NCBI RefSeq assembly: GCF_000159355.1
Contig: NZ_GG670120.1
Location: forward strand, 512,353-576,352
Direction of reading: 5' to 3'
DNA length: 64,000 nucleotides
From: Lactobacillus johnsonii ATCC 33200
GTDB taxonomy: Bacteria; Bacillota; Bacilli; Lactobacillales; Lactobacillaceae
Every line of letters begins with the position of its first letter. The first letter of the stretch is position 1. Positions 1 through 64,000 of the stretch are shown in pieces. The position numbers were made by a program, and so were the translations under genes. The notes beneath the pieces are model-generated. The model worked only from the letters and a program-made list of their open reading frames with translations. It searched no databases and had not been told where the DNA came from.

Positions 1-144
1 ACTTTAAAATTAGAACAATTAGGAGATGCCCAAGTATTAGTAAATATTATGCAATTTCCCGCCCGAATCAAATGTGCTACTTTAGCATGGTGGGGACTAG
101 ATCGAGCATTACTTGGTAAAGAAAAGGAAGAAGAAAATGACTAA
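1..144 (+). CDS. sufU: SufU Fe-S cluster assembly protein, C-terminal part (cut by window start)
   Basis: An open frame enters from the window edge and ends with TAA at 142-144. Its residues include [16 protein letters not shown]. The RIKCATLAW block with a late conserved cysteine is typical of the C-terminus of SufU/IscU-like proteins, which in Firmicutes accept sulfur from SufS. The frame overlaps the start of sufB by eight bases, as expected for tightly coupled suf genes. Only the last 47 residues are visible, so the rest is inferred. Confidence 0.82.
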
Positions 145-1540
145 AGCAGAGGATATAGTTAAAGACGAAGATTATCAGTTCGGCTTTCACGATAATGTAG
201 AACCGAAATTTTCAACTGGTCGTGGCTTAACAGAAGAAGTAGTTCGACAAATTTCAGCAGAAAAACATGAACCTAAATGGATGTTAGATTATCGTTTAAA
301 AGCTTTTCATATTTATGAGAAAATGCCAATGCCAGATTTTGGTCCCGATCTTTCAAGACTTGATCTAGATAATATGCTTTATTATCAAAAAATGACCGAT
401 AAGAAATATCGTGATTGGAAGGATGTACCACAAGATATTAAGGATACTTTTGAGCGACTGGGTGTACCGCAAGCAGAACGAAAATACTTAGCAGGTTCAG
501 CTGCCCAATATGAATCGGAAATGGTTTATCATAAAATGAAAGAACAATTTGATAAACTAGGGATTATCTTTACTGATACGGATACAGCTTTGCAGGAGTA
601 TCCTGACTTATTCAAAAAATACTTTGGTAAGTTAGTTCCAATTGATTCAAATAAATTTTCTGCCTTAAATTGTGCTGTTTGGTCAGGAGGAACTTTTATT
701 TATGTGCCAAAAGGAGTACAAGTTCCAACACCAGTTCAGGCATATTTTAGATTAAATGCAGAAAATTCAGGACAGTTTGAAAGAACATTGATCATTGTTG
801 ATGAGGATGCACATCTTGACTATGTTGAAGGATGTACTGCTCCGCAATACTCTTCAGATTCTTTACATGCGGCAGTTGTTGAAGTAAATGTCTTAGATAA
901 TGCATATTGTCGTTATACTACAATTCAAAACTGGTCTGATAACGTCTATAGTCTAGAAACAAAGCGTGCAGTTGCTGGAAAGCATGCAACAATGGAATGG
1001 GTAGACGGTAATTTAGGTGCGAAAGTTACCATGAAATATCCAAGTGTCTATTTAAACGGTGAAGGCGCTCGTGGTACTATGCTTTCAATTGCAGTTGCCC
1101 ATCACGGTATTCACCAAGATTCTGGAGCTGGAATGTTTCATAATGCTCCTAATACTTCTAGCTCAATTGTGTCCAAGTCAATTGCCAAGGGCGGTGGGTC
1201 AACAGATTATCGCGGTAGTGTTAAGTTTTCTAAAAAATCAGATGGCTCAAAGGCACACGTGGAATGTGACACGATTATTATGGATGATATGTCTTCTTCT
1301 GATACGATCCCAACTAATGCTATTGAAAATTCAAATGTAGCGATGGAACATGAAGCCACAGTTTCTAAAATTTCTGAAGACCAGCTGTATTATTTAGAAA
1401 GTCGTGGCATCCCAGAAAGAAAAGCAACTGAAATGATTATTATGGGCTTTGTTGAACCCTTTACTAAGCAATTACCAATGGAATATGCAGTCGAACTTAA
1501 TCGCTTGATTAGCTTCCAAATGGAAGGAGCAATTGGATAG
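137..1540 (+). CDS. sufB: Fe-S cluster assembly scaffold SufB
   Basis: 467 residues, the usual SufB length. Landmarks are [61 protein letters not shown] and the C-terminal [22 protein letters not shown], all typical of the SufB beta-helix core. SufB forms the SufBCD scaffold in the cytoplasm on which Fe-S clusters are built. I place the start at ATG 137, which follows a purine-rich GGAAGAAG site and overlaps the sufU stop; an upstream TTG at 113 is in frame but lies inside sufU. The next gene starts on the last base of this stop codon, so sufU-sufB-sufT are one operon. Confidence 0.95.
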
Positions 1541-1863
1541 TGCTAGAAATAGAAAAATTATCTAATACCGAAAAGGAAGTTTACCAAGCCTTAAAAAAAG
1601 TAATTGATCCAGAACTGCAGATTAACATCGTTGATTTGGGATTAATTTATGGTATTGAAGTAAGCGAGACAAAATGTCAGATTACGATGACTTTAACGAT
1701 TATGGGATGTCCTCTAAGTGAGTGGTTAGATCACGAAATTACTAAAGCTGCCAAAAGTGTCGATGAAGTTGATGAGTGCCAAATTAAACTCGTTTGGTAT
1801 CCGCAATGGAATCCAAGTATGATGTCTAGAGTGGCCCGGATGACCCTTGGAATTCATGGATAG
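1540..1863 (+). CDS. sufT: SufT-like MIP18/DUF59 Fe-S maturation protein
   Basis: 107 residues starting at GTG 1540, which overlaps the sufB stop by one base and is preceded by GGAAGGAG inside the end of sufB. The protein has the MIP18/DUF59 pattern: [19 protein letters not shown] near residues 24-42, then [15 protein letters not shown] with the conserved Cys-Pro. SufT/PaaD-type proteins help mature or deliver Fe-S clusters. Position directly after sufB supports this role. Translational coupling to sufB is likely. The family is clear; the exact function is from family knowledge. Confidence 0.88.
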
Positions 1864-1871
1864 GGGTAAAG

Positions 1872-3373
1872 ATGGAAGATCATAGTTTTATTTCATACGC
1901 AAATGGTAAATCTTTAGTAGAAATTAATAGTACTATTCCAGTTCCCAGAACTCGTAATTTCTTCAGGATGCTTTTAGCATATATTGGTCCTGGTACATTA
2001 GTTGCTGTTGGATACATGGATCCAGGAAACTGGGCAGCCTCAATTAATGGTGGTCAGAGTTTTAATTATCTTTTGATTTCTACTATTTTAATTTCTAGTT
2101 TAATGGCTATGCTTTTACAATATATGGCCGCAAAGCTCGGAATCGTTACATAAATGGATTTAGCACAAGCCATTCGTGCACGTACTAGTAAAAGATTAAT
2201 TTTTATCCTTTGGATTATAATTGAACTAGCAATTATGGCAACTGATGTAGCGGAAGTTATTGGAGCGGCAATTACTTTAAATCTTTTATTTAAGATCCTC
2301 CCCTAGTTATTGCAACTTTTATCACTGTTTTTGATGTATTACTTTTATTGTTATTGTCAAAAGTTGGATTTAGAAAAATAGAAGCCCTGGTATCCTGCTT
2401 GATTATGGTGATACTACTGGTTTTTACTTATCAAGTCATGTTAGCTAATCCTAACTGGAAAAATATTTTTTTGTCTGCATTGCCAACTCCAGAATTAGTA
2501 GCTCAGCATCCCGTAGTTAATTGGATTATCACCTTTAACAGGAAGTTTGGGAATAATTGGGGCTACTGTGATTCCCATAATTTTTATTTGCATTCATCTA
2601 TTTGCCAAACTAGAAAAATTAACCATGATGATCTGACAGATGTTCAAAATGCAGTCCGTTTTACTACGTGGGATTTAAATATTCAATTAATTATTGCCTT
2701 TTTTGTTAATGTACTTTTATTAATTATGGGAGCTGCTGTTTTTAAAAGTGGTGCAGTCAAAGATAGTTCATTCTTTGGTTTGTATGATGCTCTAAGCAAT
2801 ACGGCTATGTTAAGCAATCCAATTTTTATCTCAGTAGCTAAGACAGGAATTTTATCAGCCTTATTTGCAGTTGCACTTCTTGCTTCTGGTCAAAATTCAA
2901 CAATTACTGGAGCTCTCACTGGACAGGTAGTAATGGAGGGCTTTATTCACTTAAAGATGCCACTATGGGCAAGACGATTATTTACTAGATTATTATCTGT
3001 GATTCCAGTTATTATGTGTGTACTGATGACAGCAAAAGATTCAATTTCTCAGCAACATTTTGCCCTGAATATGCTTTTGGAAAATTCTCAAGTTTTTCTA
3101 GCATTTGCAGTACCATTTTCAATTGTGCCACTTTTGATTATGACAGATGATAGGAGAATGATGGGACAGTTTAAGAATAGAAAGATTTGGTCAATTCTAG
3201 GATGGGCCAGTTCAATTATTTTGATTTTCTTGAATTTGTGTAATTTACCAGCTACTTTTGTTTCCTTTAATATGATGCCAAAAAGAGATGCAGTAGTTTT
3301 CGCTTATGCGATCATTATGTTGATTATTTTATTAATGGGCTGGACATGTTGGGATATGCGAAAGAAGAAATAG
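1872..3373 (+). pseudogene. mntH: NRAMP-family Mn2+/divalent metal transporter, broken
   Basis: Conceptual translation shows an NRAMP transporter: [12 protein letters not shown] (the DPGN metal site in TM1), then [10 protein letters not shown], the LYLHSS block and further membrane helices to a normal C-terminus. Lesions: (1) TAA at 2151-2153 where the family has Gly before MDLAQ; (2) one C missing in the C-run near 2301-2304; (3) an extra T near 2533; (4) one C missing near 2570, which restores frame after a scrambled stretch that should read LTGSLGIIGATVIPHN. A compensating +1/-1 pair plus a nonsense codon argues for real decay. It follows sufT closely and may once have been cotranscribed. 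Confidence 0.88.
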
Positions 3374-3426
3374 TTTTAATATCTTTAATAATTGGGTTAA
3401 TATTAAGAGAATAATAATTTAAACAG

Positions 3427-4182
3427 ATGGGATTAATAAAAATGATTTATCAAACTTTTGCCCAATTATATGATCAGTTGTTTGATTCAGATATGTACAA
3501 GAGCTGGGAGAAATTCACCTTAGCTAATATTAATAAAAAGAATTGTAAGCTACTCGACTTAGCTGGTGGTAGTGGACGATTAGCTGTTTTACTTGCTAAA
3601 GATGGTATAAATGTCACGGTAGCTGACTTTTCAGATGAAATGCTTAGTTTAGCAGATCAACATAGTACTGAAAACAATGTTTCTTTACAGTTGGTTCAAG
3701 TTGATATGCGAGATTTAGCAGACCTTGAAAAATTTGATGTAATTACTTGCTATGCGGACTCTTTCTGTTATCTTGATGACGAAGCTGACTTGTTTCAAGT
3801 ATTTTCTGAGATCGCCAATCATTTAAAAGCTGATGGTGTATTTCTTTTCGATGTAATTACACCTCATCAAACTGACGACATTTATCCAGGCTATATGTAC
3901 AATTATCAAGATGATGATCACCGTCGAGCATTTATGTGGCAGAGTTATGCCAATGATGATGTCGAACATGGGGTGATCCATGATTTAACATTCTTTAATC
4001 GTTTACCTAATGGCGAATATGATCGTTTATCTGAAACTCACTATGAAAGAGCATATGATTTAGATACCATTAAACAGTTATTGAAACATGCGGGCTTTAA
4101 CTCAATTGAAGTTGGATCTGACTTTAGTTTAGAAATGAAAGATAAAAAGGCAACACGCTGGTTTTTCAAGTGTCAAAAATAA
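3427..4182 (+). CDS. class I SAM-dependent methyltransferase
   Basis: 251 residues from ATG 3427. SAM motif I is LLDLAGGSG at residues 42-50, followed by the acidic end of strand 2 (VTVADFSDEML) and motif II/III-like VDMRDL and FDVITCYADSFCYL. These define a small-molecule-type Rossmann methyltransferase; the substrate cannot be read from sequence. ATG 3442 (giving MIYQTFAQLYD) is a plausible alternative start, since homologous proteins usually begin at that block; neither start has a strong ribosome site. It stands alone, between the broken metal transporter and a terminator. Confidence 0.8.
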   Translation: MGLIKMIYQTFAQLYDQLFDSDMYKSWEKFTLANINKKNCKLLDLAGGSGRLAVLLAKDGINVTVADFSDEMLSLADQHSTENNVSLQLVQVDMRDLADLEKFDVITCYADSFCYLDDEADLFQVFSEIANHLKADGVFLFDVITPHQTDDIYPGYMYNYQDDDHRRAFMWQSYANDDVEHGVIHDLTFFNRLPNGEYDRLSETHYERAYDLDTIKQLLKHAGFNSIEVGSDFSLEMKDKKATRWFFKCQK

Positions 4183-4212
4183 TAAAGTATCTAGGGAAAA
4201 AACTTCAAAATA

Positions 4213-4262
4213 AAACACTGATAATCAGCGTTAAATAAACGTTGATATATCAGTGCTTTTAC
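4213..4262. terminator. hairpin terminator after the methyltransferase
   Basis: An outer stem pairs CACTGATA (4215-4222) with TATCAGTG (about 4247-4254), with an inner AGCGTT/AACGTT-like stem, and is followed by CTTTTA. It lies 30 bases after the methyltransferase stop and in front of the 3' end of the minus-strand metalloprotease gene, so it may serve both directions. Confidence 0.75.
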
Positions 4263-4315
4263 TTTCTAAAGAGTTATGTTTTAAATCAAATTAAGACTTG
4301 TTTACGAAACTCTTT

Positions 4316-5050
4316 TTATGCCGCATATGCGGATTTGTATAAATCTCTAGCGGCATTAATATCTTGCTCTTGAATAGAATAATAGGATCCTGCCGGATAT
4401 GTTACAGAAGCTGTATTAGTATGTTGTAAGCCAAGTACATGACCTAATTCATGTTCAGCTGTATTTACAACTCTTTGATAGCTATAATCATAATTTTCAT
4501 TTTGTAAGTAATAAGTATTTAGCTTAACTTATGCCTTTAATAAGTGATTAGTTAATGGATTATAGCTTGTGGTTGTAACACCGGCAGCACTTGTTGTATT
4601 ATCTTCAACTTGTTGTACTACAATGTTAGCCTCATTTTTATTGGTGTTTTCTTTAAAAGTAAACGCCCCAGTTTTATTCCAACTATTTATTGCTTCTCGA
4701 GTGGCAGTCACTAATTCATCGTTATTTGAAATGTCAATAAAGACATTTGCTTTAGCCTGGTTCCAAGTTTGTTTACCGGAAGTCTCTTGATTTTGTCCTT
4801 CACTAGAATTAGAAGTTACTGGCTGATTTGGCTGTTGGTTATCTGATTCCGAAGATGGCATCTGATCAGAAGGACGATCGGAAACTTTAGGTGGAACTAG
4901 CTTTAATGGATTAAGGTCACTAGCGTCTATGGTTGATATTTTTTCTTTAATGTACTAATTGAATCATTAGTAGCCATGCGAACAGTAGGATTATTTCTAT
5001 AAGTATTAACACCTACAGAAACAAGACCTAATAGAAGAAAGAGCTTAATT
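4316..5050 (-). pseudogene. matrixin-like zinc metalloprotease, broken and 5'-truncated
   Basis: On the minus strand the C-terminal part reads HELGHVLGLQHT (4421-4453), the HExxHxxGxxH zinc site of M10-type proteases, and ends at TAA 4316-4318 after LYKSAYAA. Upstream are a Ser/Asn/Gln-rich linker and a hydrophobic N-terminal anchor (KLFLLLGLVSVGV), suggesting a membrane-anchored extracellular protease. Lesions: an in-frame TAA at 4529-4531, one missing A in the A-run near 4937-4943, and loss of the start where the sequence runs directly into the bile salt hydrolase fragment at about 5050. Substrate unknown. Confidence 0.82.
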
Positions 5051-5580
5051 GTTTTTCAGATAATTTGCCAGCTGCCACTCTTCATTGGTTAATGGGGGAT
5101 AGAAGCGGTAAGAGTATTGTAGTTGAATCAACAGAAACTGGTTTACACGTTTATGACAACCCAGTTAATACTTTAACAAACGATCCTGTCTTTCCAGCTC
5201 AAGTTGAAACCTTGGCTAACTTTGCTTCGGTTTCTCCAGCTCAACATAAAAATACACTTGTACCTAATGCAGATATTAATCTGTATAGTCGCGGATTAGG
5301 TACCCATCATTTACCAGGCGGAACAGATTCAAATTCTCGCTTTATTAAGGCATCTTTTGTATTAGCTCATTCTCCAAAAGGTAATGATGAAGTTGAAAAT
5401 AATGTATTTGAATTTACCATGTATTCAGACTGTATGAATTTGGATAAGGGAATTTTATACTTTACTACTTACGATAATAACCAAATTAATGCTGTAGATA
5501 TGAATAATGAAGATTTGGATACTTCTGACTTGATTACCTATGGATTATTTAAGGATCAGGACATTAAATTTGAAAATTAA
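5051..5580 (+). pseudogene. bsh: bile salt hydrolase (choloylglycine hydrolase), 5'-truncated
   Basis: The frame contains LHWLMGDRSGKSIVVEST, GLHVYDNPVNTLTNDP, LYSRGLGTHHLPGGTDS and FTMYSDCMNLDKGILYF, the C-terminal half of Ntn-hydrolase bile salt hydrolases that release taurine or glycine from conjugated bile acids. A full protein is about 320 residues and depends on Cys2; here the first roughly 145 residues, including that nucleophile, are missing. The surviving frame starts at the junction near 5050 with the head of the oppositely oriented metalloprotease. TTG 5065 is open but cannot give an active enzyme. The rest of the coding sequence is undamaged, so the truncation looks recent. Confidence 0.9.
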
Positions 5581-5669
5581 AAGTTAGTTTAAAATAATTT
5601 AGTAGTAAATTTTGACAAAGTAAATAATTATAAAACAATACTAGAGATGATTTGATCATTTCAGTTTTT

Positions 5670-6745
5670 TTATCCCCAATTTAATTCATCATATTTTGCT
5701 TGGATAAATTCCCTAAATAAAGGTAGGGTGAATCCTAATTTACCGCGAATGATTGTTTTGATTAAATCATATTTAATTAGCTTAGTACGATACATATTTA
5801 CGTATAGCTTGCTTTTACCCATTTCTTCAATAATTGCACTAATATTATTATTTTTGACATCTCGTAGAGAAATTGAAAATCAATTTCTGTTAGTTCATGT
5901 GAGATGACATCATACGCTTGATTGAAAAGCGTATCTTTAAAAGCTAACTTAGTATAATTCCAGGATTCTTCAAAATTTTTACCAGTAGATAGCTCATACA
6001 TAAAATCCCCAATTAATTGAAAAGCATAAGCATAGCCTTGTGTCATCTCGGCGATTTCTTCAGCTTGGTCACTTGTAATGTCAAATACTTTAATATACGC
6101 TTGAACAATTGATAATTTTTGCAATTTATTAATGTGAAACCTATCAGCGCTTACTAAAAAAGTTAAATTATGCGAACTATAAAGTTCTGCCACTTACTTC
6201 AACAATCCAGTCATGATAACAGAAACTTGAAGTTCACTTAAGCTCCAATTATTAAATTCTTCAGCTAATTTTTGAATTGCTGGTGTATTAGAAACTTCAT
6301 CAATACAAAATACGACTCGCATGTTAGCTTGTTTCAATAATTTTAAAATTTTGGTGATTTCAGTTTTATAGTAGATTTCATCATGTTTTTCATTTGCTTC
6401 AGCAAAATTTATAGAAACGAATGGTAAGCTAATTGAAACAGATGAAGACCACTTTTTTAATTTGTTAAGCATTGGGGCTAGCTTAATGTACATTATACGG
6501 AATAAATCTTCAGTATTATAAAGAGTTACCACGATTGTATCATCATATTTATTAAGTTCTTTGCCAACTTTGTTCATAAAAACTGTTTTACCTGAACCAT
6601 GGACACCAGTAATAAAAAGTAAGTAAGTGGGATGCTTTTTGTGACGGTGTGCTCTTTTAGCATATTTGACAGCATCATTATTAAAATCAAGATATAGTTC
6701 TGGAATTCCGCCGAATTCGGCATCAAATGGATTTTCACTGTACAT
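5670..6745 (-). pseudogene. AAA+ ATPase with winged-helix C-terminus, broken (paralog 1)
   Basis: The start MYSENPFDAEFGGIPELYL parallels the intact gene at 6923-8023. Walker A is GVHGSGKT, Walker B is VVFCIDEV, and a QGYAYAFQLIG block follows. An in-frame TAA at 6194-6196 follows GLLK (the paralog has GLPENV), and a frameshift near 5860 moves the winged-helix-like tail (IIEEMGKSKLYVNMYRTKLI) into another frame, ending at TAA 5670-5672. Without the lesions the protein would be about 358 residues, matching its paralog. Function unknown; the architecture (P-loop ATPase plus C-terminal wHTH) resembles archaeal-type/STAND-like ATPases. Confidence 0.8.
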
Positions 6746-6807
6746 TTTAAAGCCTCATTATACTTTTTACGGGATTCTAGAATTGTTTTGCATAAGTACA
6801 TTGATAT

Positions 6808-6860
6808 AAAATGAGCAATAAATTTCTATATACACTGTAGAAAAATTATTGCTCATTTTA
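6808..6860. terminator. terminator between the two ATPase paralogs
   Basis: AAAATGAGCAATAA at about 6808-6821 pairs with TTATTGCTCATTTT at about 6846-6859, a 14-bp perfect stem flanked by A/T tracts on both sides. It lies downstream of the minus-strand ATPase ending at 6923 and upstream of the broken copy, so it most likely ends transcription of the intact gene. Confidence 0.75.
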
Positions 6861-6922
6861 TTTATATTTAGTTAAATCATGAGGGATAAGAAAGAGAGAA
6901 ACTAAAAAGTTCTAGATTAATT

Positions 6923-8023
6923 TTAAAATTCATCTAAAATCATCTCTTGTTCAACGAATTTATCGAAGTAGGGCAATAAAAAGCTAACATAGCCGTAACC
7001 ATTTGGTTTAATAATTTGATCATCAATTAATTTTCGGCGATATACAGCAATGTAATTAGGTCCTTTTTTCATAAGATTACCAATAATCTGGCTTTTAACC
7101 TTGTGTTGCTTGGATTTAACCATAGCTTGTACAAATTCTTTTTCACGTTCAGACATGTCACTATAAACTTTGAAGTAAACATTTCTATTTAATTCACTAA
7201 TATAGGTGTCTAAGATGTTGTTTATATCAGATATAGAGATCGTCTTATTGGAGGAATGAATAATTTCTTCCAACAAATGATAGCCTAATAATTGAAAAGC
7301 ATAAGCAAATCCTTGAGTTTGTTTAGTCATATATAAAAGAGTTTCAGTAGAAAACGTATAGCCAGCTTTACTAAAAATGTGCTGATAACTGTTTTTTATA
7401 CTTTCAATGTCTAAAGGATTCAAAACAATTCGATTGGCACGCAATAAAAAGGTAAGAACATCATCATTTTGGATTTCTGAAACATTTTCTGGTAAACCTG
7501 CCATAAGTAAAGAAACATTAAGATTGTTTCGAATCATAATTTGATAACAACTAGCAAACTTTTTTAATAATGGTGTTAAATGTACTTCGTCAATGTTAAT
7601 TAAAACATGAAACCCTTTTTTCGTTAGTTTCTCTAAGGCATCTTGGAATAACAATTGAAAATTAGATTCAGTCTGTTGATGGAAACTAGCACTCATATCA
7701 AGTCCAAAGAAGTTCATCTTTAGGTCGATGTTTTTTATAATCTTCAAGTTAAGAAGATGTCGTTGTAATTGATTTATTAGGGAGACTAAGAGATCATCAT
7801 CTAGAACTAAATTAATTACTAACCAATTTTTATCTTTACTTATTAAGTTAGAAACTTCTGTCATCAATGTAGTTTTTCCCGAACCACGTTGTCCGGAAAG
7901 AAGGGATGTTTGAAAAGGTGATCCCACTCTGTTCAATTCAGTAACGATACGTTGAGTTAATGAATCACGATTTAAGAAAACACTGGGCATTTTTCCAAAA
8001 CTAGGATTAAAAGGATTTTTCAC
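6923..8023 (-). CDS. AAA+ ATPase with C-terminal winged-helix-like region, function unknown
   Basis: 366 residues. Walker A is SGQRGSGKTTL (about residues 43-53), Walker B is VLINIDEVHLTPLL, and an NPLDIESIKNSY block precedes QGFAYAFQLLG. The last about 90 residues (YSDMSEREKEFVQAMV... KGPNYIAVYRRKLIDDQIIKPNGYGYVSFLLPYF) look like a winged helix, as in archaeal-type ATPases linked to DNA binding. The start ATG 8021-8023 has AGAGGTG upstream on the minus strand. It is the only intact member of a three-copy local family (others at 5670-6745 and 34869-35270). Four direct repeats lie just upstream. Function cannot be assigned; regulation or defence are both possible. Confidence 0.75.
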   Translation of the reverse strand: MKNPFNPSFGKMPSVFLNRDSLTQRIVTELNRVGSPFQTSLLSGQRGSGKTTLMTEVSNLISKDKNWLVINLVLDDDLLVSLINQLQRHLLNLKIIKNIDLKMNFFGLDMSASFHQQTESNFQLLFQDALEKLTKKGFHVLINIDEVHLTPLLKKFASCYQIMIRNNLNVSLLMAGLPENVSEIQNDDVLTFLLRANRIVLNPLDIESIKNSYQHIFSKAGYTFSTETLLYMTKQTQGFAYAFQLLGYHLLEEIIHSSNKTISISDINNILDTYISELNRNVYFKVYSDMSEREKEFVQAMVKSKQHKVKSQIIGNLMKKGPNYIAVYRRKLIDDQIIKPNGYGYVSFLLPYFDKFVEQEMILDEF

Positions 8024-8033
8024 TTAGTTACAC

Positions 8034-8092
8034 CTCTTTTTATAACTTTTTATAACTTTTATTTAATTTTATAACTTTTTATAACTTTTTTT
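8034..8092. repeat. four direct repeats TATAACTTTT upstream of the ATPase gene
   Basis: TATAACTTTT occurs four times: two adjacent copies, an AT-rich spacer, then two more adjacent copies. The array begins about 10 bases upstream of the ATPase start codon (minus strand) and lies between two divergent genes. Direct repeats here could be a binding array for a regulator, perhaps the ATPase itself through its winged helix. The direct-repeat geometry is seen; the role is inferred. Confidence 0.6.
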
Positions 8093-8254
8093 CAGTTTGG
8101 AAGAAGTTGTTAGAGAGAACGAATAATTCTATATTGTAAGAAAAAAATACACATAATATATATGAAAACAAAATTTAACAACTGAGTAAAAAGTTTCCTA
8201 TAATATATAGGTATAAATTATCTCAATTATAGAAATACTAAAGAAGGAAATAAA

Positions 8255-10777
8255 ATGGCAGTCCCAAAAAAGATTGAAGTTCGTGGTGGGCGTGTTCATA
8301 ACTTAAAGAATATTAATGTAGATATCCCACTTCATAAATTCGTGGCTATTTCAGGACTTTCGGGGTCAGGAAAGTCATCCCTAGCAATGGGAATTTTATA
8401 TGAAGAAGGGTCGCGACGTTACTTGGACGCTCTATCCACCTATATGCGTCGACGGATTAAACAAGGGGCGCAAGCGGATGTAACTAGTGTAAAACATATT
8501 CCATCTGCCTTAGCCCTGCGCCAGAGACCCAGTGTTCCTAATGAACGAGCGACTGTTGGAACAACTACTGAAACATATAATGTTTTACGACTAATTTTTT
8601 CAAGATTAGGTTCACCTGTCTGTCCCAATGGACACCGAGTTGCCCCAAGTTTAGATATTGCAGAAGCAATGTCTAAGTCCGGAGATGAGATGGGACAGGT
8701 TATTTGTCCAACTTGTGGTGTAAATTTTCACGTTCCAAGTGCGGAAGATTTTTCTTTTAATTCTGATGGAGCTTGTGAACGTTGCGGTGGAACTGGTAAG
8801 GTACGCCAATTAGACGAAAGTAAATTAATTGCCGATCCCAATCTTTCGATTAGAGACGGTGCTGTAGCTTCTTGGAATTTACCAGGAAGGAACTTTATGC
8901 CAAATGTGGCTGAACATGCGGGCGTTAGAATTGACATTCCTTATAAGGATTTAACTGAGAAAGAGAAAGATTTTGTTTTAAATGGTCCTGAAAAGAAGTA
9001 CAAGATGGATTTATTGTCAGGAACCGGTCGAGTTTTTCATAATTTTAATGCTTTATATGAAAATGCACATCAAGCCGTTTTAAAATCAGCTGAAAGTAGT
9101 AAAAGTGAACGAGCACAGAAACGTCTTGCAGAATTTTTTACTTATTCAACTTGTCCCGTTTGTCATGGAACGCGTCTTCGTCCAGAACTACTTAATCAGT
9201 TAGTTAATGGAAAAAATATTGATCAAGTTCAACATATGCAACTGGGCGATTTGCCTAAATGGAGTAAAGAAGTTCTCGCTAGTCTGCCAGAAAATATGCA
9301 TCCCATGGCTAAAGCCTTACTCAATGAATTTATTAATAATTTGCAGCCATTACTGGATTTAGGATTAGATTATTTAACCATGGCACGAGCTGGGAATACC
9401 CTATCTACTGGTGAATTACAAAGAATCCAACTTGCTAGAACTTTACGTACAGAAACTACCGGAGTTTTATATGTTTTAGATGAACCCTCAATTGGATTGC
9501 ATCCCGCTAATGTTGATGGATTAATTAAAGTATTGCGAAAATTAGTTGCACAAGGTAATTCTCTTGTGGTAGTTGATCATAATGTTGATATTATAAAAGC
9601 AGCTGATGAAATTGTTGAAATTGGTCCTGATTCTGGTGAAGCTGGGGGAGAAATTTTAGATCAAGGCACTCCTTTAGAAATTGAAAAAGATCCTCAATCT
9701 TTAATTGCACCTTATTTAGATGGTAAGGCTGATTTAATGGCTCATAAAGTTAGCGATAAAGTTAATTCTGAGCAAGTTACTTTCGAAGTAGATCACTATT
9801 TTAATTTACATGATATTAAAGCAGGAATTCCTGTAAATCAGATTACTGCTGTAACTGGCTTTTCAGGGGCCGGAAAAACTAGTTTGATTTTAGATTCTAT
9901 TGTTCCAGCAATTAAGGCTCAAGATAAGGGGGAGCTTTTGCCAAAGCAAGTTAGAGAATTTAATTCTCCGATACATCATGTTGTAAGTGTTGATGCTTTT
10001 CCAATTGGAAAGAGTACGCGTTCAACAGTCGCAACTTATACTTTAATTATGGATAATTTGCGTAAGCTCTTTGCTCAGCAACCTTTGGCTAAAGAAAAGC
10101 ACTATACTCCCAGTTACTTTTCTTATAATAATAAAGAAGGAGCTTGTCCAACTTGTGGTGGTACAGGAATCGTTACTTTAGATATTCAGTTTTTGCCTGA
10201 TATGCAGCAAACCTGTCCTACTTGTCATGGACATAGATATAATCAAAAAATTCAAAAAGTTAAATGGCATGATCTTTCGATTGTTGATGTTCTTAACCTG
10301 GATATAAACGAAGCTATTCCAATTTTTAAAGAGATTCCAAAAATTGAACGCGATCTACTTTTATTGAAAGAAGTAGGTCTTGATTATTTACACTTAGGAG
10401 AAAGTACACCAACTTTGTCTGGTGGAGAAGCACAGAGATTAAAGTTAGTAACACACTTAAGTCAAAGACAAGACGATACCTTATTTGTTTTTGATGAACC
10501 TACTATTGGTCTGCACCCATTAGATGTAAAGGTATTAGTTCATGTAATGCAAAAACTTCTTGATCAAGGTGCAACAATTATTACTATTACGCATGATCTT
10601 AACCTAATCGTTAATACTGACTACATGCTTGATTTAGGACCACGTGGTGGTGAAAATGGAGGAAAGTTAGTGGCTAAAGGTAGACCATTAGAATTAATTA
10701 AAGACCCGCAAAGCTTGACCGTAAAGTATTTAGCAGATTATGTCGATCAGTTTAAATTAAATAAAATAAACAGTTAA
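8255..10777 (+). CDS. UvrA-like ABC-class ATPase (short, class II type excinuclease subunit A paralog)
   Basis: 840 residues with two ABC ATPase halves. Half one has Walker A GLSGSGKS (residues 34-41), a CPTCG...CERCGGTG zinc module, CPVCHGTRL, the signature STGELQRIQLAR and Walker B LYVLDEPSIGLHP. Half two has GFSGAGKTS, a CPTCGGTG/CPTCHGHR zinc finger, LSGGEAQRLKL and FVFDEPTIGLHP. Housekeeping UvrA is about 940-970 residues, so this shorter form is probably a UvrA2-type paralog reduced around the UvrB-binding region; such proteins are linked to DNA damage or drug tolerance. Start ATG 8255 follows AAGGAAATAAA. It is monocistronic, with its own terminator. Confidence 0.87.
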   Translation: MAVPKKIEVRGGRVHNLKNINVDIPLHKFVAISGLSGSGKSSLAMGILYEEGSRRYLDALSTYMRRRIKQGAQADVTSVKHIPSALALRQRPSVPNERATVGTTTETYNVLRLIFSRLGSPVCPNGHRVAPSLDIAEAMSKSGDEMGQVICPTCGVNFHVPSAEDFSFNSDGACERCGGTGKVRQLDESKLIADPNLSIRDGAVASWNLPGRNFMPNVAEHAGVRIDIPYKDLTEKEKDFVLNGPEKKYKMDLLSGTGRVFHNFNALYENAHQAVLKSAESSKSERAQKRLAEFFTYSTCPVCHGTRLRPELLNQLVNGKNIDQVQHMQLGDLPKWSKEVLASLPENMHPMAKALLNEFINNLQPLLDLGLDYLTMARAGNTLSTGELQRIQLARTLRTETTGVLYVLDEPSIGLHPANVDGLIKVLRKLVAQGNSLVVVDHNVDIIKAADEIVEIGPDSGEAGGEILDQGTPLEIEKDPQSLIAPYLDGKADLMAHKVSDKVNSEQVTFEVDHYFNLHDIKAGIPVNQITAVTGFSGAGKTSLILDSIVPAIKAQDKGELLPKQVREFNSPIHHVVSVDAFPIGKSTRSTVATYTLIMDNLRKLFAQQPLAKEKHYTPSYFSYNNKEGACPTCGGTGIVTLDIQFLPDMQQTCPTCHGHRYNQKIQKVKWHDLSIVDVLNLDINEAIPIFKEIPKIERDLLLLKEVGLDYLHLGESTPTLSGGEAQRLKLVTHLSQRQDDTLFVFDEPTIGLHPLDVKVLVHVMQKLLDQGATIITITHDLNLIVNTDYMLDLGPRGGENGGKLVAKGRPLELIKDPQSLTVKYLADYVDQFKLNKINS

Positions 10778-10780
10778 TAA

Positions 10781-10825
10781 AAAAATGGAAGTAGCCAACT
10801 TAAGAATAAGCTACTTCCATTTTTT
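10781..10825 (+). terminator. intrinsic terminator after the uvrA-like gene
   Basis: AAAAATGGAAGTAGC (10781-10795) pairs perfectly with GCTACTTCCATTTTT (about 10810-10824), starting right after the stop codon. The symmetric A/T tails would allow termination on either strand. Confidence 0.88.
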
Positions 10826-10996
10826 ATTCCTAACTAATTTGCCTATAAGGAAGAACTATCAGCAGTCTAAAATATTTTTCTTAATTTTATTTGGATTCTA
10901 TACTAAAAGAGAATTCAATACAAAGTTTGAATTATAAAATTTTATGTGTTATTATTTGCTTACAAAAAATAAGTAAATAAGAGAGGATGAATAATC

Positions 10997-12079
10997 ATGA
11001 GTATTGAATTAGGTATTTCTTCATTTGGTGAAACAACACCACTTAAAACAACAGGTAAGGCAATTAGTCATGATCAGAGAATTCAGGATTTGCTTGATGA
11101 AATTATTCTGGCCGATGAATTGAAGATTGATGCTTTTGCAATTGGTGAACATCATAGAAAAGATTTTGCTGTCTCAGCTCCTGAAATAGTTTTAGCAGCA
11201 GCTGCAGCAAAAACTAAGCATATTCATCTATCCAGTGCGACTACTAATCTTCCAACAATTGATCCAATTCGGGTTTATGAACAATATGCAACTATTGATG
11301 CTTTTGCACCGGGTAGAGTAGAAATTATGGCGGGCCGAGGATCGTTTACAGAAGCTTTTGATTTATTTGGCTATAACATTGAAAATTATGATGATCTCTT
11401 TATTGAAAAATTGTTAATGCTTTTAGAAATTGATAAACATGAAATTTTGGATTGGAAGGGTGGAAAATTTACTCCTAAAGTAGATCACAAGGGAATATAC
11501 CCTCGCACTCAGAAGCCAATTCCAATTTCAGTAGCAAGTGGTGGTAGTATCAATTCAACTATTCGGACTGCTGAGTTAGGTGTACCAATAGTTTATGCAA
11601 TTATCGGCGGCAATCCGTTAGACTTTAAGCCAATGATTACGCTTTATAGAGAAGTAGCTAAAAAAGTAGGCCATGATTTAAGTAAAATACCAGTGTCTGC
11701 TCATTCATGGGGATGGCTAAATCAAGATAAAGATCGTGCAATTAAGGAATATTTTTATCCAACTAAGCTTCTTGTAGATCAGATTAGTAAAGAAAGACCT
11801 CATTGGACTGGAATGACCTATGATCAATATCTTGAATCAGTCGGAGAAAATGGTGCAATTTTTGTTGGTGATAGTGAAACTGTAGCTAATAAGATAATTA
11901 AAGTGATGGAAGAACTTGGGTTAAATAGATTTTATCTTCACTTACCAATCGCTTCAATGCCACACGAAGAAGTTATGAATGCAATCAAAATATACGGTGA
12001 AGAGGTTGTACCTAAGGTAAAAGAACACTTCAAGAAAAAAGAAGATAAGAAACGCTTAAACGTGAAATGGAAAGATTAG
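10997..12079 (+). CDS. LLM-class (bacterial luciferase-like) flavin-dependent oxidoreductase
   Basis: 360 residues. Family landmarks are ELGISSFGET at the N-terminus, DAFAIGEHHRKDFAVSAPE, LSSATTNLPTIDPIRVYEQYATID and FAPGRVEIMAGRGSF, typical of the luciferase-like monooxygenase TIM barrel that uses FMNH2. The physiological substrate is unknown for most of these proteins in lactobacilli. The start ATG 10997 has GAGAGGATG upstream. The C-terminus is lysine-rich. It stands alone; a weak hairpin with AGAGG/CCTCT arms follows at about 12095-12125. Confidence 0.88.
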   Translation: MSIELGISSFGETTPLKTTGKAISHDQRIQDLLDEIILADELKIDAFAIGEHHRKDFAVSAPEIVLAAAAAKTKHIHLSSATTNLPTIDPIRVYEQYATIDAFAPGRVEIMAGRGSFTEAFDLFGYNIENYDDLFIEKLLMLLEIDKHEILDWKGGKFTPKVDHKGIYPRTQKPIPISVASGGSINSTIRTAELGVPIVYAIIGGNPLDFKPMITLYREVAKKVGHDLSKIPVSAHSWGWLNQDKDRAIKEYFYPTKLLVDQISKERPHWTGMTYDQYLESVGENGAIFVGDSETVANKIIKVMEELGLNRFYLHLPIASMPHEEVMNAIKIYGEEVVPKVKEHFKKKEDKKRLNVKWKD

Positions 12080-12296
12080 TTAGTAAAAATAAGAGGGTTA
12101 AGTAAGATATATATTTATCCTCTCAATAAGTCTTATTGTTATTTGGAATACAGTTAAAATTAATTGAAGAAAGAAGCTAAAAAGTATTATATTGGGGCCT
12201 ATATATTTTTCATCCTTGTTAATTAGTTAAAATTGCTGAATAATTTTGTATAATAAAGTGGCAATTCAGTAAAGTTTGAGAGGATGGAAGCATAGT

Positions 12297-12749
12297 ATGG
12301 AAAAGTTAAAAGCAATTCAATTTAATTTTGAAAATTGTGAGTCTGAGCAAATTCCAATTGAGTATATTCCTTATTTTAATTTTAAAAATGTATATACTAA
12401 CTTAAGCCATCGCTGGAGCCATGAAGAAGAAAATAGTCATGTCCTTAAAACAGGCCTTGAATGTGATGGGTTTACTATGATTGCTGACTAGGATAGAGTA
12501 AATACCATTGAAACCTCGGAAGAATATAATTTAGCTGACCGGATTGCTAAATTCCATGATTTAGTTGATGTAGATTTGATTTTTAAATCTGGAAAAACTA
12601 AAAATATTTATATGCCATGGAAAGATGCGAACTATGGTGAATCTAACGCTTTAATGATTGTTCTAAAGTCTGATTCTAGTTCCTATGTTACTAATAGTAA
12701 GTTCAACAATAGTACATTTTTAGAAGTTTATATAGAGAAAAAGGCGTAA
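12297..12749 (+). pseudogene. unknown protein, interrupted by an in-frame TAG
   Basis: From ATG 12297 (ribosome site GAGAGGATGGAAG upstream) a frame reads MEKLKAIQFNFENCESEQIP and continues to TAG at 12489-12491; reading on in the same frame gives 85 further sense codons (NLADRIAKFHDLVDVDLIFK and so on) to TAA 12747-12749. The sequence on both sides of the stop has normal coding character, so I read it as one nonsense-mutated gene. I do not recognise the family. The last dozen or so codons overlap the end of the ISL3 element, so the native C-terminus is uncertain. Confidence 0.55.
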
Positions 12750-14031
12750 GCCAATATCTTTTTTGGATCTTTTCTTTTATAATATCTTCCTCGAGTCTAA
12801 TTCTAATTAATAAATGTTTGAAATTTCTATAGCCATAAGCAGTACGCTCAATCTGTTTAATTTTACGGTTAATTCCCTCAAGACAGCCATTAGAATAAGT
12901 TGAGGCAATACCATTTATGACGCCAGAATAATTGCGTTTAAAAGTTAATAGAGTTTGATGCATTTGTTTACCAACCGCTTGTTTTGAATGAAGTAAGTGA
13001 ATAACTTTCTTTTCATCTTTATTCTGAATAGCAGCCATAAAGTCTTGCATAATCCAATAAGTATTTTCCAAAGTTTGATCACAGTCTAAACCGTCTAAGA
13101 CAATATGCTCTTGTGTTAGACAGTCCTTAAAATGCTAGTCGTAATAAGGAGTAGTTTTATTAAGCTTGCCATATTTCATGAGATAAAGCTTCCAAGGAGA
13201 CTTTAAAAGTTTATATTCACGGCTTCGTTTATTGAATTGTTTCATGATCTGAACTCTGAAAATATTAAACGATCTAGTAAGCATTTGAACCATATGGAAA
13301 CGATCAATAACTATCTGAGCATTTGGAAATAATTCTCTAGCAATTAATGGATAATAGCAGTTAAGATCCATAGTGACTGTTCTAACCATTGAGCGAGCCT
13401 TAGGAGTAAACTTGTAAAAGTAGCGCAGAATATCGGGCTTGAAACGAGTCCTAAGAATTTGAACAACTTTGTGGGTATCACCAACTAGACAAATAAAGTG
13501 AAGCTTTTTGCCTACGCCCTTAAATTCATCAAAAGCTAAGTGTTCCGGTAAACGATCAAAGTCATCATAAAATTTAGCAGAATAGGATGTTAAGACTCTT
13601 TGAACAGTATTAACTGATAAGTTATGTTCTCTTGCAATGCTCGTCATAGAACGGTCCTCAGTAAGAGCAGAACGGACTTTAAGTTTTGAAACATTAGAGA
13701 TATGACAATATTTATTAACCAAATTAGATTGAGCCATAGATCTTTTTAAACAGTCATTGCAAAGAACACGTTGTTTTCTTAATCTGATAGTAACGGGCTT
13801 ACTAGCATCAGCGGTAATGAAACGAACGTTAGAAACGTAATGACCGTTATGTTTAAGATTAGTAGAACGACAAAAAGGACAAGCAGACCGGATCAGCTCA
13901 GCTAAATATATTTTGTAAATCTTACCGCTAATATTTTCATTTGAATAATCAGAAAAAATAATATTTTGATCTTCAATATCAAGAGCAAATTTAATATAAT
14001 CATTTAAAGAGGACATAGTTTGAATCTCCAT
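12703..14031 (-). pseudogene. ISL3-family transposase with an in-frame stop
   Basis: The minus strand encodes an ISL3-type transposase: an N-terminal zinc module (CPFCRSTNLKHNGHY...RVLCNDC), a helix-turn-helix (MTSIAREHNLSVNTVQRVL), then the DDE domain with AFDEFKGVGK, VTMDLNCYYPLIARELFPNA, DRFHMVQ and a late GCLEGINRKIKQIERTAYGYRNF. TAG at 13135-13137 splits it into 298- and about 144-codon parts in the same frame, so the element is probably dead unless rescued in trans. The frame runs to 12703, possibly beyond the true IS end near 12735. Confidence 0.87.
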
Positions 14032-14105
14032 ACACTTAATTGAATTGGTTGAAGCAGGATTTTAAGTAAGAGAGGACTATAGCCTCTTTTTTTACTTAAA
14101 AAAAT
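12730..14105 (-). mobile_element. ISL3-family insertion sequence (ends approximate)
   Basis: The element is defined by its transposase. The outer ends are estimated from an imperfect inverted repeat: AGAAAAAGGCGTAAGCC near 12736 against AAAAAGAGGCTATAGTCC read inward from about 14096. I could not find a convincing 8-bp target duplication, so the ends may be off by tens of bases. It sits between two fragments of unknown genes. Confidence 0.55.
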
Positions 14106-14125
14106 CCTCTCGATAGAATATCAGA

Positions 14126-14299
14126 GATATTCATCAACAGGAAAAAGTATACAGCCAAAATTGGTTCCAAATGACAACTGATAATCAAAATGGCTTGATT
14201 ATGTTTTTAAACCAAACTCAAAATAATCAAGATCAAAATAAGTCTATTGGTTACCAAATTTTGAATCATATTAAGGCTAATACCTTTACAGAAAAATAA
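14126..14299 (+). pseudogene. 3' remnant of an unknown gene next to the ISL3 element
   Basis: An open frame without a start of its own emerges from the right flank of the IS and ends at TAA 14297-14299. It includes NWFQMTTDNQNGLIMFLNQ and an Asn/Gln-rich tail. It could be the C-terminus of the gene interrupted at 12297-12749 or of another gene lost on IS insertion. Family not recognised. Confidence 0.4.
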
Positions 14300-14311
14300 A
14301 GATAACAAATA

Positions 14312-14340
14312 AAAAAGACGAGTATAGAACTCGTCTTTTT
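14312..14340. terminator. terminator at the end of the nucleoside importer operon
   Basis: AAAAAGACGAGT pairs perfectly with ACTCGTCTTTTT around a short loop. It ends the minus-strand bmpA-nupOPQ operon, whose last stop codon lies 14 bases away, and could also stop plus-strand transcription. Confidence 0.88.
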
Positions 14341-14353
14341 GTATAGGTAAAAT

Positions 14354-15310
14354 TTACTTAGCTTTAATATAGTTGACACCATCAGCCGCAGGTGCGACAG
14401 ACTTTCCTAAGAAAGCTACAAGAACAATAATGGTAATTACATATGGGGCAATTTGCATGTAAACAGCTGGAATTTTAGAAATGACCGGTAATTGATTGCC
14501 TATAATGCTTAAACTTTGAGCAAAGCCAAAGAATAATGAAGAAAGCATAGCGCCAATTGGATTCCATTTACCAAAAATTACTGCAGCTAGAGCCATAAAT
14601 CCTTGGCCAACAATGGTGGAAACCGAAAAGTTGCCTGAGATTGCTTCAGCGAAGACGGCGCCTCCAATTCCTCCTAAGAATCCTGAAATTAATACTCCAG
14701 CATAGCGCATTTTATAAACATTTACGCCCATAGTATCGGCTGCCTGAGGATTTTCACCAGCTGAACGCAGACGCAAACCAAAGCGCGTTTTATAAAGGAT
14801 GAAAGATAAAAGAATAGCTAAGACAATCGCAACGTATGCTGGAAGAGAGGTGTTTTTAAAAAATATGTTACCAATAACAGGAATATTAGCTAATCCAGGG
14901 AAAGAAAAGTAACCAAAGTTGGCAGTAATATTTTCAGTTTGACCTTTTTCATAGATAGCTTTTACTAAAAATACAGCTAAAGGAGGAGCCATTAAATTCA
15001 ATACAGTCCCACTGATAATATGGTCTGCATGAAAATTAATAGTTGCTACGGCATGTAAAAGTGAGAATACTAGGCCAACAATTCCACCAACTAAAGCTCC
15101 CAGCCATGGTGTAGCTTTTCCGAAAGTAGAAGCGAAAGTTAAATTAAATACGATTGCGCTAAAGGCTCCCATCGTCATGATACCTTCCAGCCCAATGTTA
15201 ACAATTCCTGAATTTTCGCTATAAACCCCACCTAACGATGTAAAAATTAAAGGAGCTGAATAGACAAGAGTTGATGAAACAATTAAAGCCAAAATTGTAG
15301 TTAAATCCAT
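14354..15310 (-). CDS. nupQ: nucleoside ABC importer permease (NupQ-like)
   Basis: 318 residues, a polytopic permease of the ribose/BMP type with SLGGVYSENSGIVNIGLEGIM near the start, then FGLRLRSAGENPQAADTMGVNVYKMRY and GGIGGAVFAEAI. This is the second permease of Bmp-family nucleoside importers (NupQ in Bacillus subtilis). Its start overlaps the stop of the upstream permease, so the two are translationally coupled and probably form the heterodimeric channel. Last gene of the operon. The guanosine/nucleoside substrate is inferred from family. Confidence 0.87.
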   Translation of the reverse strand: MDLTTILALIVSSTLVYSAPLIFTSLGGVYSENSGIVNIGLEGIMTMGAFSAIVFNLTFASTFGKATPWLGALVGGIVGLVFSLLHAVATINFHADHIISGTVLNLMAPPLAVFLVKAIYEKGQTENITANFGYFSFPGLANIPVIGNIFFKNTSLPAYVAIVLAILLSFILYKTRFGLRLRSAGENPQAADTMGVNVYKMRYAGVLISGFLGGIGGAVFAEAISGNFSVSTIVGQGFMALAAVIFGKWNPIGAMLSSLFFGFAQSLSIIGNQLPVISKIPAVYMQIAPYVITIIVLVAFLGKSVAPAADGVNYIKAK

Positions 15311-16464
15311 TAATTTTCTACCTCACTTCTAGGAATCTTAATGTCAGGACCATCGACAGCATTGTTAGGGCCGATTTCTTCACCTTTTTTAAGAGGATGA
15401 CTTTCAGAACTTTTCTTTACCTTAAATAGAAGTCCCACAACGTAATTAATTGCGACAAAGAAGATAATAGCGGCAATTACAATTGAAACGATTTCGTAAG
15501 GAATTCCAGCTGCTGTTTGCATTCCAAGACCTCCGATTTTTAAAATGGAGAAAAGGAGAGCCGCAATTAAAATGCCCCAAGCAGTTCCACTTCCAAGTAA
15601 AGATACTGATAAACCATCCCAACCAATATCTACACTAGTCGTTTGAGTAAAGTAATTTTGATAAGTCCCCAGACCTTGAACGACACCGCCCATTCCAGCA
15701 AATGCCCCAGATAACAGCATAGAAGTAATAATATTTTTCTTAGTGGACATTCCAGCATAACGACTTGCAAATGGATTAAGACCAACAGCTTTAATTTCAA
15801 ATCCTAAAGTGGTTTTTTTCATTAAAAACCAGAAAACGACTAAAGCAATTAGGGCTAAGAAGATGCCGCAATTAATTCTGGAACTTCCAAAAAGTTCACT
15901 GAGCCAATTAATATGTAAACTTCCGTTTTCTGAAATGGTTTTAGTAGTATCTGTATCAATTCGAAAACTTTTGGGCATGATTTGTTGCATTAAATATTGG
16001 CATGAGTAAAGCACGATATAGTTAAGCATAATGGTAGTAATTACTTCATTAGTACCAAAATAAGCTCTTAAATATCCAGCAATTCCAGCAATAATTGCAC
16101 CAGCAAATGCACCAGCAATAATTGCTAAAGGAAGGAGGACTATTTTTGGCATGTGAGGATTGGCTAAGACGATCCAGATTGAAGTCAGCCAGCCAGCTTG
16201 AGCCTGTCCGGGCAACCCAATGTTGAAGAAGCCAGCAGTTGAAGCAATTGAAAAACCAATTGCAGTAAAAATTAGCGGAGTGGCTTCTCTAATCGTTTCA
16301 CCAATTCCATTCATATTTCCCAAAGCACTTTCAAACATAGAGCTATAAGCTTGAATCGGGTTATAGCTCCAGATCATCATAATGATCGCACCGACCAAAA
16401 AACCGGCAATAACTGAAGTGATGGGTACTAAAATTTTTTTAATTTTTTCACTTACACGAATCAT
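15310..16464 (-). CDS. nupP: nucleoside ABC importer permease (NupP-like)
   Basis: 384 residues. The first membrane segment is ILVPITSVIAGFLVGAIIMMIW; further landmarks are IGETIREATPLIFTAIGFSIASTAGFFNIG, QAQAGWL, FGTNEVITTIMLNYI and GLNPFASRYAGMSTKKNI, all typical of the BMP-associated permease family. It is longer than its partner NupQ by an extra N-terminal helix and a charged C-terminal tail (about 35 residues). It begins 4 bases after the ATPase gene ends and overlaps nupQ by one base, so expression is coupled. Confidence 0.87.
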   Translation of the reverse strand: MIRVSEKIKKILVPITSVIAGFLVGAIIMMIWSYNPIQAYSSMFESALGNMNGIGETIREATPLIFTAIGFSIASTAGFFNIGLPGQAQAGWLTSIWIVLANPHMPKIVLLPLAIIAGAFAGAIIAGIAGYLRAYFGTNEVITTIMLNYIVLYSCQYLMQQIMPKSFRIDTDTTKTISENGSLHINWLSELFGSSRINCGIFLALIALVVFWFLMKKTTLGFEIKAVGLNPFASRYAGMSTKKNIITSMLLSGAFAGMGGVVQGLGTYQNYFTQTTSVDIGWDGLSVSLLGSGTAWGILIAALLFSILKIGGLGMQTAAGIPYEIVSIVIAAIIFFVAINYVVGLLFKVKKSSESHPLKKGEEIGPNNAVDGPDIKIPRSEVEN

Positions 16465-16467
16465 TTT

Positions 16468-17994
16468 TTACGCCCTTTCTTTTTTAACACCAGTCATGAG
16501 CAAGCCAAGTTCAGTTTCATTGGTGGTTTTAGGTTTAACTTTTCCAGCTAATTGTCCATCGTGTAAAACTAAAATTTTGTCTGAGAGTTGCATGATTTCA
16601 TCTAATTCATAAGAAACTAGGAGAATTGCTTTACCATTATTCCGTTCATGGAGAAGCTGTTTATGAATATATTCAATCGCACCAACGTCCAGTCCTCGTG
16701 TAGGCTGAAAAGCGATAATTAGATCACTGTTAAGATTTAGCTCTCGAGCAATGATTACTTTTTGTTGATTACCGCCCGAAAGTTCACCTGCTGCTAAATT
16801 TTCATTAGTTGTACGAATATCAAACTGTTTGATTAATTTTTTAGCATGTTGATGAATCTTATCAAAGTTAATAATTCCATGCTTAGAAAATGGTGAATGG
16901 TAGTAATTCTTTAGAACCAAATTTTCAGCGATAGGCAATTGGAGAATGAGGCCATATTTTTGACGATCGGCAGGAATACTAGATACACCGAGGTGGGTGA
17001 TTTTGCGAGGTGATTGATTAGTCATGTCCTTACTTTTGATTTTTACTTGACCACTTTCTACATGGCGCAAGCCAGTTAAAGCTTCAACTAGTTCGTCTTG
17101 ACCATTCCCATCGATTCCTGCAATTCCTACAATTTCTCCACCGTGAATATCAAAGGACAAGCCTTTGACGGCCAAATTCCCACGATTTTCTTTAACTTTT
17201 AGCTCTTTAACTTGTAATATTTCAGGTCCAAGCTGAATAGGTTGCTTATGAAGGGTCATTTCAACATGGCGTCCCACCATTAATTCAGCTAGTTTTTCAT
17301 CGCTGACATTCGCAACTTTAAAGTAGCCTACACTTTTTCCAGCGCGAATAACAATTACCCTGTCAGCAACAGCTTTAATTTCTTCTAGCTTATGTGTAAT
17401 TAAAATAATAGATTTTCCTTCTTTGGCGAGGCCTTTAAGGATTTGAATAAATTCAGTAATTTCTTGAGGAGTTAAAACGGCAGTCGGCTCATCAAAAATC
17501 AAAATATTAGCACCACGATAAAGGACTTTTAAGATTTCTACTTTTTGTTGTTGAGCAATAGTGATGTCTGAGATCTTGGCATCTGGATTAACGCTTAAAC
17601 CATACTTTTTAGAAAGGGCCAATACTTCTTCGCGTGCTTTTTTAAAATTAAGCAGGGGGCCATTGGTAGGTTCATGACCAAGGATGATATTTTCTAGGAC
17701 TGTAAAAGAGTGGGCAAGCATAAAATGTTGGTGAACCATTCCAATTCCTAAATTCTTAGCGACAGTTGGATTTTTGATGTTTACTTTTTTACCTCTAACT
17801 AAAATTTCTCCGCTTGTTGGTTCAAGAAGACCAGATAAAATACTCATTAGGGTGGATTTTCCAGCACCATTTTCTCCTAAAAGTGCTAGAATTTCACCTT
17901 TTTTAAGCTCAAGATTAATACCATTGTTAGCTTTAAAACCATTAAAGTCTTTAACAATATTGGCCATTTCGATGACATTTTGTTGTTCGTCCAT
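16468..17994 (-). CDS. nupO: nucleoside ABC importer ATP-binding protein (NupO-like, duplicated ABC)
   Basis: 508 residues with two ABC domains, as in sugar/BMP-type importers. The N-terminal domain has Walker A GENGAGKST, Walker B ILIFDEPTAVLTP and the noncanonical signature ITIAQQQKVEI; the C-terminal domain has GIDGNGQDE, signature LSGGNQQKVI and IIAFQPTRGLDVG. It energises uptake through the two permeases. It starts 71 bases after bmpA, and that gap contains a hairpin that could lower its expression relative to the lipoprotein. Confidence 0.9.
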   Translation of the reverse strand: MDEQQNVIEMANIVKDFNGFKANNGINLELKKGEILALLGENGAGKSTLMSILSGLLEPTSGEILVRGKKVNIKNPTVAKNLGIGMVHQHFMLAHSFTVLENIILGHEPTNGPLLNFKKAREEVLALSKKYGLSVNPDAKISDITIAQQQKVEILKVLYRGANILIFDEPTAVLTPQEITEFIQILKGLAKEGKSIILITHKLEEIKAVADRVIVIRAGKSVGYFKVANVSDEKLAELMVGRHVEMTLHKQPIQLGPEILQVKELKVKENRGNLAVKGLSFDIHGGEIVGIAGIDGNGQDELVEALTGLRHVESGQVKIKSKDMTNQSPRKITHLGVSSIPADRQKYGLILQLPIAENLVLKNYYHSPFSKHGIINFDKIHQHAKKLIKQFDIRTTNENLAAGELSGGNQQKVIIARELNLNSDLIIAFQPTRGLDVGAIEYIHKQLLHERNNGKAILLVSYELDEIMQLSDKILVLHDGQLAGKVKPKTTNETELGLLMTGVKKERA

Positions 17995-18016
17995 AGTTCA
18001 ACCTTTCTATGTTTAT

Positions 18017-18050
18017 AAAAAAACTCTCCGACTCAAAGCGAAGAGTTTTT
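18017..18050 (-). terminator. attenuating hairpin between bmpA and nupO
   Basis: On the minus strand AAAACTCT and AGAGTTTT arms, with an inner CG/CG pair, form a stem followed by a T run (plus-strand A run at 18017-18023). Position inside the operon suggests partial termination, giving more binding protein than transporter, a common design in ABC importers. The hairpin is seen; the read-through ratio is inferred. Confidence 0.65.
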
Positions 18051-18064
18051 ATCGTTAAAATTAC

Positions 18065-19150
18065 TTACTTTGAAGGTGATGTAGCAACCTTGATCTTGCC
18101 ATTAATAATTTGAGTACGAGCTTTTTGAATTGCTGTCCAAGCTTTGGCGTCTAAGTTACCTTTAGTGATTGAAACACCGTTTCCTTTTAAGCTGTAAACT
18201 AAGTGCTTACCACCTGGGAATTTGCCTTTGTAAGCATCATTAGCAATATTCTTAGTAGCAACGTTTAAGCCTTTTAATACAGAGGTTAAAGTGAAGTTGG
18301 ATTTTTGACCACCTTTGGCAGTATACTTACCCAGATTTGATTGATCTACATCAACTCCAATTACCCATACCTTATCTTTTACAGGACGAGTTTGGTTATA
18401 GTCCTTAGCTTCTTGGAAAACCCCGTTTCCAGCATTACCAGCTGCTTGATAGATTACGTCAGCCTTATCAGCGTACATTGATTGAGCAATTGATTTTGCT
18501 TTATCAGTTGAAGTGAAGTTACCGATGTATTGTGTTTGAACTGTGATCTTCTTGTGAAGAGCTTTAGCGCCCGCAGCCACACCTTGCTTAAATCCAGCTT
18601 CAAATAAATCGATGATTTGAGATTTGGCACCTCCAATGAATCCTACTTTATTTGTTTTTGTAGTGTAGGCTGCAGCTAATCCACCAAGATAGGAAGCTTG
18701 ATTACTTTCAAAAGTTGCGGATGCAACATTCTTTTGACCATTTACAACACTATCGATAATTACAAAGTTTTTCTTAGGGTTTTTTTTAGCTGCTGCTTTA
18801 ACAGGATCGGCCAGCATATATCCAACCCCAAAAATAGTTTGGTAACCAGCGCTCGCAGCTTGATTAAAGTTAGGGGTATAATCAGCAGCACTACTGGATT
18901 GGAAGTATTGATAACCACCTTTTCCTTGCTTGAGATCGTGTTCTTTGCCATAAGCTTTAAAACCTTCCCAAGCAGCTTGATTGAATGAATGATCATCAAC
19001 ACCGTTAGAGTCGGTAATTAAGGCAATGCTATGTTTACTACTTTTACTACCGGCAGTATCTTGTTTTTTACCTGAACAAGCTGAAAGAGCAATTCCAACA
19101 GATGCTAAGATTGCACCAAATGACAAAATCTTTTTGAACTTTGTGTTCAT
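18065..19150 (-). CDS. bmpA: BMP-family nucleoside-binding lipoprotein
   Basis: 361 residues from the ATG at 19148-19150, chosen because GGAGGA lies 6-12 bases upstream and the protein then opens with a lipoprotein signal peptide (MNTKFKKILS... ALSACSG, lipobox Cys25). An in-frame upstream start at 19219 lies in the promoter. The body has the PBP1/BMP fold: ALITDSNGVDDHSFNQAAWEG, NFVIIDSV, ASYLGGLAAAYTTKTNKVGFIGG and DVIYQAAGNAGNGVF. It captures nucleosides at the membrane surface and hands them to NupOPQ. First gene of the operon. Confidence 0.92.
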   Translation of the reverse strand: MNTKFKKILSFGAILASVGIALSACSGKKQDTAGSKSSKHSIALITDSNGVDDHSFNQAAWEGFKAYGKEHDLKQGKGGYQYFQSSSAADYTPNFNQAASAGYQTIFGVGYMLADPVKAAAKKNPKKNFVIIDSVVNGQKNVASATFESNQASYLGGLAAAYTTKTNKVGFIGGAKSQIIDLFEAGFKQGVAAGAKALHKKITVQTQYIGNFTSTDKAKSIAQSMYADKADVIYQAAGNAGNGVFQEAKDYNQTRPVKDKVWVIGVDVDQSNLGKYTAKGGQKSNFTLTSVLKGLNVATKNIANDAYKGKFPGGKHLVYSLKGNGVSITKGNLDAKAWTAIQKARTQIINGKIKVATSPSK

Positions 19151-19172
19151 CGTTTTTCCTCCATCAAATAAT

Positions 19173-19185
19173 ACGAATGATTCGT
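19173..19185. promoter_or_regulatory. palindromic operator at the bmpA transcription start
   Basis: ACGAATGATTCGT is a perfect palindrome around a central base, located just downstream of the -10 box and upstream of the bmpA ribosome site. A repressor bound here would block initiation. The CGAA/TTCG half sites recall purine (PurR) boxes, which would fit a nucleoside importer, but spacing differs from the Bacillus paired boxes, so the regulator is only a guess. Confidence 0.6.
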
Positions 19186-19190
19186 GTACC

Positions 19191-19219
19191 ATAATATCAA
19201 TATGTACGTATTTAGTCAA
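19191..19219 (-). promoter_or_regulatory. promoter of the bmpA-nupOPQ operon
   Basis: On the minus strand, TTGACT (plus 19214-19219) and TATTAT (plus 19191-19196) are separated by exactly 17 bases, a near-consensus vegetative promoter. Transcription would begin close to 19184, in the middle of the palindrome that follows. Confidence 0.8.
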
Positions 19220-19315
19220 ACTAAAATATTATTTTTATCTAAAATTGGTAAAAGCGACGGTAAAAAGCATACTATTTAACTGGAATAAAAGACGAATGTT
19301 TACTATTTTGAATGC

Positions 19316-19346
19316 AAAAAAATACGACCTTCATAATGAAAGTCGT
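19316..19346 (-). terminator. terminator of the HU gene
   Basis: On the minus strand ACGACTTTC pairs with GAAGGTCGT (one mismatch) and is followed by ATTTTTTT. It lies about 25 bases after the HU stop codon. Confidence 0.75.
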
Positions 19347-19368
19347 GTGAACTATTCTGTAATAAAAA

Positions 19369-19651
19369 TTACTTAACAGCTTCCTTTAAGCCTTTACCTG
19401 GCTTAAATGCAGGAATCTTAGTTGCAGGAATATCAATTTCCGCACCAGTTTGTGGGTTACGGCCCCTTACGAGCAGCGCGGTTTCTAACTTCAAAAGAAC
19501 CGAAGCCAATAAGTTGAACCTTTTCGTCCTTTGCAAGTGCGTTTTGGATAGCTGAGAATACAGCATCAATAGCTTGGTCAGATTGAGTCTTGTTCAAATC
19601 TGTAGACTCAGCTACTTCTTTAATCAATTCAGCTTTGTTAATAGTTGCCAT
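19369..19651 (-). pseudogene. hup: HU-type histone-like DNA-binding protein, single frameshift
   Basis: The minus strand gives [35 protein letters not shown] and then, in the next frame, [30 protein letters not shown], a complete 91-residue HU protein once one G is removed from the GGGG run at about 19463-19466. HU compacts DNA and is close to essential in lactobacilli with one copy. Either a second copy exists elsewhere or the extra G is a sequence error. The start has GAAAGAGA upstream. Confidence 0.88.
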
Positions 19652-19783
19652 TTAAAATATCTCTTTCTGATTGACAATTTTTGAAAAAACAATCGCGTTT
19701 TTCCATAGTTACACTATTCTAAAACAGTTGAACGCTACGTAGAATAAGGTTGGGTGAAAAAAGTCATAAATAATACGTATTAT

Positions 19784-19812
19784 TAAAAAAACTCCCCTTT
19801 TTAAAAGGGGAG
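19784..19812 (-). terminator. strong GC-rich terminator after a small minus-strand gene
   Basis: CTCCCCTTTTTAAAAGGGGAG (about 19791-19811) is a near-perfect hairpin preceded on the plus strand by an A run, which is a T run on the minus strand. It directly follows the stop codon of the small gene at 19818-19986. Confidence 0.85.
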
Positions 19813-19817
19813 CTTGA

Positions 19818-19986
19818 TCAATATACGGGGTCTGGAGTTGATATTATGAATTGATATGGCGTTTCGCCAGATAAAACAAATTTTTCATATAGCATTCTAA
19901 TTGCTCGTGACATTGTCAAATGACAAGTTTGCAAAACTTGTTTGGCAGCAATATATGCGGAATTATTAACAGATTGAATATCTCAT
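19818..19986 (-). pseudogene. small unknown protein (about 55 residues), start frameshifted
   Basis: The minus strand has AAGGAG eight bases before ATG (19984-19986), but the ATG frame stops after seven codons. One base further along, a frame reads DIQSVNNSAYIAAKQVLQTC and on to FIISTPDPVY with TGA at 19818-19820. Removing one base just after the ATG joins them. The good ribosome site, coding-like sequence and terminator 6 bases after the stop all support a real small gene with one indel. Family not recognised. Confidence 0.5.
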
Positions 19987-20078
19987 AAAACTTCTCCTTC
20001 ACTGTTGACTTAAACCATAGTTTAACACTTAGTATTGTCATTGTAAGAGAGAAACGAGGTATTTACAATGACAAAAAC

Positions 20079-20795
20079 ATGTTTGTAACTGGACCTCATA
20101 CAGGATTTGAAAAAGATCTAGTAATTGAATTAGCGCAAAGAGATGATATTAACTTAGTAGCTACTTCACGTAAAGAAGGTCAATTAGATTACTTGGATCA
20201 ATATAATCATGGTCAAATTTTAAAGGTAATTTTGGATGTAACTAAGGCTGAGCAGGTGAAAACTAGTATTCAACAGGCCATGGACAAATTCGGTTCAATT
20301 GATGTTTTAGTGAACAACGCTGGAATTGGTTACTTTGAGACTTTTGAAGAAAGTGATTTAGATGAAGCTAAGTACATGTTTGATGTAAATGTGTGGGGAT
20401 TAGTCGACATGATGCGGAATGTTTTGCCAATTATGAGAAAGCAAAAGTCTGGTATTATCGTCAACTTTTCATCAATTGGTGGTTTGTATTCTTTCCCAAC
20501 TTTAGCCTTTTATCATGGAACTAAGTATGCGGTTGAAGGAATCACCGAATCTGTGATCGAAGAGGTGAAAGATTTAGGCATTAAAACGATGATTATTGAA
20601 CCTAGTGGCTTTAGAACTGATTGGGCGCCCCGTTCTTCACAAAAGACACTTCCAAGTCAGCGTGACTATGCTCAATTTACAGATTTTATTGAAGGTAATG
20701 CACAAGGTGCTCATCATGAACCAGGTGATCCTAAGAAAGCTGCTCAAATTATTATCGAGCAAGTGATGACTAATCCTAACTTTTTGGTAAAGTAA
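20079..20795 (+). CDS. short-chain dehydrogenase/reductase, probable frameshift at the start
   Basis: 238 residues from ATG 20079. It has the classical SDR pattern: a TGPHTGFEKD nucleotide-binding turn, VLVNNAGIGYFETF, IIVNFSSIGG with the catalytic Ser, and YHGTK with the catalytic Tyr and Lys. The N-terminal TGxxxGxG loop appears changed (a Glu in place of the last Gly). A well-placed ribosome site (GAAACGAGG) serves an ATG at 20068, whose frame (MTKT) stops after six codons; one missing base would join it to FVTGPHTG. As written, translation would have to begin at 20079 without a good ribosome site, so this may be a pseudogene or carry a sequence error. Confidence 0.7.
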   Translation: MFVTGPHTGFEKDLVIELAQRDDINLVATSRKEGQLDYLDQYNHGQILKVILDVTKAEQVKTSIQQAMDKFGSIDVLVNNAGIGYFETFEESDLDEAKYMFDVNVWGLVDMMRNVLPIMRKQKSGIIVNFSSIGGLYSFPTLAFYHGTKYAVEGITESVIEEVKDLGIKTMIIEPSGFRTDWAPRSSQKTLPSQRDYAQFTDFIEGNAQGAHHEPGDPKKAAQIIIEQVMTNPNFLVK

Positions 20796-20849
20796 TTTGA
20801 AGCTGAGAGTGAAATTTCGTTGTTTGCAGATCACCCGGAGGAAGAGTAA

Positions 20850-21412
20850 ATGTCTGAAATTGAAAAAATGGAAAATGGCGAATGGTTTAATTTTGGTCCC
20901 CCCCGATATTGCTTCGCGGAAGTTAAACCGCGACAAAATTGGCACAAGAGTTTAATGCAATTCCAGAAACAGAACTCGAAAAGCAAGAAGAAAAGGCTCG
21001 TGAAATCTTGGGTTCTGCTGGTGAGAACTTAGTTATTCATAGTGATTGGAAATTCGACAACGGTAAAAATATCCAAGTTGGTGATAATTTTTTAGCCAAT
21101 TGTAATTGAACTGTACTTGATGTCGGCAAAGTAAAGATTGGCGATAATGTGTGGATTGGACCGAATACAGATATCTATACTGTGACTCATCCTGTAAATG
21201 CAGTGGAACGTAGAAAGTATTTAGCTAAAGTCCTGCCGGTCACAATAGGCAATGACGTTTGGCTTTGCGGAAAAGTGACAATTTGCCCAGGAGTTACAAT
21301 TGGAAATAACGTGGTTGTAGCTGCCGGATCCGTTGTGATTCGAGATGTACCAGATAATATCATGGTTGCTGGAAATCCTGCTAAAGTTGTAAAAAAGTTG
21401 GATAAAGAGTAG
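20850..21412 (+). pseudogene. sugar O-acetyltransferase (LacA/Maa-like hexapeptide), broken
   Basis: It starts with CGGAGGAAGAG then ATG 20850 (MSEIEKMENGEWFNFG). The body continues in other frames (AQEFNAIPETELEKQEEKAR, ENLVIHSDWKFDNGKNIQVG) into a left-handed beta-helix with VKIGDNVWIGPNTDIYTVTH, the active-site-type THP(V) segment and VTIGNNVVVAAGSVV. Lesions are indels in the C-run at about 20899-20906 and near 20930, and a TGA near 21107. Intact relatives acetylate sugars with acetyl-CoA; an intact gene of the same family lies at 56956-57570. Confidence 0.82.
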
Positions 21413-21480
21413 GAAGGTGTTTTTCTTGGCTGCTAACTTATGTCAATTTTTATAATGAAGATAAAAGGAGTTGACATATT

Positions 21481-21550
21481 ATGTTAGAAAACATTCTAAG
21501 CTAAATAGTGAATTAGTTATCCGACGGGATAAGTGATTCACTATTTTTTG
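21481..21550 (+). terminator. short leader-like ORF running into a strong terminator
   Basis: A TATAAT box near 21450 and AAGGAG precede ATG 21481, which encodes a seven-residue peptide (MLENILS) ending at 21504. The stop overlaps a two-part hairpin: AATAGTGAAT pairs with ATTCACTATT (21504-21513 with 21536-21545), with an inner GTTATCC/GGATAA stem, followed by a T run. It may be the attenuator of a gene lost to the adjacent IS30 remnant, or a small RNA. Confidence 0.5.
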
Positions 21551-21696
21551 TTCTAGTCGTAGGATGGAAATAGCAGTAAAACTATATGTCATAGGGCTTT
21601 TAGACACTTGATGTCGGAAAATAAACTGGCAGTTTTACTTAACGATTCAACAGTCTCTTCGAAGAATGTGGACACTTTCATGTCGAGTTTAGGAAA

Positions 21697-22205
21697 TTAG
21701 ATCTGATTTCTTATGTAAACATGATGTTTTTTAGTATTACGTTTTAGTCTTTCAGGTAAATCAATATTTTTAATAGCTAACAAACCCTGGTCAACATAGT
21801 TATACAATGTTCTAGTGGAGACTACTTGCTTTTTGGTGAATTCTCCAATAGCTAAGCAACGATTAGCACAAGTATCAAGAGACCAACCATCTTCGAAGAA
21901 ATGCTTATTAGTATACTTAATAAGCATTTCTTAAGATAATCTAATTTGCGACCACAATTCCTACGGTTAGTCTGATAAGCATTGTTATCATATTCAGCTT
22001 TATAAAGCTTTTGATGACCGTTATAGAGTAAAACAGTGCCGCGCTTAACTTCATAGCTAATAGTAGAAGGCGAGCAACCAATTTCACGTGCAATGGCTCG
22101 AAGAGAAAAACCATCTTTTATCCTAGTTTGGATAATAACACACTCTTCAAACGATAAATGTTTTCCCTTTTGATGCTTAGAGATGATAGAATGTAAAGAG
22201 TCCAT
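21697..22205 (-). pseudogene. IS30-family transposase, truncated and frameshifted
   Basis: The minus strand reads MDSLHSIISKHQKGKHLSFEE followed by a helix-turn-helix (FSLRAIAREIGCSPSTISYEVKRGT), then shifts frame near 21930 to WSLDTCANRCLAIGEFTKKQVVSTRTLYNYVDQGLLAIKNIDLP and stops at 21697. These are the N-terminal regions of IS30 transposases (usually 300-350 residues); the catalytic DDE domain is absent. One IS end probably survives at about 22278-22304 (GAGTGTTCAATTTAATTTTA); the other has been deleted. A relic. Confidence 0.85.
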
Positions 22206-22443
22206 TTGTGACCTCCAATAGATGTTTTTATGGTTATTAATATTCTATCAAACAGGTCCAGATGGACTCTTTTATTTTTTAACGAGTGTTCAATTTAATT
22301 TTACAATCAACCATTGAATTATTTTTACACTAATAGCTTACTACTTGGAGTTAACTTCAAGTCAACTAATACTGTTTTTATATTTGACTTAGCTTTATCT
22401 GAGATTAAAAATTTTTCATGGAATACATAAATTTTAATCAAGA

Positions 22444-22489
22444 AAAAAGTGTTTACCATCAAGATTTTAAAATCGGGTAAACACTTTTT
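22444..22489 (-). terminator. terminator of tpx
   Basis: AAAAAGTGTTTACC pairs with GGTAAACACTTTTT around a loop, a 14-bp stem with a T run on the minus strand, 24 bases after the tpx stop. Confidence 0.87.
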
Positions 22490-22512
22490 CTATAAACTGA
22501 TTTTGATAAACA

Positions 22513-23007
22513 TTAATGCAATTGTTTTAGTTCATTTAATACTGCATTATAGTTTGGCTCATGTGTAATTTCATCAACTAATTCACGGTATAGAATTTTC
22601 CCATTAGGATCAAGGACCCAAACAGAACGAGCAAGAATACCGGATTCAGGAATTAATAAGCCAGTTGCCTTACCAAATGACAAATTTTTATCAGACATCA
22701 ATTGCATATTTTTAACATCTTCGGCGGCACACCAAGTTTGCTGATCTTCAACCGTATTAGTTGAAATAGTCAAAAAGTTAATTTCTGGAAATTTATCCAT
22801 TGTTTTATTAAAAGTTTTGGTTTGAATACTGCAAACAGGAGTATTAATATCTGGTACTACACTAATTAAACTAAACTTACCTAATAAATCGGACTTAGTG
22901 AATTCTTGATTGTTCTTATTTAGTACTGTAAAGTTTGGCATTTCTTCTCCAACTGCTGGAGGAGTACCTATTAATTTAACTTCTTTACTTTTAAAAGTGA
23001 TTTTCAT
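22513..23007 (-). CDS. tpx: thiol peroxidase (atypical 2-Cys peroxiredoxin)
   Basis: 164 residues, normal Tpx length. The peroxidatic site is PDINTPVCSIQT with Cys59, and the resolving cysteine is Cys93 in TWCAAEDV, spaced as in Tpx. The N-terminus KLIGTPPAVGEEMPNFTV also fits. It reduces hydrogen peroxide and organic peroxides in the cytoplasm with thioredoxin, relevant for a catalase-lacking organism. Start ATG 23005-23007 has GAGAGGG upstream on the minus strand. Monocistronic with its own terminator; divergent from the cupin gene, with 196 bases between them. Confidence 0.93.
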   Translation of the reverse strand: MKITFKSKEVKLIGTPPAVGEEMPNFTVLNKNNQEFTKSDLLGKFSLISVVPDINTPVCSIQTKTFNKTMDKFPEINFLTISTNTVEDQQTWCAAEDVKNMQLMSDKNLSFGKATGLLIPESGILARSVWVLDPNGKILYRELVDEITHEPNYNAVLNELKQLH

Positions 23008-23203
23008 AAGTTATACCCTCTCTTTCTTCTTATTATCTTAAATATAGCAAATTATAGGAGGTATCTTAAATATTTAGCCTATGTAGTGAAATACTATACC
23101 TTAAATGCATAGATGTCTAGTAGAAATAACTATTTTTAATTTATAAAGGGTAGATATAAAATAATAGATGAGAGAAATAAAGAGTTTTACGGAGGAAAAA
23201 ATA

Positions 23204-23617
23204 ATGGCAAAAAATGAAGAAGAAGTAAAAAACAGTGTCTTTGGCTTTGGTAAATTTAATGAAGCATACGCAAAATACTTTCAAGGAAAGAGTTTTCTTA
23301 ATCTTTTAGCTTCAAGTAAAGAGACAAAAACTGGTGTCAGCAATGTAAGTTTTGAGCCAGGATGTCGCAACGATTGGCACATGCACTCAATTCCTCAAAT
23401 CCTAATTGCCGTTGCAGGTGAAGGGTGGTATCAAGAAGAAGGTAAACCAGCACAAAAGATGGTTCCCGGTGGTGTTGTAATTGTTAACCCTAACACTAAG
23501 CACTGGCATGGTGCTACTAAGGATTCATGGTTTGCTCATCTAGCAGTAATGGTCGGAGACGGTAAGACCACGTGGCTTGAGCCAGTTTCTGATGAAGAAT
23601 ACGATAAGTTAGGTTAA
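23204..23617 (+). CDS. cupin-domain protein
   Basis: 137 residues from ATG 23204, chosen because GGAGG lies about 10 bases upstream; an in-frame ATG at 23168 has no such site. The cupin barrel shows motif 1 as NDWHMHSIPQILIAVAGEGWYQEEG and motif 2 as PGGVVIVNPNTKHWHGATKDSWFAH, with histidines that can bind a metal. Relatives are often annotated as carboxymuconolactone-decarboxylase-associated or quercetinase-like cupins; no specific reaction can be stated. It ends at a strong hairpin. Confidence 0.85.
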   Translation: MAKNEEEVKNSVFGFGKFNEAYAKYFQGKSFLNLLASSKETKTGVSNVSFEPGCRNDWHMHSIPQILIAVAGEGWYQEEGKPAQKMVPGGVVIVNPNTKHWHGATKDSWFAHLAVMVGDGKTTWLEPVSDEEYDKLG

Positions 23618-23650
23618 ATTTATAAAGCTTATATTAATGAATTAGGTAGA

Positions 23651-23688
23651 TAAAAAGTTAAGTACTGACTGTAGTGCTTAACTTTTTT
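23651..23688 (+). terminator. terminator after the cupin gene
   Basis: AAAAAGTTAAGTACT pairs with AGTGCTTAACTTTTTT (one mismatch), ending in a T run about 35 bases after the cupin stop. Confidence 0.83.
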
Positions 23689-23829
23689 CGTAAACTTGAT
23701 AATTTCTTTAGAGAATATTTGAAATAAAATATTTCAATTTTTTTAAGAAAGTAAAGAAATTATAAAGACGGTTGAACAATAAAAAATAGTCGTTTATGCT
23801 ATAGTCGTTAATTAAATAAAGAAGCAAAT

Positions 23830-24034
23830 AAACTGTTAGGTGAGACTCCTACGTAAATATATGCTGATGCCCAGGAACATCCAGAGATGCCAACGGGTCA
23901 AACAGGAACTGTCGAGTTAAGGCTTTTCCCAGTCAGCTAGTTGAAAAAACTTTACGTTACGTAGTGTTAAAACTGAACGACGAGTATTAAATCGCTATTA
24001 TAAGACCAATGCAGTTTTTGCATTGGTCTTTTTG
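23830..24034 (+). ncRNA. M-box (ykoK leader) Mg2+ riboswitch with terminator
   Basis: The leader carries the M-box core in order: CTGTTAGGTGAGACTCCTAC, GATGCCCAGGAACATCCAGA, GATGCCAACGGGTCAAACAGG and GTCGAGTTAAGG, and ends with a terminator whose arms AAGACCAATGCA and TGCATTGGTCTT (24002-24030) precede a T run. Known M-boxes fold when Mg2+ is high and favour termination. The downstream gene is a Mg2+ P-type ATPase starting 35 bases after the T run, so the switch would turn on Mg2+ uptake under starvation. Confidence 0.92.
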
Positions 24035-24068
24035 TTTGTTTGCCGATTTTTTAGAGGGAGAGATTACT

Positions 24069-26747
24069 ATGTTAAAATTCAACCCTAAGGATCGTGTAGT
24101 AACTGATGCGACTTTAGCTAAGCAAATTGCTGGAAAAGAAAAGAGTGAAGTATTAAAGCAATTAGATACGTCAATTAATGGGTTAAACCCTGCGCAAGCA
24201 AAAAAGCGTTTAGAGCGCGATGGGTTAAATGAAGTATCAAATAAAGAGTGTCATCCAAAATTGCATTTTTTATTTGATGCTTTCATGACTCCATTTACAG
24301 GAGTATTACTGTTTTTAGCTCTTTTATCTTTTTTGACTAACTATCTTTTTGTTCCTGCAGATCAAAAGGATCTCAGTACAGTCATTATTATGATTACAAT
24401 GGTTTTAATTTCTGGAATAACTAGTTTTATCCAGAATGTTAAAACCAGTGACGCAGTTGATTCACTATTAAATATGGTATCTGTAACCACGAATATCAAA
24501 CGAGATGGAAAAGATCAGGAATTGCCAACTAAAGATGTTGTAGTTGGTGATATTATCAATCTAACTGCTGGGGATCTGGTACCAGCAGATCTATATTTAT
24601 TAAAAAGTAAGGATCTCTTTTGTTCAGCTAGTTCATTAAATGGTGAATCTAGTCCTGTTGAAAAACTAGCAAATGAAAAGCCAAAGGAAAATGATAACTA
24701 TCTAGATTATCCGAATATTTTATATGAGGGAACAAATATTGTTTCAGGCTCTGCAATGGGCGTTGTATTTGCTACAGGTGATGAGACAGTTTTTGGTAAT
24801 TTAGCACGTACTCTTAGCAAGAATAAAAATAAAGAAACAACTTTTGATATTGGAATCAAAAATGTTTCAAAAATTTTATTGATTATGACCGCCGTAATTG
24901 CACCTCTTGTATTTTTAATTAATGGCTTAACCAAAGGGGATTGGCTTAATGCATTGATTTTTGCTATTGCTACAGCTGTGGGACTAACTCCAGAAATGCT
25001 TCCTGTAATTGTTACAAGTAATCTAGTTAAGGGATCAGTTGAAATGGCAAAGCACGAAACCATTGTTAAAAGAATGAATTCAATTCAAAACTTTGGGTCC
25101 GCCGATATTCTTTGCACAGATAAAACTGGAACTTTAACACAAGACAAAGTAGTTTTAGAGCGTCACTATGATTTGAATTTAGAAGAAAAATCAAAAGTCT
25201 TAGAACTATCATATTTGAACAGTTACTATCAAACAGGGATGAAAGACTTAATTGATAAGGCGATCATTGATGCAGCTAAAGGTGAATTAGATACAAATGA
25301 CATTAATCAAAATTATCAAAAAATTGATGAGATTCCCTTTGACTTTAAAAGAAGACGAATGAGTGTCGTGGTAATGAATAAGAAGCATGAACACTTATTA
25401 GTAACAAAAGGAGCTGCTGAAGAAATGCTTGCTTGTTCTAACCGGGTGGAAATTAATGGTGAAATTACCATGCTTAATCAAGAGCAAAGACAGGAAATTT
25501 TAAATAAAATCAATCAAATGAACCAAGATGGGTTACGGGTGGTATTGTTAGCCTATAAGAAAAATCCTGCTCCTGTTGGTGAATTCAGTGTTGATGATGA
25601 GAAAGAACTAATTTTAACTGGATTTTTAGCATTTTTAGATCCACCAAAGGATAGTGCTAAAGCTGCATTAACTGCTTTAAAGAGGGATGGAATTACTGTA
25701 AAAATCTTAACTGGAGATAATGAAGCTGTCACTAGAAATGTTGGCAAACAAGTTGGGTTAGATATTACTTCCGTATATCAGGGAAAGGATCTAGAAAATA
25801 AAAGTTCAGCTGAATTGAAGAAAATGGTTGAAGAGTGTGATGTTTTTGTAAAACTATCACCTCAACAAAAGGCGCAAATTATTCAATTATTAAGAGAAAA
25901 TAACCATACGGTAGCTTATATGGGAGACGGAATTAATGATGCACCTGCTATGAAAGCAGCTGATGTCGCTATTTCCGTTGATACAGCTGTGGACATTGCT
26001 AAAAAATCTGCTGATATAATTTTGTTGCACAAAGACCTAATGATTTTAGAGAAAGGTGTTCAAATTGGTCGGCAAGTCTTTGGAAATACGATGAAATATA
26101 TTAAAATTACGCTTTCATCTAATTTTGGTAATATTTTATCAATTTTAGTAGCATCCTCATTTCTTCCTTTTCTTCCAATGCTTCCAGTTCAACTTCTCAT
26201 TTTAGATTTAATGTACGGTACCAGCTGTCTATCAATTCCATTCGATACAATGAACAAACATTATTTATCTGAACCAAGAAAGTGGAGTACTAAGAAGCTT
26301 CCTAAGTTTATGTTCTATTTTGGTCCTACATCTTCGATTTTTGACATCATAACTTTTGCATTACTGTTCTTTATAGTTTGTCCACAAATTATCGGAAGTA
26401 GCTATGCAGGAGCAACTGCTTCACAAAAATTACTTTTTTCAGCTGTCTTTTGTACTGGCTGGTTTATTGAATCGTTTTGGACCCAAGAAATGGTTATTCA
26501 TGCACTTAGAGATCCAGGCCTCCCATTTATTAAACAGCATGCTACAGCAATTGTTACATGGGCAACGATTGGTATGGCTGCAATTGGGACTATGTTACCA
26601 TTTATTATTCCTGTCGCAAAAGCAGTGAAATTTGGTCCAATTCCAGTATATTTTTTAGGAATTGTATTTATTTTATTGATTTTATACATTGCTTTAACGA
26701 TGTTAGTAAAGAAATGGTATCTAAAATCAGAGAAATATTTAATCTAA
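24069..26747 (+). CDS. mgtA: P-type Mg2+-importing ATPase
   Basis: 892 residues from ATG 24069, which has AGAGGGAGAG upstream; in-frame upstream starts lie inside the riboswitch terminator. The protein shows an actuator segment (SLNGESSPVEK), the phosphorylation site CTDKTGTLT with Asp351, KGAAEEML in the nucleotide domain, and MGDGINDAPAMKAADVAISV in the hinge, with about ten membrane helices. This is the P3B (MgtA/MgtB) layout. It imports Mg2+ across the cytoplasmic membrane. It is controlled by the M-box directly upstream and is followed by a terminator. Confidence 0.95.
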   Translation: MLKFNPKDRVVTDATLAKQIAGKEKSEVLKQLDTSINGLNPAQAKKRLERDGLNEVSNKECHPKLHFLFDAFMTPFTGVLLFLALLSFLTNYLFVPADQKDLSTVIIMITMVLISGITSFIQNVKTSDAVDSLLNMVSVTTNIKRDGKDQELPTKDVVVGDIINLTAGDLVPADLYLLKSKDLFCSASSLNGESSPVEKLANEKPKENDNYLDYPNILYEGTNIVSGSAMGVVFATGDETVFGNLARTLSKNKNKETTFDIGIKNVSKILLIMTAVIAPLVFLINGLTKGDWLNALIFAIATAVGLTPEMLPVIVTSNLVKGSVEMAKHETIVKRMNSIQNFGSADILCTDKTGTLTQDKVVLERHYDLNLEEKSKVLELSYLNSYYQTGMKDLIDKAIIDAAKGELDTNDINQNYQKIDEIPFDFKRRRMSVVVMNKKHEHLLVTKGAAEEMLACSNRVEINGEITMLNQEQRQEILNKINQMNQDGLRVVLLAYKKNPAPVGEFSVDDEKELILTGFLAFLDPPKDSAKAALTALKRDGITVKILTGDNEAVTRNVGKQVGLDITSVYQGKDLENKSSAELKKMVEECDVFVKLSPQQKAQIIQLLRENNHTVAYMGDGINDAPAMKAADVAISVDTAVDIAKKSADIILLHKDLMILEKGVQIGRQVFGNTMKYIKITLSSNFGNILSILVASSFLPFLPMLPVQLLILDLMYGTSCLSIPFDTMNKHYLSEPRKWSTKKLPKFMFYFGPTSSIFDIITFALLFFIVCPQIIGSSYAGATASQKLLFSAVFCTGWFIESFWTQEMVIHALRDPGLPFIKQHATAIVTWATIGMAAIGTMLPFIIPVAKAVKFGPIPVYFLGIVFILLILYIALTMLVKKWYLKSEKYLI

Positions 26748-26772
26748 TTGTTTTAATATTAAATCTATTTTT

Positions 26773-26807
26773 AAAGGAAGTATGTTTTACTACATACTTC
26801 CTTTTGT
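26773..26807 (+). terminator. terminator of mgtA
   Basis: AAAGGAAGTATG pairs perfectly with CATACTTCCTTT and is followed by TGTTTT, about 25 bases after the mgtA stop. Confidence 0.87.
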
Positions 26808-26829
26808 TTTATTGTGGCATATTTTATAA

Positions 26830-26841
26830 TTAGGTATCTAA
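26830..26841. promoter_or_regulatory. MarR operator copy 1 (autoregulatory)
   Basis: TTAGGTATCTAA, an imperfect 12-bp palindrome, lies 38 bases upstream of marR. The same motif occurs twice more before the ABC exporter, so it is probably the binding site of the MarR-family protein encoded between them. Confidence 0.65.
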
Positions 26842-26878
26842 CAGTATACATTCTAACTATTAACAAAGGGGTTAAAAG

Positions 26879-27316
26879 ATGACAGATAAAGTAGAAAAAT
26901 ATCAAGAAATGATGGATTTATTCCGTTTATACTTCAACTTTTCTAAAAGATTTTATGGGGAAGAAGTAAAATTTAGTCAACTTACTCCTCAGCAAGGACG
27001 AACTTTAATGTATATTCAAGAGCATCCCGGTATGATCCAAAGGGAACTAGCTGATAATTTTCATTTACGTAATGCCAGTGTAACTAATATGTTGAAAAAT
27101 CTTGAACGTGATGGATATATTCAACGCAAGCAAGATGAAAAGTCTGCTCGAATTAAACGGATTTATATTACCCAGTTAGGAGAAAAACAAGTTATTGAGA
27201 TGAAAAAAAGCTTTAACTTGATATTAAAAAAACTTTCTAGTCGAGTAGACGAAAAGCTGTTAGATCAATTAATACCACTACTCAAGGAACTAAATCGACA
27301 AGTTCGAAATGATTAG
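26879..27316 (+). CDS. MarR-family transcriptional regulator
   Basis: 145 residues. The winged-helix core is visible: LTPQQGRTLMYIQEHPGMIQRELADNFHLRNASVTNMLKNLERDGYIQRKQDEKSARIKRIYITQLGE. The DNA-recognition helix (ASVTNMLKNLE) and wing (QDEKSARIKRIYI) are complete, and the flanking helices would form the dimer interface. It precedes a multidrug-type ABC exporter; operator motifs occur before both genes. This is the common arrangement of a MarR repressor controlling itself and an efflux system. Start ATG 26879 has AAAGGGG upstream. Confidence 0.9.
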   Translation: MTDKVEKYQEMMDLFRLYFNFSKRFYGEEVKFSQLTPQQGRTLMYIQEHPGMIQRELADNFHLRNASVTNMLKNLERDGYIQRKQDEKSARIKRIYITQLGEKQVIEMKKSFNLILKKLSSRVDEKLLDQLIPLLKELNRQVRND

Positions 27317-27320
27317 GGAA

Positions 27321-27349
27321 TTGACAGTTAGGTATCTACATGTTTTAAT
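27321..27349 (+). promoter_or_regulatory. promoter of the ABC exporter with MarR operator copy 2 between its boxes
   Basis: TTGACA (27321-27326) and TTTAAT (27344-27349) are 17 bases apart. The motif TTAGGTATCTAC (27328-27339) lies between the -35 and -10 boxes, where a bound repressor would exclude RNA polymerase. Confidence 0.72.
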
Positions 27350-27367
27350 ACTAAACGTTAATTATTA

Positions 27368-27379
27368 TTAGGTACCTAA
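27368..27379. promoter_or_regulatory. MarR operator copy 3
   Basis: TTAGGTACCTAA is a perfect 12-bp palindrome between the promoter and the ABC exporter ribosome site, about 40 bases from copy 2. Two sites this close could be bound cooperatively. Confidence 0.68.
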
Positions 27380-27400
27380 CTGTTGTGGAGGGATTTATTA

Positions 27401-29152
27401 ATGGATAGAGGAAGACCGCAGATTGAAAAGGGAAAACATAGTTTTAGTTTTCAAGATTTTTTTAAATTAATAAATCGAGTGCATCCCAAATATTGGCAAT
27501 TAATTGTTGGTATTCTGGCTGGCTTAATTGCCACGGGAGCAAACTTAATTGTTCCTCAATTTGCACAAAGAATTATTAATAACTTTAAGCATTTAAATAT
27601 AAACCTGGTAATTATTACTGGAATAGTATTTTTTGGTGGAGTAATTATTAGTGCCTTATCTGGTTATATTTTGGGAGTGTTTGGAGAGCATGTCGTTTCA
27701 AAACTTCGTGATAGTCTCTGGGCTCGCTTACTTAAGATGCCAGTTAGTTATTTTGATAATACTTCGACGGGTGAAATTTCATCAAGACTAGTTAATGACA
27801 CTTCACAAGTCAAGAATTTACTTGCTAATACCTTACCGAATGCCATTACTTCTTTATTACAATTCTTTGGTGCTGTCATTATCATGTTTATGATGGATTG
27901 GCAGATGTCCTTAATCATGGTTCTTGCCGTCCCTTTGGTGATATTCGTCCTATTACCATTTATGAAATTGTCAGGGAAAATTGGCCGAGCACGTCAAGAT
28001 GAACTGGCAAAATTTTCTAGTGATTCAACTAATGTTTTAAGTGAAATCCGTTTGGTAAAATCAAGTAATTCAGAGAAGAAAGAGCTTGCTACTGGAACAA
28101 AAAGAATTGCTAAACTTTATGCAATTGGGGTAAAGGAATCATGGATTAACTCCTTGATGCAGCCAATTTCTAATATGTTAATGATGATTTTAGTAATTGG
28201 TATTTTAACTTACGGTGCTATTCGTGTTATGCAAGGTACACTTACTATGGGTGCACTTATTTCCTTCTTAATGTATCTATTTCAATTGATGGGTCCAGTA
28301 ATCATAATTAGTCAATTTTTCAATGAATTAGCTAAGACTTCAGGTTCAACTGAACGCATCGGCGAAATGCTTAATGAACCAATTGAAGTATCTGCCGATA
28401 ATCAAAAAGTTGATATTGCTGGAAAAGAATTGAAGCTGCAGAATGTAAGTTTCTCATATGAAAAAGGAAAGCAAATTCTACATGATATCAATGTGTCGGC
28501 TAAGCCTAACACTGTTGTCGCCTTTGCTGGTCCATCAGGTGGCGGAAAATCAACAATTTTTTCACTAATAGAACGTTTCTATAAACCAACCTCTGGAGAG
28601 ATAACTATTGGTGGTCAAAATATAGAAGAGATTGATTTAACTGATTGGCGTAAACAAATTGGACTTGTAGGTCAGAATTCATCAGTAATGCCCGGAACTA
28701 TTCGCGAAAATCTAGTTTATGGATTAGGAAGAAAAGTTGGTGACGATGAATTATGGCATGTTTTAAAGATGGCATATGCAGATAAATTTGTAAAAGAGGC
28801 AGAAGATGGCTTAGAAACACAGATTGGTGAACGAGGCGTGAAGCTATCGGGTGGACAAAGACAGAGAATTGCAATTGCCAGAGCCTTTTTACGTGATCCT
28901 AAAATCTTAATGCTTGATGAGGCTACTGCAAGTCTTGATTCAGAATCTGAAGCTATGGTACAAAAAGCTTTAGCAAGTTTGATGAAAAACAGAATGACTT
29001 TAGTAATCGCACACCGGCTAAGTACAATTGTTGATGCAGATAAAATTTATTTCATTGATCATGGAACTGTTTCCGGTTCAGGTACTCATGATGAACTAGT
29101 AAAATCAACACCTCTTTATGCAGAATACGTGCATAATCAATTTAAAAAGTAG
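27401..29152 (+). CDS. ABC-type multidrug exporter (half-transporter, TMD-NBD)
   Basis: 583 residues from ATG 27401 (site TGGAGGG upstream). The first roughly 330 residues form six membrane helices of the exporter type; the second part is an ABC domain with Walker A GPSGGGKST, signature LSGGQRQRIAIARAF, Walker B ILMLDEATASLDSES and the switch AHRLSTI. The architecture is that of LmrA/BmrA-like homodimeric drug or lipid exporters. Placement behind a MarR regulator with operators supports inducible efflux. Substrate unknown. Confidence 0.92.
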   Translation: MDRGRPQIEKGKHSFSFQDFFKLINRVHPKYWQLIVGILAGLIATGANLIVPQFAQRIINNFKHLNINLVIITGIVFFGGVIISALSGYILGVFGEHVVSKLRDSLWARLLKMPVSYFDNTSTGEISSRLVNDTSQVKNLLANTLPNAITSLLQFFGAVIIMFMMDWQMSLIMVLAVPLVIFVLLPFMKLSGKIGRARQDELAKFSSDSTNVLSEIRLVKSSNSEKKELATGTKRIAKLYAIGVKESWINSLMQPISNMLMMILVIGILTYGAIRVMQGTLTMGALISFLMYLFQLMGPVIIISQFFNELAKTSGSTERIGEMLNEPIEVSADNQKVDIAGKELKLQNVSFSYEKGKQILHDINVSAKPNTVVAFAGPSGGGKSTIFSLIERFYKPTSGEITIGGQNIEEIDLTDWRKQIGLVGQNSSVMPGTIRENLVYGLGRKVGDDELWHVLKMAYADKFVKEAEDGLETQIGERGVKLSGGQRQRIAIARAFLRDPKILMLDEATASLDSESEAMVQKALASLMKNRMTLVIAHRLSTIVDADKIYFIDHGTVSGSGTHDELVKSTPLYAEYVHNQFKK

Positions 29153-29157
29153 TAGGT

Positions 29158-29188
29158 AAAAATAGCGGCTTTTAAGTCGCTATTTTTT
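29158..29188 (+). terminator. terminator of the marR-ABC unit
   Basis: AAAATAGCG pairs with CGCTATTTT, with an inner ACTT/AAGT stem, followed by a T run, starting six bases after the stop. Confidence 0.84.
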
Positions 29189-29283
29189 GTATAAATTAAA
29201 ATAAGGGTTTTCTTTATGCTTTTAGGATATGATTATCATATGGAAGTAAAATAATGAATTAAATAGAAGTATAACAGGTAATT

Positions 29284-30105
29284 ATGAAACATTTAACGTT
29301 AAATAATGGTGTTAAAATTCCAATTTTTGGCTTTGGAACTTACGAGATTAGCCCAGACCAAACAAAAAAAGCCGTTTTGTCTGCTTTTAAAGATGGCTAC
29401 CGTTTAATTGATACTGCACAATATTATCAAAATGAACAGCAGGTAGGGGAAGCAGTCCGCGCAAGTAACCTTAATCGAGATGAAGTTTTCATTACCACAA
29501 AGACCATGACTGATGGATATGAAGCGACTAAACAGGGACTAGATGAATCTCTAAACAAAAGTGGTTTAGATTATCTTGATTTAGTCTTAATTCATTGGCC
29601 AATGGGCCACGATTTAGATACTTGGCGTGCTCTAGAAGAAGCATATAAAGCTGGTAAAACGCGAGCTATTGGTATCAGTAATTTTAATAGTCGGCAAACT
29701 TTAGAATTAATTAATCATGCAGAAATTCGGCCCATGGTTGATCAGATTGAAACACATCTTTTATTACAACAATGGAAAATGCACGAATTTTTGAAAAAAG
29801 AAAATATTATTCATGAAAGCTATAGTCCCTTAGGTAACGGTCAACAAAATCTGATGACTAATCCAGTGTTACAAAAAATTGGTGAAAAATATGATAAATC
29901 ACCAATCCAAGTGATTTTACGGTATCTAGTCCAAAATAACATTGTAACTATTCCTCGCTCTACTAATCCAGCCCATATTAAAGCTAATATTGATATCTTT
30001 GATTTTGAGTTAGATAAAGAGGATCTTAAGCAGCTTCGTGCTTTAGATGAGCGCAAGCCAATTGATGGTTGGCCAGCAGAAATGCGAGAAGATGAGGATT
30101 ATTAA
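29284..30105 (+). CDS. aldo/keto reductase (NADPH-dependent)
   Basis: 273 residues with the catalytic tetrad of the AKR barrel: Asp in LIDTAQYY, Tyr in the same motif, Lys in FITTKT and His in LVLIHWP. The signature GISNFNSRQ, the ESYSPLG block and the C-terminal IPRSTNPAHIKANIDIFDFEL complete the NADPH site. It reduces small aldehydes or ketones, probably in carbonyl detoxification or redox balance. Monocistronic. Fragments of a different AKR family member occur at 33055-33199 and 56257-56821. Confidence 0.9.
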   Translation: MKHLTLNNGVKIPIFGFGTYEISPDQTKKAVLSAFKDGYRLIDTAQYYQNEQQVGEAVRASNLNRDEVFITTKTMTDGYEATKQGLDESLNKSGLDYLDLVLIHWPMGHDLDTWRALEEAYKAGKTRAIGISNFNSRQTLELINHAEIRPMVDQIETHLLLQQWKMHEFLKKENIIHESYSPLGNGQQNLMTNPVLQKIGEKYDKSPIQVILRYLVQNNIVTIPRSTNPAHIKANIDIFDFELDKEDLKQLRALDERKPIDGWPAEMREDEDY

Positions 30106-30130
30106 GCTGAAAAACATAATATAAAAACAT

Positions 30131-30184
30131 AAAAGAGTAATTGTAGTCTCATAGATGGTATGAGATAGACAATTACTCTTTTTT
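30131..30184. terminator. bidirectional terminator between the reductase and the LysR gene
   Basis: AAAAGAGTAATTGT pairs perfectly with ACAATTACTCTTTT, with an inner stem of CTCAT/ATGAG. Convergent genes flank it, so it can serve both. Confidence 0.87.
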
Positions 30185-30193
30185 ATTACTCAC

Positions 30194-31069
30194 TTAATTA
30201 TTGAGCGAGTCTCGTAATTTTTCTAAAAATAAGTTTCCTAAATTAGATAGCTTTCGATTCTTCTTCCAAATAACGATATTAGGATCAGTAACTTTTGGAG
30301 AAAGAGGGCGAGCAGTTAAACCCTCTAGTTTCTTATCATATAAATTATTGTAAGAAATTTGAACGCTATGACCTTCACCAGCTAAAAGAGACGCAGTATA
30401 AGCTAAATTACTGTTTGCAACCGTATGAACTTTATCATATAAATTACCCCACCAGTTTCTAAATTTGTCGTTAACTAAACTTTGCCCAGAAGTGATAATA
30501 GGATATTCAATTAAATCAGTCGGAGTAACCTAATCTTTTTGGGCTAACGGTAGTTTTTCACTAAAGATGGCATAGAATTGGTTTCTCTCTGGCAGAATTA
30601 AACTTTCAAAATCTTCTATTGGGCGATAACCCATAATAATTCCAAAATCAAGCGAACCATCGTTTACTTTAGCCTCAATATCATCAGCATTACCATCATA
30701 AAAGCTAAAGTGTACTTGCTGTGTAATTTGAATAATTTGATCAATAATTTTAGTAATAGATTTAATTTCAAATGATTGTCCTGTACCGATATTTAAGTTA
30801 CCAGTAATTAGTTTAGAACTGGTTAAAGCTTGGGTAGTTTGTTCTTCCATATCAATCATTTCTTGAGCACGATCGCGTAAAAAGTAGCCCTCTTCTGTTA
30901 AAGAAATTTGTCGGTGACCACGGGTAAATAAAGTAACGCCAAGTTCTTCTTCCAAATCTTTGATCTGTTTTGATAGAGAAGGTTGGGCAATATGGAGACT
31001 CTCAGCAGCGTTACTAATATTTTTTTCTTGACAGACAGCTAAAAAGTAACGCAGTACTCTAAGTTCCAT
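30194..31069 (-). pseudogene. LysR-family regulator, single in-frame TAG
   Basis: The frame reads MELRVLRYFLAVCQEKNISNAAESLHIAQPSLSKQIKDLEEELG, a textbook LysR helix-turn-helix, then the effector domain (LNIGTGQSFEIKS, DFGIIMGYRPI). TAG at 30530-30532 follows LPLAQKD; reading through gives VTPTDLIEYPIITSGQSLV and the rest to TAA 30194-30196, 291 residues in all. Everything else is intact, so this is a one-base nonsense change or an error. It is divergent from rarA, but no link is implied. Confidence 0.85.
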
Positions 31070-31240
31070 TCCTCCATTCCTCCAGCCTAAGCTCTATAAT
31101 GTATAGTTTATATTAGTGATTAAAAAGAAAAAAGTGAATAGCAAAATCTTGTTTAAAACTTGTGTATTTGTTTTGAACTAATAATTGTGATAATAATAGA
31201 TAAAACTTAACACTTTACTATAAATAAGAAGGTCGATTTT

Positions 31241-32521
31241 ATGCCTATCAAAAAGCCACTAGCAGATTTAATCCGGCCAAAAAATTTATCACAATTTGTA
31301 GGTCAAACTAAGCTAATTTCTGAAGGAAAGCCCCTTTATCAAATTATCAAGAATCATGTTCCAATTTCTCTCCTCTTATGGGGACCGCCTGGAACAGGAA
31401 AAACAAGTCTAGCGCAAATTATTGCTCGAGAATATGACTATCCGCTAGCCACTTTTAATGCTTCGATTGATAATAAAGCAAAGCTGATGCAAATCATTAA
31501 TACTTATCCCTATCAATCGTTTGTTCTACTGATTGATGAAATTCATCGCATGACGACAACATTGCAGGATTATCTTCTGCCTTATTTAGAGAGTGGAAAA
31601 ATTCTTTTAATTGGGGCAACTACTGAAAATCCGATTATGTCAATTGTTCCTGCTGTCCGCTCACGTTGTCAGATTTTTGAATTTGAGACTTTAGACGATA
31701 AGGATATTAGTGAGGTTTTAGTCCGAGCTCTAAAAGAAGTATTTCATTTAGATGAAAAACAAATAGATAAAGAAGCAATTAATATTATTGCTCGTTCAGC
31801 TGATGGAGATTTGCGTGTAGCATTAAATTTATTAGAAACTATTCAGGCAGTTAATGGAGAAGAAATTTCAGTTAAAAATGTTAAGGAGTTTCTAAAAGGT
31901 CAACATTTTGCTTATGACAGAAAAGCAACTAAACATTATGATTATTTAGCAGCTTATTCAGATTCAATGGCTGGGTCCGATACTGATGCAGCCTTGTATT
32001 ATCTTACCGTCTTACTTAAAAACGGAGATCTACCATCAGTGGTACGGCGTTTGCGAGAAATTCCATACACATATGTTGGCTTAGCCAATCCAGAACAAGT
32101 AACGCAAATAGTAGTGGCAGCTAATCAGGCCGAAAAAATAGGGATGCCAAAGGCAAAATATCCTTTGATGTTTGCGACTATGTTAATGTGTTTGTCCCCT
32201 AAGTCAGGTGCTTTTGATGAAATTTGGGCAAAGCTAGATAAAGATACTATTCATCCCAATAAGCATCCCATGCCACGTGGATTACGAGATATGCATTACA
32301 AGCATTCAGAAGAAATAACAGGTGGTGGGTTGATAGATAATCCATTTACACAACCATTTCAAATTGCAAAACAAAATTACATGCCGAAAGGTCTTGAAGG
32401 TAAAAGATATTACTTTGCAAAAGATAATGTTAATGAGAAAAAGCTAGAACAACAATATTTGAAACTTCATAAATATATTTATGGTAAAGATTATAAAAAA
32501 GATAATTTGTCACAAAAGTAA
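31241..32521 (+). CDS. rarA: replication-associated recombination ATPase RarA (MgsA)
   Basis: 426 residues. The AAA+ core shows LADLIRPKNLSQFVGQTKL, Walker A GPPGTGKTSLAQ, Walker B VLLIDEIHRM and sensor 1 IGATTENP, followed by ADGDLRVALNLLE and the MgsA C-terminal tetramerisation region with KYPLMFAT and PRGLRDMHYKHSEEITGGG. RarA acts at stalled replication forks as a clamp-loader-like ATPase. The start ATG 31241 follows AAGAAGG. Length and motif order are normal. Confidence 0.93.
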   Translation: MPIKKPLADLIRPKNLSQFVGQTKLISEGKPLYQIIKNHVPISLLLWGPPGTGKTSLAQIIAREYDYPLATFNASIDNKAKLMQIINTYPYQSFVLLIDEIHRMTTTLQDYLLPYLESGKILLIGATTENPIMSIVPAVRSRCQIFEFETLDDKDISEVLVRALKEVFHLDEKQIDKEAINIIARSADGDLRVALNLLETIQAVNGEEISVKNVKEFLKGQHFAYDRKATKHYDYLAAYSDSMAGSDTDAALYYLTVLLKNGDLPSVVRRLREIPYTYVGLANPEQVTQIVVAANQAEKIGMPKAKYPLMFATMLMCLSPKSGAFDEIWAKLDKDTIHPNKHPMPRGLRDMHYKHSEEITGGGLIDNPFTQPFQIAKQNYMPKGLEGKRYYFAKDNVNEKKLEQQYLKLHKYIYGKDYKKDNLSQK

Positions 32522-32905
32522 TTATTATATATTATAGATTGATTTTTCCTTAATCATTTGTGCTAAAAGATTACGATTAACTTGTTATATGTAAATATTT
32601 AATTTATAGCCTTTAAAGATATCTTTTTACTATGCATAAGTAGCATAGCACTATAAAATTCTAATAATTTTCTTCGATAGTAAAACTTAATAAAATATAT
32701 TTAAAAATTAAATCAAGTAAGAAAAATGATGAAATTTGTTTTGCTGAAATTAATACAATTCCAATATCAGAAGTATTTTTGTATAGTTAGTTTTTTACCA
32801 TAAATAATTCGAATACTAGTATAAAAAAATAGCAATTTTTTTACATCGTTTTTCTTCCTAATTAATAAACATTAAGTTAAATAAAATAGCAAGGAGATAA
32901 AAATT
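32522..32905. other. AT-rich intergenic stretch without a recognisable gene
   Basis: Nothing in either strand looks coding. There are several short A and T tracts and a possible promoter region just before the small ORF at 32906, but no hairpin I can support. Confidence 0.5.
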
Positions 32906-33010
32906 ATGTCACAAATAATCGAAATTGGAATTTTATTAGGTTTATTATTTTTATCAGTCAGCCCTAGTCAAAGAACTCAACCTCAGAAAATTGATCGGCG
33001 TGGAAGATAG
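32906..33010 (+). CDS. small putative membrane peptide (34 residues)
   Basis: ATG 32906 is preceded by a strong AAGGAG at seven to twelve bases. The peptide starts MSQIIEIGILLGLLFLSVSP, one hydrophobic helix, and ends with a basic tail (KIDRRGR). Size and layout recall small membrane peptides such as type I toxins or bacteriocin immunity/leader peptides, but it could also be the 5' end of a gene truncated by the rearrangements downstream. No family recognised. Confidence 0.4.
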   Translation: MSQIIEIGILLGLLFLSVSPSQRTQPQKIDRRGR

Positions 33011-33054
33011 GATGATTTAAATGAAAATTTTAATTCAACAGTTGGTGACGTAAA

Positions 33055-33199
33055 GAAGAAGTTAAATTTTACGAAAACCAAAATATTGCTGTTGAAGCAT
33101 GGGCACCTTTTCCAGAAGGAAAGTCAATTTTTTGATTATCGAGATCCAGTAGCCATTGAAAGTATTTTCGGTAACAGTATTAAAAGTTTAAAGAGCTAA
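33055..33199 (+). pseudogene. aldo/keto reductase remnant with internal deletion
   Basis: The sequence reads EVKFYENQNIAVEAWAPFPEGK and then jumps, out of frame, to QFFDYRDPVAIESIFGNS with TAA at 33197-33199. These blocks match positions about 60 and 130 of the AKR fragment at 56257-56821, so roughly 75 codons were deleted. The 5' part is missing as well. A dead relic. Confidence 0.65.
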
Positions 33200-33305
33200 T
33201 TTACTATGCATTAATTGCAATAGCTCCTATAAGTAGTAATTTTCAGATTAGGCTTAGTGCAATATACTTTTTCTTGTAAAAAATTATGAAAGGAAGAAAA
33301 ATATT

Positions 33306-33519
33306 ATGACAAAAGATGTTGCAATTATTGGTGCAAACGGACAAATCGCACGTTTAGTTGAAGATCGTATTTTAAATGAAGACAAGAATGTATATTTAAC
33401 TCTATTTCTTAGAAATGCAAGTCGCCTTTCTAATTTAGCAAATAATGAACAAGTAACTATCATCGATGGGGATGCTAATAAACCGGAAGATCTTAGAAAA
33501 GCAATTATAGTATTAAAAT
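33306..33519 (+). pseudogene. NAD(P)-binding NmrA/SDR-like protein, interrupted by IS1182 relic
   Basis: ATG 33306 (site GAAAGGAAG upstream) opens MTKDVAIIGANGQIARLVED, a Rossmann GxxGxxA/G dinucleotide fold typical of NmrA-like NAD(P)H-binding proteins, continuing to TIIDGDANKPEDLRKAI. It is cut near 33510-33519 by the end of the IS1182 relic. The remaining two thirds of the gene are not found on the other side, so a deletion followed or accompanied the insertion. Confidence 0.72.
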
Positions 33520-34868
33520 GTGTCTGGGAAAAACTAAGCTTTTTTGAATAATAGTTTAAAGGTTTTACCTTTCTCTTTGCTCCATATTTACTTAAATTCA
33601 TCATCATAAACATAATTCCGATCTCTGTTTCGACTTCCTTTTTGCCTCTTAAATGGGTTCTTCGCATGCCAAATACACTCTTCATATGTCCGAAAATTGG
33701 TTCCACATCTGTCTTTCTACAGCCATAGATTCGTTTACCATCTTTGCTTTGAAGAGTTTCTTTTGCTTTTTCTTTTAAATATTGCCAATTTGGATTGTAA
33801 TGAATTTGTCTTTGACGACCAGATTTGGTTTTAGCTAGAGCTGTTAGCTCTTCTGTTAACTGGAACTCCTCGGCTTCATAAATCTTAAAGTCTCTAGTCA
33901 TGCCAGTTGTTCTGTCTTTTCTGCGACTATAGTACTTGAAGTTAAATCTAACAACAGACTTGTCTACATAGTAATCTGCTTCTTCGTTGTAATACCAATT
34001 GGCAATTTTTGAAGGATCTTTCTTATATTTCCGTGTTTGTTCTTTTTCGTATAACGTGTATGGTATCTGATAGTCTTTGTCTGAATAATTTTCTTCTAGA
34101 ATTGAATAGTTATACTCACTACCATACCCAGCATTAGCCACAATGTTATGAAACTTATCTAAGGTACCATGGGATTTCATCTGTTCTAAAAATGGTTTAA
34201 GGGTTCTAAAGTCAGTTGGATTAGGGAATAGGGCAAAGTCTACAGCATATTGGTTAGTAGTTGCTGCTTGAATATTGTAGCCTGGTTTTAATTGACCATT
34301 TCACATGTGGTCTCCTTTCATATGCATGAATGTGGCATCATGATATGTTTTGTAGTAGCTATTCCGACCATCAAAGATCTTTTCAGTTTCTTCATATTTC
34401 TTAGCTCTAGGAATAAGATCTTTTTGAATCTTGTTTAGAATCTTATTTAATCCGCGTCTTTTGAATTTGTTTTTAGATCCACCTGGAATAACTTTAGGCT
34501 CTTCTTCAATCTCTTTGGTAATTTTCTTAATTTCTTTTTCTGTTTCTTGAGCTAGAATTTCTAATCCTTGACTAATTTGAACCTCTTCTTCGGGCTATAG
34601 CCTTAACGACTCCTTATTGATCAATTCATCATATAAGCTAATTGCGTCATTTTTTAACTTATCATGATACTTTTCAACTGCTTTACTCCAAACAAAGGTG
34701 TACTTATTTACATCATCTTCAATCTTAGTACCATCAATAAAAGCAGCACTTTCACGAATTAATCCCTCATCTTATAATAATGGAGTAAAGTAGACAAAAC
34801 ACTTCTTAATTATTTGATTAGCATGGTCACTTGATCTGAAGTTATTGATGGTATGATATGAAATGAGA
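33520..34868 (-). mobile_element. IS1182-family element, one end lost, transposase broken
   Basis: The minus strand encodes an IS1182-type transposase, including AAFIDGTKIEDDVNKYTFVW, ATTNQYAVDFALF, VANAGYGSEYNY and the C-terminal CRKTDVEPIFGHMKSVFGMRR and NLSKYGAKRK. In-frame stops occur near 34310, 34600 and 34775, and the N-terminus is missing where the sequence runs into an ATPase fragment at about 34868. The surviving end at 33520 reads GTGTCTGGGAAAAA, nearly the same as both ends of the MITE at 43974-44115. Confidence 0.82.
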
Positions 34869-35270
34869 ATGACAAAATTAACTAAAGGCTATGCTTATGC
34901 ATTCCAAGATTTGGGATACTATGTTTGAAAGCATGCAACTGATCACATAACTGAAAGTGATATAGATGACATTCTGCCTTTGTTTAAAAATGATCTTTAT
35001 AAGAATGTTTATACAAAAATTCTTTCTGAATTATCTCCAACTGATCAAAAATTCTTAATGATTATGGCGGAAAGCGATAATGATGTTGTTTAAATAAGTC
35101 ATATTAGAAAACAAATGAATAAAAGTTCCAATTATGCCTCACAATATCGTCAGCGTTTGATTGACAGTCAAGTCATTATTGAAGCAGGATACGGAAAAGT
35201 TTCATTTTCTTTGCCGTTTATGAAAGAATTTCTACTAAAAGCTGCTGAATTTTATAATATCGGAGAATAA
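34869..35270 (+). pseudogene. third AAA+ ATPase paralog, C-terminal remnant
   Basis: The frame reads MTKLTKGYAYAFQDLGYYV, stop, KHATDHITESDIDDIL, DLYKNVYTKILSELSPTDQKFLMIMAES, stop, then KSSNYASQYRQRLIDSQVIIEAGYGKVSFSLPFMKEF to TAA 35268-35270. These match the QGFAYAFQLLG block and the winged-helix tail of the intact ATPase at 6923-8023. The ATPase core was lost at the IS1182 junction. The presence of this family beside the BREX cluster and again upstream is notable. Confidence 0.75.
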
Positions 35271-35312
35271 AAGCATGACTTCCACTTAGATGTGAAGACA
35301 TGCTTCTTTATT
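35271..35312 (+). terminator. terminator upstream of the BREX cluster
   Basis: AAGCATG and CATGCTT arms, with inner CTTC/GAAG pairing, form a hairpin followed by CTTTATTT immediately after the ATPase remnant. It isolates the BREX operon from upstream transcription. Confidence 0.72.
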
Positions 35313-35361
35313 TGATAAAAGTTGATCATAAGAAATACTGCTAAAAAAGATAATAGTCATA

Positions 35362-35367
35362 TATAAT
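35362..35367 (+). promoter_or_regulatory. -10 box of the putative BREX promoter
   Basis: TATAAT stands 65 bases before brxA; no good -35 box sits at standard spacing. Between it and brxA are two short inverted repeats, AATGC/GCATT (35388-35402) and ATTAT/ATAAT around GCA (35400-35412), which could be an operator. Confidence 0.5.
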
Positions 35368-35432
35368 GTATTAAGCGTGATTGTGTTAATGCAGATAGCA
35401 TTATGCAATAATTAGAAATTTGAGGGGATAAA

Positions 35433-36032
35433 ATGCCGCGTACTTATAATGGTGGAATTGCTTCATATGCAATTTGGTTGCCGGAGTTTGCACAATTTAT
35501 TGAGCTTTATCAATCAGGAAAAAGTATTGATGAAATAAAACATCTTAGCGATAAAGAAAATATATTTAAAATGTCTAGCAAATCTCGGGCTAGACGTTGT
35601 TCAAGAAATTTATCTGTCAGAATTGATGCTTTACCAAAAACTATTATAGATATTTTTCCATCTTTAAATCCTACCAATCAAAAGATAGTGTCACTAATAT
35701 CTATGATGTTAACAAGTAAAATTCTTAATGAATTTGTTTATGATGTATATCGACCTAAAGTGATTATGCGCGAAGATACTTTACAAGATTATGAAATAGA
35801 ATCATTTCTTAACCAGAAAAGAATCGAAAGTCCTGAGGTCGCAAAATGGTCTCTTAATACTTTTAAACGTTTAAAAGGAGCTTTGAAGACTTTCTTGAGG
35901 GATGGGGGATTGTTAGAGAATGTTAAATCTAATGAGGATAAGCTACTTTTTCCATTAATAGATTCACAACTAATCACTATTATGAAAGAAGAAAAATTAG
36001 ACTATGAATTGGCTGCTCTAGGAGAAATATAA
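35433..36032 (+). CDS. brxA: BREX protein BrxA (DUF1819)
   Basis: 199 residues, normal BrxA length. It opens with YNGGIASYAIWLPEFAQFIELYQSGKSIDEIK and continues with KSRARRCSRNLSVRIDALP, then a winged-helix-like IVSLISMMLTSKILNEFVYDVY. BrxA is a small DNA-binding protein of type 1 BREX phage defence. Identification rests on size, sequence character and the order brxA-brxB-brxC-pglX. Its stop overlaps the brxB start by one base. The ribosome site GAGGGG precedes ATG 35433. Confidence 0.88.
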   Translation: MPRTYNGGIASYAIWLPEFAQFIELYQSGKSIDEIKHLSDKENIFKMSSKSRARRCSRNLSVRIDALPKTIIDIFPSLNPTNQKIVSLISMMLTSKILNEFVYDVYRPKVIMREDTLQDYEIESFLNQKRIESPEVAKWSLNTFKRLKGALKTFLRDGGLLENVKSNEDKLLFPLIDSQLITIMKEEKLDYELAALGEI

Positions 36033-36622
36033 TGACAGAAGATATTAATCTTAGATTTGAACATTTAAAAGAAAAGATGATTGATCCCAAGTTTCAAAAA
36101 AATAAGGGATTGTCTAATGAAGTGGGGTATTGGATTTTTGACTATCCGGCTAATCAAGAATTAGAAGTTCGTAAAAAAATAGCTAAGATAAAAGATAGTG
36201 CTCTTGCTTCTAGAGTAAATCTAAAAGTTTTTGATATTTATAATGTTATGATGACATTGTTAAAGGATCAGAAAAAATATACAGGTACTGATCCTATCCC
36301 AATCCTTGAAGAAATTGAAAAAAATCAAGGTTTTGACGTATTAATTGCGCAGATTAATAACATTCTAGAAATGAGTGAGAATAATAATTTAATTGTTCAA
36401 TATATAAAAGATAGATTACCAGAAAAGTGTATTGTGTTTATAGTAGGATTAGGCAAAACATATCCTATTATTAGAGCTCATAAAATTTTAAATACGATGC
36501 ATCAGGTTTTGGATAAAAATCCAGTTGTGTTATTTTATCCGGGTAATTATGATGAAAAGAGCTTAAGAGCGTTTGGAGAAGTTAAGGATCAAAATTATTA
36601 CAGAGCGTTTAGATTAGATTAG
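36032..36622 (+). CDS. brxB: BREX protein BrxB (DUF1788)
   Basis: 196 residues, normal for BrxB. Characteristic segments are EVGYWIFDYPANQELEVRKKI, LKVFDIYNVMMTLL, PEKCIVFIVGLGKTYPIIRAHKILN and the terminal VLFYPGNYDEKSLRAFGEVKDQNYYRAFRL, the PG(x)Y block being typical of DUF1788. BrxB is required in type 1 BREX but its biochemical role is unclear. Coupled to brxA by overlap; brxC follows after 11 bases. Confidence 0.9.
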   Translation: MTEDINLRFEHLKEKMIDPKFQKNKGLSNEVGYWIFDYPANQELEVRKKIAKIKDSALASRVNLKVFDIYNVMMTLLKDQKKYTGTDPIPILEEIEKNQGFDVLIAQINNILEMSENNNLIVQYIKDRLPEKCIVFIVGLGKTYPIIRAHKILNTMHQVLDKNPVVLFYPGNYDEKSLRAFGEVKDQNYYRAFRLD

Positions 36623-36633
36623 GGATAATAAGT

Positions 36634-39600
36634 ATGACAAAAATAAAGAATATTTTCAAAAAAGATATTGATCGAGATATTCGCGGAGTTATTAAAATTG
36701 GTCAAGATAGTGAAAAAATTAAGAAACAAGAACTTGAAGAGTATGTTATTACTGATGAATTAAAGAATGATTTTACTCGCTTTTTTGATGCTTATGATAA
36801 AAGTATTGATGCACCTACAGATAAAATGGGAGCATGGATTAGTGGTTTCTTTGGTTCAGGTAAATCACACTTCTTAAAAATTTTATCTTATCTTTTAGAA
36901 AATGATATAGTTGATGGACGTAAAGCAGTAGACTATTTTTTAGAAGATGGAAAATTTGATGATAACCATTTATCTAATGCTATTGAAAAAGCTACAAGTG
37001 TATCAACTGATGTTGCCTTATTTAATATTGATTCTAAAGCAGACTCCAATTCAGCCAATGATAGTAGTGCTATTTTAAACGTATTTCTTAAAGTATTTAA
37101 TGAACAGTTAGGATATTCTCCAATTGCAGAAGTTGCTGATATGGAGCGCTGGCTGGATAGTATTGGAAAATACGATGCATTTAAGAAGGCTTTCCAAGAT
37201 CTTGATCCAGAAAATCACTCCTCATGGGAAGAAACTAGAAGCAGATATGCGATTATGTTAAATACACGTATTAAACCTGCATTGATTAGTTCTGGCGCAT
37301 TAGATGAAGTAGATGCACAAAATTATATCAATGAATTTCTAAGTAAAAAGTTCAGTATTGATGCTATTGGATTTGCCAAATTGGTAAAAGACTATCTTGA
37401 TAAAAAGGATGGTAACCATCATTTTGTATTTTTGGCTGATGAAGTAGGGCAGTTTATCGGTGAAGATGATAACAAGATGCTTAACTTACAAACTATTGTT
37501 GAGCAGCTCGGAATTCAATGCCATGGACGTGCTTGGGTTGTAGTAACCTCTCAGCAACAAATGGATGAAGTTACAGGCAATTTCCATAAACATGAACGTG
37601 ATTTTTCAAAGATTCAGGGTAGATTTAATACTCTAATCTCAATGAGCTCTGCTAATGCTGATGAAGTTATCCGGAAGCGTTTATTGGATAAAAAGCCATT
37701 AGCTAAGGAAGAATTAGACGATCTATTTACTCAAAATGAATATAGCATTAACAATAAGATTAATTTCAGTGATGCTATAAAAAGGGAAAAATATGAGGAT
37801 TCGCAATCTTTTGTTGATAATTATCCATTTATACCATATCAGTTTAGTTTGCTAAAAGATGTGTTATCAGCTGTCCGTAAACATGGTGCTAGTGGTAGTC
37901 ATATGTCGGATGGTGAGCGTTCAATGCTAGCTACTTTCCAAGAGGCTACTAGAAGATACGAAGATGATGATCTAGGTAAACTTGTTCCGTTTTCTGCTTT
38001 CTTTATAGGGATGAAAGAATTCCTTAATCATGATCATCAAGCTGTATTTGATCGGGCAATGACAGATAGATATGTAGCCGGTAATAAAGGCGGAGATAGT
38101 TTTAATATTCAAGTTTTAGCCGTTTTATTTATGGTTCGCTATGTCGATAATTATCCATCAACTCTTGAAAATATTACTACGCTGCTTTTGGACGACATTA
38201 ATCAAGATCGTCAAGAATTGACTGCCAAGGTTAAAGATGCTTTGAGTGTTTTAATTAGGCAGAATCTTATTCAAAAGAATCTTGATACATATGAGTTCCT
38301 AACTGATTCAGAACAAGAAGTTAATGAAGCAATTAATGCGATTGATATAGATGATCAAAAAATTGTTCGTGAAATAGGTAGTTACTTGTTTACGTCTAAT
38401 TTAATAGATTCTAAGTATGTTTATCCTAAAAAGAAAAATCAATATATTTTTGAATTTAATATGTATATTGATGGAACAGGATTGAATCCTCTAAAAAATG
38501 ATTTGAATATTAGGATCGTATCCCCACTGCAATCTGGAAACTATCGTGAAATTGATTATAAGCAGCAGTCAGGTGATAACCGTAACATCATTGTTGTTTT
38601 AAAAGATGATGATCGGTATATTGAGAACTACAGACAAGTAGAAAAAATCAAAGAATATATGCAAAAGCCGGAATCAAGATCTGATGAAAAGATTAGATAT
38701 ATTGCGGCTAATCGAAACAGTCAAGCAAAAGATATCGAGCGTAATACACAAAAAATGTTGGAAGATGATTTGCTTGATGCTGATATTTATGTTGATGGCG
38801 ATGTATTAGCTAAGGGCAATAACTTTGCTAGTCGTTTAGCTGAAGCTAAAAAGACAATTATTGACGCTAATTACCGAAATCTGCAATACATTGATGATGT
38901 TAAATCTGATCAAGATATTCTTAATGTATTAAAAGGTACTCAAAATGATGTACTTTTAACTGATAATGAGCAGGCAATTAATGCGGTAATCGAATATATA
39001 AATGGACAAGCTGGTTTAATGAATAATATTTCCTTGTCTAGTGTGGTTGATCGTTTTGGTAAAATTCCGTATGGTTATAAGCCAAATGATACTGCTTGGC
39101 TAGTTGCTAAAGCATTTTCTGACGGTAAGCTTAAGATCTATTTCAATAATTCTAAGATCTCTTTAGATGAAGCGCGTAAGGATCCAAAATCAATTCAGCG
39201 ATATTTTATCAGTAAGAGTAATCTATCAAGATTGACGATGAAGCCTGTTAAAGAAATCTCTGCACGCGAAAAGAAAGATGCCAAAGAATTTGCAAGTGAT
39301 GTTTTAGAAGTCAGTTTAGTTCTTCCAGATGGTGCCACTTCTGAGCAATTAGCTGATGAGATTAAAAAGAAGACACAACAAAAAGTTAGAATTCTTGAAG
39401 ATATACTAAATTACAACCATGATAATAAATATCCTGGTAAAGATATTCTACATGAGGGAATTAACAGCTTAAAACAGATATCTATGGTTCCTGATAGCGA
39501 TCAAATCTTTTCAATTATTTCTAAACACTTAGATGATTTAGAGGATTGGCGTGATGAGGTTGAAGATAAAGCTATTCTACAATTTTATGGTGATATTGGT

Positions 39601-40365
39601 AATATTAGTGACCAAGAAAAAATTTGGAGAAAATCTAATAGCTATTTAGCACGTTTTAATCATGCTAAAGGATTTATTGAAGATGAAAATTTAAAGGAAA
39701 TAGCTAATGAACTTGAGAAGTATTTAGATATGGATCAATTCAATATTTCTATTCCTAAATTGAAAAATTTGAATTCTGAATTCGTTTCTTTATATAGTGA
39801 TGACATGGATAAAGTCCATGAGAAAATCATAGGCAAGGTTAATGAAAGCTATGATCGACTTAAGAGTTTAGTAACTGATGCAGAATTTCCTAAAAAAGAA
39901 AGCGATGAACTTTTTGCTGAAGTTAATAACACTCTTAAATCAATAAGTGATCGTGCAGATCAATATAATGAAAGTAGCGATGAAAATGCATTCTTGAACT
40001 TAATTAGTTTAGATAATGCTATTGAGTCTGCTAATGATAGATTAAGAAATAAAATTTCAGAAGTAAGCCAAAAGTTAGCTGAGAAGGCTCAAGAGGAACA
40101 AGAAGTTGCTGCAAGGAATGTTGTAGAAGAAGCCACTAATCCAGATAACAAGCAAGAAGAAACGGTTAAAGTTTCACCTTCACCTCAACCTAAGCCAACT
40201 GTAAAAATTAAGAAAACCATCTTTAAGAAGATTTATGATGTGGTTCTAGAAGATAGCTGGAAAATTGAAAATGAAGCAGATATTGATAAATATTTAAACG
40301 CTTTGAAAGTAAGTCTTGAAAAAGAATTAGAGGATAACGATATTATCAATATTGACTTTAAGTAG
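36634..40365 (+). CDS. brxC: BREX protein BrxC, large P-loop ATPase
   Basis: 1243 residues, typical for BrxC (about 1200). Walker A is GFFGSGKS at residues 71-78; FVFLADEVGQFIGED supplies the Walker B region; the stretch AWVVVTSQQQMDEV follows. The middle and C-terminal thirds are long helical regions rich in Lys/Glu, with an Ala/Gln/Glu coiled-coil-like segment before a Pro-rich linker (SPSPQPKPTVKIKK). BrxC is an AAA+-like ATPase that interacts with PglX/BrxB in defence and methylation. No frame lesion over 3.7 kb. A terminator-like hairpin follows at once. Confidence 0.93.
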   Translation: MTKIKNIFKKDIDRDIRGVIKIGQDSEKIKKQELEEYVITDELKNDFTRFFDAYDKSIDAPTDKMGAWISGFFGSGKSHFLKILSYLLENDIVDGRKAVDYFLEDGKFDDNHLSNAIEKATSVSTDVALFNIDSKADSNSANDSSAILNVFLKVFNEQLGYSPIAEVADMERWLDSIGKYDAFKKAFQDLDPENHSSWEETRSRYAIMLNTRIKPALISSGALDEVDAQNYINEFLSKKFSIDAIGFAKLVKDYLDKKDGNHHFVFLADEVGQFIGEDDNKMLNLQTIVEQLGIQCHGRAWVVVTSQQQMDEVTGNFHKHERDFSKIQGRFNTLISMSSANADEVIRKRLLDKKPLAKEELDDLFTQNEYSINNKINFSDAIKREKYEDSQSFVDNYPFIPYQFSLLKDVLSAVRKHGASGSHMSDGERSMLATFQEATRRYEDDDLGKLVPFSAFFIGMKEFLNHDHQAVFDRAMTDRYVAGNKGGDSFNIQVLAVLFMVRYVDNYPSTLENITTLLLDDINQDRQELTAKVKDALSVLIRQNLIQKNLDTYEFLTDSEQEVNEAINAIDIDDQKIVREIGSYLFTSNLIDSKYVYPKKKNQYIFEFNMYIDGTGLNPLKNDLNIRIVSPLQSGNYREIDYKQQSGDNRNIIVVLKDDDRYIENYRQVEKIKEYMQKPESRSDEKIRYIAANRNSQAKDIERNTQKMLEDDLLDADIYVDGDVLAKGNNFASRLAEAKKTIIDANYRNLQYIDDVKSDQDILNVLKGTQNDVLLTDNEQAINAVIEYINGQAGLMNNISLSSVVDRFGKIPYGYKPNDTAWLVAKAFSDGKLKIYFNNSKISLDEARKDPKSIQRYFISKSNLSRLTMKPVKEISAREKKDAKEFASDVLEVSLVLPDGATSEQLADEIKKKTQQKVRILEDILNYNHDNKYPGKDILHEGINSLKQISMVPDSDQIFSIISKHLDDLEDWRDEVEDKAILQFYGDIGNISDQEKIWRKSNSYLARFNHAKGFIEDENLKEIANELEKYLDMDQFNISIPKLKNLNSEFVSLYSDDMDKVHEKIIGKVNESYDRLKSLVTDAEFPKKESDELFAEVNNTLKSISDRADQYNESSDENAFLNLISLDNAIESANDRLRNKISEVSQKLAEKAQEEQEVAARNVVEEATNPDNKQEETVKVSPSPQPKPTVKIKKTIFKKIYDVVLEDSWKIENEADIDKYLNALKVSLEKELEDNDIINIDFK

Positions 40366-40374
40366 TTAAGAAAG

Positions 40375-40402
40375 AGACTGATTTTAATATCAGTCTTTTT
40401 TC
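40375..40402 (+). terminator. hairpin between brxC and pglX
   Basis: AGACTGAT (40375-40382) pairs perfectly with ATCAGTCT (40389-40396), followed by six T residues. It lies nine bases after the brxC stop and would split the BREX genes into separate transcription units or reduce read-through into pglX. Confidence 0.82.
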
Positions 40403-40452
40403 TTGTTATAATTAATAGTAATTATTTGAAGTTTAGAGAGATTTGAAAAAGT

Positions 40453-43400
40453 ATGGACAAAAATAAAATAAAAAAATTTGCAATTAATGCTAGAAAAAGT
40501 TTGAGAGATACGACCGAAGTTCAGCTAGCTAATTTGGGCATTACAGATGAAAAGATTAATGATGAACTTTCTATCTCTACAAAAGATAAAAAGTACTATG
40601 TAGATGATAATGAAAATAATGCTTTAACTGGTAAACAAATTGGCTGGCGAAAAGATGTTGTTAATGAATTAAAAAATAGGGGATATGATGATGACCCTAA
40701 GACTGTCTTTGATGATTTTATTGAAGAAGTTGCCTACACTTGGTTCAACAGAATTATCGCAATTAGATTTATGGAAGTTAACAATTATCTGCCAAGTAGG
40801 GTAAGTGTCTTAACTAGTGAAGAAGGTAAGGCTGAACCTGACATCATTAATGAAGCAATGGAGATTGAAGACGATTTAGGTGGCTATAGTGATTCAGAAA
40901 AAGAATTAATTTCGACTGCTTTGACTGAGAGAACCCCTGAATTGATGGATAAGCTTTATGCAATGCTATTTATTAAGCAATGTGATGCACTAAGTGACAT
41001 TTTGTCAGGTTTGTTTGAAAAAACTAATGATTATTTGAAGTTGTTGTTTACACCTAATTATAACCGTGGCGTTATTCAAGATTTGATTAATGAAATTCCT
41101 GCGAGTTATTTTGATGTAAATGAAGAAGGACAAGTTCAAATTATTGGATGGCTTTATCAATATTACAATAATGAACCTCATGAAAAAGTAGTTAATATGA
41201 ATGGTAAAGCTATTAAAAAGGATGAAATTCCGGCCGCTACCCAATTGTTTACTCCAGACTGGATTGTCCGCTATATGGTTGATAATTCATTGGGAAAGTA
41301 CTATTTAGAGCGTCATGAAAATAGTCAACTAAAAGATGAATTGAAATATTTATTACCAAGTAAGATTGAATCAGTGAATAATGATCAAGATATTTCCGAA
41401 TATAAATTCTTAGATAATGCTATGGGTTCAGGACACATATTAATCTATGCTTTTGACTTATTGATGAAGATGTATCTTGAAGAAGGATATTCTAAGAGGG
41501 ATGCTGCACAAAAAATTATTGAAAATAATATCTTTGGACTTGAAATTGATAAACGAGCATTTCAATTAGCTTATTTTGCATTAATGATGAAGGGTAGAGA
41601 ATATGACCGACGCTTCTTTAGAAGAAATGTAGCCAATAATCTCTACTACTTTGAAGATTTACATGTTTCCGAAGATTTTTATAATTTTATCGATAATGAA
41701 AAAACAAAAGAAGATTTAAAGAAATTAGCAGAAGTTTTTGCTGATGCAACGGAATTAGGATCTATTATAAAAATAGATCAAGACATTGATACTAATAATC
41801 TTAAATCTACAATAAAGAAGATTGATTTTGATGATAGCTTGGATGTTTTCGGAAACAAAAGAACTAAAGATAAGATCCTTAAGATTCTAAGTATTGTTAG
41901 AATAATGACTAACAAATATGAAACTGTTGTAACCAATCCACCATATATGAATAAATTTGATAAAAAGCTGAAGAAATATTTACGGAATAATTATAAAGAT
42001 TATTCTAAGGATTTATTCTCTGTATTCATTTATCATAATATGCATCTCTTACGTGATGGAGGGTATTCTGGCTATATGACTCCATTGGTGTGGATGTTTA
42101 TTAAATCTTATGAACCACTTCGTAAAGATATTATTGATAATGTAAATATTAATAGTTTAATTCAAATGGAGTATTCCGCTTTTGAAGAAGCCACTGTGCC
42201 AATTAATACCTTTATATTGAAGAAAGCCGATGAAAAATCTGGCACTTATTTGAGATTAAGTAATTTTAAAGGCGGAATGGCTGTTCAAGAACAGAAAGTT
42301 TTGGAAGCTATTGCTAATCCTGAAGTTAAATATTTGTATCGTGCTGCTCAAGATAATTTTGATAAGATTCCTGGCAGTCCTATTGCTTATTGGGCTATAC
42401 AATCATTATATGAAGATTTTAAAATTGGTAAAAAATTTAATGGCGAAACTAAAAAAGGGGTTTTAACTGGTAACAATAAGTTATATTTGAGACTGTGGTA
42501 TGAAGTTTTGCATAGTAAACTTTCATGTAATATGGAATCTTATAAAGATATGATTAATTCAAATTTTAAATGGTTCCCGGTTACTTCAGGTGGTCAAAAA
42601 AGAAAATGGTTTGGTAATTTTGATACAGTTGTAAATCTTGAAAATGGTGGAGAAGATATTAAAGAAAATGTCAAAAATTATAGATTGAGGGAACCAAAGT
42701 ATTATTTTAAAGAAGCTTTAACGTGGACTGAAGTGACATCTGGAATATTTAACTGTAGATATGTACCAACAGGAATTTTATTTGGCAATGGTGGACCAGT
42801 TGCTTTTATTAATAATAATGATTTGTATTATTATCTGGGACTACTAAATTCTAAAGTTGCAATGGCAGTGTTAAGTTTTATAGCACCGACAATTAATTTT
42901 GGACCAGAACAGATAAAAAAAATACCAATTTTATATTGTACGAAAATAACTGTAGTCAACAATATAGTTAAAAATAATATTTCTATTGCAAAACAAGATT
43001 GGGATGCATTTGAAACATCATGGGACTTCAAACGTAGTCCGTTATTAGTAAATAAAGCTGCAACTTTAGAACAAGCTTATAATAATTGGTCACAAGAAGC
43101 TTTAGATAGATTTAATCAACTTAAAGCCAACGAAGAAGAACTAAACCGTATCTTTATTGATCTTTATGGTTTACAAGATGAATTAACTCCAGAAGAAGAC
43201 GATAAGGAAGTTTCTGTTCGTAAAGCTGATCAAGTTCGTGATATTAAAGCATTCCTATCTTACTTTATCGGTTGTATCTTTGGCCGTTACTCACTTGATC
43301 AAGACGGACTTGCATATGCTGGCGGTGACTGGAATGCATCCCTTTACTCAACCTTCAAGCCAAATAAAGAAAACATTATTCTCTTAACCGATCGTCAATA

Positions 43401-43968
43401 CTTTGACGATGAGCGTGATATCATCGTTCGGTTGCGTGAGTTTTTGTCCACGACTTTCGATCCAGATCGTTTAACAGATAATGTGAACTTCATTGCTCAA
43501 ACTTTAGACCCTAAGAAGTTCGAACGTGGAGTTAGTTCAGAACAGATTATCCGTGACTATTTCGCCAATGATTTCTACAAAGATCATGCTAAGATATATC
43601 AAAAACGTCCAATTTATTGGGAATTTAATTCCGGTAGAAACAAGGGATTCAAAGCTTTAATGTACTTACATCGCTACACTCCAGAACAACTTGCAATGGT
43701 TCGTCAATATCTTCACGACTTGCAGCCGGCAATGAACGATTTAATCGAAATTGATAATGATTTATTAGATCAGGAAACAACTGCAAGTGCTAAGAGCAAA
43801 TATCGAAAGATTATTTCAACTCTTAATAAGCAAATGAATGAATTAGTTAAGTATGACCAAGTCTTAGATCACTTATCTCAAAGTCCAGTAGATTTAGATC
43901 TTGATGATGGTGTTCTTGCTAATCATGACAAATTGCAACAAGGAGAAAAGTTGTTGACTAATTTATAA
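40453..43968 (+). CDS. pglX: BREX adenine-specific DNA methyltransferase PglX
   Basis: 1171 residues, normal PglX length. SAM motif I is FLDNAMGSGHIL (residues 319-330), the catalytic motif IV is TNPPYMNK with Asn495, and QLFTPDWIVRYMVDNSLG precedes motif I. PglX makes N6-methyladenine at a BREX site to mark host DNA and takes part in phage exclusion. Residues about 670-860 (42460-43040) use many Asn/Ile/Lys codons and look more AT-rich than the flanks, consistent with an exchangeable target-recognition region. No second pglX copy or recombinase gene for phase variation is seen here. Confidence 0.93.
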   Translation: MDKNKIKKFAINARKSLRDTTEVQLANLGITDEKINDELSISTKDKKYYVDDNENNALTGKQIGWRKDVVNELKNRGYDDDPKTVFDDFIEEVAYTWFNRIIAIRFMEVNNYLPSRVSVLTSEEGKAEPDIINEAMEIEDDLGGYSDSEKELISTALTERTPELMDKLYAMLFIKQCDALSDILSGLFEKTNDYLKLLFTPNYNRGVIQDLINEIPASYFDVNEEGQVQIIGWLYQYYNNEPHEKVVNMNGKAIKKDEIPAATQLFTPDWIVRYMVDNSLGKYYLERHENSQLKDELKYLLPSKIESVNNDQDISEYKFLDNAMGSGHILIYAFDLLMKMYLEEGYSKRDAAQKIIENNIFGLEIDKRAFQLAYFALMMKGREYDRRFFRRNVANNLYYFEDLHVSEDFYNFIDNEKTKEDLKKLAEVFADATELGSIIKIDQDIDTNNLKSTIKKIDFDDSLDVFGNKRTKDKILKILSIVRIMTNKYETVVTNPPYMNKFDKKLKKYLRNNYKDYSKDLFSVFIYHNMHLLRDGGYSGYMTPLVWMFIKSYEPLRKDIIDNVNINSLIQMEYSAFEEATVPINTFILKKADEKSGTYLRLSNFKGGMAVQEQKVLEAIANPEVKYLYRAAQDNFDKIPGSPIAYWAIQSLYEDFKIGKKFNGETKKGVLTGNNKLYLRLWYEVLHSKLSCNMESYKDMINSNFKWFPVTSGGQKRKWFGNFDTVVNLENGGEDIKENVKNYRLREPKYYFKEALTWTEVTSGIFNCRYVPTGILFGNGGPVAFINNNDLYYYLGLLNSKVAMAVLSFIAPTINFGPEQIKKIPILYCTKITVVNNIVKNNISIAKQDWDAFETSWDFKRSPLLVNKAATLEQAYNNWSQEALDRFNQLKANEEELNRIFIDLYGLQDELTPEEDDKEVSVRKADQVRDIKAFLSYFIGCIFGRYSLDQDGLAYAGGDWNASLYSTFKPNKENIILLTDRQYFDDERDIIVRLREFLSTTFDPDRLTDNVNFIAQTLDPKKFERGVSSEQIIRDYFANDFYKDHAKIYQKRPIYWEFNSGRNKGFKALMYLHRYTPEQLAMVRQYLHDLQPAMNDLIEIDNDLLDQETTASAKSKYRKIISTLNKQMNELVKYDQVLDHLSQSPVDLDLDDGVLANHDKLQQGEKLLTNL

Positions 43969-43973
43969 TTATA

Positions 43974-44115
43974 GAAAAAGTGTCCGGGAAAAAAGTTTAT
44001 TTTTAGTTAATTTTAGGCTTTTACTCAAAAGAAAAATCCTATTAAATCAAGGTTTATTAATACCAAGATTTAGTAGGATTTCTTAATTTCTGAGTTTTTT
44101 CCCAGACACTTTTTC
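43974..44115. mobile_element. 142-bp MITE with IS1182-type ends
   Basis: The ends are 21-base terminal inverted repeats with one mismatch; the core GTGTC[C/T]GGGAAAAAA reads inward from 43980 and from 44109. The IS1182 relic at 33520 carries the same end. Internally, CCTATTAAATC and GATTTAGTAGG arms form a second nested stem, so the element can fold as one long hairpin. TTTATAATT occurs just outside both ends, a possible target duplication. There is no coding capacity. It separates pglX from the large NTPase gene and would act as a transcription barrier or RNA processing site. Confidence 0.82.
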
Positions 44116-44180
44116 GTTTATAATTTAAATGAATTTCTGTGAAAGTACACTATTTTTATGGAAAGAAAGTGACTTAGTAG

Positions 44181-47100
44181 ATGAACGAATTAAATAAAAT
44201 CGAAAATGCTATTAAAGAAATTGATGCGACAACCTTTCAAAAACTTTGTGACGAATATTTATCTCGTATTTTAGGAGGAACATTAAATCCTCTTGGTTCT
44301 GAAGATGGTAAAAACAAACCAACTAAAGGAACACCAGATTCGTATATTATAAATGATAGTGGTGATTTGTATTTGATGGAATATACATCACAAGAAAGTA
44401 GGTTAATTCAAAAAATTAATAGCGACTTAAAGAAACTTAGTGAATTGAAGATTAATAAAAACAATGTAAAAAAGATTATTTATTGTTCAGCTACATCAAA
44501 CGTAAGCATAGAATATATCGACTCGTTAACAGAAAAGTATAAGAAAGAAAACATAGAGTTTAAATTTATTTCAAACTTTGAATTAGCCAAATATATTCAA
44601 GATAAGTACCGTGATTTAGCCAATAAATATTTAGGATTTGCATTACCACCACGGCAACTAAAAAATATTAGTGAATTTGGGGAAGAATATAATAAGCAAT
44701 TTAGTGGATCAAAATTAAATTCATATTTTGCTTATAGAGAAAAAGAGCTTGCAGAAATAAACGAATATTTTAAGACACAAAATATTATAGTGCTCACAGG
44801 TAAACCGGGGGTAGGAAAAACGAGATTAGCCTTTGAGTTTGCTAAAAGAAATTTCTTGAATAATAGTTTTTTCGTACGAAATGTATATGATATTAACGCT
44901 CTAATATCCGAACTTCAGATTGAATTTTCAGTTGATGCTACTAAATTAATTGTTTTTGATGATGCAAATCAAATTGAAAATTTGGAGAAAATATTTAAAG
45001 CGTTTGTTCAACAATTAAATTCTGGAAAAGTAAAGATTTTAATTACAGTACGCGATTATGCAAAAGAAGAAATAGAAAATAAAGTTGATGAATACGCTTC
45101 AGTAAGTACTATTAATTTACTATCGCTCAATACTGAAGAAATTAGGGAATGCATTACAAAAGTATACAATATAAAAAATGAGTACATTTTAGATATAATT
45201 TGTCAAATATCTCATAGTAATCTTAGAATGGCGATGTTGACATCTGAAGTATATTTGGAAAAACATAGAATTATTGATATAGCAGATGCGTCTCAAGTTT
45301 ATAAAAAACTACTTAAAAATGTACTGGAAAATGTAATTGATAATAATCGACAACTTATTTGCTTAGGAATAATTGCTTTTTTTGGAAACTTAAATATTAA
45401 TAACGAACAAGAAAAAGTTTTATACAAACCAATATTAGATACAGCCAATATTTCATATACCGAATTTAAACGAAATATTGCTTTACTTGATAAACAAGAA
45501 TTAATTGATTTTATAAATCAAAAATACATATATTTTTCAGATCAAACGTTAAAAGCTTATGTTTTAAAAATTGTCTTTTTAGATGAAAAGTTAATTTCTT
45601 TAAAAGATCTAATAGAATATACTTTTGAAACCAAAGCTGAGCTAGCTATTAATTGTATCAACGATTTGATAAATACCTTTTACAATGAAGAAAATGAAAA
45701 TTATCTTACTCAAGTTGTAAAAGAGGTTTGGAAATATTTGGAAGATAAACATAGTGAAAAGTATTTAGACTTTGTTTCGGATTTTGTAGAATTTGATGTT
45801 AATAAAACTATTGAAACGGTGAAAGAAAAAATTGATCAAATTAAACAATATCCAAGAAAAAATAATATTAGTTTCAATGTTTCGGATAATAATAGATTAA
45901 ATGATATTATTTTAAAAATAATTAATCATCTTTCTTATACTGATAGTTATAAATATGCTTCTGAGTTATTCTGTCTATATTTAAATAAACAACCACAGCT
46001 ATTTTCTGAATTTCATGCAGCTATCATTCAAGACTGGGCTATAAATTATGACACATTTATTAATTATAAATTTAGAAGACAGATTAGTTTGATCAAGGAA
46101 TTGATGAATAGCGAAAAATTCGATAGTGAGGTAAATATTTATTTACTTTTATCTATCATGCCTAAATATTTAGAATTAGTAATTGAAGAAACTCATGGAG
46201 TTGTTAATGAACCAAATAAATTTATGACACGCAAATTTTTATCTTCTGCTACTGAAGATAATCTTGTTTTTAGAGAACAACTGTGGAAATTCTTATTGAA
46301 ACTTGATTTTAATTTTGATAGTAAAGTTAGAAAAATTGTAGCAAACTATGGATTAGAGTTATTTGGATTGAACAATATAGATGATACTACTAGAAAAGTT
46401 GTTCAATTTGATTTGAAATATATTAGTAAATTAATTCATAAACTATTTGATCCAAAAAGCCTTATAGATTGTGTTGCAGTGGGTCAAATTAAAAATAGAT
46501 TATTTAAGACAAATATCGAAATTTCTAATATAGATAATTTTCTAAATAATAGTGATTATCATCTTTACCAAGATATCGAAAGTATTAGACGTGAAAAGAA
46601 ACACCAAAGTAATAAGTTTCTAAAAAAATATGTTGATGATAATTTAAACTCTGATGTAGAAACTTTGAAAAAAATAGTAAACATTATTGATACCCTAGAA
46701 AAAAGATCTCAGACTTATGGATTGTTGATGGTTGTACAAATTATATTAGATAACTTAAAAGATAATACAGATGAATACCTGTCCGGTATAGAATTTTTAT
46801 TTTCAAGTAAAATTTCAATATCATCGATTTTTTATGCAATTATAAATTATCTACATACTGTAAGCTCTACATCAAAAATTATTCAGATGTTAGATAAAGT
46901 AAAGAATGAAAACAGAAAAGACTGGTTATATTACATTTATTTTGATAGCTTGCCCAAGAAAAATTTGAATTTTCAAACCTATGACTTATTAACAAAGTAC
47001 TTAAAAAATGAAACTGTGAAAAGTATAGGAGATTATAGCAATCGCAGTCTTGATTTTCTATATAAATTTAATACTGTTAATACACATGCATTTGAAGAAT

Positions 47101-47894
47101 GTTGTAAAATTATATCTTCAAAAGAAGAAGAATTTAAAAGGATATATTTTCACTTTTCCTACCTTGATGAGAAACAAAGTGAAAGTATCGTAGATTCATT
47201 TGATGATATTAAATTATTAATAGATATTTTTATCAATTATATTGATAATGATCAATACGATATGTCTAATTATTTACTTGAAAAAATATATAAAAAGGAT
47301 CAATCAATTTTAACTAGTTATGTGAATAAAATTTTAATCCCCAAATTAAAGAAGTTTCAATTTCATAATGAAGATCAATTACTTCTACTTTTAAAAAACA
47401 ATAATAGTATTGAGATCTTAAATAAGATATGGAATATAATATGTCAGAAAAACGACAATTTTTTATTGATTGATTGGAGCGAGGAATTAGTAAACTTAGT
47501 AGAAAAAGATGACTGTGTAGACAATTGGATAAAATCATTTATAAAAAAAGGTAATTATGATTCTAAAGAAATTCATATCTTGTTAGAAGGAATTAACATA
47601 AAAAATATTAAACTTTTTTATAAGTACCTTAAAGAATATATTCAAACTAAACCAGATATAAAAGAATTTGATAAAATTCAATTTTTTCCAATGAGCTATA
47701 GTATTCCAATGAACGAAAAAGGCATCAAGAAATTCCATGTTACTAATATAGAATCTCTTAAAGCTCTTTCTGAGTGGATAACATCTTTAGGATTAGACTA
47801 TTTTGAGTATAAAAATAAAGTTGACATCTGTGTTAAAGGTGAAAGGGATATGTTAAAAGAAGATCTCGGAAAGTTAAGAGCTAATATTTATTAA
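44181..47894 (+). CDS. large NTPase with nuclease-like N-terminus (STAND-like), BREX-embedded
   Basis: 1237 residues. Residues 1-150 look like a restriction-endonuclease fold: TFQKLCDEYLSRILGG, then GTPDSY with Asp53 and LYLMEYTSQ with Glu67, in D-x13-ExT spacing. Residues 203-290 form a P-loop NTPase with Walker A GKPGVGKT (207-214), Walker B LIVFDD (256-261) and ILITVRDYA. From about 380 to the end the chain is alpha-helical, with repeat-like character and few glycines. This effector-NTPase-helical sensor order resembles STAND/Avs-type antiphage proteins, but I cannot assign a named family. Intact over 3.7 kb and more AT-rich than brxC. Between pglX and pglZ, so probably a defence cargo gene. 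Confidence 0.7.
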   Translation: MNELNKIENAIKEIDATTFQKLCDEYLSRILGGTLNPLGSEDGKNKPTKGTPDSYIINDSGDLYLMEYTSQESRLIQKINSDLKKLSELKINKNNVKKIIYCSATSNVSIEYIDSLTEKYKKENIEFKFISNFELAKYIQDKYRDLANKYLGFALPPRQLKNISEFGEEYNKQFSGSKLNSYFAYREKELAEINEYFKTQNIIVLTGKPGVGKTRLAFEFAKRNFLNNSFFVRNVYDINALISELQIEFSVDATKLIVFDDANQIENLEKIFKAFVQQLNSGKVKILITVRDYAKEEIENKVDEYASVSTINLLSLNTEEIRECITKVYNIKNEYILDIICQISHSNLRMAMLTSEVYLEKHRIIDIADASQVYKKLLKNVLENVIDNNRQLICLGIIAFFGNLNINNEQEKVLYKPILDTANISYTEFKRNIALLDKQELIDFINQKYIYFSDQTLKAYVLKIVFLDEKLISLKDLIEYTFETKAELAINCINDLINTFYNEENENYLTQVVKEVWKYLEDKHSEKYLDFVSDFVEFDVNKTIETVKEKIDQIKQYPRKNNISFNVSDNNRLNDIILKIINHLSYTDSYKYASELFCLYLNKQPQLFSEFHAAIIQDWAINYDTFINYKFRRQISLIKELMNSEKFDSEVNIYLLLSIMPKYLELVIEETHGVVNEPNKFMTRKFLSSATEDNLVFREQLWKFLLKLDFNFDSKVRKIVANYGLELFGLNNIDDTTRKVVQFDLKYISKLIHKLFDPKSLIDCVAVGQIKNRLFKTNIEISNIDNFLNNSDYHLYQDIESIRREKKHQSNKFLKKYVDDNLNSDVETLKKIVNIIDTLEKRSQTYGLLMVVQIILDNLKDNTDEYLSGIEFLFSSKISISSIFYAIINYLHTVSSTSKIIQMLDKVKNENRKDWLYYIYFDSLPKKNLNFQTYDLLTKYLKNETVKSIGDYSNRSLDFLYKFNTVNTHAFEECCKIISSKEEEFKRIYFHFSYLDEKQSESIVDSFDDIKLLIDIFINYIDNDQYDMSNYLLEKIYKKDQSILTSYVNKILIPKLKKFQFHNEDQLLLLLKNNNSIEILNKIWNIICQKNDNFLLIDWSEELVNLVEKDDCVDNWIKSFIKKGNYDSKEIHILLEGINIKNIKLFYKYLKEYIQTKPDIKEFDKIQFFPMSYSIPMNEKGIKKFHVTNIESLKALSEWITSLGLDYFEYKNKVDICVKGERDMLKEDLGKLRANIY

Positions 47895-47922
47895 AAAACT
47901 GCGTAATTACACGCAGTTTTTT
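47893..47922 (+). terminator. terminator of the large NTPase gene
   Basis: AAAAAACTGCGT pairs with ACGCAGTTTTTT around a short loop, overlapping the stop codon. The gene is thus its own transcription unit, isolated from the DUF3644 relic. Confidence 0.87.
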
Positions 47923-48024
47923 CCTATATTTTAAAATTTTTAATACATTTATTTTGTGGAAAATTTTAATGGGGATTTTGGTACAATAGTAAAGTTGATT
48001 TTTATATAAAAGGAAAATAAATTA

Positions 48025-48951
48025 ATGAATAATACCCTTTCTCAAAATACGGTTGATAAGAGTATAGAGTCCTTTTTAATGGGATTAGAAATTTACAATA
48101 AACCAACTATTAAGTATAGGTAGAAGGTTTTAGTTTTTTATTTGTAACGCAGGGGAATTGCTATTAAAGGCAATACTTATTGATAAAAATGAATCCATTT
48201 ATTATAAAGACGAACAAGATAGAACTATTAGTTTAATTGATGCAGTAAAAAAGATCTATCCTGATAAACATACAAGAATTAGATTGAATCTTGAAAAAAT
48301 AATATAGTTAAGAAATATTAGTACCCATTTTATTACTGAAGAATATGAAGTTAAATACGCACCATTGTTTCAAGCGTGTGTATTAAATTATACTAATGAA
48401 TTAGAAAAATACCAAAACAGAGATATTACTAAATATATCTCAAGACTTTCTAACTTTATCAATTCGTTATGAGCCATTAAGCGATGAACAGATAAAAATG
48501 ATGTATCCTGCTGAAATTGCTCAAAAATTTATACAACAATCTAATGAAATTGATGTGTTAAATAAAGAATATGATTCAGATAAATTTTCGATCAATATTG
48601 CTCAACGTTTATATATTACAAGAAAGAAATTCAGAAAATTTCGTAGCTATAGTTAAAGACATAAAAGATCCATCTGATACACACTAATATTCTTACAATA
48701 ATGTTATTATGGCAATCAATGAACGATTAAATAAACAAAACATAAAATTACAGTATAAAAGTGGTTTTAATCAGTATGTTTTAAATATGATAATAGATTT
48801 TTATGACATTAAATCAAATCCTAAGTATTCTTGTGAACATGTAATAGGAAAACAACACAGTTATACTTATTCTAAACAATTTGTAGAATTTGTTGTTACC
48901 GAGATAAAGAAAGACCCTCAACACTTTGTTGAGAGTCTTAAAAAAGTATAA
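48025..48951 (+). pseudogene. DUF3644 (HEPN-like) protein, multiply broken
   Basis: ATG 48025 opens MNNTLSQNTVDKSIESFLMG and, across frames, YNKPTIKYR, VEGFSFFICNAGELLLKAILIDKN and SLIDAVKKIYPD, the DUF3644 pattern. An LRNISTHF segment (RNxSTH at 48311-48328) fits the R-x4-H active site of HEPN RNases. The tail ERLNKQNIKLQYKSGFNQYVL... FVESLKKV is complete to TAA 48951. Lesions: indels near 48119 and 48140, TAG 48305-48307, an indel near 48440 and more stops near 48650-48690. DUF3644 proteins occur in defence islands; intact forms may be abortive-infection RNases. Confidence 0.78.
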
Positions 48952-48954
48952 AAA

Positions 48955-49022
48955 CAACGGGCACATAAGAATGCTCAGTGTAACAACTTACCCCGTTTTG
49001 GGACCCAGCGTTAATCATTAAC
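48955..49022 (+). ncRNA. candidate structured RNA downstream of the DUF3644 relic
   Basis: This is an unusually GC-rich patch in very AT-rich DNA. AACGGG (48956-48961) can pair with CCCGTT (48992-48997), enclosing a CAC/GTG pair; CCC (48992-48994) can instead pair with GGG (49000-49002); and GTTAATCATTAAC (49010-49022) is a self-complementary hairpin. No frame is open across it. It could be a small RNA partner of the HEPN gene, a leader of pglZ, or a leftover of a lost element. I do not recognise an Rfam class with certainty. Confidence 0.4.
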
Positions 49023-49049
49023 AAGTTATCTTTCACTTTAAATTGTAAA

Positions 49050-49073
49050 TCAATTATACAATTGTATAATTGA
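49050..49073. promoter_or_regulatory. 24-bp perfect palindrome upstream of pglZ
   Basis: Both arms read TCAATTATACAA, giving a perfect dyad of 24 bases centred at 49061/49062, 150 bases before pglZ. Its length exceeds typical operators and it lacks a loop or a T tail, so it is more likely a protein-binding site than a terminator. A TATAAT box at 49192-49197 probably starts pglZ transcription downstream of it. Confidence 0.6.
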
Positions 49074-49223
49074 ATATGCAAAATATTTATACTTATCAGA
49101 TTTTTTAGTATTTCTATATTTTTATTATAGATAATTAAATAGAGTAGAATTTTTATATACTTAGGGTGCCTTTAGGATACTTTGCGACTGATATAATTTA
49201 TTTAATGAACAGGAGTTAACAGT

Positions 49224-51716
49224 ATGGCAACATTAACGACAGATAAAATTATTTCAGAACTTAAAAACTATTTTGAAGATAAATATCAGTATGTTTTTTG
49301 GTATGACGATAAGGCTCAGTTTAAAGATATCATTGATCAAATTGCTTCTAATTTAAATGAAGTTAAACTATATAAAGCTCAAGCTAATCAACAATTTAAA
49401 ACAAAAATTAACCTTTTAAGTGATTCTCAACATAAATATTTAATTTATGCACCTTATGAACGACCGAGAATACAAGAAAATTATTTAACTGATCTGGAAT
49501 ACTATTCGAAGCTTTTTACTGCCGATGCAACACAAATTATACTAGAAGAATTAAATTTGTCAGTAGATAAATTATCTTTTGTAAAACAATATCATACATT
49601 TTTTGGTGCTAAAGATAGACGCAAGAACTTTATTAAGTATTGGAACGTAGATTTCGATACCACTCCTGAAAAAGGTATTATCGCGGCAATTACCAAAACT
49701 GAAAAGCTAGATATTAATGAATTATTGATGAAAATTATTTCTGCCGGAAAAGAAAACAATCAATATTTATTTCTTTTTGCTAAATATAATGTACTAGATT
49801 ATTTTTGGAAACTAGTTGGGAATTATTTCGGCTATGATACTATTGAAAATGCTAACTTAGATAATCTAATTAATAATCTTTTTTTCACATATTTAGATAC
49901 AGAATTAGATATTAAAAATTCTAATAAATTTCAAAATTTATTATTAAGTAATAAAGATAATGTACAAATTTTTATTGATCGCTTTGCTGATTCTAATAAA
50001 TATAATAAATACTATATCTCAGAGTCAAATCGTGTTTGGAATGAATTGAAATTACATGATTTATTAGTACAAGAATCCCTCAGTGACTTAACAAAGGTAA
50101 CTGTTTTTGAAGAAGTAAACAGTATCGTATTAACAAAAATTAGAGATAAATTTATTGATAATCAAGTTACTGATTATGAACAAGTTCTAAATATTATTGA
50201 TCGAATGTCTAACCACACTCGCAATAATTTCTCTAATAATAAAGAAAATGAATATAAATTTTTACGTTATAGTGCTGAATTATTTAATTTGCGTATCCCA
50301 TTATTTGAAAATTGGCAAAAAGAATTGGACGGATATATAAATAATGAATACCAAATAGACACTATTTATCGAAAATTATTATTAGCTTATACAAGAATTG
50401 GCAATAACGATTTATATAGTAAAATCAAAAAAAATATTGATTTGTATTACGGAAATATTTTATTAAATAGCTCGGTTAAACAATGGAATAATACCTTTGA
50501 TTTATCAGAAGTACCAAGTGATATAAAACAAGAAAGATTTTATCATAATCACGTAGCTCATGTGCCAGAAAGAGTTGTAGTAATTTTTTCAGATGCCTTA
50601 CGCTTTGAAGTTGGTAAAGAGCTAGAAGATGAGCTAGATAATAATGATCGATTAACTTTAAATATGAAATATGCGCTTACTAGCTTGCCGTCAGTAACGT
50701 ATATGGGAATGAATGTTATGCTACCACACAATAGTCTTAGATGGGATGCAGAGAAACATAAAGTTAAAGTAGATGATAAAAACGCTGAAAATACTTCTGC
50801 TCGTAATAAAATTTTAAAAACATTCAATGAAAGTAACACAGCTGCTCAACTAAAAGATATCTTGGAAATGACTTCAAAAGAAGTGAAAACTTTCATTAAT
50901 GGTAAGAATTTAATTTATTTGTATCACAATCAAATTGATGCTAAAGGACATGAACTAAAAACAACTAAAGAACTAGTAGATGCTACAGAAAAAGCAATTG
51001 AGGAAATTAAAAAAACTATTCAAGCTCTACGAACAAACGGTGTGTCGCACATCATTGTAACAGCCGATCATGGCTTTATTTATCAAGAACGTCCAATTTA
51101 TGATACCGACAAAATTGATTTAGCAAATGAAGACTATTTAGGCAATGCGCATTTAAGATATTTGATTACCCCTGATAAATTAAGCGTAAGGGGAGTTAAA
51201 AGTACTACAATGGGTATTAGCTTATCTAATGATGATAAAACTAATATTTATTATCCAACAAGCCCGAACGAATTTATTGCAAGAAGTGGAAGTAAAAATT
51301 ATGTTCACGGCGGTTCTTCTATTCAAGAAATGTTAATTCCAATATTAGATATCAAAGCAACTTCACGAAAATCCGCTGCACAACCAGCAGAAATCAAATT
51401 AGCGGCTACTACTTTTAGAATTAATAGTTTAAAAATGAATTTGCTTTTTAATCAAATAGCTTCAGTTAGTGATAGAGTATTACCAACTGAATATAATGTA
51501 TTCTTTGTTGATGAGGATGAAAAGATGATTTCTAATAAAGTAGTAGTTGAAGCAAATCGTAAGGGATCTGCGGCTGATCGTACTCTTCCTGTAACTATTA
51601 CAATTCAGAATACAAATTATAATCTTAATAAAAAATATTATTTAGTAATTGAGAACCAAGATACTAATTATTCCCAAAAAATAGAATATACCATGGATAT
51701 ATTTTCAAATAATTAA
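49224..51716 (+). CDS. pglZ: BREX protein PglZ (alkaline-phosphatase-like)
   Basis: 830 residues, typical of type 1 PglZ. The metal-binding core shows VVVIFSDALRFEVGKEL with Asp457 and SHIIVTADHGFIYQE with Asp615 and His616, plus YLYHNQIDAKGH and the C-terminal FIARSGSKNYVHGGSSIQEMLIPIL. PglZ is the phosphatase-fold protein that defines BREX; its exact target is unknown. It has GGAGTTA before ATG 49224. It is separated from pglX by 5.3 kb of inserted material, and brxL, which normally follows, is missing. Confidence 0.93.
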   Translation: MATLTTDKIISELKNYFEDKYQYVFWYDDKAQFKDIIDQIASNLNEVKLYKAQANQQFKTKINLLSDSQHKYLIYAPYERPRIQENYLTDLEYYSKLFTADATQIILEELNLSVDKLSFVKQYHTFFGAKDRRKNFIKYWNVDFDTTPEKGIIAAITKTEKLDINELLMKIISAGKENNQYLFLFAKYNVLDYFWKLVGNYFGYDTIENANLDNLINNLFFTYLDTELDIKNSNKFQNLLLSNKDNVQIFIDRFADSNKYNKYYISESNRVWNELKLHDLLVQESLSDLTKVTVFEEVNSIVLTKIRDKFIDNQVTDYEQVLNIIDRMSNHTRNNFSNNKENEYKFLRYSAELFNLRIPLFENWQKELDGYINNEYQIDTIYRKLLLAYTRIGNNDLYSKIKKNIDLYYGNILLNSSVKQWNNTFDLSEVPSDIKQERFYHNHVAHVPERVVVIFSDALRFEVGKELEDELDNNDRLTLNMKYALTSLPSVTYMGMNVMLPHNSLRWDAEKHKVKVDDKNAENTSARNKILKTFNESNTAAQLKDILEMTSKEVKTFINGKNLIYLYHNQIDAKGHELKTTKELVDATEKAIEEIKKTIQALRTNGVSHIIVTADHGFIYQERPIYDTDKIDLANEDYLGNAHLRYLITPDKLSVRGVKSTTMGISLSNDDKTNIYYPTSPNEFIARSGSKNYVHGGSSIQEMLIPILDIKATSRKSAAQPAEIKLAATTFRINSLKMNLLFNQIASVSDRVLPTEYNVFFVDEDEKMISNKVVVEANRKGSAADRTLPVTITIQNTNYNLNKKYYLVIENQDTNYSQKIEYTMDIFSNN

Positions 51717-51742
51717 ATGTATAAATATTAATCATATAATAG

Positions 51743-51777
51743 TAGATAGATCAGGATATTTTCTTGATCTATTTTTA
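51743..51777 (+). terminator. terminator after pglZ
   Basis: ATAGATCA pairs with TGATCTAT around a short AT-rich loop and is followed by TTTTTA, about 30 bases after the pglZ stop. It marks the end of the defence cluster. Confidence 0.8.
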
Positions 51778-51803
51778 TTAATCATAAGAAAGTTAATAAC
51801 TCC

Positions 51804-52207
51804 ATGACAAAAATAACATCCGCACAACAAGCCTTGCATGAAGGCTTAATTATTTTATTAAATACTAAAAAAATAAATCAAGTTTCTATTAAAGAGCTAG
51901 CGCAAACATCAAATGTTGCACGAAGTGCTTTTTACGCATATTACGATAACGTAGACAGCTTATTAGAAGAAATAGAAAATACTTTTATAGAAAATCTGAA
52001 TACGCTTGATCAGAGTATTACAGATTCAGCTACAAACAACTTTACATATTTTTATGAAGTGTTAAGTTATATTAAAAAAATAGCAATCTGCTTTCAGCTT
52101 TATTAATTAAAGATTACGATTATCGTTTAGTTGAAAAATGGAAGACAGCAATTAAAGAAAATTTGTATCGGCGCTTCAAGTTAACTAATCCTAATATTAA
52201 AGCATAA
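51804..52207 (+). pseudogene. TetR-family regulator, frameshifted and truncated
   Basis: The start MTKITSAQQALHEGLIILLNTKKINQVSIKELAQTSNVARSAFYAYYDNVDSLLEEI is a TetR helix-turn-helix. A frameshift in the seven-A run near 52075-52082 diverts the frame; the alternative frame continues SNLLSALLIKDYDYRLVEKWKTAIKENLYRRFKL to TAA 52205-52207. The sequence then meets a foreign membrane-protein fragment, so the C-terminus has probably been lost too. Confidence 0.75.
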
Positions 52208-52211
52208 CTTT

Positions 52212-52610
52212 TATTTGAAATATACTGGGCAAGATATTGCTTCTGCCTTTGTCGCATCTGCAACAGTCTTCGTTGTAATGGCCATTTTAGGTACGGTTAC
52301 TAAAAAAGATTTGAGTAGGTGGGGCTCCTACGCGTCAGCAGCATTAATTGGTTTAATTGTAGCTATGTTAATCAACATGTTTTTAAAGAGTTCAGCAGCT
52401 AATTACATCTTTTCATTTATTGCAGTTATTATTTTTACTGTTTTAACTGCTTGGGATGCACAAAGAATGAAGAACATCTATTTACAATTTGGTGGTGAAG
52501 TTTCTACGAACGGATTAGCTGTTATGGGAGCTCTTCAGTTATATCTAGACTTTGTTAACCTATTTTTGCAATTCTTAACTATTTTTGGCTCAAATGATAA
52601 TAATAATTAA
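52212..52610 (+). pseudogene. Bax inhibitor-1/YccA-family membrane protein, 5'-truncated
   Basis: Residues YTGQDIASAFVASATVFVVMAILGTVTKKDLSRWGSYASAALIG, several membrane helices and the terminal FTVLTAWDAQRMKNIY...LQLYLDFVNLFLQFLTIFG match the C-terminal half of BI-1/YccA proteins (usually about 230 residues). The N-terminal half is missing at the junction with the TetR fragment. A TTG at 52215 is open, but no ribosome site is visible. BI-1 proteins are proposed Ca2+/proton leak channels or protease regulators. Confidence 0.8.
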
Positions 52611-52901
52611 AAATCTTTGTTTATAGTATTTACGATATTAGCGATATATTAATTCACCTATTTTTAATAGACTAGAATTATCCTTTGAGTAGGATAACTG
52701 AAAGCTTATTGAGAGATTTATCAGTAAATAAAAGCCCATGTTTTACACAGGTTTTTTTGTTGATCGATAATTGTCTGATTGGTCTGATTGAGCTAAAAAT
52801 AATATGAAAAGATAAAAAATATGAAATATTAATTTTATTTATTAATGCTTTTTTATTTTATGCTAATATTATACTAAAACAAATTTAAGAAGATTGTACC
52901 A

Positions 52902-54012
52902 ATGAATCTAACATATCTTAAATCTAACTTATTAATTGTCTTAAAATCAAAGAAAAACCAACTTCTTATTGTTATTCTTATCCTGTTTTCTACCTTTTCT
53001 TTATTTATAGTCGAAAATCAAAAAATAGGAGATGGAATAAAAAGTTGGGAAACTTATAGCGAATCCTTGCAGGCTAATTCTAATTATTTTGACAATGAAA
53101 TGCTAAAAAAAACCTACCTATAAGAATACCTATGACAATTTAAATAAACAAGCTCAGGAATTAGCTAGTTTACAAAATAGTCAAGTATTTACCGATCCTG
53201 TGCAATATTTAAACAGCTATCGCAATTTGCTAACCACTATGCAAGCAGGCTATACGAACCACTATGCTGGAGCTAATACATTAAATGTGCCATCGCAATT
53301 TTTTATTAGCAAAGAATTGAATCGGATTAATTATTTAATTAATCATAAGATTCCGATTGTAATGAATAATGAAAGTTCAGCAACATATTTAATTTATGTT
53401 TTATCATTTTTAGGTACTATTATCTTCTTTTATATTTCTTTCATCTCGGCTGATAGCTGGATTATTAACTTGAAGCATCAATCAGTCTTAAAAAATATTC
53501 CTTATTTCTTTAAAGACGAGATAATTGGAAAGATTGGCATTAACTTTATCTTAGTTTTCTCATCAGTATTACTCTCTATAATTGGAGCTTATGTATTTGC
53601 TGGTATAAAACATAATTTTGTTACTTTAAACTATCCGGTTAATTTTTATTTTACTCATGCACTTACTATACCTTTATGGAGTTATTGCCTTGTCTTTTTA
53701 GCATATATTTCTGGATTAGTTATTTTTGTTACAAGTTTAAGTATGTTTTTAAATCAGATAACTAAGAACATTTATTTAACTATCTTCATCGAAGGCAGTA
53801 TTTACGCTTTATTATTTTTACCAAAAGATATTTTGAAGTGGCTTGTATTTTTACCATCGCCATATTTAGATTTAACCAATCTATTTAATGGAGACCTTGC
53901 AAGTAATTTGCATTTAACCAATGTTAATTTTCTGACTGGCTACTTAGTACTTCTGATCTGGTCATTGATTTTGATTTATGGATTTAAGTATTTAGGGGAG
54001 AGGAAGGGATGA
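52902..54012 (+). pseudogene. ABC-2-like transporter permease, frameshifted
   Basis: The frame starts MNLTYLKSNLLIVLKSKKNQLL with a first membrane helix, and shifts at an eight-A run (about 53104-53111). The next frame continues KNTYDNLNKQAQELASLQNS and then five more hydrophobic helices to 54012, for about 370 residues. The fold is that of an ABC-2 type permease, with an N-terminal helix, a large extracytoplasmic loop and a helix bundle. It overlaps the next permease by 4 bases. With a single homopolymer lesion it may be slippage-prone, a sequencing error, or a new mutation. Confidence 0.75.
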
Positions 54013-55262
54013 AAATGAAGAAACAATATTTTATTTTTCAACTAAAATACTTTTTCACTAATCCTAAAAATATTGGTCTATTTGTTTTAACTTTTATTCT
54101 TTCCTTATATTTTTGCTTAGTTAGCGTACCTAATCGGCAAATAATTGAAAAGGTCGATCCTTATGCAATTAAGGGAGAATATCAACGATATAATTTATTC
54201 TTGAAAAAAGCAGTAACAAAAATAAATGAAATGCAGAAATCAAAAAATGCACATGAGGTGCCGAATGAAGGATATGTTAATGCTCTAAAAACTTATCCTG
54301 CTATTCTAAAATTTGATAAACATCGTCTTCATGGAATTAAGACAAATAATTGGAGAGAATATGCTATTTACTCAAGCAGGTGGTATAAAGATGTTGATCA
54401 TTTGATTTTTGTAGATGAGAATGAACAATTTCTATATCCCGTTCAGTATTACCAAAATAATAATTATAGGGAGGATGGGCACTTTGGTTATCAAAGAACA
54501 GCCCATTTATATGACGCTCTAGTTAAAAGTAAACAGCCACTTACTAGGAATACTATCGAGGAAAGAACTACTTTACAAATATTGCAAAATTCTATATCAG
54601 GTTGGACAGCTCTAATATTAATTATTATTGTGATATTTTTTGCAGCGGATATTGTACCTAACGATCGTAAGAACAAATCGGTCTTAAAAAATATTCCCTT
54701 AAGTAAAAGTTCTATCCTTTGGATTAAAACTCTGGTAGTTGAAATAGGCATAGGAATAAATTTTTTACTAGCTTTAGTGGTAATTACTTTATGTACAGCT
54801 CCAAAATACGGCTTTGGCTCATTTAATTTGAGAACGACTTTTTATATGGGAAGATTGTATTTTTTACAGCCTTTTAAATATCCAACCTTAGGAGAATATT
54901 TTAGGCAGTTTGGGATTTTTGCCATTTTAATTGTTTTTTTGTTTATTAGGCTCACGATTTTATTTTCTATAATTTTTAGAAATGAATACATTGCTGAAAT
55001 ATTAGCAACTATGTTTGCAATTAGTGGAAAAGTTTTCTATTTTTCTTTAGGAATGGGATATGTATATCCATTTTTACAAAATCTACCAATGACATATTTC
55101 TCTATTGGAGAAAGTTTAACTGGAAATTTAGCATATTTAATGGATTCTCCAGGATGGGGATTTGTAGCAGGACTTTATCCTCTTATTTTTGCCATTTTAA
55201 TAGTTGAAATTTTTATGATAATGATTAGTCATTCAAATAGAGTTTCATTAGTAAAGGGATGA
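54009..55262 (+). CDS. ABC-2-like transporter permease
   Basis: 417 residues. It has a short N-terminal helix (IGLFVLTFILSLYFCLVSVP), a long extracytoplasmic loop of about 160 residues, then about five membrane helices from residue 196. SVLKNIPLSKSSILWIKTL resembles the SVLKNIPYFFKDEIIGKIG segment of the upstream partner, so the two permeases are diverged paralogs. With the ATPase at 55269 they form a three-gene export system of the kind used for peptide immunity, antibiotic resistance or lipid export. Substrate unknown. Its start overlaps the previous gene by four bases. Confidence 0.78.
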   Translation: MKMKKQYFIFQLKYFFTNPKNIGLFVLTFILSLYFCLVSVPNRQIIEKVDPYAIKGEYQRYNLFLKKAVTKINEMQKSKNAHEVPNEGYVNALKTYPAILKFDKHRLHGIKTNNWREYAIYSSRWYKDVDHLIFVDENEQFLYPVQYYQNNNYREDGHFGYQRTAHLYDALVKSKQPLTRNTIEERTTLQILQNSISGWTALILIIIVIFFAADIVPNDRKNKSVLKNIPLSKSSILWIKTLVVEIGIGINFLLALVVITLCTAPKYGFGSFNLRTTFYMGRLYFLQPFKYPTLGEYFRQFGIFAILIVFLFIRLTILFSIIFRNEYIAEILATMFAISGKVFYFSLGMGYVYPFLQNLPMTYFSIGESLTGNLAYLMDSPGWGFVAGLYPLIFAILIVEIFMIMISHSNRVSLVKG

Positions 55263-55268
55263 AATTAA

Positions 55269-56138
55269 ATGCTTAAATTAAAAAATATTACCTTATCTTT
55301 TGGTAATCATACTGTCTTAGATGATTTTAATTATAATTTCCAAAATGGAACAATTTATGGATTAGTGGCACCAAATGGTACAGGAAAATCGACATTAATC
55401 AATGTTATATTGAACAATCTAAAACCTCAAAAGGGATACGTAGAATATAATGAATTACAGTATAAGAACGAAAAGACAACAGTTAAATTGCATCAAGAAA
55501 TTTGTGCTTTTCCTGACCAAAGTGAACTTTTTTCTTTTATGACTGGGAGAGATCATTTAAAACTTTATGCTAACTTATGGCATAATAATCCGCAGAAAAT
55601 AAAAGATATTATTTCAACCTTAAAAATGGAAACTTATATTGATCGTAAAGTAGAAACCTATTCACTAGGGATGAAACAACGTTTATGTTTTGCAATGGTG
55701 GTGGCTACCAATACGTCAGTCATGCTTTTAGATGAAGTAATGAATGGATTAGATCCCCAAAACGTTCAGTTAATTTCACAGGTATTGTTAAATTTGCGAG
55801 CACAAGGTAAGTTAATAATTATGGCCTCACATTTGTTGCAAAATTTACAGCAATATGCAGATCAAGTTTTATTTTTAAAGAATGGTAGAATAATTGAAAA
55901 TCTAAACAATAAAGCTGAAACAAAAAAATATTTAGAATTTAATAATTCAAGTTTGATTAGCAATATTCTCGAAGAAAGTAATTATCAAATTCTACCTAAT
56001 CAAACGATTCTTTTACCAATTGATGAATTAAGTCAAGATAAATTTGACACAATAATTCATATACTACTTGAAAATAACGTTTCATTTACTGTTAGGAAAA
56101 TTTCACTAGAAGACTTATTTAACAAGTTTTATGAGTAG
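55269..56138 (+). CDS. ABC transporter ATP-binding protein
   Basis: 289 residues. Walker A is APNGTGKST, the Q-loop region is CAFPDQSELFSF, the signature YSLGMKQRLCFAM replaces LSGGQ with the LGM form common in drug/bacteriocin-type ABC-2 ATPases, and Walker B is VMLLDEVMNGLDP. The final 80 residues form a C-terminal domain. It begins six bases after the permease gene and would power that permease pair. ATG 55269 follows AAAGGGATG. Confidence 0.9.
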   Translation: MLKLKNITLSFGNHTVLDDFNYNFQNGTIYGLVAPNGTGKSTLINVILNNLKPQKGYVEYNELQYKNEKTTVKLHQEICAFPDQSELFSFMTGRDHLKLYANLWHNNPQKIKDIISTLKMETYIDRKVETYSLGMKQRLCFAMVVATNTSVMLLDEVMNGLDPQNVQLISQVLLNLRAQGKLIIMASHLLQNLQQYADQVLFLKNGRIIENLNNKAETKKYLEFNNSSLISNILEESNYQILPNQTILLPIDELSQDKFDTIIHILLENNVSFTVRKISLEDLFNKFYE

Positions 56139-56256
56139 CCTAGCCATTATTTCACTGGCCAAATCAAAGATAATGAAAAATAAGCTCTATTAGTTTATTC
56201 ATTGTATTCTTAGACTTGGAATGAAGGAGAATGAGTAGAAAAGGGAGGACTTATAA

Positions 56257-56821
56257 ATGACAGAAGTTCCAACAATTACATTGTGGCGATACATTCGGTG
56301 CCTGGAACGCTTTAGCTGCTGCTAAGCGCGCTGGTAAAGTTTGTTCAATTGGTTTATCAAACTTTTATCCTGATCAATACATGAATTTAGAGCTTGCTCA
56401 TGAAGATAAGCCAGCAATTAACCAAATTGAAATTAATCCATGGTTCCAACAAACTAACGATGTTAAATTCTTCCAAGGAAGAGATGTAGCTGTAGAAGCT
56501 TGGGCTCAATTTGCAGAAGGTAAACATGATATTTTCAATAATAAGACATTGAAAGAAATTGCTGAAGCTCACCACAAGACTACTGCTCAAGTTATTTTGC
56601 GTTGGCTTACCCAACAAGATATTGTTGTTATTCCAAAATCTGTTCATGAAAAACGTCAAAAAGAAAATCTTGATATTTTTGACTTTGAATTAACTAAGGA
56701 TGAAATGGATAAGATTAAAGGATTAGATAAGGGCGTAAGTCAATTCTTTGACCACCGTGACCCAGCAGTAATTGATGATATTTTCGGAGAAAGCCTAAAG
56801 CAATTACGTGATTCAGAATAG
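56257..56821 (+). pseudogene. aldo/keto reductase with an internal deletion
   Basis: GGGAGG and ATG 56257 open MTEVPTITL, then the reading jumps out of frame to GDTFGAWNALAAAKRAGKVCSIGLSNFYPDQYMNLELAHEDKPAINQIEINPWFQQ and on to IVVIPKSVHEKRQKENLDIFDFEL and FFDHRDPAVIDDIFGESLKQL. About 90 residues, including the catalytic Asp, Tyr, Lys and His of the AKR barrel, are deleted. The 3' part (from 56381) stays open but cannot be an active enzyme. It is related to the 33055-33199 remnant. Confidence 0.82.
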
Positions 56822-56842
56822 TCAGTAACATTAATACAATAA

Positions 56843-56882
56843 AGATAGATAGAAGCAGGGTTTATGTTTCTATCTATTTTTT
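56843..56882 (+). terminator. terminator after the reductase relic
   Basis: ATAGATAGAA pairs with TTTCTATCTAT (offset by one base) and is followed by a T run about 50 bases after the stop. Confidence 0.75.
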
Positions 56883-56955
56883 ATTCACTATAATTCCAAC
56901 ACCAAATATGATATTTTAAAGATATTAAAAAGCATAAGAAAGTAAGGTGTAAGAA

Positions 56956-57570
56956 ATGGAAGAAAATACTAAAAATATGCTAGCAGGACTACCTTATCGT
57001 CCCGACACAGAAGAGTTAAGAGCTATTTCGACAAAGGCGCATCGCTTAAGCCGTGACTATAATCAAACAGCAGATGAAGATAAGGAAGTAAGAAAAGCAA
57101 TTATCGATAATTTATTTCCAGATCATGGAGAAGGAGTTTACCTTCAAGGACCAATTGAAGTAGATTACGGTAAATTTACAAAATTAGGTAAAAATTTTTA
57201 TGCTAACTTTAATTTGACTATTTTAGATACTTGTCCAGTTACTATTGGAGACAATGTAATGTGTGGTCCTAATACTTCATTAGTAACACCGCTGCATCCC
57301 TTATTGCCAGAGCAAAGAAATGCGCGCTTGCAAGCAGATGGTAAAGTAGCAGATATCGAATATGGCGCACCAATTACAATTGGCGATAATTGCTGGTTAG
57401 CTAGTAATGTAACTGTTTGTCCAGGAGTAACGATTGGAAAAAATTGCGTTATTGGTGCTGGCAGTGTAGTTACAAAAGATATTCCAGATAATTCTTTGGT
57501 TTTAGGTGTTCCAGGCCGAGTAGTTAGAAAAATCACTGAGAAAGACCGCCTAGATACTTATCCATATTAA
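56956..57570 (+). CDS. sugar O-acetyltransferase (maltose/galactoside acetyltransferase type)
   Basis: 204 residues with the N-terminal NodL/LacA helix (MLAGLPYRPDTEELRAISTKAHRLSRDYNQT) and a left-handed beta-helix with GPIEVDYGKFTKLGKNFYANFNLTILDT, active-site TPLHPL, ITIGDNCWLASNVTVCPGVTIGKNCVIGAGSVVTKDI and GVPGRVVRKI. It transfers acetyl groups from acetyl-CoA to sugars, perhaps for detoxification. ATG 56956 follows AAGGTG. Same family as the broken gene at 20850-21412. Confidence 0.9.
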   Translation: MEENTKNMLAGLPYRPDTEELRAISTKAHRLSRDYNQTADEDKEVRKAIIDNLFPDHGEGVYLQGPIEVDYGKFTKLGKNFYANFNLTILDTCPVTIGDNVMCGPNTSLVTPLHPLLPEQRNARLQADGKVADIEYGAPITIGDNCWLASNVTVCPGVTIGKNCVIGAGSVVTKDIPDNSLVLGVPGRVVRKITEKDRLDTYPY

Positions 57571-57628
57571 TTAGGTGCTAAAATCGCATCTTGCGAACAT
57601 TTGTTCAAATGAAGTATAATACTTATGA

Positions 57629-57665
57629 AAAAAGACTGTTGAGGATTTTACCTAAACAGTCTTTT
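57629..57665. terminator. bidirectional terminator between the acetyltransferase and plsY
   Basis: AAAAGACTGTT pairs with AACAGTCTTTT around an AT-rich loop. Convergent genes flank it. Confidence 0.83.
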
Positions 57666-57672
57666 GTTCTGA

Positions 57673-58329
57673 TTATTTATTTTTAGCATTCTTTTTTAGC
57701 AATCCATGAGACTTTTTGTACCAATACCATAGTCCAAAAGGAACGATATTTTCTTCATGGTTAATTAGGCGCTTGATATTGGAGCGGTGTCTTACAAAGA
57801 GCAAGATCATCATAATTCCTGTAATAATTGTAAGAAAGATATCATGAAACCAGAAGGAACAAATGAAGATGATAACTATTGAAACCAAGCTTGATAAACT
57901 TACATATGAGGTAATAAATAGCATTGGTAAAAATACTAGGGCACATAGTCCAAAGAATTTTAAATTATAGCCAAGAAAGACGCCGGCGCTAGTTGCTACC
58001 GCTTTTCCTCCCTTAAACTTTAGAAAGATGGAAAAAGTGTGGCCTAAAATGACACAGACACCAGCAATTAGTAATAAATATTTTGGTCCCTTTAGATGGA
58101 AAATTAATGGTAAATCTGTTGCAAGTGTACCTTTTAATACATCAATAACTAAAACTGCACTGCCTGCTACAGGTCCCATTACTCTGAACGAGTTGGTTGT
58201 TCCGATATTTCCCGACCCAAAATTTCTTATATCTTCATGAAAAAATATCTTTCCGACTAATACACCTGTGGGAAAGGATCCAATCAAGTATGCTAAAATA
58301 AAAATTAGTAAATAATTCAACGTAGACAT
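57673..58329 (-). CDS. plsY: glycerol-3-phosphate acyltransferase PlsY
   Basis: 218 residues. The three PlsY loops are visible: YLIGSFPTGVLVGK, RNFGSGNIGTTNSFRVMGP (loop 1 acyl-phosphate site), CVILGHTFSIFLKFKGGKAVATSAGVFLG (loop 2, with His and the phosphate-binding GGK) and LLFVRHRSNIKRLINHEENI (loop 3). Five to seven membrane helices. It makes lysophosphatidate from acyl-phosphate and glycerol 3-phosphate at the membrane. It is divergent from parE, the usual Lactobacillus order. Confidence 0.94.
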   Translation of the reverse strand: MSTLNYLLIFILAYLIGSFPTGVLVGKIFFHEDIRNFGSGNIGTTNSFRVMGPVAGSAVLVIDVLKGTLATDLPLIFHLKGPKYLLLIAGVCVILGHTFSIFLKFKGGKAVATSAGVFLGYNLKFFGLCALVFLPMLFITSYVSLSSLVSIVIIFICSFWFHDIFLTIITGIMMILLFVRHRSNIKRLINHEENIVPFGLWYWYKKSHGLLKKNAKNK

Positions 58330-58428
58330 TCACTTTTCAACCCCATTTAAAATCTAAAGCTATTTTAACAAAGATTATAATAGCTGTGGGGTTGATTTTG
58401 ATTGTCTGTTAAAAATGGAGGCATTTAT

Positions 58429-60387
58429 TTGGCTAAAGCAAATAAAACTACCAGTTCATATGATGATTCTTCGATTCAGATTCTTCATGGGCTAGAGGCA
58501 GTAAGAAAACGTCCAGGAATGTATATCGGTTCAACTGATCGGCATGGGTTAAATCATTTGATTTATGAAATCGTCGATAATTCAGTTGACGAAGCAATGG
58601 CTGGTTATGGTAAAGAAATCAATGTAACTATTCATAAAGATAATTCAGTTACAGTTCAAGATTTTGGGCGTGGGATGCCAACAGGAATGCATGAATCAGG
58701 AATTCCAACTATTGAAGTTATTCTTACTGTGTTACATGCAGGTGGTAAGTTTACCGAAAAGAATTATCAAACTTCTGGTGGTTTACATGGAGTAGGTTCT
58801 TCTGTTGTAAATGCATTATCTTCTTACTTAAAAGTAAGAGTAGTTAGAGACGGTCAAGCATATGAAGAAGAATTTGAAAATGGTGGTCATCCAATTGGTA
58901 CGCTTAAGCATTTAGGCAAGACTAAAGATAAAAATGGTACTACTATTACTTTTAAACCAGATCCAACTATTTTTTCTACTACCACATATAATTACGAAAC
59001 CATTCAAGAAAGAATTCGTGAGTCAGCTTTTCTATTAAAGGGTGTTAAGTTCACACTAACTGATGAACGAGAACCAGAACATCATGATGAGTTTCTATAT
59101 GAAGATGGAATTAAGTCATTTGTATCTTATTTAAACGAAGACAAAGATACAATGGGAGATGTTTTTTACTTTTCTGGTAAACAAAATGGAATTGAAGTTG
59201 AATTTTCAGGCCAATACAATGATGGATATTCCGAAAACTTTGTTTCATTTGTAAATAATGTTCGTACAGCTGATGGTGGTAGTCATGAAGCTGGAGCACG
59301 TAGTGGTTTTACAAAGTCTTTTAATGATTACGCTAAAAAGCAAGGGTTATTAAAGAATAAGGATAAAGGTCTAGAAGGTAGCGATTATCGTGAAGGCTTA
59401 AGTGCAGTATTATCTGTTAAGATTCCAGAAGAATTACTAGAATTTGAAGGACAGACTAAAGGAAAACTTGGAACTCCACAAGCTAGAAGTGTTGTAGACA
59501 GCATTGTTTATGAACAGCTTTCATACTATTTAATGGAAAACGGAGAATTTGCTCAAAGCTTAGTTCAGAAAGCACAAAAAGCAAGGGATGCACGTGAAGC
59601 TGCTAAAAAGGCCAGAGATGAAAGCAGAAGTGGCAAAAAGAGACGAAAGAAGGAGATTCTTTCAGGAAAATTAACTCCTGCTCAATCACGTAATCCAAAG
59701 AAAAATGAGTTATTCCTAGTCGAAGGGGACTCAGCTGGTGGTTCCGCAAAACAAGGAAGAGATAGAAAGTTCCAAGCTATTTTGCCATTACGAGGCAAGG
59801 TCTTAAATACGCAAAAAGCTAAGTTACAAGATATCTTTAAAAATGAAGAAATCAATACCATGATCCATACTATTGGTGCAGGGGTTGGATCAGATTTTCA
59901 GATTAAGGATGCAAATTACGATAAAATCATCATCATGACAGATGCGGATACTGATGGTGCCCATATTCAAATTTTGCTTTTAACTTTCTTTTACAGATAT
60001 ATGCGCCCAATGGTTGAAGCGGGTCGTGTGTATATTGCTCTGCCTCCTTTATACAAACTACAAAAAGGTAACGGAGCAAAAGCCAAGATTAAATATGCTT
60101 GGACTGATGAAGAATTGAGCGAAGACTCTAAAGACATGGGTAAAGGTTTTGCTTTGCAGCGTTTCAAAGGTTTAGGTGAAATGAATGCTGATCAATTATG
60201 GGAAACAACTATGAATCCCGAAACTCGTACCTTAATTAGAGTTAAGATTGACGATGCTCAACTTGCTGAAAAGCGTGTAACAACCTTAATGGGAGATAAA
60301 GTGGCTCCTAGAAGAAAATGGATTGATGAAAACGTTAAATTCCGTATGGGTGAAGACGGATCAATTCTAGAAACAAGTAGAGATTAA
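58429..60387 (+). CDS. parE: DNA topoisomerase IV subunit B
   Basis: 652 residues from TTG 58429, chosen because GGAGG sits about 10 bases upstream. The GHKL ATPase domain shows VRKRPGMYIGSTD, EIVDNSVDEAMAGYG and LHAGGKFTEKNYQTSGGLHGVGSSVVNALS; the TOPRIM domain shows LFLVEGDSAGGSAKQGRDR and TDADTDGAHI. The motif YKTSGGLHGVG-like form and lack of the GyrB insertion support ParE. With ParC it decatenates daughter chromosomes. parC follows after 16 bases. Confidence 0.93.
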   Translation: MAKANKTTSSYDDSSIQILHGLEAVRKRPGMYIGSTDRHGLNHLIYEIVDNSVDEAMAGYGKEINVTIHKDNSVTVQDFGRGMPTGMHESGIPTIEVILTVLHAGGKFTEKNYQTSGGLHGVGSSVVNALSSYLKVRVVRDGQAYEEEFENGGHPIGTLKHLGKTKDKNGTTITFKPDPTIFSTTTYNYETIQERIRESAFLLKGVKFTLTDEREPEHHDEFLYEDGIKSFVSYLNEDKDTMGDVFYFSGKQNGIEVEFSGQYNDGYSENFVSFVNNVRTADGGSHEAGARSGFTKSFNDYAKKQGLLKNKDKGLEGSDYREGLSAVLSVKIPEELLEFEGQTKGKLGTPQARSVVDSIVYEQLSYYLMENGEFAQSLVQKAQKARDAREAAKKARDESRSGKKRRKKEILSGKLTPAQSRNPKKNELFLVEGDSAGGSAKQGRDRKFQAILPLRGKVLNTQKAKLQDIFKNEEINTMIHTIGAGVGSDFQIKDANYDKIIIMTDADTDGAHIQILLLTFFYRYMRPMVEAGRVYIALPPLYKLQKGNGAKAKIKYAWTDEELSEDSKDMGKGFALQRFKGLGEMNADQLWETTMNPETRTLIRVKIDDAQLAEKRVTTLMGDKVAPRRKWIDENVKFRMGEDGSILETSRD

Positions 60388-60403
60388 GAGGTTATATTTT
60401 TAG

Positions 60404-62884
60404 ATGACACAAACAAATGAAAGAATTAGGGAATTACCTCTTGAAGAAGTTATGGGTGAAAGATTTGGACGATATTCAAAATATATTATCCAAGAACGTG
60501 CTCTCCCAGATATTCGAGATGGCTTAAAACCAGTTCAACGTCGTATTCTGTATGCGATGTATAAAGATAATAATACATATGATAAGCCTTATAAGAAGGC
60601 GGCAAAAGCTGTCGGTAATGTTATGGGTAACTTTCACCCTCATGGTGACAGTTCTATTTATGGTGCTTTAGTTCACTTATCGCAAGATTGGAAGATGCGA
60701 GAACCTTTAATTGAAATGCATGGTAATAATGGATCAATGGATGGGGATGGTCCAGCAGCCATGCGTTACACCGAATCTCGTTTAAGTAAAATTTCTAATT
60801 TGCTTTTACAAGATATTGATAAAGAAACTGTTCAAATGATTTTGAACTTTGATGATACAGAGTATGAACCAACAGTTTTACCGGCCCACTTTCCTAACTT
60901 ATTAGTTAATGGATCAACAGGTATCTCAGCTGGATATGCAACTGAAATTCCACCTCATAATCTTGCTGAAGTTATTGAAGCAGCTGTTTACCTGTTAAAG
61001 CATCCCGATGCTACAACAGATGATTTGATGAAATTTGTTAAGGGACCTGATTTTCCAACAGGTGGCATTGTCCTAGGAACTAAGGGCATTAAAGAGGCCT
61101 ATGAAACTGGTCGTGGAAGAATTCAAGTTAGGTCTAAGACTACAATTCAAGAAATTAAAGGACATCGTCAGCAAATCGTTGTAACCGAAGTACCTTTCGG
61201 CGTAAATAAAGCAATGATGGTTAAGAAAATTGACGAGATCCGTTTAAATAAGGAAATTGACGGTATTTCAGAAGTAAGAGATGAAACTGATCGTCACGGT
61301 CTTTCAATTGTAATCGAACTTAAAAAGGGTGCTGATAGTCAAAACATCTTGAACTATCTATTTAAAAACACTGACTTACAAGTTTCATACAATTTCAATA
61401 TGGTTGCTATTGATCGTATGACTCCCGTACAAGTTGGATTAAAGCGTATTTTATCTTCCTACTTAGCACATAAAAAAGATGTTGTAACTAAGAGAACAGA
61501 ATTTGATTTAAAGAAGGCTAAACAGCGTCTAGAAATAGTTGAAGGTCTTATTCATGCCTTAGATATTTTAGATCAAGTAATCAAAACTATTAGATCTTCT
61601 AAAGATAAAAAAGATGCTAAAAAGAATTTAATTGCTAAGTATGATTTCACTACTAATCAAGCGGAAGCTATAGTTTCTTTGCAGTTATACCGTTTAACTA
61701 ATACTGATGTTAACCAACTTAAAAAGGAACAAGCAGATTTAAATAAAAAAATCGAAAAGTTCAATGAAATATTAAGTGATAATAAGGTTCTTGAAAGAGT
61801 TGTAGTTAAAGAATTAAATGCGGTAAAAAGAGAATTTGGTTCACCAAGAAGAACAGAAATTACTGCTAAAGCAGCTAAAATTGAAATTAATGAAAAAGCT
61901 CTAGTAGCTGATGAAGATGTACGAGTATTAGTAAGTAAAGACGGCTATTTGAAGCGGTCATCTCTCCGTTCATTCCAATCAACCGATGATGAAGATAATG
62001 GATTGCCTGCTGGTGATAAGGTTGTGTTTGAAAAAACAATGTCTACCTTGGATAATCTTTATATTTTTACTAATAAAGGAAACCTAATTTATCGTCCAGT
62101 ACATGAATTAATTGAAACAAAATGGAAAGAAACAGGGCAGCACCTGTCTCAAGAAATTGGTCTTGATAGTGATGAAGAAATTATTCGGGTGTTTGAAGTT
62201 AATGATTTAAAGGCCAATTTAAACTTTTTGATTGCTACTAACGATGGATATATTAAACAAGTTACATTAGCAGATTTACAACCTACTAGAACATATAAGT
62301 CTCGTGCAATTACTGCTATTAAGCTTAAGAGTAATGACAGTAAAGTTATCCGTATTGATCAAGTGCAACCTGATAGTAAAGAAGAAATTACTCTAATTAC
62401 TAATCAAGCATATGCAGTAAGATTTGATATTAGTGAGATACCTACATCTGGCTCAAAAGCAGTTGGTGTTAAATCCGTTAACCTTAAAGATGATGACTAC
62501 ATAGTAAATTATGTTTTAGCTGATCCTAAATATATTGATTTAATTAAGGTTGGAATCATCACTCAACGGGGAGCCTTTAAGCAACTCAAACTTAACCTTA
62601 TAAATAAAATTACGCGTGCAAAACGAGGTGTCCTTGTACTACGTGAACTTAAGACTAAGCCTCATCGAATTATGGCAATCAGTAGTTATGGTGAAAATCA
62701 TATTCTCCATCTGAATACTTCTAGTAATCGTCATATTGAGCTTAATACTTCTGAATTCCCATTGGGCGATCGCTACTCAAATGGATCTTTTGTACTAGAC
62801 CCAATGACAGATGGGACTCCTGTCTCATTAACGCTTGGTCAGCCAATCGCAGATGGAAGAGATAAAACTGAAGATTTATTTTAA
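60404..62884 (+). CDS. parC: DNA topoisomerase IV subunit A
   Basis: 826 residues. The quinolone-resistance region reads GNFHPHGDSSIYGALVHLSQDWKMREPL and holds the wild-type Ser-Ile pair (HGDSSIYG); the catalytic Tyr follows in AAMRYTESRLS. The C-terminal beta-pinwheel begins near residue 500 (DVRVLVSKDGYLKRSS) with repeated strands and lacks a clear GyrA box, supporting ParC over GyrA. Partner of ParE and in the same operon. Confidence 0.93.
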   Translation: MTQTNERIRELPLEEVMGERFGRYSKYIIQERALPDIRDGLKPVQRRILYAMYKDNNTYDKPYKKAAKAVGNVMGNFHPHGDSSIYGALVHLSQDWKMREPLIEMHGNNGSMDGDGPAAMRYTESRLSKISNLLLQDIDKETVQMILNFDDTEYEPTVLPAHFPNLLVNGSTGISAGYATEIPPHNLAEVIEAAVYLLKHPDATTDDLMKFVKGPDFPTGGIVLGTKGIKEAYETGRGRIQVRSKTTIQEIKGHRQQIVVTEVPFGVNKAMMVKKIDEIRLNKEIDGISEVRDETDRHGLSIVIELKKGADSQNILNYLFKNTDLQVSYNFNMVAIDRMTPVQVGLKRILSSYLAHKKDVVTKRTEFDLKKAKQRLEIVEGLIHALDILDQVIKTIRSSKDKKDAKKNLIAKYDFTTNQAEAIVSLQLYRLTNTDVNQLKKEQADLNKKIEKFNEILSDNKVLERVVVKELNAVKREFGSPRRTEITAKAAKIEINEKALVADEDVRVLVSKDGYLKRSSLRSFQSTDDEDNGLPAGDKVVFEKTMSTLDNLYIFTNKGNLIYRPVHELIETKWKETGQHLSQEIGLDSDEEIIRVFEVNDLKANLNFLIATNDGYIKQVTLADLQPTRTYKSRAITAIKLKSNDSKVIRIDQVQPDSKEEITLITNQAYAVRFDISEIPTSGSKAVGVKSVNLKDDDYIVNYVLADPKYIDLIKVGIITQRGAFKQLKLNLINKITRAKRGVLVLRELKTKPHRIMAISSYGENHILHLNTSSNRHIELNTSEFPLGDRYSNGSFVLDPMTDGTPVSLTLGQPIADGRDKTEDLF

Positions 62885-62890
62885 TTAGTT

Positions 62891-62933
62891 AAAAACTAAG
62901 GATAATGATTTAACTGTTATCCTTAGTTTTTTT
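62891..62933 (+). terminator. terminator of parE-parC
   Basis: AAAAACTAAGGATAA pairs perfectly with TTATCCTTAGTTTTT and ends in a T run, seven bases after the parC stop. Confidence 0.9.
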
Positions 62934-63123
62934 ATTAAAATAAGAATTATAGGAAAATAGTATGCATTTTATGCAAAATTTTTTATTATTGGCACAGGCG
63001 TTATTATAAAAAGCGTGAGATGAATATTAAGCTTTAATAAAGGACTATCAGAAAATAATTAGTTGTATTTAAAAATCTTATTCATTAGCTATTATTCCAT
63101 ATTTATATAAGAGGTATTCAATT

Positions 63124-64000
63124 ATGAAAACAAATATTGATGCGGTTTTATCCGCGAAATCGTTACGTTACTTTCTTCAATTAATTGATAATATGAGTTA
63201 TACGCAAGCAGCTCAAATTTTAGGTATTACTCAGCCGGCTTTAACGCAACAAATTAAAAAACTTGAACGAGCAGTTGGGTCACCATTATTTGGCCAAATG
63301 GGCAAATAATTATATTTAACTGATGCTGGCCTAAAGATGGAAGAGACAGCAAAAGCACTATTTTCAAGAGTTAATAATGCTGTAGACAGTATTCAGCAAT
63401 ACACTAAATCAGATACCGGAACTATTTCTTTAGGAATATTATCTACTATTTAAGCAAGAGTAATTGATCAATTCTTAGCTAAATTCAACCATAAATATCC
63501 TGATATAACATTACATGTGGGTTTCTATAATAGGACAGAGCTTTGGGATAGACTAGATAATAATCAATTAGATTTAGCAGTTCTTTACATGCCAGATCAT
63601 AATTCAACTGTGAAGAACATGAAACAGTATATGGCAAAACAAATTTATCCTGAAAAAGTTATTTTCTTAACTCACGATCCAGAAAATGAGTTTAATAAAA
63701 CAACTCAGCATAAATGGGCTGCTTATCCTAAGGACTACTATTTACCACAAATTGTTCGTCGTTTCTATGCTAGTGAGTTTCCAAACAATGAACTAAATAC
63801 TACGGTAACCTTTACTGCTCCGTATCAATTAATCAAATTTGCTGAATAAACTGACCATACCTATGTCTCCAAGAGTTTTTATAAGGCACACAAGGCTGAA
63901 ATTACATTATCTCCAGTAAAGACAAAGAGTGAGACAAACTTTGAAAGTTGTTTTATTTATCGTAAAAATAAGAGTGAAATACCTCGACTAATCAATTTCC
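63124..64000 (+). pseudogene. LysR-family regulator with three in-frame TAA codons (runs off the window)
   Basis: ATG 63124 opens a LysR helix-turn-helix (LSAKSLRYFLQLIDNMSYTQAAQILGITQPALTQQIKKLERAVGSPLF). In one unbroken frame TAA appears at 63307-63309, near 63451 and at 63847-63849, while the sequence between them stays LysR-like (LYLTDAGLKMEETAKAL, ISLGILSTI, LDLAVLYMPDH, YLPQIVRRFY). The frame is still open at 64000. Three substitutions and no indels make sequence error unlikely. Confidence 0.85.

Follow-up and report, generated by a model that had tools for sequence, protein, structure and literature searches.

An uncatalogued structured RNA family beside DUF3644 HEPN genes and its degenerate copy in a Lactobacillus johnsonii BREX locus

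Introduction

Within the 64,000-nucleotide stretch of Lactobacillus johnsonii ATCC 33200 DNA analysed here (the window), a short patch has a GC content of 0.44 across 48952-49019, against about 0.13-0.34 in the neighbouring sequence. What is this patch, placed between the relic of a HEPN-type gene and pglZ? The initial annotation had taken it for a structured RNA tied to the HEPN/Abi-type gene or, alternatively, for a leader controlling pglZ. The composition and place of the patch were borne out by the analysis; its extent was enlarged and the RNA assigned to the minus strand (Table 1). The element is a relic of an uncatalogued RNA family, and the tie of this family to a HEPN defence candidate is well supported.

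Table 1. Position and evidence for the RNA, its partner gene and neighbouring features in the window.
Feature	Position	Strand	Evidence
Degenerate DUF3644-associated RNA	48945..49033	minus	R1 covariance model 60.9 bits; nhmmer 34.1 bits
Window-specific 8-bp deletion site, just inside the low end of the positions given	48958..48977	minus	Three-way alignment with siblings G148 and G192
Relic of DUF3644 (HEPN) + EC042_2821 gene	48025..48951	plus	PF18740 9.7e-25 for C-terminal 80-aa piece
Promoter-like site for minus-strand RNA, weak	49055..49084	minus	Consensus match only
pglZ of surrounding BREX locus (context only)	49224..51716	plus	PADLOC PglZ 1094.7 bits; PF08665
nSTAND3-type NTPase, 1237 aa, upstream of relic in BREX locus (context)	44181..47894	plus	PF20720 1.5e-8

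Results

The element accompanies a subclade of DUF3644 genes

Folded by itself, the window sequence was on par with shuffled sequence (stability z of +0.39 on the plus and -0.64 on the minus strand). Thermodynamic folding of the lone sequence was set aside as not distinctive, and the evidence for an RNA is comparative. Distant blastn searches showed the patch to be conserved in mobile elements of Streptococcus, Staphylococcus and Fructilactobacillus, with matches in intergenic DNA of a Fructilactobacillus plasmid and of Staphylococcus plasmids and in dozens of phages and phage satellites of Streptococcus and Staphylococcus. In E. coli genomes no blastn-level match to the element was obtained. 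The element is located directly 3' of a gene for a ~320-aa DUF3644 + EC042_2821 protein, the putative toxin, in most of the records fetched. Loci were then gathered by the protein alone, 80 of them from GTDB genomes and 80 from IMG/VR, and the element was present around the gene end in every locus displayed from this collection. An nhmmer profile detected it in 171 sources out of 177, the exceptions being loci at contig ends, loci with a truncated gene and one phage copy that is only partial. When intact toxin ORFs with 100 nt or more of sequence on their 3' side were counted, the RNA was beside all of them (143/143, representing 121 distinct proteins), in collections that are redundant at the phage level. 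Two pattern scans of viral contigs placed all copies adjoining the protein gene on the strand opposite to it.

Among 301 Lactobacillaceae genomes the protein was present in 19 and the RNA in 31, and all 19 fell within the 31. The RNA occurs without the protein in the other 12 genomes, and some RNA-only copies have just a C-terminal scrap of the gene beside them (L210, L215). Solitary copies have diverse neighbours: one (L213, 2997-3087, minus strand) lies directly upstream of an Abi_2 (AbiF-type) gene, the only solitary RNA beside which an Abi_2 gene was found, and another (L212, 2915-3005, plus strand) faces an AbiH gene. The Staphylococcus StB20-like phage of locus L007 carries two RNA alleles (2986-3076 and 4819-4906), as does L002; in such phages one RNA is with the toxin gene and the other is left behind after a CapA-like gene. 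In Listeria phage LP-HM00113468 (locus L011), the Listeria sRNA rli48 (RF01479; 3539-3688, plus strand) is found some 500 nt from the toxin-RNA pair.

The hosts belong to Bacillota and Actinomycetota, the latter including Bifidobacterium (L042) and Corynebacterium phage Poushou. Both close DUF3644 relatives in the phylum sample (L306, L307) have the RNA, and distant DUF3644 proteins gave no significant match. The RNA thus seems limited to one subclade, and no such partner is claimed for DUF3644 proteins at large. The RNA-linked subclade is the best fit to the PADLOC models PDLC04952/04949 (candidate defence family PDC-S19). As for the proposed pglZ leader, the RNA is on the strand opposite to pglZ, and its homologues follow DUF3644 genes in unrelated phages that have no pglZ; this part of the initial annotation was abandoned.

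Strand, signals and structure of the RNA

The family RNA has a length of ~85 nt and is convergent with the DUF3644 + EC042_2821 gene, at its stop codon. Promoter and terminator calls were made as consensus matches. A sigma-70 promoter search (at least 10 of 12 positions, spacing of 16-18 bp, strand relative to the toxin gene) gave minus-strand matches in 98 of 123 distinct upstream regions, compared with 66 of 2460 shuffles, and by the same criterion 0/124 on the plus strand. A T-run of at least six follows the RNA in 104/124 cases, and typically overlaps or adjoins the toxin stop codon. The RNAalifold consensus was -15.3 kcal/mol for the minus and -0.3 kcal/mol for the plus strand; a plus-strand RNA, having neither promoter signal nor appreciable consensus fold, was rejected. 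Taken together, promoter, T-run and consensus fold make the element look like a separate small RNA transcribed toward the toxin gene, which would start at its own sigma-70-type promoter and end in the terminator-like T-run at the toxin stop codon.

The structure consists of a closing stem P1 of 10 bp and a core, in which P2 (7 bp) carries two hairpins, P3 (CCC/GGG) and the variable P4. Covariation was assessed in alignment A2, which holds 87 non-redundant sequences and a structure of 25 pairs. In this alignment 91.3% of cells are paired, against 82.9% in shuffles; double-change cells number 207 against 75, and compensatory change is seen in 15 pairs. Since the structure was designed on the same sequences, these counts favour it, and the slid-column controls, in which pairing falls to about 53% when the partner is slid by one column, cover only part of this bias. 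The covariation of the family is strong. An alternative helix, GAAGGA/UCCUU, lacked covariation (83.9% paired, 83.8% in shuffles) and was dropped.

The initial annotation had staked a conserved RNA tied to an HEPN/Abi-type gene on conservation and covariation in homologous DUF3644 loci. Both were found, and the 143/143 association makes the tie. The Rfam scan that it had also named brought no family: at the gathering score of Rfam 15 the RNA had no match, either in the window or at the loci that were scanned, and in the patch at E up to 10 there were chance matches only.

The copy in the window has decayed together with its partner gene

The source genome contains a single RNA match and four DUF3644 fragments with stops. 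At 60.9 bits (from a home-made covariance model, whose E-values are rough), the match is degenerate compared with full-length copies elsewhere in Lactobacillaceae, which score about 80-105 bits. Its 5' end is near 49031-49033 and its 3' end near 48945; the core P2-P3-P4 is mostly retained and P1 is broken. The partner gene is broken as well, by frameshifts, internal stops and a 35-bp deletion, with the HEPN motif RNISTH still legible. The promoter-like site (TTTGCA, 18 bp, TATAAT; 10 of 12 positions match) is farther upstream than at intact loci, in sequence near-identical to that of the siblings.

These siblings, G148 and G192, are other species of the genus, and in both the BREX locus has this gene and this RNA at the corresponding place. 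Their RNAs score 86 and 80 bits, and the DUF3644 gene is frameshifted in both. The toxin gene is thus broken and the RNA well preserved in the siblings, and P1 is also lost in the window only. There, an 8-bp deletion took out most of the 3' strand of P1, where both siblings retain GATAACCC (plus strand). Of the three pairings named by the initial annotation, CCC/GGG is ancestral and corresponds to the conserved P3. The other two are products of decay: AACGGG/CCCGTT arose through the window-specific deletion and the GTTAATCATTAAC hairpin through substitutions, sibling G148 having GTTAATCCTTCAC at that place.

The main visible lesion of the G148 gene (locus L208) is a one-base slip in a T-run near codon 40. 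Being out of frame mainly by one T with its RNA kept, this locus is possibly a reversible, phase-variable toxin switch. In the BREX locus around the window RNA, brxC, pglX and pglZ were confirmed with PADLOC models; the nSTAND3-type NTPase had no PADLOC match and is possibly an accessory defence gene. An M-box (magnesium) riboswitch (RF00380, 144 bits) was found at 23825-23992 on the plus strand of the window.

The partner is a predicted HEPN RNase

The partner proteins match PF12358 (DUF3644, about 1e-55) and EC042_2821 and do not match Abi_2 (PF07751). Intact relatives of the window relic match PDLC04952 at 1e-140 or better. The HEPN R-x4-H motif (R96, H101) is invariant in 48/48 relatives. 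An AlphaFold model of the protein (mean pLDDT 83.6) aligns to HEPN structures, including MntA-HepT toxins and Csm6, with Z of about 9-10 over ~115 residues. Helical folds easily reach middling Z, so the motif and the Pfam match weigh more than the fold score. A PDB sequence search with the protein gave a chance-level match only. On motif, domain match and model, the partner is predicted to be an R-x4-H RNase of the HEPN type whose C-terminal domain is REase-like. An active DNase in the C-terminal domain was considered and rejected, the candidate catalytic D206 being kept in 29/48 relatives only.

Phages carry the RNA core apart from the toxin gene

In the first viral scan, all matches under 64 bits lacked a detected toxin gene. 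These toxin-less copies retain P2-P3-P4, and the sequence outside the core differs. In ten of them P1 is replaced but still paired, with double changes in all ten pairs and 86% of cells paired in an alignment fitted to the model. In Streptococcus phage SMP, and in many relatives, the core comes directly after a tRNA-Ser or a tRNA-like 3' end, with a new stem TGAGTG/CACTCA. The core lies between tRNA-Lys and tRNA-Arg in Corynebacterium phage Darwin and about 500 nt from a tRNA cluster in Eggerthella phage LE2-3, and is found within or beside tRNA arrays also in Lactobacillaceae prophages and gut phages. With default ARAGORN settings, a same-strand tRNA was located within 150 nt of 9/22 toxin-less cores and 0/34 toxin-linked ones (Fisher p about 7e-5, an optimistic value because several of the 22 cores are close relatives); relaxed settings gave 11/22 and 4/34.

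Other copies are circularly permuted: the GAGNATTC part stands before the TGKGTCCC..GGGGTAGG part, with P4 as the outer stem. Six such cores were inspected (L321, L345, L328, L340, L364, L390) and three identified by pattern (L378, L383, L431). They lie mostly in phage late regions, for example near endolysin or terminase genes. The L328/L340/L364/L390 group has in common a conserved ~60-nt 5' stretch and a TATAAT, and may be a longer phage RNA in its own right. Known RNAs were also met near some cores: in a Streptococcus phage, GOLLD RNA (RF02032; L319, 4825-5219) is about 500 nt from a tRNA-linked core near 5726-5776, and DUF3800-VII RNA (RF02967; L273, 1719-1808, minus strand) lies, at a distance of about 550 nt, on the strand of a toxin-less core.

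Because many RNA copies are near integrases, they might have been att sites or integration elements. This reading was dismissed: the copies located in tRNA arrays, in late regions and in BREX loci have no integrase nearby, and P1 conserves structure and not sequence. The rearranged copies form a striking set. One core attained by different routes suggests selection to resemble the antitoxin, and the toxin-less phage and prophage cores look like phage-borne mimics of it; they may equally be decoys of an RNA cofactor.

Discussion

These results are best explained by a two-part abortive-infection or toxin-antitoxin module, a reading that we consider likely, in which an RNA antitoxin would bind a HEPN RNase and hold it inactive, and phage cores would keep the toxin silent. 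The RNA would be transcribed from its own promoter toward the 3' end of the toxin gene, stop at the T-run, and fold with the closing stem P1 around the core formed by P2 and hairpins P3 and P4. The core most likely binds the HEPN protein directly, by which the protein would be kept inactive. On phage infection the balance would be disturbed and the RNase released to act on its presumed target; a look-alike core on the phage would leave the toxin silent, which may be its purpose.

Every intact gene of this candidate anti-phage HEPN family that was examined has the RNA beside it, probably as its antitoxin. The toxin is never without the RNA, the RNA is often without the toxin, and the toxin decays first, which, judged from the loci collected, is the pattern expected of an antitoxin. 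An RNA that neutralises in trans could outlive its toxin, which would account for the solitary RNAs and the observed order of decay. The antitoxin reading is supported by the 143/143 association, the opposite strand, the promoter and T-run and the covariation; by the invariant motif and HEPN fold of the partner; and by the nesting of the 19 Lactobacillaceae genomes within the 31, the decay order in the siblings, the replaced yet paired P1 and the precedent of AbiF/RCd22. Against it, a short RNA is less often mutated than a 1-kb gene, so that RNA-only remnants would be commoner anyway; the downstream, convergent position of the RNA differs from that of type III antitoxins and of RCd22; and in PADLOC the protein is listed only as a one-gene defence candidate.

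The same universal association and the phage-borne cores would fit equally well if the RNA were required as a cofactor or guide by a HEPN protein that is inert alone and senses or attacks phage with it, the phage copies acting as competitive decoys in the manner of RNA anti-CRISPRs, for which Racrs offer a precedent (PMC10651486). An RNA-dependent protein should, however, sometimes occur alone as a harmless leftover, and it was without the RNA in 0/143 intact genes and 0/19 genomes, while RNA-only copies are common; we regard this alternative as unlikely. Considerably less probable still is a reading in which the core first of all serves the phage, for example in late gene or tRNA-array biology, and the HEPN protein evolved to sense or imitate this phage RNA. 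Cores do occur in tRNA arrays or late regions of diverse phages, one of them beside GOLLD RNA, but it is the toxin-linked form that is complete, with consistent promoter, terminator and P1, and the phage forms vary in P1, location and permutation as if a copied core had been repeatedly reshaped. Least probable is a purely cis-acting role as an antisense or convergent-transcription element controlling the 3' end of the toxin mRNA: at most loci the convergent RNA abuts or overlaps the stop codon with its 3' end, but the overlap is a few bases, structure and not complementarity to the mRNA is conserved, and a toxin mRNA of this kind is missing for the solitary and the tRNA-linked phage copies.

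With the antitoxin reading, the phages may carry a widespread class of RNA counter-defence against the HEPN module, a proposal on which our judgement is evenly divided. The core would have been copied, its stem replaced, and the product linked to tRNAs or permuted; the RNase would be silenced by it, and the neighbouring tRNAs may replace those that are cut.

An RNA gene is added here to a defence candidate so far listed as a single gene, which would make a further type of RNA-paired HEPN toxin besides AbiF. AbiF proteins are linked to ancestral Cas13. As the RNA is compact, supported by covariation and absent from Rfam, its immediate annotation is possible in Bacillota, in some Actinomycetota and in the phages of both. 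With their swapped stems and permutations, the toxin-less phage copies amount to a natural mutagenesis that shows the essential part of the RNA, and suggest RNA-based counter-defence.

Comparison with known systems

The partner protein is a member of PADLOC PDC-S19 (DUF3644 + EC042_2821; E about 1e-140), which PADLOC models as a single gene and to which an RNA partner is now added. PDC-S19 is absent from the open-licence literature, where DUF3644 occurs in a single paper; an earlier description may exist in a closed-access journal or a preprint. The survey of Anantharaman et al. (2013) describes HEPN families that are joined to a new domain of the REase fold, and in the portion of it consulted no mention of an RNA partner was found (PMC3710099).

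The principle proposed here, neutralisation of an RNase toxin by RNA, would be that of type III toxin-antitoxin systems such as ToxIN, for which phage RNA mimics also exist, pseudo-ToxI being a phage mimic of the antitoxin (PMC3475682). The toxin here has the HEPN fold and not the ToxN fold, and ToxI is a repeat array upstream of the toxin whereas the present RNA consists of one ~85-nt unit that has a promoter to itself. The type III layout of co-transcribed upstream repeats and a ToxN-fold toxin was not found; the single unit is downstream, on the opposite strand, beside a HEPN gene.

Racrs are phage RNA mimics of CRISPR repeats (PMC10651486), and like them the solitary phage-borne copies reproduce a defence system's own structured RNA. 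The present putative mimics, unlike Racrs, resemble the RNA of a HEPN module and are often tRNA-linked or circularly permuted.

AbiF is a HEPN-type Abi protein of C. difficile prophages, and RCd22 binds it and neutralises it in cis and in trans (PMC12373285). Both pairs combine a prophage-borne HEPN Abi protein with a structured RNA of ~100 nt (abiF RNA, RF03085, in the case of RCd22), and RCd22 likewise has its own promoter and terminator (PMC12373285). At the gathering score, RF03085 had no match in the window or the loci scanned. The HEPN family is Abi_2 there and DUF3644 + EC042_2821 here, and RCd22 is upstream and read through into the toxin gene whereas the present RNA is downstream and convergent. 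AbiF/RCd22 is the closest precedent for the RNA-HEPN pair described here.
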